Positions 1-37,899 of a stretch of DNA of 37,899 bases are shown piece after piece. The stretch comes from Gammaproteobacteria bacterium (GTDB taxonomy: Bacteria > Pseudomonadota > Gammaproteobacteria > UBA6429 > Thiohalophilaceae), in contig JAFLJQ010000103.1 of assembly GCA_022712915.1 (NCBI GenBank), positions 1 to 37,899 of the forward strand, given 5' to 3'. The notes below the pieces were generated by a model, which had not been told where the DNA came from, searched no databases, and saw nothing but the letters and a program-made list of their open reading frames with translations. The position numbers and the translations under genes were made by a program. Positions within the stretch are counted from its first letter, which is position 1, and every line of letters starts with the position of its first letter.

Positions 1-3
1 TAA

Positions 4-144
4 GGGCACCTCTAATAATTCGCTAAAGCCGTGCTGGCGGCGTTGCAAAGGGGCTCAAAATGCTCATTTACTGCGTGTAAACTGCGCTTTTTCGCCCCTT
101 TGTGCCTTGCCATCATCGTCTTAATCGAATTATTAGAGGCAGCC
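4..144. mobile_element. MITE family A, copy 1 (variant interior)
   Basis: The ends are inverted repeats (GGGCACCTCTAATAATTCG on the left; its near reverse complement at about 126-144). TTAA follows at 145-148 and TAA precedes at 1-3, which fits a 4-bp TTAA duplication cut by the window start. The interior differs from the other family A copies: it carries a nested palindrome (CAAAGGGGC ... GCCCCTTTG) with the ATGCTCA core seen in the palindromes at 31.4-32.9 kb. It lies just downstream of pilR and encodes nothing. Confidence 0.7.
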
Positions 145-153
145 TTAAGTTTT

Positions 154-1536
154 TTATTCAATCCTGAGTTTTTTGATACGGTAGCGCATGGCGCGGAATG
201 ATATGCCTAGCAGTTTTGCAGCGGCAGTTTTGTTGTAGCGGGTTTGTTGCAGGGCCCTGATGATTTCTTCTCGTTCGGTATTTTCCAGTATCGGGTTAAG
301 GCCAAGGGGTTTTGTAGAGGTTTTTTTATTTGTCAGTGAGTAATTATTTATTCCTGCTGTATTACCTTCAGGTAATTGCAAATCCTCTGTGCTGATTAGA
401 TCGCTCTCACACAGGGTCATGGCCCGTTCGAGTATATTTTCCAGTTCTCGAACATTGCCAGGGAAGGGATATTTTATTAGGGCCTCCATGGCGGGACGTT
501 GCAGCGACGGGATTTTAGTTTTCCAGGTGGTGGCAATACGTTTAATAAAGTATCTGGTTAGCATGGGAATGTCTTCTGGTCTTTCTCGCAGGCCTGGCAC
601 GTGGAGTGTGATCACATTGATGCGATAAAATAGATCCTGACGAAATTGCCCACCTTTGGTCAGTTGTTCAAGGTCTTTATGGGTGGCGCTGAGGATGCGC
701 ACGTCGATGGGGATTTCGCGTTGTTCACCGATAGGGCGGATGGCCTTTTCTTGAACGGCGCGGAGTAGTTTTACTTGCATGGACAGGGGTAAGTCTGCCA
801 CTTCATCGAGGAACAAGGTGCCGCCGTTGGCGGCTTGAAACAGGCCTTGTTTGTCTGATACGGCACCAGTGAAACTGCCTTTTTTGTGGCCGAAGAATTC
901 ACTCTCCATTAATTCACCGGGGATGGCTCCACAATTGACCGGGATGAAAGGTTTGTCGGCCCGTGGGCCTTGTTTGTGTATTAACTGCGCGACCAGTTCC
1001 TTGCCCACCCCCGATTCACCGCTGATGTAGACCGGTGCCTGGCTGCGGGATAATTTTCCGATGGTTTTGCAGGTTTGCCGGATGGCCGGTGAGTTGCCCA
1101 GTAGTTCTGGTTCGCTCAGAGTCTCTACTGGTTTTTGTTCATTTGATAGTCGTAAGGCTGTTTCTACCAGGTTGCGCAGGATTTGCAGATCGACTGGTTT
1201 GGAAACAAAGTCAAAGGCCCCGGCCTTGAGTGCCTCAATGGCGGACTGCATATTGCCATGGGCTGTTATGACGGCGACAGGCAGGTTGGAGTGTTGTTGC
1301 TGAATCTCGCGTACCAGATCGATACCACTGCCATCGGGTAGGCGCATATCTGTCAGGCAGAGATCATATTTATTTTTCGCTAGTGATGCCCGTGCCTGTT
1401 GCAGATCGGCGGCACTGGTGGTTTCTATGTCCATGCGGGAGAGGGTGATCTCCAATAGTTCACGAATGTCTGGCTCGTCATCGACGATCAAAGCCGTGTT
1501 AATTTTATGGCTTGCTGTGTCCATTGCCTTATTCAT
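154..1536 (-). CDS. pilR: PilR, sigma-54-dependent response regulator
   Basis: NtrC-type activator of 460 residues, full length. The N-terminal receiver (about 13-125) has the acidic pair D19-D20 and phosphoacceptor D63 (LTDMRLP). The AAA+ domain (about 145-385) shows Walker A GESGVGKE, a sigma-54 contact loop of the form GSFTGA instead of GAFTGA, and Walker B GGTLFLDE. The C-terminus (TRYNKTAAAKLLGISFRAMR) is a Fis-type helix-turn-helix. In type IV pilus systems PilR activates pilA with RNA polymerase sigma-54. Its ATG overlaps the pilS stop by one base (TAATG), so the pair is translationally coupled. The pil assignment rests on this pairing and on the PP0621 and bamD neighbours; no pilin gene is in the window. 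Confidence 0.88.
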   Translation of the reverse strand: MNKAMDTASHKINTALIVDDEPDIRELLEITLSRMDIETTSAADLQQARASLAKNKYDLCLTDMRLPDGSGIDLVREIQQQHSNLPVAVITAHGNMQSAIEALKAGAFDFVSKPVDLQILRNLVETALRLSNEQKPVETLSEPELLGNSPAIRQTCKTIGKLSRSQAPVYISGESGVGKELVAQLIHKQGPRADKPFIPVNCGAIPGELMESEFFGHKKGSFTGAVSDKQGLFQAANGGTLFLDEVADLPLSMQVKLLRAVQEKAIRPIGEQREIPIDVRILSATHKDLEQLTKGGQFRQDLFYRINVITLHVPGLRERPEDIPMLTRYFIKRIATTWKTKIPSLQRPAMEALIKYPFPGNVRELENILERAMTLCESDLISTEDLQLPEGNTAGINNYSLTNKKTSTKPLGLNPILENTEREEIIRALQQTRYNKTAAAKLLGISFRAMRYRIKKLRIE

Positions 1537-3152
1537 TAATTTATATTTCTACGGGGATCTTGAAAGCTGATCCGAAAACAAGCACCACCTGTAGGGATAA
1601 AAATATAATTCAGCTGTGCCTGATTAGATTCGGCCAGTTGGCGGGAAATATAAAGGCCTAAGCCTGTTCCATTTGTTGCTGAGGTAAAGAATGGCTCAAA
1701 AATATGGGGGATATCTTCGGTTGGGATGCCCTGCCCGTGATCGATCACGTCCAGGAAGGGGCGATTCGAGCCGGAGCTAATACCACCGCGCAGTTCAATT
1801 TTGCAGTCGGCGCTATGCCGCAAAGCGTTGTCACACAGGTTAACCAATATTTGTCGCAAGTGGTGGCTATCAAAACGTATTTGAATCTCTTCGGGTTGAA
1901 TATCAATCAGCATACTGCCTGTAGCCAGTGTTTGACCTAACTGATAATCGGGAATAAATTTTTGTAAAAAGTCTTTTAAGTCAATGAGTTCTATATGGTG
2001 AGGATCACGCCGACTCACTTGCATGATGTTTTCTACTATCGTATTCAAACGGCTGGTGTTATCAGCAATGATTTGTGTGAGTCGATGATCTTTATTATCA
2101 AGTTTGTCTGACTCGGATAATAACTGCCCGGCATGGCTGATGGCTCCCAACGGGTTACGTATCTCATGGGCAATACTGGCGGTTAGTCTGCCAAGGGATG
2201 CTAGCTGTAATTGCTGTGCCTGTTGTGCGGTGGCGGAAATATCTTCCAGAAAGATTAATATGCCCTGATGATCCTGACCGAGGCGTGCAAAGCGCGGCTG
2301 GATATCGGTGTGGGTAGAGACGGGCTTGCTATGCTGGTGTTGGGTGAAGGGATCATTTTTCCATGTCACCAGTCGTTCAAGCAGTTCTTTAGACAAATGG
2401 GACAGACGTGTGGTGGTGTTGGGTGAGGGGGTGCCGAGCATTTGTCGGGCCGATTTGTTGATCAGGCGTATGGTTAGATCTTCATCAACTACGATGACCC
2501 CGGTTTGCATTCGTTGAATCACATGCTCGGTCAATTGGGCCATATTGGCCAGATCGATACTTTGCTTTTGTGCCAGGGCCTCACTCTCCTGGATGCGCCG
2601 TGACAGGATGATAGCCAGCAGGGAGGTGGCAAAAAAAGTAATGCCTAGAATACCGGTTTGTAGAAAAGCATTATCAGCTTTGCTGTCACCAAGCTGTGTT
2701 AAGCCATGTTCGATTAGAATGGCAATGGAGGCAAGGGCGGCAGGCAGGAAAGCTGCCCGGCCGGAGAGCAGGATGCTGCCGCAGACAATTGATATCACCA
2801 TTAATGAGCCCAGGCCACTGCTTATCCCACCACTGGCATGCATTAAGCTCGTTACAAATATAATATCAATGCAAATATTAAGGTATATTTGGACTAACAG
2901 GCCAGAGCGATGTTGATGGATTTTCGACTGGATGATGACAGCGGTTACAAAATAGAATGCTGATGTAGTGATGAATAGTGCAGGATTGTGACTGCCCAGT
3001 GGTTTGAAGAGTAAATCGCTAAAATAAAGGAATACCAATAGCAGGGAAAGGGCAAGACGATAGTAATTCAGTAGATAAATGGGGCGCCATGAGGCCGGTT
3101 GTGCGTTATCCCTGTCCAGCTTGTTATTTTGATTGAGTAGGTAGCTAGACAT
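1536..3152 (-). CDS. pilS: PilS, membrane sensor histidine kinase
   Basis: A protein of 538 residues. About five or six hydrophobic segments lie in residues 25-185, followed by a PAS-like region (about 205-310, MQTGVIVVDEDLTIRLINKSA) and a HisKA domain with the H-box ASIAHEIRNPLG. The C-terminal ATPase has N-box LVNLCDNALRHS, DHGQGIP and GTGLGLYISRQL. It is the probable partner kinase of PilR, encoded directly downstream. A PAS sensor behind a multi-helix membrane anchor is the usual PilS layout. The ATG at 3152 fits family length, and the 36-bp gap to the PP0621-family gene upstream suggests one transcript of three genes. Confidence 0.87.
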   Translation of the reverse strand: MSSYLLNQNNKLDRDNAQPASWRPIYLLNYYRLALSLLLVFLYFSDLLFKPLGSHNPALFITTSAFYFVTAVIIQSKIHQHRSGLLVQIYLNICIDIIFVTSLMHASGGISSGLGSLMVISIVCGSILLSGRAAFLPAALASIAILIEHGLTQLGDSKADNAFLQTGILGITFFATSLLAIILSRRIQESEALAQKQSIDLANMAQLTEHVIQRMQTGVIVVDEDLTIRLINKSARQMLGTPSPNTTTRLSHLSKELLERLVTWKNDPFTQHQHSKPVSTHTDIQPRFARLGQDHQGILIFLEDISATAQQAQQLQLASLGRLTASIAHEIRNPLGAISHAGQLLSESDKLDNKDHRLTQIIADNTSRLNTIVENIMQVSRRDPHHIELIDLKDFLQKFIPDYQLGQTLATGSMLIDIQPEEIQIRFDSHHLRQILVNLCDNALRHSADCKIELRGGISSGSNRPFLDVIDHGQGIPTEDIPHIFEPFFTSATNGTGLGLYISRQLAESNQAQLNYIFIPTGGACFRISFQDPRRNIN

Positions 3153-3188
3153 GGCAAGGGCGTTGGGATCCTTATAGCTGGGTTGTTG

Positions 3189-3425
3189 TCAGGGCTCCTT
3201 CTCGTTATGAAGTTGCCGGTGTTTCTGACTACAGTAATACTGGTTATCGGTCTTAACGGCCTCATGTTTAGGAATATGCAGTCCGCAGTGCTGGCAGCGA
3301 ACCACGGTCTCAATATGCCCCTGTTTGTTTTTTTTGTTGATCTGAGACTGGTTGATCCGGTTTCTTATCATGCGTAGCAGCAGCCAGATGAGCAGAGCGG
3401 TGATTAGGATGTGTATCAGTGTCAT
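3189..3425 (-). CDS. PP0621-family small membrane/zinc-ribbon-like protein
   Basis: A 78-residue protein with one N-terminal transmembrane helix (LIHILITALLIWLLLRMI), a basic linker, and a cysteine-histidine pattern CQHCGLHIPKHEA ... YYCSQKHRQLH resembling a small zinc ribbon. This matches the conserved short gene often found directly upstream of pilS in gammaproteobacteria (PP0621 family). Its biochemical role is unknown. It is probably the first gene of the PP0621-pilS-pilR operon, and it is divergent from nadE with about 100 bp between the starts. Confidence 0.75.
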   Translation of the reverse strand: MTLIHILITALLIWLLLRMIRNRINQSQINKKNKQGHIETVVRCQHCGLHIPKHEAVKTDNQYYCSQKHRQLHNEKEP

Positions 3426-3529
3426 AGTTAGTGTATTCGGGTAAAATCGTATTTTTCTGAAACTGGGTAATGGCCGGTTAGGGTTGCGCCATTATAGTCC
3501 AAATTATCTGTCAGTGTCTGGAGTGGTTT

Positions 3530-5191
3530 TTGGCTAAACAAGACAATCAGCAAGTGGTTTTACGCGTTGCGATGGCACAAATCAATGTCATGGTGGGGGA
3601 TATCGAGGCCAATGCCGCCAGCATCATTAATGCTTGTATAGAGGCCAAACAGAGACTTAATGCCGATCTCATCCTGTTTCCTGAATTGGTGCTGATTGGT
3701 TATCCACCGGAAGATCTGTTGTTAAGGCCGGGCCTGCATGATCGGATTCTGCAAGGGCTGGAGCAAATCAAACAACAGGTTAGTGGCATTGACATTGTGT
3801 TGGGCTATCCATGCCAAACGACTACAGGTTTATATAATGCCGCCTCCTTAATTCGAGATGGTGAGATTATGGCCACTTACCATAAGCAACACCTGCCAAA
3901 TTACAGTGTTTTTGATGAAAAACGCTATTTTGTCGCGGGTGGTACAGCCTGTGTTGTTAATGTTAAAGGAATTCGGGTTGCTATAACCATTTGTGAAGAT
4001 ATCTGGAACCCAGGGCCGGTGAATCAGGCCGCAGATGAGGGCGCGCAGCTTATACTTAATCTGAATGCCTCCCCCTTTCATATTGACAAGGGTGCTGAGC
4101 GAGAGGCTGCCCTGGCGGATAGAGTGTCCGAGGCCGGTATCCCTATAGTCTATGTCAACCTGATCGGCGGTCAGGATGAACTGGTGTTTGATGGCAATTC
4201 TTTTGTTATGAACGGCAGGGGGGAAGTGACGCAGCGACTGGCTGCTTTTAGCACGGGAATTTATGCGGTCGATTTTGTGCAGCTTGATGATCGAATTGAA
4301 CCGCTACCCGCAGATATTGCACCTGCATTGGGGAGTGTTGTTAGTGTCTATCAGACTTTGGTGCTCGGGGTGCGTGATTATATCAGCAAGAATGGTTTCA
4401 GTGGTGCTGTGGTGGGTTTGTCTGGAGGCATCGATTCTGCGCTGACTGTGGCGATAGCCGTGGATGCTATTGGGCCTGATCGGGTTGAGGGAGTGTCCAT
4501 GCCCTCGCAATATACCGCTGACATGAGTAATGAGGATGCCCGCCTGGAAGCGGAGTGGTTGGGGATTGATTTTCAAACCATCCCTATTGCGTCTGTGTTC
4601 AATAGTTTTCTTGATTTGTTAAAAGAGGAGTTTGCCGGTTTACCTATTGATACTACCGAAGAAAATATTCAGGCCCGTTGCCGGGGTGTTTTACTGATGG
4701 CTGTGTCGAATAAAAAGGGCAAGATTGTTCTTACAACAGGTAACAAGAGTGAAATGGCTGTAGGGTATGCCACACTGTATGGTGACATGGCAGGAGGCTA
4801 TGCAGTATTGAAAGATGTGCCCAAAATTTTGGTTTATCAACTGGCGGAGTATCGCAATACTCTGGGGCAGGTGATCCCGCAACGGGTCATTGATCGGCCA
4901 CCGTCTGCTGAGTTGGCACTGGATCAACAGGATACCGACAGTCTGCCACCTTATGACATCCTTGATGTTATTCTGGAAATGTATGTGGAGCAGGATAAGG
5001 ATGTCGATGATATTGTCGCGACAGGTTATGATGCTGATATAGTGCGCAAGGTAGTGGGGATGGTGGATCGAAATGAGTATAAACGCCGCCAGGCTGCACC
5101 GGGTGTGAGGATTACGCAGCGGGCCTTTGGCCGTGACCGGCGATACCCTATTACTTCCGGCTATGGTAAGGTTCGACTAAACAATAATTAG
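3530..5191 (+). CDS. nadE: Glutamine-dependent NAD+ synthase
   Basis: Converts deamido-NAD+ to NAD+ using ATP and glutamine. The 553 residues combine an N-terminal nitrilase-type amidase (about 10-260), with catalytic triad E52 (FPELVL), K119 (YHKQHLPNY) and C155 (ITICEDIW), and a C-terminal synthetase with the ATP loop SGGIDSA. This is the long, two-domain form that makes its own ammonia. The start is TTG at 3530, six bases after GGAG (3520-3523); the next in-frame ATG (3572) would trim into the first beta strand of the amidase. It is followed 30 bp later by glnB, so the two are probably cotranscribed. Confidence 0.93.
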   Translation: MAKQDNQQVVLRVAMAQINVMVGDIEANAASIINACIEAKQRLNADLILFPELVLIGYPPEDLLLRPGLHDRILQGLEQIKQQVSGIDIVLGYPCQTTTGLYNAASLIRDGEIMATYHKQHLPNYSVFDEKRYFVAGGTACVVNVKGIRVAITICEDIWNPGPVNQAADEGAQLILNLNASPFHIDKGAEREAALADRVSEAGIPIVYVNLIGGQDELVFDGNSFVMNGRGEVTQRLAAFSTGIYAVDFVQLDDRIEPLPADIAPALGSVVSVYQTLVLGVRDYISKNGFSGAVVGLSGGIDSALTVAIAVDAIGPDRVEGVSMPSQYTADMSNEDARLEAEWLGIDFQTIPIASVFNSFLDLLKEEFAGLPIDTTEENIQARCRGVLLMAVSNKKGKIVLTTGNKSEMAVGYATLYGDMAGGYAVLKDVPKILVYQLAEYRNTLGQVIPQRVIDRPPSAELALDQQDTDSLPPYDILDVILEMYVEQDKDVDDIVATGYDADIVRKVVGMVDRNEYKRRQAAPGVRITQRAFGRDRRYPITSGYGKVRLNNN

Positions 5192-5560
<369 letters not shown>

Positions 5561-5565
5561 TTTAA

Positions 5566-5675
5566 GGGCACTTTTATAAATGCACTTTTCATCCAAGGGG
5601 CACAAGTCCGCGATAGCGGCGTCAGCGCCGTGCTTCCTTGCTCTTACGAAAAAATCATTATTTATAGAAGCGTCC
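5566..5675. mobile_element. MITE family A, copy 2 (short form)
   Basis: A 110-bp element beginning GGGCACTTTTATAAATG and ending TTTATAGAAGCGTCC, an imperfect inverted repeat. It is bounded by a perfect TTAA duplication (5562-5565 and 5576-like right copy at 5676-5679). The interior carries the family string GGGGCACAAGTCCGCGATAG. It is noncoding and sits just after glnB. Confidence 0.82.
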
Positions 5676-5722
5676 TTAAGTCTCTGAAGTTGTTTTAAAA
5701 ACACTACTGTTTAACCGTTAAG

Positions 5723-5775
5723 GCCGCAAAAATATGCGATGTTTTAATGCGTTTTACTTTGTGTTTTTTTGCGGC
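5723..5775. repeat. Inverted repeat between glnB and bamD
   Basis: GCCGCAAAAA (5723-5732) pairs with TTTTTGCGGC (5766-5775) across a 33-base loop, between two convergent genes. The loop is long for an intrinsic terminator, so a terminator role is uncertain. Confidence 0.4.
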
Positions 5776-5850
5776 TTATCCTGTTTTATCTTGCCCGTGC
5801 ACCGATAGGCGCTCATTAAAAAAAGCAGTTTGAGTTGCTGTGCGGTGCCT

Positions 5851-5880
5851 GGTGGGTTATGCAACAAATGCTAACCCACC
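5851..5880. repeat. Palindromic extragenic hairpin
   Basis: GGTGGGTTA (5851-5859) pairs perfectly with TAACCCACC (5872-5880) over a 12-base loop. The motif resembles widespread extragenic palindromes of the form GGTGGGTTA...TAACCCACC. It lies between the convergent glnB and bamD genes and may act as a bidirectional terminator, though no clear T-tract follows. Confidence 0.5.
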
Positions 5881-5943
5881 CTGCATTTTAGGTTTTAGTA
5901 TGCGTTATTCGGGGGTTAATTAAATAACCCGCTGTGATGAGAT

Positions 5944-6717
5944 TTATTTGTTTGTTTTTAACTGTGTTAGTTCCGGGTGTTCCGGGTGGTTTACTTCCAG
6001 TATGCGTAAGGCATCTTTGGCCAGTTCTGGCATGTCAATTTTCCGATAGGATTTGACCATTAAGGCTAATGCATCGGCTACGGCCGGGGCGCGTTGGTAG
6101 TTTTCGACGACATATTTACCGCGATTGGCCGCAGCAATATAAGCGTCACGTTCAAAATAGAATTTTGCGGCGTGGACTTCATAGGTGGCCAGATTATTAC
6201 GTAAGTGAGTCATACGTTGCACTGTGTCACGTGCATAACGGCTCTTGGGAAATTTTCTGACTAGTTCTGCAAAATACTGAAAAGAGCGGCGGGATGATTT
6301 AGGATCGCGTTCGGTTTTATCTTGACCAAAGGTTTCACCCAGAGAGCTTTTGGTAATATCAAAGCTGGCCAAACCCCGTAGATAATAGAGGTAATCTACA
6401 TTGGGGTGGTTGGGGTGTAACTTGATAAAGCGTTCTGCTGCCAGAATGGCTGTTTCTGTTTCATCAAATTTGTAATAGGCATAGGCGATTTCCATTTGTG
6501 CCCGGGTCGCATAGTTGCCATAGGGGAAACGGGATTCCAGTTTTTCATAAAATTGGATGGCGGTTTCATAATTACCATCTAGCAGGCTGGTTTTGGCTTC
6601 TTTATAGATCTCGGCCGCATTCAGGCCGGATGTGGGGTCATCAGGGTCTCCTGTGCTGGCACAACCACTGAGGATAAACATGCTGGTAATCAAAATAAGC
6701 AGTAAACGTAGATTCAT
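5944..6717 (-). CDS. bamD: BamD outer membrane assembly lipoprotein
   Basis: An essential lipoprotein of the BAM complex that inserts beta-barrel proteins into the outer membrane. The 257-residue protein has a lipoprotein signal peptide ending in the lipobox LSGC (C19), followed by TPR-like helical repeats: AAEIYKEAKTSLLDGNYETA, YATRAQMEIAYAYYKFDE, and the typical VDYLYYLRGLA segment. The length is normal for the family. It is transcribed away from rluD; this bamD/rluD divergence is conserved in gammaproteobacteria. Confidence 0.93.
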   Translation of the reverse strand: MNLRLLLILITSMFILSGCASTGDPDDPTSGLNAAEIYKEAKTSLLDGNYETAIQFYEKLESRFPYGNYATRAQMEIAYAYYKFDETETAILAAERFIKLHPNHPNVDYLYYLRGLASFDITKSSLGETFGQDKTERDPKSSRRSFQYFAELVRKFPKSRYARDTVQRMTHLRNNLATYEVHAAKFYFERDAYIAAANRGKYVVENYQRAPAVADALALMVKSYRKIDMPELAKDALRILEVNHPEHPELTQLKTNK

Positions 6718-6735
6718 TGTATTTTTTCTTTAATA

Positions 6736-6766
6736 TTGACCTTGAACATAAGTTGGACAGTATACT
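6736..6766 (+). promoter_or_regulatory. Possible sigma-70 promoter for rluD-pgeF
   Basis: TTGACC (6736-6741) and TATACT (6761-6766) lie in the short bamD-rluD divergent gap. The 19-base spacing is longer than the preferred 17, so this is a weak call. Confidence 0.3.
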
Positions 6767-6803
6767 CTGCTTGTATGACCGAATAAATTGCTGATTGTTT
6801 CCT

Positions 6804-7787
6804 ATGACCGAAATTTCAACTCAAATTTTAACTCAATCCATCCCTGAGACAATGGTTGGTATGCGGCTGGATCAGGTTTTGGCCGAATTGTTTAGCCAAT
6901 ATTCCCGAGCCAGGCTCCAAAAATGGATTAAACAGGGGGATGTGGTGGTCGATGGTCGCCAGATGCGGCCACGAGATAAAGTCCTGGGTGGGGAGGAGGT
7001 GGTGGTTACGGTCAAGACCGAGCAGGAAACCCGCTTTGTGGCCCAGCCCATTGAACTGGCCATTGTTTACGAAGATGAGCAGATCCTGGTGATTAACAAA
7101 CCGGCCGGGTTGGTGGTTCACCCGGCAGCAGGTAATCCAGATGGCACCATGCTGAATGCCTTGTTGCACCATGCCCCTGAATTGGCTCATGTGCCCCGAG
7201 CCGGGATCGTGCATCGGCTGGATAAGGATACCAGTGGTTTGTTAGTGGTGGCCCGCACTCTGGAGGCACAAACTGCCCTGGTGGTGCAACTTCAGGCCCG
7301 TGAATTTCTGCGTGAATACGAGACCGTGGTGAGTGGTGTTATGACCGCAGGGGGGAGTGTGGATGTCCCCATCGGTCGCCATCCGGTGCAGCGCAAGCGC
7401 ATGGCCGTGGTTACCCATGGTGGCAAACCGGCTATTAGCCACTACCGGGTGCAGGAACGATTTCGCGCCCACACCTATGTTAGTGTCCGGCTTGATACGG
7501 GTCGTACTCACCAGATTCGGGTTCACATGGCACACATCCATTATCCTATTGTGGGTGATCCAACTTACGGTGGGCGACTAAAAATTCCCAAACAATGTAG
7601 CGAGGGACTGATCCTGCAATTGCGGGGTTTCAGACGGCAGGCCCTGCATGCCCGTCATTTGGGCATAGTCCACCCCAGTACGGGGGTGGCCATGGATTGG
7701 ACATTGCCGACGCCGGGAGACATACAGGCCCTGCTCGACAGTTTGCGGGAAGATCACTCCCTAATAGAGAAGGAAGGCCGTAGATGA
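6804..7787 (+). CDS. rluD: 23S rRNA pseudouridine synthase RluD
   Basis: Makes pseudouridines in helix 69 of 23S rRNA. The N-terminal S4 RNA-binding domain (GMRLDQVLAELFSQYSRARL) is followed by an RluA-type catalytic domain with VINKPAGLVVHP and the active-site motif HRLDKDTSGLLVVA, then LDTGRTHQIRVH. I use the ATG at 6804; an in-frame TTG at 6795 would add three residues, and neither has a clear Shine-Dalgarno. Its stop overlaps the pgeF start (ATGA), so the two are coupled. RluD rather than RluC is supported by its position beside bamD and pgeF. Confidence 0.9.
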   Translation: MTEISTQILTQSIPETMVGMRLDQVLAELFSQYSRARLQKWIKQGDVVVDGRQMRPRDKVLGGEEVVVTVKTEQETRFVAQPIELAIVYEDEQILVINKPAGLVVHPAAGNPDGTMLNALLHHAPELAHVPRAGIVHRLDKDTSGLLVVARTLEAQTALVVQLQAREFLREYETVVSGVMTAGGSVDVPIGRHPVQRKRMAVVTHGGKPAISHYRVQERFRAHTYVSVRLDTGRTHQIRVHMAHIHYPIVGDPTYGGRLKIPKQCSEGLILQLRGFRRQALHARHLGIVHPSTGVAMDWTLPTPGDIQALLDSLREDHSLIEKEGRR

Positions 7788-8545
7788 GCCAGGCATTGGA
7801 CATGCAAATAGGTTGGTTGGCAGCGAGTTGGCCTGCTCCGGTGCATATTCGAGCAGGCACTACTCAGCGTAGCACGGGGCTAAGTCAGCCCCCCTATGAC
7901 CATTTTAATCTCGCTCTGCATGTTGGGGATGATGCCAATACGGTGCTGGCCAATCGGGCCTTGCTGATGTCTGATCGGCAATTGCCTGCTGAACCCTGTT
8001 GGTTGGAGCAGGTGCATGGCGTGGCTGTAGTCGATGCAAGTTGCCAAAGTGAAGTGGTGCAGGCCGATGCCTCGTATAGCCATGAACCTGATAAGGTCTG
8101 TGCCGTGATGACGGCCGATTGTCTGCCGGTGTTGTTCTGCAATCGGCAGGGGACAACGGTTGCAGCGGCCCACGCTGGTTGGCGTGGTTTGGCTGATGGG
8201 GTGTTGGAAGTAACCATCGAGCAAGCCGGATTGATCCCGGCTGATACCCTTGTTTGGTTGGGTCCTGGAATTGGGGCCACGGTCTATGAGGTGGGTGAAG
8301 AGGTCAAGCAGGCTTTTTTGCAACAACCTATGCATGATGAATCCGCCTTTGTCTCAAATGGCCCCGGCAAGGTCTTGATGGATATGCTTGTCCTGGCTCG
8401 TCAACGTCTGCATGCGGTGGGGATTCGCGCTATTTATGGCGGTGAACTCTGTAGCTATAGCTTGCCTGAGCAGTTTTATTCCTACCGCCGCGACGGAAGA
8501 ACCGGACGTATGGCCAGCTTGATCTGGATGGATAATCTGGCTTGA
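7784..8545 (+). CDS. pgeF: PgeF/YfiH family purine nucleoside phosphorylase-like protein
   Basis: A 253-residue DUF152/YfiH protein. Members have been reported as peptidoglycan editing factor and as multifunctional purine nucleoside phosphorylases/laccases. The zinc-binding pattern is visible: VHG in LEQVHGVAVVDA, C in TADCLPVLFC and H in AAAHAGWRGLADGV. The C-terminus has SYRRDGRTGRMASLIW. It begins at the ATGA overlap with rluD and is probably cotranscribed. A MITE begins at the base after its stop; the stop codon lies inside the left TTGA duplication, so the gene looks undamaged. Confidence 0.9.
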   Translation: MSQALDMQIGWLAASWPAPVHIRAGTTQRSTGLSQPPYDHFNLALHVGDDANTVLANRALLMSDRQLPAEPCWLEQVHGVAVVDASCQSEVVQADASYSHEPDKVCAVMTADCLPVLFCNRQGTTVAAAHAGWRGLADGVLEVTIEQAGLIPADTLVWLGPGIGATVYEVGEEVKQAFLQQPMHDESAFVSNGPGKVLMDMLVLARQRLHAVGIRAIYGGELCSYSLPEQFYSYRRDGRTGRMASLIWMDNLA

Positions 8546-8813
8546 GGGTACTTCTAAAAATTCAATCAAGCAGATGATGGTAAGGCAAAAACAACGACAA
8601 AATCATCAGGAATGATTTTGGACATGCAATAGCATGGCCCCGAAGGGGCTCATCATAGGGATGTGATGAGCAAAAAGCGCAGTTTTGTACATGGATGACC
8701 TTATTTCGCGAAGCCCACGGATGGGCGAGAGCGAATCATTTTCATGTAAATGAGTATTTTGAGCTTGTTTTTAGCGCAGCCAACGCTGCTTCAGTGGATT
8801 TTTAGACGTGCCC
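8546..8813. mobile_element. MITE family A, copy 3 (variant interior)
   Basis: A 268-bp element with ends GGGTACTTCTAAAAAT and ATTTTTAGACGTGCCC, bounded by perfect TTGA duplications (8542-8545 and 8814-8817). The interior is unlike the other copies and contains smaller palindromes (GGCCCCGAAGGGGCTCATCAT and a GCCCACGGATGGGC hairpin). It is noncoding. The 8814-8910 remainder before the ZIP gene may hold its promoter. Confidence 0.78.
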
Positions 8814-8910
8814 TTGAATACATCACACTGATAATGCTGGCAAGACTCAACTTCAGGTATGATGTGCGGCCTGACTAAATCACATATTATTAATTTTAAG
8901 AACAATACCT

Positions 8911-9720
8911 ATGGAACTGCTTACCTGGATCATACTGTTTAGCCTGCTGGGCGGTGTCTTGAGCGTCCTGGCGGCATCCGTGTTTTTGTTGATACCGGAA
9001 CCCTGGCGCAGTCGGATGTTGCCTCACTCGGTAAGCTTTGCTATTGGAGCCCTACTTGGGGCTGCCTTTCTGGGGTTGTTGCCCCATGCTATCAATAGTG
9101 AACCGAGGGTTGATGCCCATGATTTGGGCTTGACTGTACTACTGGGAATGCTGTCATTTTTTATACTGGAAAAAATGGTCATCTGGCGTCACTGTCACTC
9201 GACCCATTGTGAGGCCCATGACCCTCATGATCCCGATGCCCCCCCAAACCAGCACAGCCATAATGATGAACACAAGGCCGCCGGTAGCCTGATCCTGATT
9301 GGTGATGGCTTACACAACCTTGTCGATGGGGTGTTGATTGCAGCGGCCTTTATGACCGACATTCATCTTGGTGTGGTGACCAGTCTGGCCGTTGCCACAC
9401 ATGAAATTCCACAAGAGATCGGTGACTTTGCCGTGTTGTTGAATAATGGCTTTAGTCGCGCCAAGGCACTTTGGTATAACGTCCTGGTCAGTCTGACTAC
9501 GGTCGTGGGTGCCTTGTTGGCTTATTATAGCCTTGCAGGCATGACGCAGATCTTGCCTTATATTCTGGCCATTGCGGCGGCAAGTTTTATCTATATTGCT
9601 GTGGCTGATCTGATACCTGGATTACACAAACGCACCCAGTTATCAGCTACAGTGCAGCAGGTTGTGTTGATTGCTGCGGGGGTATTGATTATTTATTTAG
9701 CTCACTCAACCCTGCATTAA
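8911..9720 (+). CDS. ZIP-family divalent metal transporter
   Basis: An inner-membrane transporter of 269 residues with about eight hydrophobic segments. The ZIP metal-site motifs are present: helix IV GDGLHNLVDGV (H135, N136, D139) and helix V ATHEIPQEIGD (H164, E165, E169). The cytosolic loop between TM3 and TM4 (about 93-121) is rich in histidine and acidic residues (HCHSTHCEAHDPHDPD), a typical metal-sensing or loading loop. The likely substrate is zinc or iron, but the sequence does not settle this. It is followed 19 bp later by an acyltransferase gene. Confidence 0.88.
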   Translation: MELLTWIILFSLLGGVLSVLAASVFLLIPEPWRSRMLPHSVSFAIGALLGAAFLGLLPHAINSEPRVDAHDLGLTVLLGMLSFFILEKMVIWRHCHSTHCEAHDPHDPDAPPNQHSHNDEHKAAGSLILIGDGLHNLVDGVLIAAAFMTDIHLGVVTSLAVATHEIPQEIGDFAVLLNNGFSRAKALWYNVLVSLTTVVGALLAYYSLAGMTQILPYILAIAAASFIYIAVADLIPGLHKRTQLSATVQQVVLIAAGVLIIYLAHSTLH

Positions 9721-9739
9721 AGTCTATGGTTGAGGATAT

Positions 9740-10420
9740 ATGCTGATAAGTTTTTTGATGACATTGATCGTTTTGTGTATTAGCAGCCTGATTTATATCG
9801 GTCTGCGGGCAAACGAGGCTGACTGGGGATCAATCAGGTCGAATATTCTTGATGGTCTGCTGCGTATATTTTGTAAATGTTATCACCGCCTTCGCTTTGA
9901 TATGATCCCTTTGCCCGAAAGTGGCCCAGCTATTATTGCCTCCAACCATATTTCCGGCCTTGATCCCTTTTTGATTTTTGCCTCCTGCAAAAGGCCTGTT
10001 CATTTTATGATCGCGTCCAATCAGTATTATCGCTTTGGTCTAACCTGGTTGTTTAAACTGGGTGGTTGTATTCCGGTTGATATGGAGGGGCGTAGTGATG
10101 GTGCTATACGAACGGCCTTGAAGGCTCTGGAAGAGGGTAAGGTCGTGGCCTTGTTTCCACAAGGGGGTATCCACCGAGCCCATCAACCTCGTTCCAGACT
10201 CAAACGTGGCGTGCACAAACTGGCTGAGTTGTCGGGTGCCCCGGTTTACCCTGTGCGTATCAGCAACGTGCGTGGAGCTGGCTTTGTTGCTAAAGGTGTC
10301 ATCCTACGTGGTGAAGCTCGACTTAAGAGCTTTGCCCCTATTGGATGTGCCGCAATGGATCGCCATGCCTGTCTGGATGAGCTTGCACTATGTCTCAAGA
10401 TCCATGAACATGGTCTTTAA
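9740..10420 (+). CDS. 1-acylglycerol-3-phosphate acyltransferase-like (PlsC family)
   Basis: A 226-residue protein with an N-terminal membrane helix (ISFLMTLIVLCISSLIYIGL) and the acyltransferase motifs NHISGLDPF (H70 and D75 of HX4D) and FPQGGIHR (139-145; usually FPEG). PlsC-family enzymes acylate lysophosphatidic acid or related acceptors at the membrane. This short form could also act in another lipid pathway. A GAGGA Shine-Dalgarno precedes the ATG. It sits 19 bp after the ZIP gene, probably in the same transcript. Confidence 0.8.
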   Translation: MLISFLMTLIVLCISSLIYIGLRANEADWGSIRSNILDGLLRIFCKCYHRLRFDMIPLPESGPAIIASNHISGLDPFLIFASCKRPVHFMIASNQYYRFGLTWLFKLGGCIPVDMEGRSDGAIRTALKALEEGKVVALFPQGGIHRAHQPRSRLKRGVHKLAELSGAPVYPVRISNVRGAGFVAKGVILRGEARLKSFAPIGCAAMDRHACLDELALCLKIHEHGL

Positions 10421-10568
10421 TAAAGTTCGCGCCTATTTTTTTTACTGTTGTTAACATTTAAAGCGTTCTTATTTTTAATCATTATTTGTCTGTTCAGTAT
10501 CTTCTTAAGTAAAAATACGATATTGCCGATGTATGTTCTAACACCTGGAGGTTAAAACCGGATACAGC

Positions 10569-12080
10569 ATGCATGCCATCATTGCCAATTGGATCAGTAT
10601 CTTTTTTGGCAGCCTGTTTGGGTTGCTCTTATTCGCCATTGTCTGGATGTATATCACTGATGTGTTGCAGACTAGTCATGCTGTTAGACGCAATTATCCC
10701 GTCATTGGCCGCCTGCGTTATCGCATGGAACGTTTGGGTGAATATTTCCGGCAATACTTTTTTGCCCATGACCGGGAAGAAATGCCCTTTAACCGAGCTA
10801 CCCGTGCCTGGATTTACCGCACAGCCAAGGGGCTAGGGGGGATGGTTGGGTTTGGCTCGACCAATGACATGCGCGAAGCGGGTTCGGTTATTTTTGTTAA
10901 TGCTTCCTTTCCCCGTCTGGAGGAGGAACACACGCCCATGCCGCCGTTGATTATCGGTGCGCAATGTGAAAAACCCTTTATCGCACAAAATATTTTTAAC
11001 ATCTCGGGCATGAGTTATGGCGCTATCTCTAAACCAGCTGTACAGGCCTTGGCAAGAGGTGCGGCCAAGGCCGGTGTATGGTTCAATACGGGTGAGGGGG
11101 GGTTGTCACCTTATCATCTTGAGGGTGGTTGCGATCTAATTTATCAAATCGGCACGGCCAAGTATGGTGTCAGGGATGTTAACGGTAATCTTGATGATCA
11201 ACGTTTGAAGGGTATGGCCGAGCAGGTCAAGGCCTTCGAGATAAAATTATCTCAGGGAGCCAAACCTGGTCGCGGTGGTGTCTTACCGGCCAATAAGGTG
11301 ACACAGGAAGTCGCCGATATCAGAGGGATTCCCATCGGGCAGATTTCCAGTAGTCCAAATCGACACCGTGATATTGGTAGCGTCGAAGCCCTGTTAAAGA
11401 CCATGTATCATATTCGAGAGGTCACTGGTCGACCAGTTGGATTCAAGGCCGTGCATGGTTCTGCCCAATTCATGCGTGAACTATGTGAGGAGATATACAG
11501 GTTAGGTATTGATTATGCCCCCGATTTTATTACTGTCGATGGCGGTGAAGGGGGCACCGGTGCCGCGCCTCAGGTTTTAATCGATCATGTCGGTTTACCG
11601 CTGGCCGAATCTCTACCCATGGTGGTGGATGTATTGATGGAATATGACTTCAAAAATCGTGTCCAGGTGATTGCCTCGGGCAAGTTGACCACCTCGGCTT
11701 ATGTTGCGTGGGCATTGTGTATGGGGGCGGATTTTGTCGTGTCAGCGCGTGGTTTTATGTTTTCCCTTGGCTGTATTCAGTCGCTACAGTGCCATAAGGA
11801 TACCTGTCCCACTGGCATTACTACCCATAATAAACGTATGCAAAAGGGATTGGTGGTGGAAGATAAGGCCGGACGTGTTGCGGCCTATGCCCATTGGGTT
11901 AATCATGAAATAAATTGTCTTGCCCACTCCTGTGGCTTGCGCAATGCCCGTGAATTTAAACGCGAGCATGTCCGAATCGTTCAAAAACCGGGTTATAGCG
12001 TATCATTGGATAAACTATATCCTTATGCCAAGGCGCGTGATGCCATTATCCATGACTTGACCCAGCTCAAGGGCGCGTGA
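10569..12080 (+). CDS. Membrane-anchored FMN-binding glutamate synthase family protein
   Basis: A 503-residue protein with one N-terminal transmembrane helix (about 10-32) and a GltS-type TIM barrel. FMN-barrel signatures include MSYGAISKPAVQALARGAAK, FNTGEGGLSPYH, KPGRGGVLPANKVT and DGGEGGTGAAP. A cysteine cluster C-x5-C-x4-C (CIQSLQCHKDTCPTG) matches the 3Fe-4S site of glutamate synthase. The glutaminase domain and the GltB beta-helix are absent, so it is not a complete GOGAT; the electron donor and substrate are unknown. A GGAGG-like ribosome site (10546-10551) lies about 17 bases upstream, so the exact start is less certain. Confidence 0.85.
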   Translation: MHAIIANWISIFFGSLFGLLLFAIVWMYITDVLQTSHAVRRNYPVIGRLRYRMERLGEYFRQYFFAHDREEMPFNRATRAWIYRTAKGLGGMVGFGSTNDMREAGSVIFVNASFPRLEEEHTPMPPLIIGAQCEKPFIAQNIFNISGMSYGAISKPAVQALARGAAKAGVWFNTGEGGLSPYHLEGGCDLIYQIGTAKYGVRDVNGNLDDQRLKGMAEQVKAFEIKLSQGAKPGRGGVLPANKVTQEVADIRGIPIGQISSSPNRHRDIGSVEALLKTMYHIREVTGRPVGFKAVHGSAQFMRELCEEIYRLGIDYAPDFITVDGGEGGTGAAPQVLIDHVGLPLAESLPMVVDVLMEYDFKNRVQVIASGKLTTSAYVAWALCMGADFVVSARGFMFSLGCIQSLQCHKDTCPTGITTHNKRMQKGLVVEDKAGRVAAYAHWVNHEINCLAHSCGLRNAREFKREHVRIVQKPGYSVSLDKLYPYAKARDAIIHDLTQLKGA

Positions 12081-12097
12081 TTCTTTGTTTTGCGACG

Positions 12098-12125
12098 CTT
12101 GAATATCGCCTTTTAAGCCTTATCT
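12098..12125 (+). promoter_or_regulatory. Sigma-32 (RpoH) type promoter of clpB
   Basis: CTTGAA at 12098-12103 is a perfect -35 box. After 14 bases, CCTTATCT (12118-12125) fits the -10 consensus CCCCATNT at all but two C positions. It lies 45 bp upstream of clpB, a classic heat-shock gene, so RpoH control is likely. Confidence 0.7.
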
Positions 12126-12170
12126 ACTACCATAGTTAAACAAGAACCTTTTGCTGCGGGGAGCGGTACT

Positions 12171-14768
12171 ATGCGAATGGATAAACTGACGAGTAAATTT
12201 CAAAGCGCGATCGGCGATGCACAAAGCCTGGCGATCGGACGTAATCATCAATATATTGAACCTCTACACCTGTTGCTGGCCTTACTGGATCAGGATGGTG
12301 GTACGGTGCGACAGGTTTTGCTTAAGGCCGAGGTCAATGTCAATCTGTTGCGTTCACAATTGGGTGATGCACTGGATCATATGCCGCGTGTTATTCAGGC
12401 CACAGGTGAAGCGCATATTTCCAGTGAATTGAGTCGTTTGTTAAATCTGACCGACAAGCTGGCTCAGGATCGAAAAGATGATTATATCTCCAGCGAATTA
12501 TTTGTCCTGGCCGCCATAGATGACAAGGGCAAGGTCGGCGAACTATTGAAGAAGGCCGGTGCTGAAAAAGACAAACTGGAAAAATCCGTCAAGAAAATGC
12601 GTGGTGGCGCGAAAGTTGATAATCCCAATGCAGAAGATCAACGCCAGTCATTGGAAAAATATACCATCGACCTGACCGAACGTGCTGAACAGGGCAAACT
12701 CGATCCCGTTATTGGCCGTGATGATGAAATTCGTCGTACTATTCAGGTGTTGCAGCGCCGCACTAAAAATAATCCCGTATTGATTGGTGAGCCCGGTGTT
12801 GGTAAAACCGCCATTGTTGAAGGTCTCGCACAACGTATTATTAATGGAGAAGTACCGGAAGGCCTGAAAAACAAGCGCGTTTTGTCGCTGGATCTCGGTT
12901 CCCTTTTGGCCGGAGCCAAATTTCGCGGTGAGTTTGAAGAACGCTTGAAAGCCGTTATTAATGATCTTGCTAAACAGGAAGGACAGATCATTTTATTCAT
13001 CGATGAACTGCATACCATGGTTGGTGCTGGTAAGGCCGAGGGTGCCATGGATGCCGGTAACATGTTAAAGCCTGCCCTGGCGCGAGGTGAATTACACTGT
13101 GTGGGTGCAACAACCTTAGATGAATATCGCAAGTACATCGAAAAAGATGCCGCACTGGAACGTCGCTTTCAGAAGGTTCAGGTTGGTGAACCGACCGTGG
13201 CCGATACCATTGCTATCCTGCGTGGCTTGAAAGAAAAATACGAAGTTCATCATGGTGTGGATATTACTGATCCGGCGATTGTTGCTGCGGCCACGTTATC
13301 CCATCGCTATATCACGGATCGGCAATTACCCGATAAAGCCATTGACCTGATAGATGAAGCCGCCAGCCGTATTCGTATGGAGATCGACTCCAAACCAGAA
13401 TCCATGGATAAATTGGATCGAAAACTCATTCAGTTAAAAATAGAGCGTGAGGCCCTTAAGAAGGAGACCGATGAGGCATCAAGAATGCGACTCAAAAATC
13501 TTGAAGATGAGATCAGCAAGCTGCAAGCGGAATATAACGGCCTGGAGCAGATCTGGAATTCAGAAAAGGCTGCCTTGCAAGGTTCGCAACATATCAAAGA
13601 ACAACTGGAACGTGCCCGTCAGGATCTGGAAACCGCACGTCGTGCCAGTGATCTGGCTCGTATGTCGGAACTGCAATATGGCAGGATCCCTGAGCTGGAA
13701 AAGCAACTGGAGATGGCATCTGATGTGGAAGTGAAAGACACCAAGTTGTTACGCAATGCCGTTAACGAAGAAGAGATCGCCGAAGTGGTGGCCAAGTGGA
13801 CCGGGATTCCCGTGTCAAAAATGCTCGAAGGCGAACGGGACAAATTGTTGAGAATGGAAGATGCCCTGCATCAACGCGTTGTGGGTCAGGAGGAAGCTGT
13901 TCGGTCTGTGTCCGATGCCATTCGCCGTTCCCGTGCCGGGCTATCCGATCCTAGTCGGCCCAATGGTTCATTTTTATTCCTCGGGCCAACCGGTGTCGGC
14001 AAGACCGAATTGACTAAGGCCCTGGCTGAATTTCTGTTTGATACCGAAGATGCCATCGTGCGTATCGACATGTCAGAGTTTATGGAACGCCATTCCGTGG
14101 CCAGGCTGATTGGTGCACCGCCCGGTTATGTCGGTTATGAAGAAGGTGGTTATCTAACAGAAGCTGTTAGACGCAAACCCTATTCGGTGATCTTGCTGGA
14201 TGAAGTGGAAAAGGCCCACCCGGATGTGTTCAACATCTTGTTGCAGGTTTTGGACGATGGACGTCTTACCGATGGTCAGGGCCGCACCGTTGATTTTCGT
14301 AACACCGTCATCATCATGACATCAAATTTGGGTTCACAACAGATCCAGAAATTGTCCGGTGAAGAAAATTACGACAAGATGAAAGAAGCGGTCATGGAAG
14401 TTGTTGGCGATCACTTCCGCCCCGAGTTTGTAAACCGTATCGATGAAGTTGTGGTCTTTCATCCGTTAGGTCGGACACAAATACGTGCCATTGCCAATAT
14501 TCAGTTTGAATACCTGCGTCATCGTCTGCAAGATCGTCACATGGATATTGAATTGAGTGAAGCCGCTTTGGATAAACTTGGTGAAGCCGGATTTGACCCA
14601 GTCTATGGAGCACGTCCGTTGAAACGTTCTATACAAACCCACGTCGAGAACCCACTGGCACAGGATATTTTATCAGGTAGGTTTTTACCGGGTGATGTGA
14701 TTCAGGTGGATGTGGAAGGTGACAAACTGGTGTTTTCTAAATCTTCTGTTAAGGCGTCAGCTGCATAA
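12171..14768 (+). CDS. clpB: ClpB AAA+ disaggregase
   Basis: An 865-residue Hsp100 chaperone that rescues aggregated proteins together with DnaK. In order: the N-terminal Clp domain ([20 protein letters not shown]), NBD1 with Walker A GEPGVGKT and Walker B ILFIDELH, the coiled-coil middle domain (about 405-530), NBD2 with Walker A GPTGVGKT and Walker [12 protein letters not shown], and a C-terminal domain ending in KSSVKASAA. The length is normal and the start MRMDKLT is conserved. The upstream RpoH-type promoter and downstream hairpin suggest a monocistronic unit. Confidence 0.96.
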
Positions 14769-14794
14769 ATTTTTTCAATCAGACTTTCCTACTT

Positions 14795-14821
14795 AACGCC
14801 CCGCAAGGGGCGTTTTTTTTA
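14795..14821 (+). terminator. Rho-independent terminator of clpB
   Basis: AACGCCCC-GCAA-GGGGCGTT followed by eight or more T. The stem is perfect and starts 27 bp after the clpB stop. Confidence 0.92.
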
Positions 14822-15117
14822 TTCCTTACTCCTGTGAAGGATGGTTAGGATGGGAGTGAGCAATAGACTTTTGTTTGGATAACTTTGTAGTGATTTAAAT
14901 TAAAAATATTTTTATCTGAAAAAATATTTCTGGCCAATTATATTTGAACTGCCGCTATACTGTTACATGAGGTTGCTTGGGTTTAAAACATACAAATGAA
15001 TATGATTATTAAGGGCTATATCTCGTTACAGATTTTATTTGAGAACCTTTTTTATATGAGGAAATTTACTGATCAACAATGTTGGCTGTGAACAAAGGAT
15101 GTTTTTATGTTGTGGTC
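14822..15117. other. AT-rich intergenic stretch without a gene
   Basis: About 300 bases between the clpB terminator and a MITE. It is AT-rich, with runs such as ATTTAAATTAAAAATATTTTT. I see no convincing coding frame or RNA. It could contain the promoter of the two-receiver gene, now pushed away by the MITE. Confidence 0.4.
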
Positions 15118-15121
15118 TATA

Positions 15122-15396
15122 GGGCACTTCTATAAATGCATTTTTCACCCAAGGGGCACAAGTCCGCGATAGCGGTGTCAGCGCCGTGCTCGAACACCTG
15201 GACGGCACCTTGTCCTCATGTATGTCATATATACTTCGGCTCTAGGATTCTGGCTCCATGCGTCATGCAATCTCCTGCTCTGACCTCCATGGAGGGAGGA
15301 AATGCAAAAGGATTGTATGGAACAATTCTTGCCATGCCGTCGTGCGCGCGGAACTTCTTTGCTCTCACGAAAAAAGCACTATTTATAAAAGCGTCC
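15122..15396 (+). mobile_element. MITE family A, copy 4 (long form)
   Basis: A 275-bp element with ends GGGCACTTCTATAAATGC and TTTATAAAAGCGTCC, bounded by perfect TATA duplications (15118-15121 and 15397-15400). It holds the family string GGGGCACAAGTCCGCGATAG plus an extra module (GACCTCCATGGAGGGAGGAA) shared with copy 5. It is noncoding; reading frames through it are accidental. Confidence 0.82.
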
Positions 15397-15445
15397 TATA
15401 TATTAATGTATGTACATTTGTTAACAATCAGAAGGATATGAAACT

Positions 15446-16243
15446 GTGGTTGATCTCACAATAGATCAGTTATCTGTGTTACTTGTTGAACCATCGGCTA
15501 CACAGCGTCGGATAATTGAAGGTTACTTAAAAGCCTATGCCGTGACGAACCTTTCATCTGTATTGACGGGCAGCGAGGCATTAATCTCCATGAAGCAATA
15601 TATACCTGACCTTGTTATTAGCAGCATGCACTTAGCCGATATGACGGGGACTAAATTGGTTCAGACTATGCGTATGGACAGTGAACTGGAGAAAATTCCT
15701 TTTATGCTGGTTTCGAGTGAGACAGATTATCGTTATCTGGATCCTATTCGTCAGGCGGGTGTTATTGCCTTATTGCCTAAACCATTTGAAGCTGAACAAT
15801 TGCACAAGGCACTTTGTTCAACCCTGGATTTTTTAACGCCAGGAGAGTTAAAAACACGCGGTGGAATAGATATCGAAAACCTCAAAGTTTTAATTGTGGA
15901 TGATAGTTTTACTGCGCGTCAACATATATCTCGTGTGTTGCATAATATGGGGTTTGAGAATTTAATTGAAGCGAAGGATGGTGTTGAAGCGAGTGAAATT
16001 ATTCAGCATAATTATTTCGATCTGATAGTTACGGATTATAATATGCCAAATATGAATGGAATGGAATTGGTTGAGTATATTCGCACTAAAAGTGAGCAAG
16101 CGAGTATCCCGATACTTCTGGTTTCCAGCGAAAATGATGAGAGTCGTCTTGCTGCGGTACAACAGGCTGGTGTTTCCGCTGTTTGTGATAAACCCTTTGA
16201 ACCGGAATATGTGAAACGATTGCTTGAAAAAATATTAGACTAA
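15446..16243 (+). CDS. Double-receiver response regulator (degenerate REC + active REC)
   Basis: A 265-residue protein made of two CheY-like receivers and no output domain. The first (about 10-130) has lost phosphorylation: VEPS replaces the acidic pair, and S60 stands where the acceptor aspartate should be (VISSMHL), although the lysine in LLPKPF remains. The second (about 146-265) is intact, with VDDS, D197 (VTDYNMP), a serine in LVSS and K in CDKPFE. The start is GTG at 15446, nine bases after a GGA ribosome site. Long MITE copies lie on both sides in opposite orientation, and the stop codon lies at the edge of the downstream one. It may act as a chemotaxis-like or scaffold regulator; its partner is unknown. 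Confidence 0.82.
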   Translation: MVDLTIDQLSVLLVEPSATQRRIIEGYLKAYAVTNLSSVLTGSEALISMKQYIPDLVISSMHLADMTGTKLVQTMRMDSELEKIPFMLVSSETDYRYLDPIRQAGVIALLPKPFEAEQLHKALCSTLDFLTPGELKTRGGIDIENLKVLIVDDSFTARQHISRVLHNMGFENLIEAKDGVEASEIIQHNYFDLIVTDYNMPNMNGMELVEYIRTKSEQASIPILLVSSENDESRLAAVQQAGVSAVCDKPFEPEYVKRLLEKILD

Positions 16244-16809
16244 GGGTGCTTCTATAAGTAGTGTTTTTTTGCGAGAGCAAGGAAGCACCGCGCGCACGAC
16301 TGCATGGCAAGGATTGTTCCATACAATCCTTTTGCATTTCCTCCCTCCATGGAGGTCAGAGCAGGAGATTGCATGACGTATGGAGCCAGAATCCTAAAAC
16401 CGCAGTGTGTATGACATCACTGCTGTCCCGTTAAGTATTTAATCCATTTTAAAGATCTAAACTGCAAAGGGCGCAAAGGATCGCAACGTTATTGTGTTTT
16501 ATATTAGAGGGAAATTAGAGCTTATCCGAAGACTTCAAGCTCATTTTTTATGAATTACCGAATTTATTTTTTCTTTGCGCCTCTTTGCGATAAAGTGTGT
16601 TTTATAAATAATTTTCATATCTCCTGCCCATTTCAACCTCCTCAAGCCGTTAAGTACCCGGTAGATATATGATTTTTTGATTCTTAACGGGACAGCCGTG
16701 ATATGATGTACATGAGGATAAGGTGCCGTCCAAGTGTTCGAACATGGCGTTCACGCTGCTATCGCAAACTTGTGCCCCTTGGGTGAAAAGTGCATTTATA
16801 GAAGTGCTC
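16244..16809 (-). mobile_element. MITE family A, copy 5 (long form, inverted, interrupted)
   Basis: This copy runs opposite to copy 4. Its right end reads, in reverse, GAGCACTTCTATAAATGCAC, and its left end is GGGTGCTTCTATAAGTAG. It shares the GACCTCCATGGAGGGAGGAA module with copy 4. A second element (16416-16702) splits it; without that insert it would be about the length of copy 4. The flanks CTAA and TTTA do not match well, so the target duplication has decayed or been lost. Confidence 0.75.
16416..16702. mobile_element. Nested 287-bp inverted-repeat element inside MITE copy 5
   Basis: The terminal inverted repeats are ATCACTGCTGTCCCGTTAAG (16416-16435) and, reverse-complemented, ATCACGGCTGTCCCGTTAAG (16683-16702), matching at 19 of 20. 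The flanks ATGAC and ATGAT suggest a 5-bp target duplication with one change. Removing the insert restores a sequence that aligns to copy 4. The interior is AT-rich with GCAAAGGGCGCAAAGG-type motifs and has no transposase. Confidence 0.78.
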
Positions 16810-16821
16810 TTTAACGTGAAT

Positions 16822-17202
16822 CTACTGATTTTGCCATGCTTGTTTTATGGTATCGGACAGTTTCATGGGGTCGAAAGGCTTAGCAATAACTTCAATGGCT
16901 CCCAATGATTTGAAGTATGCTATTTCCTGCGGTTGAACCTTGGCTGTCATGAACATGACCGGTGTATTGCTCAGTTGTGGTAATTTGCGTAGTTCTTGCA
17001 GCGTGGTAGGGCCATCCATACCGGGCATCATTACATCCAGCAGGATTAGGTCTGGACTAAAGGCTGGGGCTTCATGAATGGCCTCTTTTCCTGAGTTGCA
17101 TATCTTGAGTTCAAAACCTCCGACATTTTCCAGCGCGATCTGGGCAATTGCCTGGATATCTGGTTCATCCTCGACATAAAGTATTTTATTCAACTCGGCC
17201 AT
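16822..17202 (-). CDS. CheY-like single-domain response regulator
   Basis: A 126-residue stand-alone receiver. The acidic pair E11-D12 (YVEDEPD), phosphoacceptor D56 (LLDVMMPGMDG), T87 (MTAK) and K108 (IAKPFDP) are all present, so it should be phosphorylatable. The ATG at 17202 is preceded by GGAG at a seven-base spacing and is preferred over a TTG 12 bases upstream. It lies between two MITE copies and among PAS and histidine kinase genes, so one of these kinases is a likely partner, but no pairing is proven. Confidence 0.88.
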   Translation of the reverse strand: MAELNKILYVEDEPDIQAIAQIALENVGGFELKICNSGKEAIHEAPAFSPDLILLDVMMPGMDGPTTLQELRKLPQLSNTPVMFMTAKVQPQEIAYFKSLGAIEVIAKPFDPMKLSDTIKQAWQNQ

Positions 17203-17323
17203 TATTTTCTCCAATGGGGCAAGTGTCTCCTAACGACGGTAAACCTATGTCATTAGATAATTGGCTAAGTAGTCTTGTAAATTTCATGGTTTTAAGTCGT
17301 ACCATTATTCAACATCGACTCTA

Positions 17324-17530
17324 GGGCACTTCTATAAATGTACTTTTTACCCAAGGGGCACAAGTTTGCGATAGCAGCGTGAACGCCGTGCTCGAACACC
17401 TGGACGGGCATGTATGTCATATACACTGTGGTTCTAGGATTCTGGTCCCATGCTTCATCCAATTTCCTGCATTCATGCGTGCGGTGCTTTCCTTGTTCTC
17501 ATGAAAAAATTACTATTTATAGAAGCTCTC
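17324..17530 (+). mobile_element. MITE family A, copy 6 (medium form)
   Basis: A 207-bp element with ends GGGCACTTCTATAAATG and TTTATAGAAGCTCTC, bounded by perfect TCTA duplications (17320-17323 and 17531-17534). It has the GGGGCACAAGT string but lacks the GACCTCCATGGAGG module, so it is an internally deleted form of copy 4. The rest of 17203-17656 holds no gene. Confidence 0.82.
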
Positions 17531-17656
17531 TCTATTTAGAATAATATAAAAGTGACATTTCGCCATTGTTCTTGTAACAATTTTGAGGAATAGCAGTGGT
17601 GAAATATTGTTGCGTGTATTGAGATGCGAATATGGGTTGTAATTCCACTTTTATAG

Positions 17657-19825
17657 TCAGGGCGAATCGACTGTTTTTGGTTTTTCTGAAGGGGGGCTAA
17701 GGGCAGATGGTTGTTTTGATACATCCTTTACCAGAGCCAGGATGAGGTTGGTTTTATCTTTTTCAATTAAAGTCAGATTTACCTCGACCGGGAAATGGCT
17801 ACCGTCCTTGCGTTTGTGAATCCCGCCAAACTGTAAGCGGGTTTTATTTGCCAGCGTCGTAACAACCTCTGAAAAATCCACCGGTTTGGGTCCCTTTTCT
17901 ATATCGGTAATGCTGAGTTGTAATAATTCTTCTCTGCTATAGCCCAGACTTTTACAGGCATGGTGATTGATATCGACAATACGGCCTTGTAGATCGTGTA
18001 ACAGGAATGTGTCAGTTGCATTTTCAAGCAGTATTCGGAAACTGTGTTCGTTATTTGCAAGTGTTTGTTGTGTTGTGTGTTGTTTGGCCTTTATTTTCAG
18101 TTCATAACTTGTATTGTTTAATTTTATTTCCTGATGATGGTGCCCTGATATCTCTCGGGTGACACATTCAATGCCGGTGATATTGCCATAGGAGTCGGTT
18201 TGATAACATGCGTTGGTCGTAACCCAGATGATGTCGCCATTTTTCTGTTTTAGAGCGGTTTCATAACCCAGTAATTCACCCTTGGAGGCTTTGAGTGAAT
18301 CGAGAAAAAATTGCTTGTCATCGGGGTTAGCATAGAGGCAGGATAAATTGTATCCTGTAATTTCATTTGACTTATAGCCCAGCAGGTGTTCTACCGAGGG
18401 TGAAACCATGAGAATATTTCCTTTTATATCCGTTCGATAAAAGGTGTCGATCATATTATTGAGGATATTTTTTAGATTTTGTTCAGACGACAAGAGTTTT
18501 TTGTTTATTTGTTGAAGCACGCTGATATCGGTGACAGAAACAATGCGCTGGTTTTTTTTGTTTTGTTGCAGGGTCTTTGCTCTAACCTCTACGGGAAACA
18601 GGCTGCCATCCTTGCGAAGGGCCATGAGTTCATATGGTCCTTCAATACCATTTATCATGTTGTGTTGCGCCAGTTGCCGCGTTTCGGCGGCCACAAATTC
18701 CAGAACATGGTGGCCGATAACGTCGGCTTTTTTATAACCAAACGTTTCTTCGACGATATCGTTAACATCAGTGATAATGCCATCGTCATGAAAAAACAGG
18801 GATTCAAAGGATGCCTGAAAGAAGCCGGTCAGGCGTGTTTCGCTTTTTTTAAGTGCGGTCTGGTATTGCTTGCGTTGTGTGATGTCACTGATGCTTGCGC
18901 GAACAAGTCGTCGGTTGGGAAAGGGCATCCTGGATAACCGGACTTCACAAATAAATACTTGCCCGGTACTATCGTGAAATTCATATTCAAATATTAATGG
19001 TAGTCCATGTAAGGCCCTTTGCAGATAATCGGTTAAAGGCTTCTTCGGTTGTTTGTTTGCGGCCACCTTGTTTAATTTTTCTAATTTGGTTTCAAACAAC
19101 TGTGGCTTACTTAATTTAAAGAGTTTTTCAGTCTGCTCATTTGCTTCAATGATCGAATTTGATTCGGCGTCAATAATCAATATGGCGTCGGGAGAGTTCT
19201 CGACCAGTGAACGGTAGCGTTTTTCGCTATCTGTCAGCGTTTGCTCTATTAGTTTGCGATCGGTAATGTCTCGGATAATAACCAACCCGGCCGAATTACC
19301 TTGCCACCGGGTGACGGCGGCAGTGAGTTCAACGGGTACTCTGGCATTATGCTTATTGATAAAGGCGGCTTCATATTGTTTGGCCACATCTTCACCGCGT
19401 ATGCGTCGTTGATGCATATCAATGATGTGGTCGGCCTCATCGGGGTGGACAACATCTCTAAGTTTGAGGCCAAGAAATTCCTTGTTTGAATAGCCGAGTA
19501 TGTCAGCAGCACGCTGGTTGGCGTAGACCAGTTGTTCGTTCTGTACGATAAAAAGGCCATCATGGGCATTATCGGCAAGGGCATGAAAATCACTGTCGTG
19601 GTTGTTGATCAGCTCCCTGCGAGATTTTAGCCAGCGGTATGTGAGTAAAGTTGTCAAGAGTAATAATGGGATAATGATGAGTGCTGGGTTTGATTCAAGG
19701 TATTCTGGAATGGCTTGAGTGGTTTTTGCCTGGGTATGGGCAGGCCAGACGCTAGCAGCCATTGCAAAACTCCACACTAGTGTGTGTGTATCTAACATAG
19801 ATTGGTGACTTGATGTCGTTTTCAT
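17657..19825 (-). CDS. Multi-PAS membrane protein without an output domain
   Basis: A 722-residue protein. It has an N-terminal hydrophobic region (about 12-35) and a transmembrane helix (ALIIIPLLLLTTLLTYRWL, about 48-67), then five PAS/PAC units: about 75-195 (LADNAHDGLFIVQNEQLVYA), 203-320, 325-440, 445-560 and 595-705 (LLENATDTFLLHDLQGRIVD). Each ends in a PAC-like strand such as RDITDRK, SDITQRK or VTDISV. No kinase, GGDEF, EAL, HTH or methyl-accepting region follows; the protein stops shortly after the last PAS domain. It could be a sensor that works through a partner, or a hybrid kinase whose 3' part was lost. MITE copy 6 lies 123 bp beyond its stop. Confidence 0.75.
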   Translation of the reverse strand: MKTTSSHQSMLDTHTLVWSFAMAASVWPAHTQAKTTQAIPEYLESNPALIIIPLLLLTTLLTYRWLKSRRELINNHDSDFHALADNAHDGLFIVQNEQLVYANQRAADILGYSNKEFLGLKLRDVVHPDEADHIIDMHQRRIRGEDVAKQYEAAFINKHNARVPVELTAAVTRWQGNSAGLVIIRDITDRKLIEQTLTDSEKRYRSLVENSPDAILIIDAESNSIIEANEQTEKLFKLSKPQLFETKLEKLNKVAANKQPKKPLTDYLQRALHGLPLIFEYEFHDSTGQVFICEVRLSRMPFPNRRLVRASISDITQRKQYQTALKKSETRLTGFFQASFESLFFHDDGIITDVNDIVEETFGYKKADVIGHHVLEFVAAETRQLAQHNMINGIEGPYELMALRKDGSLFPVEVRAKTLQQNKKNQRIVSVTDISVLQQINKKLLSSEQNLKNILNNMIDTFYRTDIKGNILMVSPSVEHLLGYKSNEITGYNLSCLYANPDDKQFFLDSLKASKGELLGYETALKQKNGDIIWVTTNACYQTDSYGNITGIECVTREISGHHHQEIKLNNTSYELKIKAKQHTTQQTLANNEHSFRILLENATDTFLLHDLQGRIVDINHHACKSLGYSREELLQLSITDIEKGPKPVDFSEVVTTLANKTRLQFGGIHKRKDGSHFPVEVNLTLIEKDKTNLILALVKDVSKQPSALSPPSEKPKTVDSP

Positions 19826-19937
19826 TTCAGGCGGTCATGTTATTACTATAACTCTTGAGTAGCCATAAAATACCATGCAATAGTCTGATATTGGTAGCGG
19901 TTTTAATATCTTGATACCATTAATTTGGCAGATAGAA

Positions 19938-22790
19938 TCAGTCTATCTTTAACAATGCCCCTATTGTTGCCAGTAGTTTGTCATTGGTGGTATTTGATTT
20001 TGAGAGCACAGCGTGTACCTGTTGCAAGTATTGCGGGGCAACTTCATGGGCTGAATAAATGACGAGCTTGCTGGTTGGGTGGTGTTGCTGAATATCTGAT
20101 AATAAGGACAACCCCAGTCCATCGGGTAGTGCAATATCCAGCAGGATGAGTTCAAAATGCTCTTTATCAAGCAACTCACGGGCTTCTTGCAGATTTTTGG
20201 CCGAACTCAATCTAGCCTTGTTGGTCATGAGCTTTTTTACGATCTGGTGAATATCGGCTTCATCTTCAATATGCAGTATATGTGGTGAAGTGGTTGTTTT
20301 GCAGGCAGACTTTATGGCCTGGATAAGCCGTGGTTCATCGATAGGTTTATTCAGCCAGTCAATGATGCCGATAGCACCGCCGTTGAGACGACGATGTGCC
20401 GCATCGGCTTCGACCGAAACCACGATAATTGGTAGAGACTGTGTGTCGGGGTTGCTGCGTAATTCATTGATAAAGTTTGTACCGTTTATATCGGGTAACT
20501 GTATGTCCAGTGTCATAGCTTTGTAATATTTTATATTACTGGCCAACAGTTTTCGCGCTTCTTCGGCAGTATTGGCAATATCACAGTTGTAACCTGCGCC
20601 TGATAACAGTTGCTGTAGCAGGTTTGCGATATCCGCATCATCTTCTACTATCAATATGCACGCATTGTGTGAGCCGTGCAGATGGGTTGGGATATTATTC
20701 TGATCATTATGTTGCTTTGAACTGCTGATAGGTAATTCCACAAATATGCTTGTGCCGATGCCCTGGTGGGTAACGTAATCAATTCGCCCACCATGCTTGT
20801 TAATGATGGCCTTGACGATGGACAGGCCAAGGCCGGTGCCGCCTTTTTGCCGGGTATCGGAGGAATCAGATTGGGTAAATTGTTCGAATAATTTGGGTGC
20901 AAATTCTTCCGGTATACCCTGACCGTGATCAGTCACACTGATACGAATTGCATTACCATGTTGGGCAACGGCCAACTCGACGGTCTCGCCTTCGGGAGAA
21001 AATTTTGCGGCATTAGACATAAGATTGCCCAACACCTGCATCAGGCGGTCATCATCTCCCAGTACATAGACATCATTCTTGCGATGGGTAATGATAAATT
21101 TGATGGCATATTGATCGGCATAAGCCGTATTTTCACTAATTGCCTGTTTAACCAGCGCCATAACATCAATCGGTTTAAATGAGAATGCCATTTGACCAGA
21201 TTCAATTTTCTGCATATCCAGAATGTCGTTGATTAACAGTAATAAGCGGTCTGTATTATTACTGGCGATGTGTAACATTTCGTTCATATTGTTGGGCAAG
21301 TCACCCATGGCACCGCCCGTCAACAGACCGAGCGAACCACGGATAGAGGTCAGTGGTGTGCGTAACTCATGACTGACCGTTGAGACAAATTCATTTTTCA
21401 TACGATCAATTTTTTTGCGTTCGCTAATATCACGCACCATCGCTACAAAACGGGCAGCCTGATCTTCATGGCTGATATATTGCAGGATCACTTCCACCGG
21501 GTTCAGTTTTTGGTCTTTGCTTAGATATTCTGTCTCGAAGGTAAGGGATAATTGACTGCCATCCAGCAGGGGTTGTACAAAGGCCTGAAAATCGGCTTCA
21601 TTTTGCAGTCGTGCGTTAATGTTATAGGGGTGCAGTTGAAAAATTTCTTCCTGACTATAACCAACCAGGTGGGTGGCACCTTGATTGACATAAAAATATT
21701 TCAAGGTGTCGGCTGAGAACATAAATACACAGTCTTGTGTTTGATCCAGTGTCGATTTGAAACGGGCCAAATCATCTTGTGTCTTTTTGCGTTCTGTTAC
21801 GTCCATGAACATGGTCGCCATGGTATTGGGTGTTGTCTGAAATGCATGCACTTCACAGGCACCAGAAATATTTTGTTGATCATCATACAAAATATCTTCA
21901 CTGTGCCAGGAAATTCCATCATGCGCGGCACGTCGATAATGTTCAGGTATTTCCGTTTCTGCCAGATAGGGGAAGGCCTGTTCGATGCGTTTGCCGACAA
22001 ACTGGCTGCAATCAAGTCCGAGAATGATATTGGCCGCCGGGTTATAATCAGAAAAAATTAATTGGTCATTGTGTAGCTGGTAAATAAAGATGCCCATGGG
22101 GGAGGAGTTGATGATGCTGCGAAATTTATTTTCTGATTCTTGCAGGGCATTTTCAACAACTTTACGATCACTGATGTCCCAACAGTATCCGATATAGCCT
22201 TCAAATTCTCCATCTTCGGTAAAGCGGGGAATACCTGAATTCACAATCCAGCCATAACTGCCATCGGCCCGGCGCAGATGAAACTCCATTTCAAAGGCTT
22301 CACGATGATTGAAGGCGTTATCGCTTTTTTTGACTGATACCTCCCGCTCATCGGGATGGATGCCAGTGGTCCAGCCAAACTCTAGTTCTTGTTCCAATGT
22401 CCGGCCAGTGTAATCCAGCCAGCTTTTATTGAACCAGGTTGTCATATTCCTGGTGTCGGCCAGCCAGATTAAGGCCGGTGCTCCATCGGCCATACGGCGG
22501 AAGCGTTGTTCACTTTCCTGTAGTTGTAGCTCAGCTTGCCGGCGTTCTGTGATATCTGTCCAGAAACCAACCATTTCCTTTGGCTGACCTTGTTCATCAT
22601 ATTGCAAGCGGAGCTCATTCTGCATCCAGCGATAATGGCCCTGATTGTCGAGGAACCGATAGCTATGAGTATGTTCACCGAGCTCAAAGAGTTTGCTTAT
22701 TTCATCAAATACTCGTTGCTTGTCTTCAGGGTGTATATGGTCGGCCCAGAAAGATGGATTATCAGTAAAGTCGGTGGGTTCATGGCCCAA
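19938..22790 (-). CDS. Fragment: PAS-rich hybrid histidine kinase with two receivers
   Basis: The 3' piece of the broken sensor. The open frame reaches up to 22925 without a usable ATG; the first possible start is TTG at 22790, inside the first PAS domain, so any product would be truncated. It contains PAS domains ending in FWTDITERR, CWDISDRK, FMDVTERKK and VRDISERKK, the H-box STVSHELRTPLTSI, and ATPase motifs DHGQGIPEEF and GGTGLGLSIVKAI. Two receivers follow, with aspartates in TLDIQLPD and LLDIALPD. The catalytic and receiver parts look intact. If expressed it could be a soluble hybrid kinase, but no ribosome site was seen. Confidence 0.7.
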   Translation of the reverse strand: MGHEPTDFTDNPSFWADHIHPEDKQRVFDEISKLFELGEHTHSYRFLDNQGHYRWMQNELRLQYDEQGQPKEMVGFWTDITERRQAELQLQESEQRFRRMADGAPALIWLADTRNMTTWFNKSWLDYTGRTLEQELEFGWTTGIHPDEREVSVKKSDNAFNHREAFEMEFHLRRADGSYGWIVNSGIPRFTEDGEFEGYIGYCWDISDRKVVENALQESENKFRSIINSSPMGIFIYQLHNDQLIFSDYNPAANIILGLDCSQFVGKRIEQAFPYLAETEIPEHYRRAAHDGISWHSEDILYDDQQNISGACEVHAFQTTPNTMATMFMDVTERKKTQDDLARFKSTLDQTQDCVFMFSADTLKYFYVNQGATHLVGYSQEEIFQLHPYNINARLQNEADFQAFVQPLLDGSQLSLTFETEYLSKDQKLNPVEVILQYISHEDQAARFVAMVRDISERKKIDRMKNEFVSTVSHELRTPLTSIRGSLGLLTGGAMGDLPNNMNEMLHIASNNTDRLLLLINDILDMQKIESGQMAFSFKPIDVMALVKQAISENTAYADQYAIKFIITHRKNDVYVLGDDDRLMQVLGNLMSNAAKFSPEGETVELAVAQHGNAIRISVTDHGQGIPEEFAPKLFEQFTQSDSSDTRQKGGTGLGLSIVKAIINKHGGRIDYVTHQGIGTSIFVELPISSSKQHNDQNNIPTHLHGSHNACILIVEDDADIANLLQQLLSGAGYNCDIANTAEEARKLLASNIKYYKAMTLDIQLPDINGTNFINELRSNPDTQSLPIIVVSVEADAAHRRLNGGAIGIIDWLNKPIDEPRLIQAIKSACKTTTSPHILHIEDEADIHQIVKKLMTNKARLSSAKNLQEARELLDKEHFELILLDIALPDGLGLSLLSDIQQHHPTSKLVIYSAHEVAPQYLQQVHAVLSKSNTTNDKLLATIGALLKID

Positions 22791-22906
22791 TTGGTTTTTG
22801 ATATTTTCACTGATAAAGGTAGTCGCAAAGTCACCGCTGGCCTTTGCCGTATAAAATGCCGCCGTGGATGACGGGATAGCGCGCGCCAGATCGGCTCGGG
22901 CTTGTT

Positions 22907-23043
22907 GTACTAATAAGTACGTTGATTATGCGATATGCTATTGCAGATCCGTCAGCAGCAGGGATGCTGCTATCGAGCTTACAAGGATGTATTTGCAGCG
23001 TGACCTGCAATAGCATGTCGCATAATTAATAACCTCATTAGTA
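22907..23043. mobile_element. 137-bp MITE inserted in the sensor kinase gene
   Basis: The ends are imperfect inverted repeats: GTACTAATAAG at left and, in reverse, TACTAATGAG at right. Inside them a near-perfect pair, ATTATGCGATATGCTATTGCAG-like arms, matches at 21 of 22 positions. The 3-bp direct repeat GTT flanks the element at 22904-22906 and 23044-23046. Its ends differ from family A, so it is a separate family. It introduces stops into both interrupted frames. Confidence 0.78.
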
Positions 23044-23551
23044 GTTCAAGCTCTTTCTGCTTGGTGGCCTGTCGGGTTTGGATGGAGGCCATCATATGGG
23101 CACAGGTTGTAATGAAGGGCTCAAGCTGGTGCAGCAGTAGTTTGTTATAGCCGTTTGCACGATTGGCAACACCAGCCATGCCGATGAGCTTGTCACTACT
23201 GTATATCGGTATACCTAGAAAGGTATTCAGGGGTGGGTGACCTTCAGGTATGCCGCCGCTGCGTTCATCATTGAGAGGATTATTACTGATGACGGGTTTA
23301 CCCGTTAGTATGACCTGACCAAAGAGTGTCTTCAGGTTGTAAAATGCCAAGCCTTTATTGACACTTTCTTCATATATTATTCTGGTTTCCTTATTCCAGG
23401 CGATGTTAGTGAGCGCATGGGCCTTTAGAAAAGGCGTACCATCTTCTTGATGTAGCACTTCTCCGATAAAACCATATTCACTTTCACTGACATCCAGCAA
23501 CCCGGCCAACATAATCTCATAGGCAGGCAGGCTGGGTGCGGGCTTCGCCAA
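22979..23551 (-). pseudogene. Fragment: GAF domain of the broken sensor kinase
   Basis: It encodes the GAF piece (LLDVSESEYGFIGEVL, FLKAHALTNIAWNKETR, LGIPIYSSDKLIGMAGVANR). The real part ends at ATKQKELE near 23045; the remaining residues are read from the 137-bp MITE. Its start (TTG at 23551) is an artefact of the 4-bp frameshift, since the true upstream sequence is in the HAMP fragment. Confidence 0.72.
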
Positions 23552-23873
23552 TGAAGGCCGTTTGTGCCTGGCTAATGGTGTTCATCAGGCGCAAATTCTG
23601 ATGTACTTCCCGGGTGCGTACCTCGACTTCATCTTCCAGCCGGTCATTGAGTGTCTGCAATTCCTGATGACGGGTAAAAACATTATTGGCCATGTCCTCC
23701 AGTGCTCTGGCCAGGGTGCCAATTTCATCACTGCGATGAATGGGCAAAGAGGGTTTGTCTCCCAGTATGAAACTTTCCAGATTGTGGGCAATCAGTTTGA
23801 GCGGCCTGATCAAAATATTTGCAAAACCAGCGGCCAGAAAAATACTGACAAATATTAGCAGGATGACAATCAC
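23517..23873 (-). pseudogene. Fragment: transmembrane helix, HAMP and coiled coil
   Basis: It covers the second transmembrane helix (IVILLIFVSIFLAAGFANILI), HAMP (RPLKLIAHNLESFILGDKPSL ... DEIGTLARALEDMA) and a coiled coil (RHQELQTLNDRLEDEVEVRTREV). The frame ends in a TGA created by the CCTG tandem duplication. Its GTG start overlaps the TAG of the preceding piece (TAGTG), an effect of the one-base loss in the A-run rather than a designed start. Confidence 0.72.
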
Positions 23874-24859
23874 TATATTTTTTTCAGGACGCCGGTTTCC
23901 TGATGGATGATTTGAGCATAATTGCGGGTTAGACTTATGGCAACAAATTGCTCAGGGTGTGTCTTGTCCAAAGGAATTTTGACAAACACCAGAATATCTT
24001 TTGCTGGATCTTTCGGGGTTATATTGCGTTGTTGTTCCTGATTCCCGGGGATAAACAGGTCGGCCAGTACCGGAAAGTCTTCCTGAATGCTAAACGGCTG
24101 ACCCAGTTCAAAGGCAAAGCGTTTATTGGGGTCGGGGTGGCTCAGGTAAGCGCCGTGGTGATTGGTGATATACAGTGTTTGCTCGTGGGTAGTGTAGGTC
24201 TTTTCAAGTTTTTCCAACAGGTGTGAAAATTTCAGGTTAATGATCACGGTGCCAAATAATTTTCCATCATTGAAAATAGGGGTGGCGCAGCGTAATACGG
24301 GTGTATGAGGCAGGCTGATTTTACCAAATTCACGATTCAGGTTGATGGGCGAAATATAGGTTTGACCGACCTGAATATCTTTGACGGCCTTAAAGTAACT
24401 TGTATGGCCTTTATTTTGTAATTCTTTTGCAGAGATGATTTGGATACCTTGCTCACTCTGGGTTACTTTGATCCGTTCTTTGCCCTGGGCACCCAGCAAA
24501 CGAGCCTGCATATAATCAGGATTGGTTGATAGCAGGGTTGTGAACAGGCTGGTAAGTCGTTGTTGCCAAAGTTTGTCACTGGACTGACCGAGTGGGTCAT
24601 AACCATTATTTTTTTGTGCCCGCATGAGGCATGGAATCGGCGGGGCATTGGATAGAAACAGTACATTCCGTTTTAGTTCATCAAGGTGGCTGGAGAGCTG
24701 ATCACCGTCACGTTGTAAGTTATGCGACAGAGCGGTCAATGCATGTTCAGCAAGGATGGCGACACCACTTTTATACAAGTAGTAGCTGATGGTTGTAGCT
24801 GTTGCCGTTACCAGCAATACCACGAGCAGAATCAGTCTGATAGAAATGGATAGCTTCAT
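23873..24859 (-). CDS. Fragment: Cache-type sensor domain (5' piece of broken kinase)
   Basis: The N-terminal piece has a first membrane helix (IRLILLVVLLVTATATTISYYL) and a periplasmic dCache-like domain. Typical segments are YMQARLLGAQGKERIKV, TYISPINLNREFGKI and FGTVIINLKF. The ATG at 24859 is preferred over GTG at 24862. The frame ends in TAG immediately after an A7 run (VLKKI-stop); with one more A it would continue as VLKKNIVIVIL into the HAMP fragment. Translated alone it would be an anchored but uncoupled sensor. Confidence 0.72.
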   Translation of the reverse strand: MKLSISIRLILLVVLLVTATATTISYYLYKSGVAILAEHALTALSHNLQRDGDQLSSHLDELKRNVLFLSNAPPIPCLMRAQKNNGYDPLGQSSDKLWQQRLTSLFTTLLSTNPDYMQARLLGAQGKERIKVTQSEQGIQIISAKELQNKGHTSYFKAVKDIQVGQTYISPINLNREFGKISLPHTPVLRCATPIFNDGKLFGTVIINLKFSHLLEKLEKTYTTHEQTLYITNHHGAYLSHPDPNKRFAFELGQPFSIQEDFPVLADLFIPGNQEQQRNITPKDPAKDILVFVKIPLDKTHPEQFVAISLTRNYAQIIHQETGVLKKI

Positions 24860-24862
24860 CAC

Positions 24863-25189
24863 TAGCCTGTTGGTTTTGTTGTGGACACAGTGATACGGGT
24901 ATTCTTAATATACAAAAAGATCACTATTTATTAGGTGGTGCTCATATGACTATTTGGCATGATAATAGCGTAGCGTTTGTATACATAGAAGGCAATAAAT
25001 TGCACCGACAGCTCATAGAGCAGACGGGCGGTTAAGGCCTCGGTTTCGCCTTTTTGCATTGGTGGGTATGATTATTTAATTCCAGTCTGGTTGCACGATG
25101 GTGTCATGTAAAATAGTAAAGGTAATAATAGTTTAAATGTATGTTCAGTTTTTTTTGTTAATGTTTGATAGACGGTTGTTTTAAACGGC
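24863..25189. other. Intergenic stretch without a gene
   Basis: About 325 bases between the 5' end of the broken sensor gene and the stop of the next kinase gene, both on the minus strand. It should contain the promoter of the broken gene, but I could not pick a convincing -35/-10 pair. No repeat of the families seen elsewhere is present. Confidence 0.4.
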
Positions 25190-26857
25190 CTAAGTTATCA
25201 GTGGCAAATCAACATAAAATCTTGTGCCTCGGCCCTGTTGGCTCTCAAGCGAGACGGTACCATCATGCCGTTCAATAATGTTTTTAACAATACTCAGACC
25301 AAGGCCGGTGCCGCCCGTTTGGCGTGTGTTAGAGCTATCACCTTGAGTGAAGCGATCAAAGATATGTTCGATAAACGCGGTTGAAATGCCTGTGCCGTGA
25401 TCCTGTACCGTAATCCGTGCCATGTGATTATGCCTTTGTACGTTGATTTCGACCTCCTGTCCGGCGCGGGAAAATTTGCTGGCATTGGATAGCAGGTTAT
25501 TCATTACCTGCATGAGCCTATTTGGATCTGCTCTGACAGTTAAGCTTTGCGGATTGTGATGTAAATGGTAATGGACTTGATGTTGCTCGGCATAGGCCTG
25601 ATTGGCTTCGATGGCTTCGGTCAGAAACGTCTGGAGCTCAAGTGGCTGGAAATCAAATACTATGTTGCCTGATTGTATTTTCTGGATATCGAGAATATCA
25701 TTAATGATCAATAAAAGGCGCTCAGTATTTTTGTTGGCGATCTCCAGAATGCGTTTGTACTCACTACTATCAGATTGAAGTATACCGTTAGACAAGATCC
25801 CGATGGCGCCATGTATTGATGTTAAAGGAGTACGCAGTTCATGACTGGCGGTGGAGATAAAATTATTTTGCATTTGTTCTATTTGTCTTCGCTCAGTAAT
25901 ATCCTGTGCCAATGAGGTGATGCCGATGACATCGTTCTGATCATTGACCAGAGGTGTGTTATACCATTCACAAGTGATCTTCTGGCCATCTTTAGTTATA
26001 TTGTCATTGGTGCTTTGCAGCCCGCCCTTTTGCTGGAGCAGGGATGACCACACTTCATCGACAATGACCCTGGAAGCAGCGGGTACAATTATTTCCGTGG
26101 CGTGCTTGCCCAGGGCCTGTGATTTTTTGTAACCAAAAATACGTTCTGCTGCGGGATTCCAGTCGGTCACTTTAAAATCCATGGACCACTCGATAATGGC
26201 TAGTGGGGTTTGTTGTACATGCAGTGCCAGTCTTTGCTGAGAGGCCAGAATAGTTTGCTCGTGTTCAGCACTTTCCAGACGTAAGGTAATATTTTGTTCA
26301 GTATTTTGATAATTGCGCCGGATACCACTCAGGGCAATGAGCAAAAACAGGCTGATCATGGTGCCCATAGCGATGGACATACTGGTTTGTAACAGGAAAA
26401 ACTGCCCAATCAAGGGCAACAGGGCGGGTAATACAAAGGTCTGTGCCACTCGGTGGATATAGGACAGACTGATAATGGCGGCGGCACTGTTGCCCGCCAT
26501 AACAAAGGCGATAAAAGACTGATGCGGTACTGAGTCGTGTGGAAATAACCACAGGCCGACACCGCCCCAGACCAGGCCGGTCAGCAGGGTGCTGAAGAGA
26601 AAATAGCGGATATAGTTTTGTTGTGTATGGGGTGTGTCCGGAGGACGCTGCCGGTAACGGTATAACAGCGCACCGCGTAACAAATTGAACACCAGAAAAA
26701 TACCCAGCCAAATAAGTAAATGCAGTGTCGGTAATATAGGCCACAAGACTGCAACCAGGATGATGGCATTGATGGTTGATCCGGTCAGGGTCAGGGGCAG
26801 GGCGGCAAACAGCAGGCGAAGTTGTTCGGCAGTAATTCGGTTGGAATCGATGGCCAT
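25190..26857 (-). CDS. Membrane PAS sensor histidine kinase
   Basis: A 555-residue protein. Residues about 12-185 hold five or six transmembrane helices in a MASE-like sensor arrangement. One PAS domain follows (about 205-320, TPLAIIEWSMDFKVTDWNPAAERIFGY-type), then HisKA with STASHELRTPLTSI and HATPase with LMQVMNNLLSNASKFS, QDHGTGIS and GGTGLGLSIVKNI. No receiver is attached, so it must signal to a separate regulator; the CheY-like protein and the double receiver nearby are candidates. Its catalytic core is clearly paralogous to the kinase core of the broken neighbour (GDSSNTRQTGGTGLG versus SDSSDTRQKGGTGLG). Confidence 0.88.
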   Translation of the reverse strand: MAIDSNRITAEQLRLLFAALPLTLTGSTINAIILVAVLWPILPTLHLLIWLGIFLVFNLLRGALLYRYRQRPPDTPHTQQNYIRYFLFSTLLTGLVWGGVGLWLFPHDSVPHQSFIAFVMAGNSAAAIISLSYIHRVAQTFVLPALLPLIGQFFLLQTSMSIAMGTMISLFLLIALSGIRRNYQNTEQNITLRLESAEHEQTILASQQRLALHVQQTPLAIIEWSMDFKVTDWNPAAERIFGYKKSQALGKHATEIIVPAASRVIVDEVWSSLLQQKGGLQSTNDNITKDGQKITCEWYNTPLVNDQNDVIGITSLAQDITERRQIEQMQNNFISTASHELRTPLTSIHGAIGILSNGILQSDSSEYKRILEIANKNTERLLLIINDILDIQKIQSGNIVFDFQPLELQTFLTEAIEANQAYAEQHQVHYHLHHNPQSLTVRADPNRLMQVMNNLLSNASKFSRAGQEVEINVQRHNHMARITVQDHGTGISTAFIEHIFDRFTQGDSSNTRQTGGTGLGLSIVKNIIERHDGTVSLESQQGRGTRFYVDLPLIT

Positions 26858-27027
26858 ATTTAATTGAACTGTGTGGATCTAAAAAATCAGTTAATAAGCC
26901 TCTTTGAATATACGCGTTCCGGTGCTTATGCTCTGTTTTTATTTTAACGCGATTTATTTATAGCGGCCAGGAACGTTTTCTCAGCAGGGCTGGTTTGTTA
27001 ACAATGGTTAATTAGTCTGGCTTGAAT

Positions 27028-27055
27028 TTAAAAAAGCCCGCGCAGCGGGCCTCTT
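27028..27055 (-). terminator. Rho-independent terminator of the Deg protease gene
   Basis: On the minus strand GCCCGC-TGC-GCGGGC is followed by TTTTTT, about 25 bp after the stop codon. Confidence 0.88.
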
Positions 27056-27075
27056 TGTTCAAGATTAAATGTCAG

Positions 27076-28461
27076 TTACTGCAGATACAGGAACAGGGCA
27101 CCGCCGCCCCGGCGGATATTCAACAGTAGACTACGGCTTTTGTTCATGAGTTTGTGCATGGTGGCGACACTTTTTATTTCCTTGCGATTGACTGAAGTGA
27201 TCACATCGCCGGCTCGCAGACCGGCGGCCCAGGCCGGGCTACCCCTTTTCACCTCGGTAATCACCACTCCCTGTACACGACCATACAGGCGTGTCCCTTC
27301 CTCGATATCGACCAGAATAGCACCGGCCAGGTGATCATGCAGTTTTTCACCGTCCAGATTTTTTGCCACGGCCTCAACAATATTGGCGCTAATGGTCTTG
27401 GCCTGTCCATCACGCAGAATTTCCAGTTTGACCGTTGTACCGATGCGCAGCAGGCCCACAGTATTACGCAGAGTATCGATATCTTTCACCTTGCGGTCAT
27501 TAATATGGGTGACGATATCACCAGCACGCAGACCGCTCTTGTCGGCCGGGGAGTCGGGTGTAACCTGGGTGATGACAGCACCATGGTGGTCTTTCAGGCC
27601 AAAGGCCTTGGCCAGCTCCGGATCCAGGTTCTGGGCCTGGGCACCTAGCAGGCCACGCTTGACCTCCCCGTGCTTGATCAACTGCTGCATGATCTCATTG
27701 GCCATATTGACAGGAATGGCGAAACCGATGCCGATATTACCGCCGCTCTTGGATAAAATGGCGGTATTGATGCCCACCAACTCACCGGCCAGATTAACCA
27801 GCGCGCCGCCCGAGTTACCAGGGTTGATAGAGGCATCGGTCTGGATAAAATCTTCATAGCCTTCGATACCGAGGCCACTGCGGCCGAGAGCCGAGACGAT
27901 GCCCGAGGTCACGGTCTGACCGAGGCCGAAAGGGTTGCCGATAGCGACCACAAAGTCACCGACCTCTAATTGATCTGAGTTGGCCAGCGGAATGGCCGTG
28001 AGTTTATCAGCCGGGATCTGAATAATGGCCACATCGGTGTCCGGGTCGGTGCCGATCAGCTTGGCCATGAGGATACGGCCATCACGCAGGGTCACGGAGA
28101 TCTCGTCGGCCTTGGCGATGACATGGTTGTTGGTGATGACATAACCTTTTTTGGCATCGATGATGACGCCCGAGCCTAGACTAAAGGTCTTGCGTTGGCG
28201 GGCTTGTCCACCCGGTGGGGTGCCAAAAAAGTGCTGGAAAAAGGGATCAGAAAACAAGGGGTTTTCCCGTACCTGGACGGTGCCGGCGGTGGCGATATTC
28301 ACCACAGCCGGGGTGGCCTGTTTCAGCATGGGGGCCAGGGTGGGCAGGTTTTTACCCTGGCTGTCACTAAAGGGCAGGCCTGCCTGGGCAGCGTTCAGAC
28401 TTGTATATAACAGGGCCAATAGCAAAAGGCTCTTTAGCCTGTTGGATACCCGATGTTTCAT
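27076..28461 (-). CDS. Periplasmic Do-family serine protease (DegP/DegQ)
   Basis: A 461-residue HtrA protease for periplasmic quality control. A signal peptide (MKHRVSNRLKSLLLLALLYT...AQA) precedes the trypsin-like domain with the triad His in ITNNHVI, Asp in DTDVAIIQ and Ser in GNSGGALV. Two PDZ domains follow (about 250-345 and 365-455). The short linker and the absence of a long Q-rich LA loop favour DegQ over DegP. The frame is open far upstream, but only the ATG at 28461 has a well-spaced GGAG and a signal peptide; the ATG one codon earlier is possible. A terminator follows, and MITE copy 7 lies in its upstream region. Confidence 0.9.
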   Translation of the reverse strand: MKHRVSNRLKSLLLLALLYTSLNAAQAGLPFSDSQGKNLPTLAPMLKQATPAVVNIATAGTVQVRENPLFSDPFFQHFFGTPPGGQARQRKTFSLGSGVIIDAKKGYVITNNHVIAKADEISVTLRDGRILMAKLIGTDPDTDVAIIQIPADKLTAIPLANSDQLEVGDFVVAIGNPFGLGQTVTSGIVSALGRSGLGIEGYEDFIQTDASINPGNSGGALVNLAGELVGINTAILSKSGGNIGIGFAIPVNMANEIMQQLIKHGEVKRGLLGAQAQNLDPELAKAFGLKDHHGAVITQVTPDSPADKSGLRAGDIVTHINDRKVKDIDTLRNTVGLLRIGTTVKLEILRDGQAKTISANIVEAVAKNLDGEKLHDHLAGAILVDIEEGTRLYGRVQGVVITEVKRGSPAWAAGLRAGDVITSVNRKEIKSVATMHKLMNKSRSLLLNIRRGGGALFLYLQ

Positions 28462-28661
28462 CATGCTCTCCAGTTTTTTGTTTCGTAGGGCGAAGGCTGC
28501 GCGCATAGCGAGCCCCCCCGCGACCCCTAAAAGACCGCAGTAATCGTGCAAAAGTTCAATGTGGGTTGAACAAACAGATTTACCATGACGCCTCCATGGT
28601 TCGAAGAAAAAGACAATGAACTTCACCAGCAAGTCGCCAGGGCAGCAAGAATAAAAATAAT

Positions 28662-28769
28662 GGGCACTTCTATAAATGCACTTTTCACCAGAGGCACAAG
28701 TCCGTGATAGCGGCATCAGCGCCGTGCTTGCTTGCTCTTACATAAAAAACATTATTGATAGAAGCGCCC
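28662..28769. mobile_element. MITE family A, copy 7 (short form)
   Basis: A 108-bp element with ends GGGCACTTCTATAAATG and TTGATAGAAGCGCCC, bounded by perfect TAAT duplications (28658-28661 and 28770-28773). It is nearly the same as copy 2. It lies about 200 bp upstream of the Deg protease start. Confidence 0.82.
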
Positions 28770-28909
28770 TAATGTCACTTGGCGTCTTTGTATTTTGTCT
28801 TTTTCTTAAGACCTTAGAGATGAAAAAATATCTCAGAATAAGTCGCTAAACGTCCCATACGTGAGTGAGTCCTAACGTTGCAGCGCCTATTATTACAGCT
28901 TTCTTACAG

Positions 28910-28925
28910 GCACAATATATTGTGC
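28910..28925. promoter_or_regulatory. NrdR box upstream of nrdJa
   Basis: GCACAATATATTGTGC is a perfect 16-bp palindrome and matches the NrdR consensus (ACACWATATATWGTGT) at 14 of 16 positions; only the outermost bases differ. It lies about 300 bp upstream of nrdJa. NrdR is the standard repressor of bacterial ribonucleotide reductase genes. Weaker partial matches occur at 29014-29029 and 29074-29089. Confidence 0.7.
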
Positions 28926-28933
28926 CCACATGC

Positions 28934-28954
28934 TGTGGATAAGTTTGTGTATAA
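28934..28954 (-). promoter_or_regulatory. Two DnaA boxes upstream of nrdJa
   Basis: TGTGGATAA (28934-28942) is the exact reverse complement of TTATCCACA. TGTGTATAA (28946-28954) gives TTATACACA, which fits TTATNCACA. The two boxes are in the same orientation, 12 bp start to start, and begin nine bases after the NrdR palindrome. DnaA is known to regulate nrdAB in E. coli. Confidence 0.6.
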
Positions 28955-28956
28955 GC

Positions 28957-29039
28957 TGTGCAATGCTTGTTAGGGTTTGTCTTATCATGCTGATTTATAT
29001 CGATATTTTTAGTTTTTGATATATTGTGCAATGCTTGTT
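28957..29039. repeat. 15-bp direct repeats in the nrdJ upstream region
   Basis: TGTGCAATGCTTGTT occurs at 28957-28971 and again at 29025-29039, 68 bp apart. The second copy follows a partial NrdR half-site (ATATTGTGC). Its role is unknown; an operator or the trace of a small duplication are both possible. Confidence 0.5.
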
Positions 29040-29073
29040 GACTTAACCCAGTCTTACACCTAATATTGATTAG

Positions 29074-29089
29074 ATACCACATATAGTGT
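29074..29089 (-). promoter_or_regulatory. Possible second NrdR box
   Basis: Read on the minus strand, ACACTATATGTGGTAT matches the NrdR consensus at about 13 of 16 positions. NrdR usually binds two boxes about three helical turns apart; here the spacing to the strong box is about 164 bp, so joint action is uncertain. Confidence 0.35.
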
Positions 29090-29224
29090 TTGGCGTTCGA
29101 AGAGCAAGGAATTGGCAACAAATGTTAGGCGATGTACCTGTCCCATGCCCCGGATCGTGCCTGTTTTAAATGTAATTTACCCAACAAAAACAATTCGTTA
29201 TAAAACCGGAGAATAGCCCTTATT

Positions 29225-31378
29225 ATGAAACCTGTGCAGCTCAAGGCCGTGACTCATCCTGTTGTTACCGATATCAAGTTACAACCTGCCTCAGAAGATA
29301 TCTGGGACAAAAAATATCGCCTTACCAGTAAGGAAGGCGAGCATGTCGATGCCACGATTGACGACACCTACCAGCGTGTCGCCCGTGCCCTGGCCGAGGT
29401 CGAGGCCCCTGAAAAGCGTGACCATTGGCATGAACAGTTCCTCTGGGCGTTGCGCCATGGGGCCATCCCGGCCGGTCGTATCATCTCCAATGCAGGCGCC
29501 CTGCAACACAAGCCCGCCACCTCGACCATCAACTGTACTGTGTCTGGCATCGTTGAAGATTCCATGACCAATATATTAGAGAAGGTGCAGGAGGCCGGAT
29601 TGACCCTCAAGGCTGGTTGCGGCATCGGTTATGAATTTTCCACCCTGCGTCCAAAAGGGGCCTATGTCTCCGGTGCCGGGGCTTACACCTCCGGGCCACT
29701 GTCCTTCATGGATATCTACGACAAGATGTGTTTCACCGTCTCCAGTGCCGGGGGCCGCCGTGGCGCACAAATGGCCACCTTCGATATCGGTCACCCCGAT
29801 GTCATGGAGTTCATCCGTGCCAAGCGTGAAGACGGCCGCCTGCGCCAGTTCAACCTGTCCCTGCTGATCACCGACGAGTTCATGCAAGCGGTGAAAGACA
29901 ATACCGACTGGCAACTGGCCTTCCCCATCACCAAAAAGGAAGCCGAACAGGACAAAGTCAGCCTCAACGACCCATCGCAAATTGTCTGGCGTGAATGGCC
30001 ACTGCAAAAACCGTATATCAGCAACAAAGAAGGTCTGGTGGCCTGCAAAATCTACAAGACCATTAAGGCCCAGCGCCTGTGGGACATGATCATGGGCTCC
30101 ACCTATGATTTTGCCGAACCCGGCTTCATTCTCATCGACAAGGTCAATGAGATGAACAACAACTGGTTCTGTGAAAAGATCCGGGCGACGAATCCTTGTG
30201 GTGAGCAGCCATTGCCTCCATACGGATCATGCTTATTAGGTTCCATCAACCTCACCAAGTTCGTGCGTGATCCGTTTACAGACAAGGCCACGTTTGACTG
30301 GGATGAATTCAACAAAACCGTGGGCATTTTTACCCGCATGTTAGACAACGTGGTTGAGATCAACGGCCTGCCATTGGAAGGACAGCGTGATGAGATCCTC
30401 GCCAAACGTCGTCACGGCATGGGCTTCCTGGGTCTGGGTTCCACCGTCACCATGCAGCAAATGAAATACGGCAGCCCGGAATCCGTTGAGTTCACCGAAA
30501 AGGTCGCTCGCGAACTGGCCATGACCGGCTGGCACGCGGCCTTGGAACTGGCGAAGGAAAAAGGCCCTGCACCGATCATGGAGCAGGACTTCAAGATCAC
30601 GGCTGAAATGTTGCGTAAACGCCCTGAGATGAAAGAGGACGGCTACAAGCTCGGTCAAAAGATCAAGGGCAAGGTTCTGCACGCCAAATACAGTCGTTAC
30701 ATGCAACAGGTGGGCGAGGTGAATCCTGAACTGTCCAATGCCCTGGCCGAAGTGGGCGCTCGCTTCACCCATCACAGCTCCATCGCCCCCACCGGCACCA
30801 TTTCTTTATCCCTGGCCAATAATGCCAGCAACGGCATCGAGCCCAGCTTCGCCCATCACTATGCACGCAACGTGATCCGCGAAAATCGCAAAACCAAAGA
30901 AAAGGTCGATGTATTTTCCTTTGAACTGCTCGCCTACCGCGAACTGATCAACGAAAAAGCCATGCCCTATTCACAGGAAAAAGACGAGCAACTGCCCGAC
31001 TACTTCATCACCGCCGAAGACATCACGCCAAAAGAACACGTCGATGTCCAGGCCGCGGCACAAAAGTGGGTCGATTCCAGCATCTCCAAAACGGCCAACG
31101 TACCCACAGACCACCCGTATGAAGACTTCAAAGACATCTACACCTACGCCTACGAACAGGGCCTGAAAGGTTGCACCACCTTCCGTTACAACCCCGAAGC
31201 CTTCCAGGGTGTATTGGTGAAAGAACAGGACTTGGCCAACACCACCTACCGCTTCAAACTCGAAAACGGCCAGGAGATCGAAGTCAAAGGCAACGAAGAG
31301 ATCGAATACGATGGTGAAATTCATTCAGCGGCTAATTTATTTGATGCCTTGAAAGAAGGTTACTACGGAAAATTCTGA
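29225..31378 (+). CDS. nrdJa: Class II (B12-dependent) ribonucleotide reductase, large part NrdJa
   Basis: Reduces ribonucleoside diphosphates to deoxyribonucleotides using adenosylcobalamin; needs no oxygen. The 717 residues contain the catalytic barrel: C104 in STINCTVSG, the glycyl region GCGIGYEFSTLRPKGAYVSG, the N323-P-C325-G-E327 motif (NPCGEQPLPPYGSCLLGSINL) and PTGTISLSLANNASNGIEPSF. It lacks the C-terminal TSCPD/cysteine module, which is encoded separately downstream, as in the split NrdJa/NrdJb enzyme of Pseudomonas. A good ribosome site, CCGGAG, precedes the ATG. The upstream NrdR and DnaA boxes suggest replication-linked control. No class I nrdAB genes are in the window. Confidence 0.92.
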   Translation: MKPVQLKAVTHPVVTDIKLQPASEDIWDKKYRLTSKEGEHVDATIDDTYQRVARALAEVEAPEKRDHWHEQFLWALRHGAIPAGRIISNAGALQHKPATSTINCTVSGIVEDSMTNILEKVQEAGLTLKAGCGIGYEFSTLRPKGAYVSGAGAYTSGPLSFMDIYDKMCFTVSSAGGRRGAQMATFDIGHPDVMEFIRAKREDGRLRQFNLSLLITDEFMQAVKDNTDWQLAFPITKKEAEQDKVSLNDPSQIVWREWPLQKPYISNKEGLVACKIYKTIKAQRLWDMIMGSTYDFAEPGFILIDKVNEMNNNWFCEKIRATNPCGEQPLPPYGSCLLGSINLTKFVRDPFTDKATFDWDEFNKTVGIFTRMLDNVVEINGLPLEGQRDEILAKRRHGMGFLGLGSTVTMQQMKYGSPESVEFTEKVARELAMTGWHAALELAKEKGPAPIMEQDFKITAEMLRKRPEMKEDGYKLGQKIKGKVLHAKYSRYMQQVGEVNPELSNALAEVGARFTHHSSIAPTGTISLSLANNASNGIEPSFAHHYARNVIRENRKTKEKVDVFSFELLAYRELINEKAMPYSQEKDEQLPDYFITAEDITPKEHVDVQAAAQKWVDSSISKTANVPTDHPYEDFKDIYTYAYEQGLKGCTTFRYNPEAFQGVLVKEQDLANTTYRFKLENGQEIEVKGNEEIEYDGEIHSAANLFDALKEGYYGKF

Positions 31379-31617
31379 ACGAGGCGGATGGACTGATGCG
31401 GCGTTGCGGCACTTTCTGAAAATGCTCATGTACAACTTGTACACTCCGCTTTTCAGAAAGCACCGCGCCTTGCCTCAGCCTCATCGGCCTCGCTCAGTAT
31501 GAACGGCGGATGGACTGATGCGGCGTTGCGGCACTTTCTGAAAATGCTCATGTACAACTTGTACACGCCGCTTTTCAGAAAGCACCGCGCCTTGCCTCAT
31601 CGGCTTCGCTCAGAAAG
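31379..31617. repeat. Tandem pair of nested palindromes (family B) between nrdJa and nrdJb
   Basis: Two copies of about 115 bp stand head to tail (about 31384-31500 and 31504-31617). Each holds a stem TTTCTGAAAA/TTTTCAGAAA enclosing an inner stem TGTAC/GTACA, with the strand CGGATGGACTGATGCGGCG at the left. The copies are almost identical, so the duplication is recent. The remaining bases to 31790 hold no convincing gene, only the nrdJb ribosome site GAGGAG and a TTTAGCGGCCTTTGCGG motif. Confidence 0.8.
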
Positions 31618-31790
31618 AAGCTTACAGTTGTAATGAAAAAAGATGAACCGTGGAGTACGTAAAGAAATGCAAGGTTTTTACATAGCGTCTTTTAGCGGCC
31701 TTTGCGGTTAACAGAGACCCATAACATGAACCGCAGACGCAACACCCAACAACGTCGTATGAAAGAACACACCGTGAGGAGAAGCAGACA

Positions 31791-32507
31791 ATGGCTGTTA
31801 AGATTGAAAGCAAAATAATTAGTTACGAAGTCGCCAAAGATGAGATTGAAGACGACATCGCCGGTGATCTCGCCATCGCCGAAGTCAAAGGTGAACTGAA
31901 AAAAGACAGCAACATCGTGCACATGCACGAAAAGGTCGAACGGCCCGAAATGCTGCTTGGCTCCACCTACAAAATAAAAACACCGCTGAGCGAACACGCC
32001 CTGTATGTCACCATCAATGACATCATCCTGAACGCTGGCACCGAACATGAGTTGCGTCGCCCGTTTGAAGTCTTCATCAATAGCAAAAATATGGACCACT
32101 TCCAATGGATCGTCGCCCTGACCCGCATCAGCTCCGCCGTCTTCCGCAAAGGCGGGGATGTCACCTTCCTGGTCGAAGAACTCAAAGCCGTATTCGACCC
32201 CAGTGGCGGCTACTTCAAAAAAGGCGGTAAATTCATGCCCTCCCTGGTCGCAGAAATCGGCGAAGCCATCGAAAGCCACATGCGCATGATCGGCATGATC
32301 AAAGACGAAGGCCTCAACGAACAGCAGAAAAAACTGATTGCAGAGAAACGGGCGCAGTATGAAGGTAGCGTAAAACAAGCAGAGGAGACATCACCTGGCG
32401 ACTTTCCTGATGGGGCACAGGTATGTAAGAAGTGCAGTGTGAAGGCTGCGATAAGGATGGATGGGTGTATGACGTGTCTCAACTGCGGCGACTCCAAATG
32501 CGGTTAA
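31791..32507 (+). CDS. nrdJb: Class II ribonucleotide reductase, small part NrdJb (TSCPD/cysteine tail)
   Basis: A 238-residue partner of NrdJa. Residues about 60-165 form the TSCPD-type domain (ALYVTINDIILNAGTEHELRRPF). The C-terminal tail carries cysteines C212 and C215 (VCKKCSVKAA), C226 and C229 (GCMTCLNC), C232 and C237, suited to passing electrons from thioredoxin to the active site, possibly with a zinc site. In Pseudomonas, NrdJb is needed for NrdJa activity and the two genes lie almost together; here about 410 bp of repeats intervene. A GAGGAG ribosome site precedes the ATG by about 10 bases. Confidence 0.88.
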   Translation: MAVKIESKIISYEVAKDEIEDDIAGDLAIAEVKGELKKDSNIVHMHEKVERPEMLLGSTYKIKTPLSEHALYVTINDIILNAGTEHELRRPFEVFINSKNMDHFQWIVALTRISSAVFRKGGDVTFLVEELKAVFDPSGGYFKKGGKFMPSLVAEIGEAIESHMRMIGMIKDEGLNEQQKKLIAEKRAQYEGSVKQAEETSPGDFPDGAQVCKKCSVKAAIRMDGCMTCLNCGDSKCG

Positions 32508-32935
32508 GAGCGGCGTCAGTAACCCGTATGCGGCGTTAAAATGCTCTGCGTAAATGCTCACATACTAAAATGTATGCTCCGCTTTCCGCAGAGCATTTTG
32601 CCTTGCCTACGGATTCCTGACTTGCTCTTAATTAACAGCGGTGCGAGAAATCCGTATACGGCGGGTGACGTACAGGGATGTACTAATGTCGCGAGAGGCA
32701 TGGATGCCGGAAGCGACCGGCACTTTCTGAAAATGCTCATGTACTACTCGTACACTCCGCTTTTCAGAAAGCACCGCGCCTTGTCTGCGAATCCCTCGCT
32801 TGCTCTTAACAAAGTAATGGTTGAGAGTGGTATTCAGCTCGTGTCCTGTGTAAATGCTCACGTACTAAAATGCATGCTCCGCTTTCCGCAGAACATTTTG
32901 CCTTGCCTACGGGTTCCTGACTTGCTCTTAACAAG
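32508..32935. repeat. Block of three family B nested palindromes
   Basis: Three units follow nrdJb. The first (about 32510-32632) has the perfect arms AAAATGCTCTGCG/CGCAGAGCATTTT around CATAC/GTATG. The second (about 32655-32815) uses TTTCTGAAAA/TTTTCAGAAA around a TGTAC/GTACA stem like the nrdJa-nrdJb pair. The third (about 32842-32935) is close to the first. All share the core AATGCTCA...TGCTCCGCTTT or similar, and end in TTGCTCTTA. Reading frames through the block are accidental. Confidence 0.75.
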
Positions 32936-32950
32936 GTTGGATATGCAGTG

Positions 32951-32969
32951 GCAGCTTCGGCTGCTTTTT
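32951..32969 (+). terminator. Rho-independent terminator after the repeat block
   Basis: GCAGC-TTCG-GCTGC followed by TTTTT: a stable UUCG tetraloop hairpin with a T-tract. It would end nrdJb transcripts and insulate the kinase gene that starts 29 bp later. Confidence 0.7.
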
Positions 32970-32997
32970 ACACCTAGTTAATTAAATGGAGTTAGAT

Positions 32998-34044
32998 ATG
33001 AACCAAACACCTGCACAAAAATTAGAAGGTTATGTAATGCCTTGTGGATGGACGGTGAAGAGTTATATTCCAAATGGTGCTGGTCATACAGGAAGTGCAT
33101 TTTCTATTGGGTATAGTGCGGTGAAAGATGGGGATAAAGCATTCCTTAAAGCGTTAGACTTTAAAAAATTAATGGCGATGGGTGCACCAGACCCGCTTAG
33201 TGCAATAAGATATATGACTGAGTCCTTTGAATATGAAAGAGACATACTAAGACAATGTAGAGATGGAAAATTATCGCGAGTTATACGTTCATTATCAGAT
33301 GGATCAATAGATGTGGATGGGTTTCCTGTCCCCTATATAGTATTTGAAATGGCAGAAAGTGACGTTAGAAAGGAATCTATTAAACAGGTTGGTTTTAATT
33401 TGGCATGGGCACTAAGGACTATGCATCATGCGAGTATAGGGTTAATGCAGCTGCATAGTCGTGAAATATCGCATCAAGATCTAAAACCATCGAATATATT
33501 AATAGTAGAAGATGGTGGGCGTAAATTAGGTGATTTTGGGACAAGTGTAAGCAAAGATTGTAAATTGCCACATGCTAACACTCCTATAGCGGGTGACAGG
33601 TCGTATGCTGCGCCTGAAGGTTTATATGGCTATGTAGATCCTGATTGGTCAATTCGTCGGTTTGGTTTTGATGCATTTCAGTTGGGTAGTTTATTTGTAT
33701 TTATGATCACGGGCGTACCTGCAAGTACACTACTAATAAGTAATCTCCATGGTTCTCATCAGCCAGAAAGTTGGAGCGGTACATATAAAGAAGTTATCCC
33801 GTATTTGCAAGAGGCATTTGTAAATGTTGTTGAAACGGTCGATGGCCATCTGATGAATAATAAATTAAAGGAACAGATTTTATCAATAATCAAGGAGCTT
33901 TGTGAACCTTCATTATTTTTAAGAGGAGATCCAGTTTTAAGGAGAAAGAAGATGAACCCATATGGCATGGAGCGATATGTTAGTCGTTTTAATCGTTTCT
34001 CAACTATTGTGGAGAGGGAACTATATAATATGGTGGTTAAGTGA
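32998..34044 (+). CDS. Eukaryotic-like Ser/Thr protein kinase
   Basis: A 348-residue soluble Hanks-type kinase. Visible motifs are the ATP lysine K51 (AFLKALD), helix-C glutamate E80 (FEYERDIL), the catalytic loop HQDLKPSN (159-166, with Q replacing the usual R of HRD), DFG (179-181) and APE (205-207). The glycine loop (NGAGHTGSAF) is unusual. No transmembrane, PASTA or other sensor domain follows, but about 140 residues of unknown fold form the C-terminus. I use the ATG at 32998, six bases after GGAG; an ATG at 32986 lacks a site. The gene is AT-rich with many ATA and AGA codons, unlike nrdJ, suggesting acquisition. It overlaps the TPR gene (GTGA). Confidence 0.82.
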   Translation: MNQTPAQKLEGYVMPCGWTVKSYIPNGAGHTGSAFSIGYSAVKDGDKAFLKALDFKKLMAMGAPDPLSAIRYMTESFEYERDILRQCRDGKLSRVIRSLSDGSIDVDGFPVPYIVFEMAESDVRKESIKQVGFNLAWALRTMHHASIGLMQLHSREISHQDLKPSNILIVEDGGRKLGDFGTSVSKDCKLPHANTPIAGDRSYAAPEGLYGYVDPDWSIRRFGFDAFQLGSLFVFMITGVPASTLLISNLHGSHQPESWSGTYKEVIPYLQEAFVNVVETVDGHLMNNKLKEQILSIIKELCEPSLFLRGDPVLRRKKMNPYGMERYVSRFNRFSTIVERELYNMVVK

Positions 34045-35567
34045 GTTTTCTAGGTGTAACCGAAAAACGTCGAATAATTCCAAGATGGAGGAGTTTCTCT
34101 AAAACCGCGATGACTGGTGAGCTGTCTACACTAAAAGATCCTCGCAAGTCAAAATCACTAAGAAACGATGTTTCTTTGAAGTTGTATGTTGATTTGTGGA
34201 ATAAAAATAAATGTATGGAAACGGCGCAAGACATTATCTATTATGCTGTAACTACAGGTTGTTTTGATTTGGCTGTTAATCAAGCAAATTTTATCCTCGA
34301 AAATAAAAAAAACATTTCAGACGAACTTCTTTTTATATCAAAAAATATTGTTAGCGAAGATCAACGTGTAATTGATGTTGTGCCAGACAGTGATTTAAAA
34401 CTACATAGCTTAAAAGAGGCTGTGTTTTCAGAAATAAGAAAATACAAAATGAGATTAAGAGGCTGGCCAAGAAATTCTATTTTGTGGATAGAGTTGGCTA
34501 GGTTGTACACCATACTTAATGAAACAGATAAAGCACATAATGCGGTGAGAATTGCACTTCAATTAGATGGGCAAAATAGATATGTAGTGAGAAGTGCGAT
34601 AAGATTTTTTTTACATTTATCCGAGTTAGATGATGCGAAAGGTTTGTTTGATAAGCAAGAGTCAATATATTCTGATCCATGGGTTCTTGCGCCATATGTT
34701 GCTCTTCAAGATAAACTAGGAAAAACAAATCTAAGAATTAAAAACGTTCGAGAGCTACTAAATGAAATTGATGATGCTCAGGCGACAGAGTTGGCGGGTT
34801 CCTTAGCCTCATTGGAAATGGATAATGGTTCAATTAAAAATGCAAAAAAATTATTTAAGAGGAGTATGTTGAACCCAAATGACAACTCTTTGGCGCAAGC
34901 AGCATGGGCTTCATCTAAGCTTGGGGAAGTAACAAAAGTAAGTGATTTTCACGTTCCTTATATGTATGAGGCGGCCACACGTGATTCACTTGTGAATGAA
35001 GAGTATGAACAAGCATTAAGACATTGTATGTCTTGGATGATTGATGAGCCGTTTTCGTCTATTCCAGCAACAACAGGTTCATATGTGGCGGCATCTTTTT
35101 TTGAAAAATTTGATTGTGCAGAACAGTTTTGTCAAATGGGCCTTCAAGCAAATCCGACTGATAAAATGTTGTTAAATAATTATACAGTAGTGTTAGCTAA
35201 ATTAGGTCGGCTTAATGATGCTATGGATACATTTAGGAAAATACGCGAAGTAGATAAAATTTCACCAATGGCAATTACTATATTGGCAACCTCTGGGTTA
35301 TTATCTTTTAGAAGGGGGGACATAATTGAGGGGCGAAGAAAATATCTCGAGTCTATAGAACTTGCTAAACGTATGGGGAATATTGAAAGTGGTGCGATGG
35401 CAGCAATTCACTATGCAATAGAAGAGTTGGAGTGTGGAGATTTGCCGCTTATTGAGATTAGACAAATTGTAGAAACTAATATAAAAAAAATAGAACATCC
35501 AAATATAAAACATCTTAAGGATAAAGTTGTTAATAAAATAAATGACAAGCCCGGTAGGTTGGGCTGA
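34041..35567 (+). CDS. TPR-like helical repeat protein, partner of the kinase
   Basis: A 508-residue protein, probably all-helical, with TPR-like pairs (for example SILWIELARLYTILNETDKA, YVVRSAIRFFLHLSELDDAK, MLLNNYTVVLAKLGRLNDAM). The N-terminal 55 residues are basic (GVTEKRRIIPRWRSFSKTAM) and conserved-looking but unrecognised. There is no signal peptide or enzyme motif. The GTG start overlaps the kinase stop as GTGA, implying coupled, balanced synthesis and probably a complex. It shares the AT-rich codon use of the kinase. The last residues (KPGRLG-stop) are encoded by a REP element, so the natural C-terminus may have been lost or altered. Its function is unknown. Confidence 0.72.
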   Translation: MSFLGVTEKRRIIPRWRSFSKTAMTGELSTLKDPRKSKSLRNDVSLKLYVDLWNKNKCMETAQDIIYYAVTTGCFDLAVNQANFILENKKNISDELLFISKNIVSEDQRVIDVVPDSDLKLHSLKEAVFSEIRKYKMRLRGWPRNSILWIELARLYTILNETDKAHNAVRIALQLDGQNRYVVRSAIRFFLHLSELDDAKGLFDKQESIYSDPWVLAPYVALQDKLGKTNLRIKNVRELLNEIDDAQATELAGSLASLEMDNGSIKNAKKLFKRSMLNPNDNSLAQAAWASSKLGEVTKVSDFHVPYMYEAATRDSLVNEEYEQALRHCMSWMIDEPFSSIPATTGSYVAASFFEKFDCAEQFCQMGLQANPTDKMLLNNYTVVLAKLGRLNDAMDTFRKIREVDKISPMAITILATSGLLSFRRGDIIEGRRKYLESIELAKRMGNIESGAMAAIHYAIEELECGDLPLIEIRQIVETNIKKIEHPNIKHLKDKVVNKINDKPGRLG

Positions 35568-35585
35568 GTGATAGCGATGCCCAAC
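35549..35585 (+). repeat. REP hairpin 1 (GTAG type)
   Basis: GCCCGGTAG is followed by the stem GTTGGGC (35558-35564) / GCCCAAC (35579-35585) with a 14-base loop. The GTAG tetranucleotide directly 5' of a hairpin is the form recognised by RAYT transposases. It overlaps the end of the TPR gene and supplies its TGA. Confidence 0.75.
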
Positions 35586-35634
35586 AAAAGAATCGACCAC
35601 TGTACATGAATCAATGTAACATCTTGCTTGCTGG

Positions 35635-35656
35635 TTCCCACGGTCTTCCGTGGGAA
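35635..35656. repeat. TTCCCACG palindrome, copy 1
   Basis: TTCCCACG-GTCTTC-CGTGGGAA, a perfect 8-bp stem resembling common extragenic palindromes of proteobacteria. A second copy is at 36562-36583. Confidence 0.65.
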
Positions 35657-35729
35657 TCCATACCAACATAGACATTGCCATGCAGAAATATGGGACTGAG
35701 GAATGGGAGATCTAAAGGAGGAGTAGAGG

Positions 35730-36467
35730 ATGAATATTTTGATTGCGGAAGATGCGCCATTTTTACAGCTTTTGAACAGGGAATTAATGAATGTTTGGGG
35801 CTATGATTTTGATATGGCGTCTGATGGTCGGGAGGCGGTGGATTATGCTCAGAGGAATGAAGGCAAGTATGATCTTTGTCTGATGGATGTTGAAATGCCT
35901 GGTATGAATGGGATCGAGGCCACCCGGATTATTCGACAGACGGTGAAGTATTTTCCGATATTGGCTTTCACATCAAACCCCAACTATAAAGAATCCTGTC
36001 TTGATGTGGGTATGGATGATTTTTCTGTCAAACCATGCCCTCACGCGGAACTGTTCACTAAAATAAATGAATTAACCGTAAAAGCTATAAAATGTGTGTT
36101 ACAAGGTAATAATATAATTACAAAAGAGGAAATGCCGGTGGATAAGAAACATGCTGAAGAATTGAGAGAACTTGCCAAAAATAACTTATGCAAGGTGACG
36201 TTCTTTGATACCCCTGGTCGAGCATTAATTGTCCATAAAAATATTTTGAATCGGGTATCACATGATTTCAATATAAAAGGCCAATTCCTGTCAACATTTA
36301 TTAACCGAGATCCAGATAAGCCAACACTCTGCCATTTGTACAAAGATAGCAATTATCTTATGCCGCAGATCTTTCTCATGAACGATGAGTATGATTCGTT
36401 AATTAATGATGAAGATGTCGAACTGGAAAAATATTCTGAATTATCATTGAGTGCAGAGGATGATTAA
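35730..36467 (+). CDS. Receiver-domain protein with unknown C-terminal domain
   Basis: A 245-residue protein. Residues 1-118 form an intact receiver: E7-D8 (IAEDAP), phosphoacceptor D53 (LMDVEMPGMNG), T81 (FTSNP) and K101 (SVKPCP). Residues about 135-245 form a domain I do not recognise (KKHAEELRELAKNNLCKVTF, then QFLSTFINRDPDKPTLCHLY), ending in an acidic tail; it has no evident helix-turn-helix or enzyme motif. An AAAGGAGG ribosome site precedes the ATG. It could serve the kinase/TPR pair or a kinase elsewhere. Its promoter region and first 36 codons are duplicated downstream. Confidence 0.78.
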   Translation: MNILIAEDAPFLQLLNRELMNVWGYDFDMASDGREAVDYAQRNEGKYDLCLMDVEMPGMNGIEATRIIRQTVKYFPILAFTSNPNYKESCLDVGMDDFSVKPCPHAELFTKINELTVKAIKCVLQGNNIITKEEMPVDKKHAEELRELAKNNLCKVTFFDTPGRALIVHKNILNRVSHDFNIKGQFLSTFINRDPDKPTLCHLYKDSNYLMPQIFLMNDEYDSLINDEDVELEKYSELSLSAEDD

Positions 36468-36472
36468 TATAT

Positions 36473-36508
36473 CCCGGTAGGTTGGGCTGAGTGATAGCGA
36501 TGCCCAAC
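36473..36508 (+). repeat. REP hairpin 2 (GTAG type)
   Basis: CCCGGTAG is followed by the stem GTTGGGC (36481-36487) / GCCCAAC (36502-36508). It is identical to REP 1 in the hairpin and begins the duplicated 290-bp segment. Confidence 0.75.
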
Positions 36509-36561
36509 AAAAGAATCGACCACTGTACATGAATCAATGTAACATCTTGTTTGGTTTCTGG

Positions 36562-36583
36562 TTCCCACGGTCTTCCGTGGGAA
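36562..36583. repeat. TTCCCACG palindrome, copy 2
   Basis: The same perfect 8-bp stem as at 35635-35656, carried in the duplicated segment. Confidence 0.65.
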
Positions 36584-36656
36584 TCCATACCAACATAGAC
36601 ATTGCCATGCAGGAAGTTGGGAATGAGGAATGGGAGATCTAAAGGAGGAGTCGAGG

Positions 36657-36773
36657 ATGAATATTTTGATTGCAGAGGATGCGCCATTTTTACAGCTTTT
36701 GAACGGGGAATTAATGAATGTTTGGGGCTATGATTTTGATATGGTATCTGATGGCAGGGAGGCAGCACCGTAG
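36657..36773 (+). pseudogene. Truncated duplicate of the receiver gene
   Basis: The first 36 codons repeat the 35730 gene with few changes (MNILIAEDAPFLQLLNGEL), preceded by the same ribosome site and about 180 bp of matching upstream sequence. Homology ends at about 36762, and the frame stops at TAG 36771-36773 before the phosphorylation site. It cannot form a receiver. Confidence 0.8.
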
Positions 36774-36898
36774 GCTATACAGAAAATAAGTCGCATAAAT
36801 TTTATAAAGATCTGTCTGAATTGGCAAAGCAGGAAGATTTGATCTGGGGTGGTGACTTTAAACAAAGGTGGGATCCATGTCATATCGAAATGCCTTAG
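36761..36898 (+). pseudogene. C-terminal remnant of an M15-like peptidase
   Basis: In the frame after the receiver homology ends, 45 codons read to a TAG at 36896. They include YKDLSELAKQEDLIWGGDFK and RWDPCHIEM, resembling the end of phage or VanY-type D-Ala-D-Ala peptidases (WGGDW ... D-P-H-F), where the histidine is a zinc ligand. No start is present, so it is the tail of a gene joined to the duplicated receiver segment by a deletion. The family assignment is tentative. Confidence 0.5.
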
Positions 36899-37326
36899 TA
36901 TTTACAATTGCACTGTTTATTTCCAATCCTGTTATGGCGAAGGATACTGCGCCTGTTTTGTCTGATCTCTGGCTTTCAAAAAGTATTGGTGTTTGGGAAA
37001 AGGGTAAGGAGTATGGTTATTTTAAGGTGCTGGTTTATCGTATGGGTCTTGAACATGCTGGTGATAAGATACGGATTATTATCACTCAGGCGGATACAAA
37101 AAATAACCGTCAAATAGTTAAATATGAAAAATGGTTAGGATCTCCTGGTTATAAAGGATTTGTAGATAATATTAGCTTGAAGATGCTCAAGTCGGATAAA
37201 TTGATTCTCGGCGTTGATGTAGAAATGAAAGGAATGGATGGTGTGATCTTGAAAGAAGTCTATATTGTCGATTTAAAAGGGAAGGTAAAAAAGTTGGTTG
37301 ATGCCAAATACAAAGATATATATTAA
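36877..37326 (+). CDS. Small secreted protein of unknown function
   Basis: A 149-residue protein starting at ATG 36877 (MSYRNALVF), with a signal peptide cleaved after VMA (IALFISNPVMA-KD). The mature part is basic and beta-rich in appearance (YFKVLVYRMGLEHAGDKIRI, DKLILGVDVEMKGMDGVILK) without a recognisable motif or cysteine. A GTG at 36868 would add three residues, but the ATG places the signal peptide properly. It overlaps the end of the peptidase remnant by 22 bp, which may reflect an original coupled pair. Confidence 0.65.
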   Translation: MSYRNALVFTIALFISNPVMAKDTAPVLSDLWLSKSIGVWEKGKEYGYFKVLVYRMGLEHAGDKIRIIITQADTKNNRQIVKYEKWLGSPGYKGFVDNISLKMLKSDKLILGVDVEMKGMDGVILKEVYIVDLKGKVKKLVDAKYKDIY

Positions 37327-37394
37327 ACATGCTGTCAGTTTCTCACATAAAAATATTATTGCTAGGGTTTATCTTCCCTTTTATCAATACAGGA

Positions 37395-37428
37395 GCCCGG
37401 TAGGTTGGGGTGAAGAATGAACCCCAAC
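37395..37428 (+). repeat. REP hairpin 3 (GTAG type, covarying stem)
   Basis: GCCCGGTAG is followed by GTTGGGGT / ACCCCAAC. Compared with REPs 1 and 2 the stem has changed from GGGC/GCCC to GGGG/CCCC with pairing kept. It lies 40 bp upstream of the RAYT gene. Confidence 0.75.
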
Positions 37429-37468
37429 AGAAAAAGGCATAGGACTAAATGAACAAAAGGATTTGTAA

Positions 37469-37801
37469 ATGCAATATCGACGAGATGATACTAAAGGTGG
37501 AACCTGGTTTTTTACGGTTAACTTGGCAGAGCGACATAAAAATACCTTGGTTGATGAAATAGATATATTACGGAAAGTGATGAACAAGGTAAAACAACAG
37601 TATCCGTTTAAGGTTGATGCCATGGTGGTGTTGCCTGACCATATTCATGCAATATGGACATTGCCTGTTAATGATAATGACTATCCAACACGCTGGGGGC
37701 TAATCAAATCTGGTTTTTCACGCAAAATCCCCAAGCTTGAACGTATTAACAAAAGCCCGGTAGATACCATCTCCCTCTATCAAACACAAGTCACTAAATG
37801 A
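37469..37801 (+). pseudogene. REP-associated tyrosine transposase (RAYT), interrupted
   Basis: The N-terminal part of a RAYT (TnpA-REP, Y1 HUH superfamily), which cleaves and mobilises REP hairpins. Typical motifs are MQYRRDDTKGGTWFFTVNLA and the metal-binding HUH motif H58-I-H60 in VVLPDHIHAIWTLP, then PTRWGLIKSGFSRKIPK. Homology ends at about ERINKS (37754). The catalytic tyrosine region (IWQRRFWEH-like) is missing; the last about 15 residues are read from the end of an IS110-family element. The 3' part may lie beyond the insertion, outside the window. Confidence 0.8.
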
Positions 37802-37899
37802 AGACTTGTTGTTGATACGGTTTCTGGTGTTTAAGAACACCAAAACAGATATGAACGAGTTTACGCATAGCCGCACAAAGGGCACTCATTTTCACTTTG
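37755..37899 (-). mobile_element. End of an IS110-family insertion sequence (continues past window)
   Basis: RAYT similarity ends near 37754, and transposase coding for an IS110-type element starts 40 bp further, reading out of the window. The short 3' noncoding end (about 40 bp) suits the IS110 group. The break coincides with GCCCGGTAG, also found at the foot of REPs 1 and 3; it may be target or element sequence. Confidence 0.65.
37794..37898 (-). CDS. IS110-family transposase, C-terminal end (partial)
   Basis: The minus strand encodes SALCAAMRKLVHICFGVLKH followed by QKPYQQQVFI and a stop at 37794-37796. The form AAMRKL-hICFGVLKh-PY is the characteristic C-terminus of IS110/IS116/IS902 transposases (Transposase_20 region). 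The 5' part, with the DEDD and serine motifs, lies beyond the window edge. Confidence 0.72.
   Translation of the reverse strand, partial: KVKMSALCAAMRKLVHICFGVLKHQKPYQQQVFI

What the first reader, a model, noticed from the sequence alone, without database searches (positions are those of the whole stretch)
32998..35567. Translationally coupled Ser/Thr kinase and TPR protein: candidate undescribed system
A complete soluble Hanks kinase (K51, E80, HQD, DFG, APE) overlaps by GTGA a 508-residue TPR-like protein with an unrecognised basic N-terminus. The pair is AT-rich, insulated by a terminator, and lies in a repeat- and transposase-rich region, which is the setting of many defence or stress modules. 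No known phage-defence system could be recognised, so defence is only one hypothesis; a signalling role with the adjacent receiver protein is another.
Basis: inference. Interest (0 to 1): 0.62.

Follow-up and report, generated by a model that had tools for sequence, protein, structure and literature searches.

The report
Kinase–TPR pair, catalogued defence candidate
Two overlapping bacterial genes encode a protein kinase and a helical-repeat partner; the pair is a rare, horizontally acquired unit that a public database already lists as an untested candidate anti-virus system, and its kinase has two unusual active-site changes that make it worth testing.

Summary
The two genes are real: a soluble Hanks-type kinase (32998-34044) overlapping a TPR-solenoid protein (34041-35567) by GTGA. 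They are not undescribed. PADLOC models PDC-M71A (1.2e-105) and PDC-M71B (5e-126) cover both almost end to end, so this is a member of a catalogued but untested defence candidate. I found nine further loci in distant bacteria; in all nine the kinase gene lies directly upstream of the TPR gene, with a 4-base overlap in six. The pair is rare and compositionally foreign here (GC3 0.27 against 0.46). Several relatives sit beside integrases, relaxases or restriction systems, but a control from the same genomes also held defence genes, so enrichment was not shown. The kinases share two features: a non-RD catalytic loop (10 of 10; other kinases of the same genomes 2 of 30) and loss of the P+1 Thr, replaced by Asp in 9 of 10 (control 0 of 30). 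The TPR proteins carry a conserved N-terminal P-x-W peptide. Most likely reading: a two-gene phospho-signalling defence or growth-arrest module whose TPR partner gates the kinase. Defence is unproven. The claimed terminator is a dispersed repeat, and a receiver gene does not generally accompany the pair.

The parts
32998..34044 (+). M71A kinase, soluble Hanks-type, 348 aa
   Evidence: PDC-M71A 1.2e-105, residues 2-342 of 348; Pkinase 2.9e-17
33148..33150 (+). catalytic Lys51 codon
   Evidence: invariant in 10 of 10 relatives
33472..33480 (+). HQD catalytic loop, non-RD (Gln in place of Arg)
   Evidence: Q or N in 10 of 10 M71A; Arg in 28 of 30 other kinases of the relatives' genomes
33592..33618 (+). 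GDRSYAAPE: P+1 loop with Asp where GTxxYxAPE kinases have Thr
   Evidence: Asp in 9 of 10 M71A (Ser in L013); T or S in 30 of 30 controls
33901..33933 (+). C-lobe motif CxPxxxxRGxP (C302, P304, R309, G310 invariant)
   Evidence: 10 of 10 relatives
34041..34044 (+). GTGA stop/start overlap of the two genes
   Evidence: sequence; 4-base overlap in 7 of 10 loci, gaps of 3, 7 and 8 in the others
34041..35567 (+). M71B TPR-solenoid protein, 508 aa
   Evidence: PDC-M71B 5e-126, residues 3-501; all-helical model, mean pLDDT 78.7, pTM 0.74
34068..34097 (+). conserved N-terminal peptide RRIIPRWRSF (P14 and W16 invariant)
   Evidence: flanking residues 1-7 and 30-44 have pLDDT under 50
35548..35630 (+). 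dispersed repeat with palindrome; holds the TPR stop codon; not a terminator

Best explanation
The pair is a member of the catalogued candidate system PDC-M71: a mobile, two-gene phospho-signalling module, most likely against phages or other invading elements. Shown: a complete kinase and a TPR solenoid, coupled, and inherited together in distant bacteria. Inferred: the kinase does not depend on activation-loop phosphorylation (non-RD loop; no loop Ser/Thr column conserved in 7 or more of 9 relatives), so its TPR partner, made in step through translational coupling, gates it. The partner's conserved N-terminal P-x-W peptide is the likely docking element, and the TPR groove the likely sensor surface. 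On infection the partner would release or direct the kinase, which phosphorylates an unknown target and arrests growth (abortive infection).
For: PADLOC M71A/M71B matches for this pair and for five further pairs scanned. Kinase directly upstream in 10 of 10 loci; 4-base overlap in 7 of 10. Foreign composition and no second M71B in 57 relatives (other matches are TPR background of at most 33.8 bits against 418). Mobile settings: three plasmids; phage integrase just downstream in L016 and L017 and an annotated integrase upstream in L011. Restriction or candidate-defence genes close by in three of nine loci: type III R-M in L014, type ISP enzyme in L018, PDC-S02 in L012; annotated Pycsar effector and cyclase 3-5 kb away in L013. 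All ten kinases keep catalytic residues and share non-RD and P+1 changes. Precedent for a toxic Ser/Thr-kinase defence: KKP (PMC11341870, passages).
Against: No phage test of PDC-M71 was found in the searched library. A control of 10 stretches from the same genomes also held CRISPR-Cas I-E, PDC-S35 and RtcR-type hits, so neighbourhood enrichment is not shown. This window has no defence gene near the pair among the ORFs scanned. No homologue in phage records or viral contigs. Gating, docking and target are inference; no complex was modelled. Correlation of the two proteins' distances falls from r 0.82 to 0.39 without one close pair.
Confidence: 0.45

Rival explanations
1. The pair is a stability or toxin-antitoxin-like module of plasmids and integrative elements: the kinase is the toxin, the TPR protein restrains it, and loss of the element frees the kinase. 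Any effect on phages is secondary.
For: Plasmids in three of ten loci, integrase or relaxase nearby in others; coupled two-gene design; the kinase gene comes first and never alone in the eight genomes or records searched.
Against: Sizes (about 350 and 510 aa) are large for such modules. In plasmid pDrdB the kinase is cut by an IS6 element and the TPR gene is missing, so the pair can be lost. Toxicity was not tested.
Confidence: 0.25
2. A general stress or developmental signalling pair carried as cargo by mobile elements, unrelated to defence.
For: TPR and kinase domains are generic signalling parts; defence enrichment not shown by the control.
Against: Very patchy distribution (one hit besides the centres together) and no conserved neighbour gene.
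Confidence: 0.25
3. A signalling unit with the adjacent receiver protein (35730-36467).
For: Adjacent on the same strand and also AT-rich (GC 0.378); L013 has an annotated response regulator and histidine kinase upstream of the pair.
Against: Separated by a dispersed repeat; its GC3 is not unusual (19 of 135 ORFs as low); Response_reg matched only 2 of 76 neighbour ORFs.
Confidence: 0.05

Closest known systems
PDC-M71 (PADLOC-DB 2.0.0 putative defence candidate; the class is attributed to Payne et al. 2024, doi 10.1101/2024.01.29.577857, not held and not read; known here through passages of PMC12988326)
   Same: Both proteins match the two models almost end to end; same gene order in relatives.
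   Different: No difference found. The catalogue gives no description or mechanism; the non-RD, P+1-Asp and N-terminal peptide features are observations made here.
KKP (PfkA, PfkB, PfpC) of prophages (PMC11341870, abstract and passages)
   Same: Soluble Ser/Thr kinase module on mobile elements; a plausible model for kinase-driven growth arrest.
   Different: KKP has two HRD kinases and a phosphatase antitoxin; here there is one HQD kinase and a TPR protein, with no phosphatase in the pair.
Single-kinase defence families PD-T4-6, Stk2 and MADS Mad6
   Same: Hanks-type kinase fold; PADLOC matches at 1.4e-14 (PD-T4-6), 2.8e-8 (Stk2) and 9e-15 (mad6).
   Different: About 90 orders of magnitude weaker than M71A; different partners and architecture (partners recalled, not tested).
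PknB/PknA/StkP kinases
   Same: Best bacterial solved relatives by profile (62 bits or less).
   Different: M71A is soluble by architecture (348 aa), non-RD, and lacks the P+1 Thr; that PknB uses activation-loop phosphorylation and a membrane sensor domain is recalled.

Membership tests
PDC-M71 (PADLOC) | Kinase matching PDC-M71A along its length | tested here: met
   1.2e-105, profile 5-349 of 352
PDC-M71 (PADLOC) | TPR protein matching PDC-M71B along its length | tested here: met
   5e-126, profile 3-510 of 515
PDC-M71 (PADLOC) | Both genes adjacent | tested here: met
   4-base overlap; PADLOC's own system rule was not available to read
Anti-phage defence system | Protects against phage | not testable with these tools
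   no experiment found in the library for PDC-M71
Anti-phage defence system | Enriched beside known defence genes | tested here: inconclusive
   defence genes near at least 3 of 9 loci, but the control stretches also held several (both family lists were cut at 25)
Hanks-type protein kinase | VAIK Lys, alpha-C Glu, HxD, DxG, APE-type Glu | tested here: met
RD kinase with GTxxY P+1 loop (PknB-like) | Arg before the catalytic Asp; Thr/Ser in the P+1 loop | tested here: not met
   Gln160 and Asp200
KKP | Two kinases plus a phosphatase | tested here: not met
   pair of one kinase and one TPR protein; definition

The most novel reading that the evidence does not exclude
M71A is an immune-type kinase of a distinct catalytic class in bacteria: non-RD, with an acidic residue at the P+1 Ser/Thr position, held ready and switched not by loop phosphorylation but by a peptide of its co-translated TPR partner. 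This would be a phosphorylation-based defence controlled by a dedicated repeat-protein sensor, loosely analogous in logic to the non-RD immune kinases of plants (recalled).
Probability: 0.2. Interest if true: 0.65.

Novelty: new member of a known kind. Interest (0 to 1): 0.36.

Why it matters
If the pair defends cells, it would add a phosphorylation-based immune module with a TPR sensor, and give a simple two-protein system in which to ask how a non-RD bacterial kinase is switched. Recording that the finding is already in PADLOC as an untested candidate prevents a false claim of discovery, and the ten aligned pairs point to specific residues to test.

Tried and rejected
Rejected: 'undescribed system' (PADLOC match). 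Rejected: terminator insulation. Disfavoured: partnership with the receiver gene.

Lowered: Ser/Thr18 of the TPR protein as the kinase's phosphosite. With nine sequences it was S/T in eight and Asp in L013, the same locus whose kinase has Ser instead of Asp at P+1, which looked like covariation. The tenth pair (L102) has Pro there while its kinase keeps Asp, so the residue is S/T in only 8 of 10 and the covariation does not hold up.

Not shown: defence-island enrichment. Not shown robustly: co-evolution of the two proteins. Mantel r 0.82 (33 of 20,000 permutations as high) drops to 0.39 without L012 (1,224 of 20,000) and 0.42 without L012 and L017 (1,465 of 20,000).

Little gained: structure models confirm folds only. 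The kinase model is poor in the N lobe (mean pLDDT 72.8; listed Foldseek matches have TM-scores of 0.40 or less); the TPR model matches generic TPR superhelices. No complex could be modelled. Phage and viral collections gave nothing.

Rows dropped: of 35 control kinases fetched, 5 had no recognisable motif string and were left out. Of 142 control ORFs listed (13 stretches), 107 from 10 stretches were scanned because of the residue limit; one long ORF of L026 was among those left out. Of 40 random stretches fetched, those 10 were used for this control. L102 was found later and is not in the neighbour control. PADLOC scans of single proteins covered this pair and 5 of the 9 other pairs; the rest were placed by profile or tblastn.

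Full report
What is there. ORF listing and translation confirm a 348-residue kinase (32998-34044) and a 508-residue TPR protein (34041-35567) sharing the bases GTGA. Pfam gives Pkinase at 2.9e-17 and several TPR models above cut-off. The GTG start of the TPR gene agrees with the starts of its relatives in the alignment.

Identity. PADLOC-DB names the kinase PDC-M71A (1.2e-105) and the TPR protein PDC-M71B (5e-126), each along nearly the whole length. Passages of PMC12988326 describe PDCs as putative defence candidates of PADLOC found by a 'guilt-by-embedding' approach and still mostly without experimental validation. The primary preprint is not held and I did not read it. No paper in the library contains 'PDC-M71'; a second search for PDC-M71A/B found no occurrence in the 10 papers listed of 19. 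The listings gave no description of this pair in the titles and abstracts shown; in DefensePredictor (PMC13092281) I saw passages only.

Relatives. tblastn found 3 of 72,556 plasmid records (Rhizobium etli, Arthrobacter, Deinococcus) and no phage record. One genome-contig scan, limited to a single peptide pattern, found five loci: Latescibacterota, Verrucomicrobia, Solirubrobacteraceae, Cryobacterium aureum and a betaproteobacterium. Two viral-contig scans found none. Otherwise they found only the centre genome: 1 of 299, 1 of 396 (32), 1 of 396 (40), 1 of 399 (41), 1 of 64 (42), 2 of 184 (84, centre included) and 1 of 189 (85). These draws overlap in part, and in most genomes only the first 3 to 23 candidates were scored. 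In 58 near relatives, own included, a looser family search rang in 38, but apart from the window's own match (418 bits) the matches were at most 33.8 bits, that is TPR background; 4 of 14 control genomes rang too. The pair is thus rare and patchy.

Co-occurrence. In all ten loci the kinase gene lies directly upstream on the same strand. The overlap is 4 bases in seven (window, L012, L013, L016, L017, L018, L102), and the gap is 3, 7 or 8 bases in L015, L011 and L014. In the eight genomes or records the M71A-type kinase occurs once each (E 1e-138 or better; the next kinase 6.8e-21). In plasmid pDrdB of Deinococcus wulumuqiensis an IS6 element follows a truncated M71A and no M71B is present; the annotated products upstream are in the same order as at the intact Deinococcus NW-56 locus. 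Pair identities of the two proteins correlate (r 0.82), but mostly through one close pair; without L012 r is 0.39.

Setting. The pair is compositionally foreign here. Upstream of 32.5 kb the scanned ORFs are housekeeping or two-component genes. Elsewhere the pair lies 0.4 kb from a type ISP restriction enzyme (L018), 2.1 kb from a type III restriction-modification system and next to an ImmA/XRE and PIN-like pair (L014), 0.8 kb from a PDC-S02 nuclease (L012), beside phage integrases (L016, L017), near an integrase and a NACHT gene by annotation (L011), and 3-5 kb from annotated Pycsar genes (L013). As a control I compared 76 ORFs of 200 aa or more around nine loci with 107 ORFs from ten stretches of the same genomes or plasmids, at E 1e-30 against PADLOC. 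The test set gave 43 families, with R-M, PDC-S02 and one further RmrA member. The control gave 30 families, with CRISPR-Cas I-E, PDC-S35, RtcR-CARF, mad3 and DndA/SspA, the last probably housekeeping desulfurases (25 families shown of each). Enrichment is not demonstrated. Phage_integrase matched 3 of 76 test ORFs and, being absent from the multi-member families listed, at most 1 of 107 control ORFs. This fits mobility but is a small sample, and three loci came from a plasmid collection.

Kinase features. In ten aligned M71A proteins K51, E80, H159, D161, K163, N166, D179 and E207 are invariant. Residue 160 is Gln in nine and Asn in one, so all are non-RD. Residue 200, the position of the Thr in the GTxxYxAPE consensus, is Asp in nine and Ser in one. 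Among 35 other kinases of the five genomes behind L014-L018, 30 had a readable motif string: 28 were HRD and 2 HQD, and the P+1 position was Thr in 25 and Ser in 5. Fisher tests give 7.8e-8 and 3.7e-8, treating sequences as independent, which they are not. No Ser/Thr column of the activation loop is conserved in seven or more of nine. A C-lobe motif CxPxxxxRG is invariant.

TPR protein. The model is an all-helical solenoid (mean pLDDT 78.7, pTM 0.74) like generic TPR superhelices. Before the repeats lies a short conserved peptide: P14 and W16 in 10 of 10, R10 and R15 in 9 of 10, E/D27 in 10 of 10. It stands out against poorly conserved flanks (mean conservation 0.62 for residues 10-27 against 0.38 for 1-9 and 0.35 for 28-60; nine sequences). 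I first read Ser/Thr18 as a phosphosite; the tenth sequence has Pro there, so I now read the peptide as a docking or structural element. The last residues (KPGRLG) are encoded by the dispersed repeat, in a tail that is variable in the family.

Mechanism. Shown: coupled genes, intact catalytic residues, shared unusual residues, conserved peptide, mobility. Inferred: gating by the TPR partner, sensing by its groove, growth arrest through an unknown target. KKP offers a precedent for kinase toxicity in defence (PMC11341870, abstract and passages) but differs in architecture.

Verdict. It is a member of PDC-M71, untested as far as the searched library shows, with some features not seen described in that library.

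Noticed in passing
window 35548-37413: A dispersed palindromic repeat (GTAGGTTGGGCTGAG type) occurs three times at an exact spacing of 923 bases (95% or more identical over 20 nt). A 213-nt copy (36551-36763) includes the first about 107 bases of the receiver gene, suggesting a partial duplication of the receiver's upstream region.
   Followed up: partly
window 32546-32931: Copies of a 60-86 nt repeat directly upstream of the kinase; origin not identified.
   Followed up: no
window 37469-37801: Small ORF with a weak Y1_Tnp match (E 0.002, below cut-off); looks like a REP-associated transposase remnant (recalled).
   Followed up: partly
L098:4962-6197: Deinococcus wulumuqiensis plasmid pDrdB: M71A cut short beside an IS6 transposase, M71B missing; a natural loss of the pair.
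   Followed up: partly
L014:7101-8853: HTH/ImmA-type protein (Peptidase_M78 7e-16) and a PIN-like protein (PDC-S70, 1.9e-12) lie immediately upstream of the pair, with a type III R-M system downstream.
   Followed up: partly
window 29225-32507: Ribonucleotide reductase: large barrel-domain ORF plus a separate TSCPD-domain ORF resembling the C-terminal part of B12-dependent RNR.
   Followed up: no
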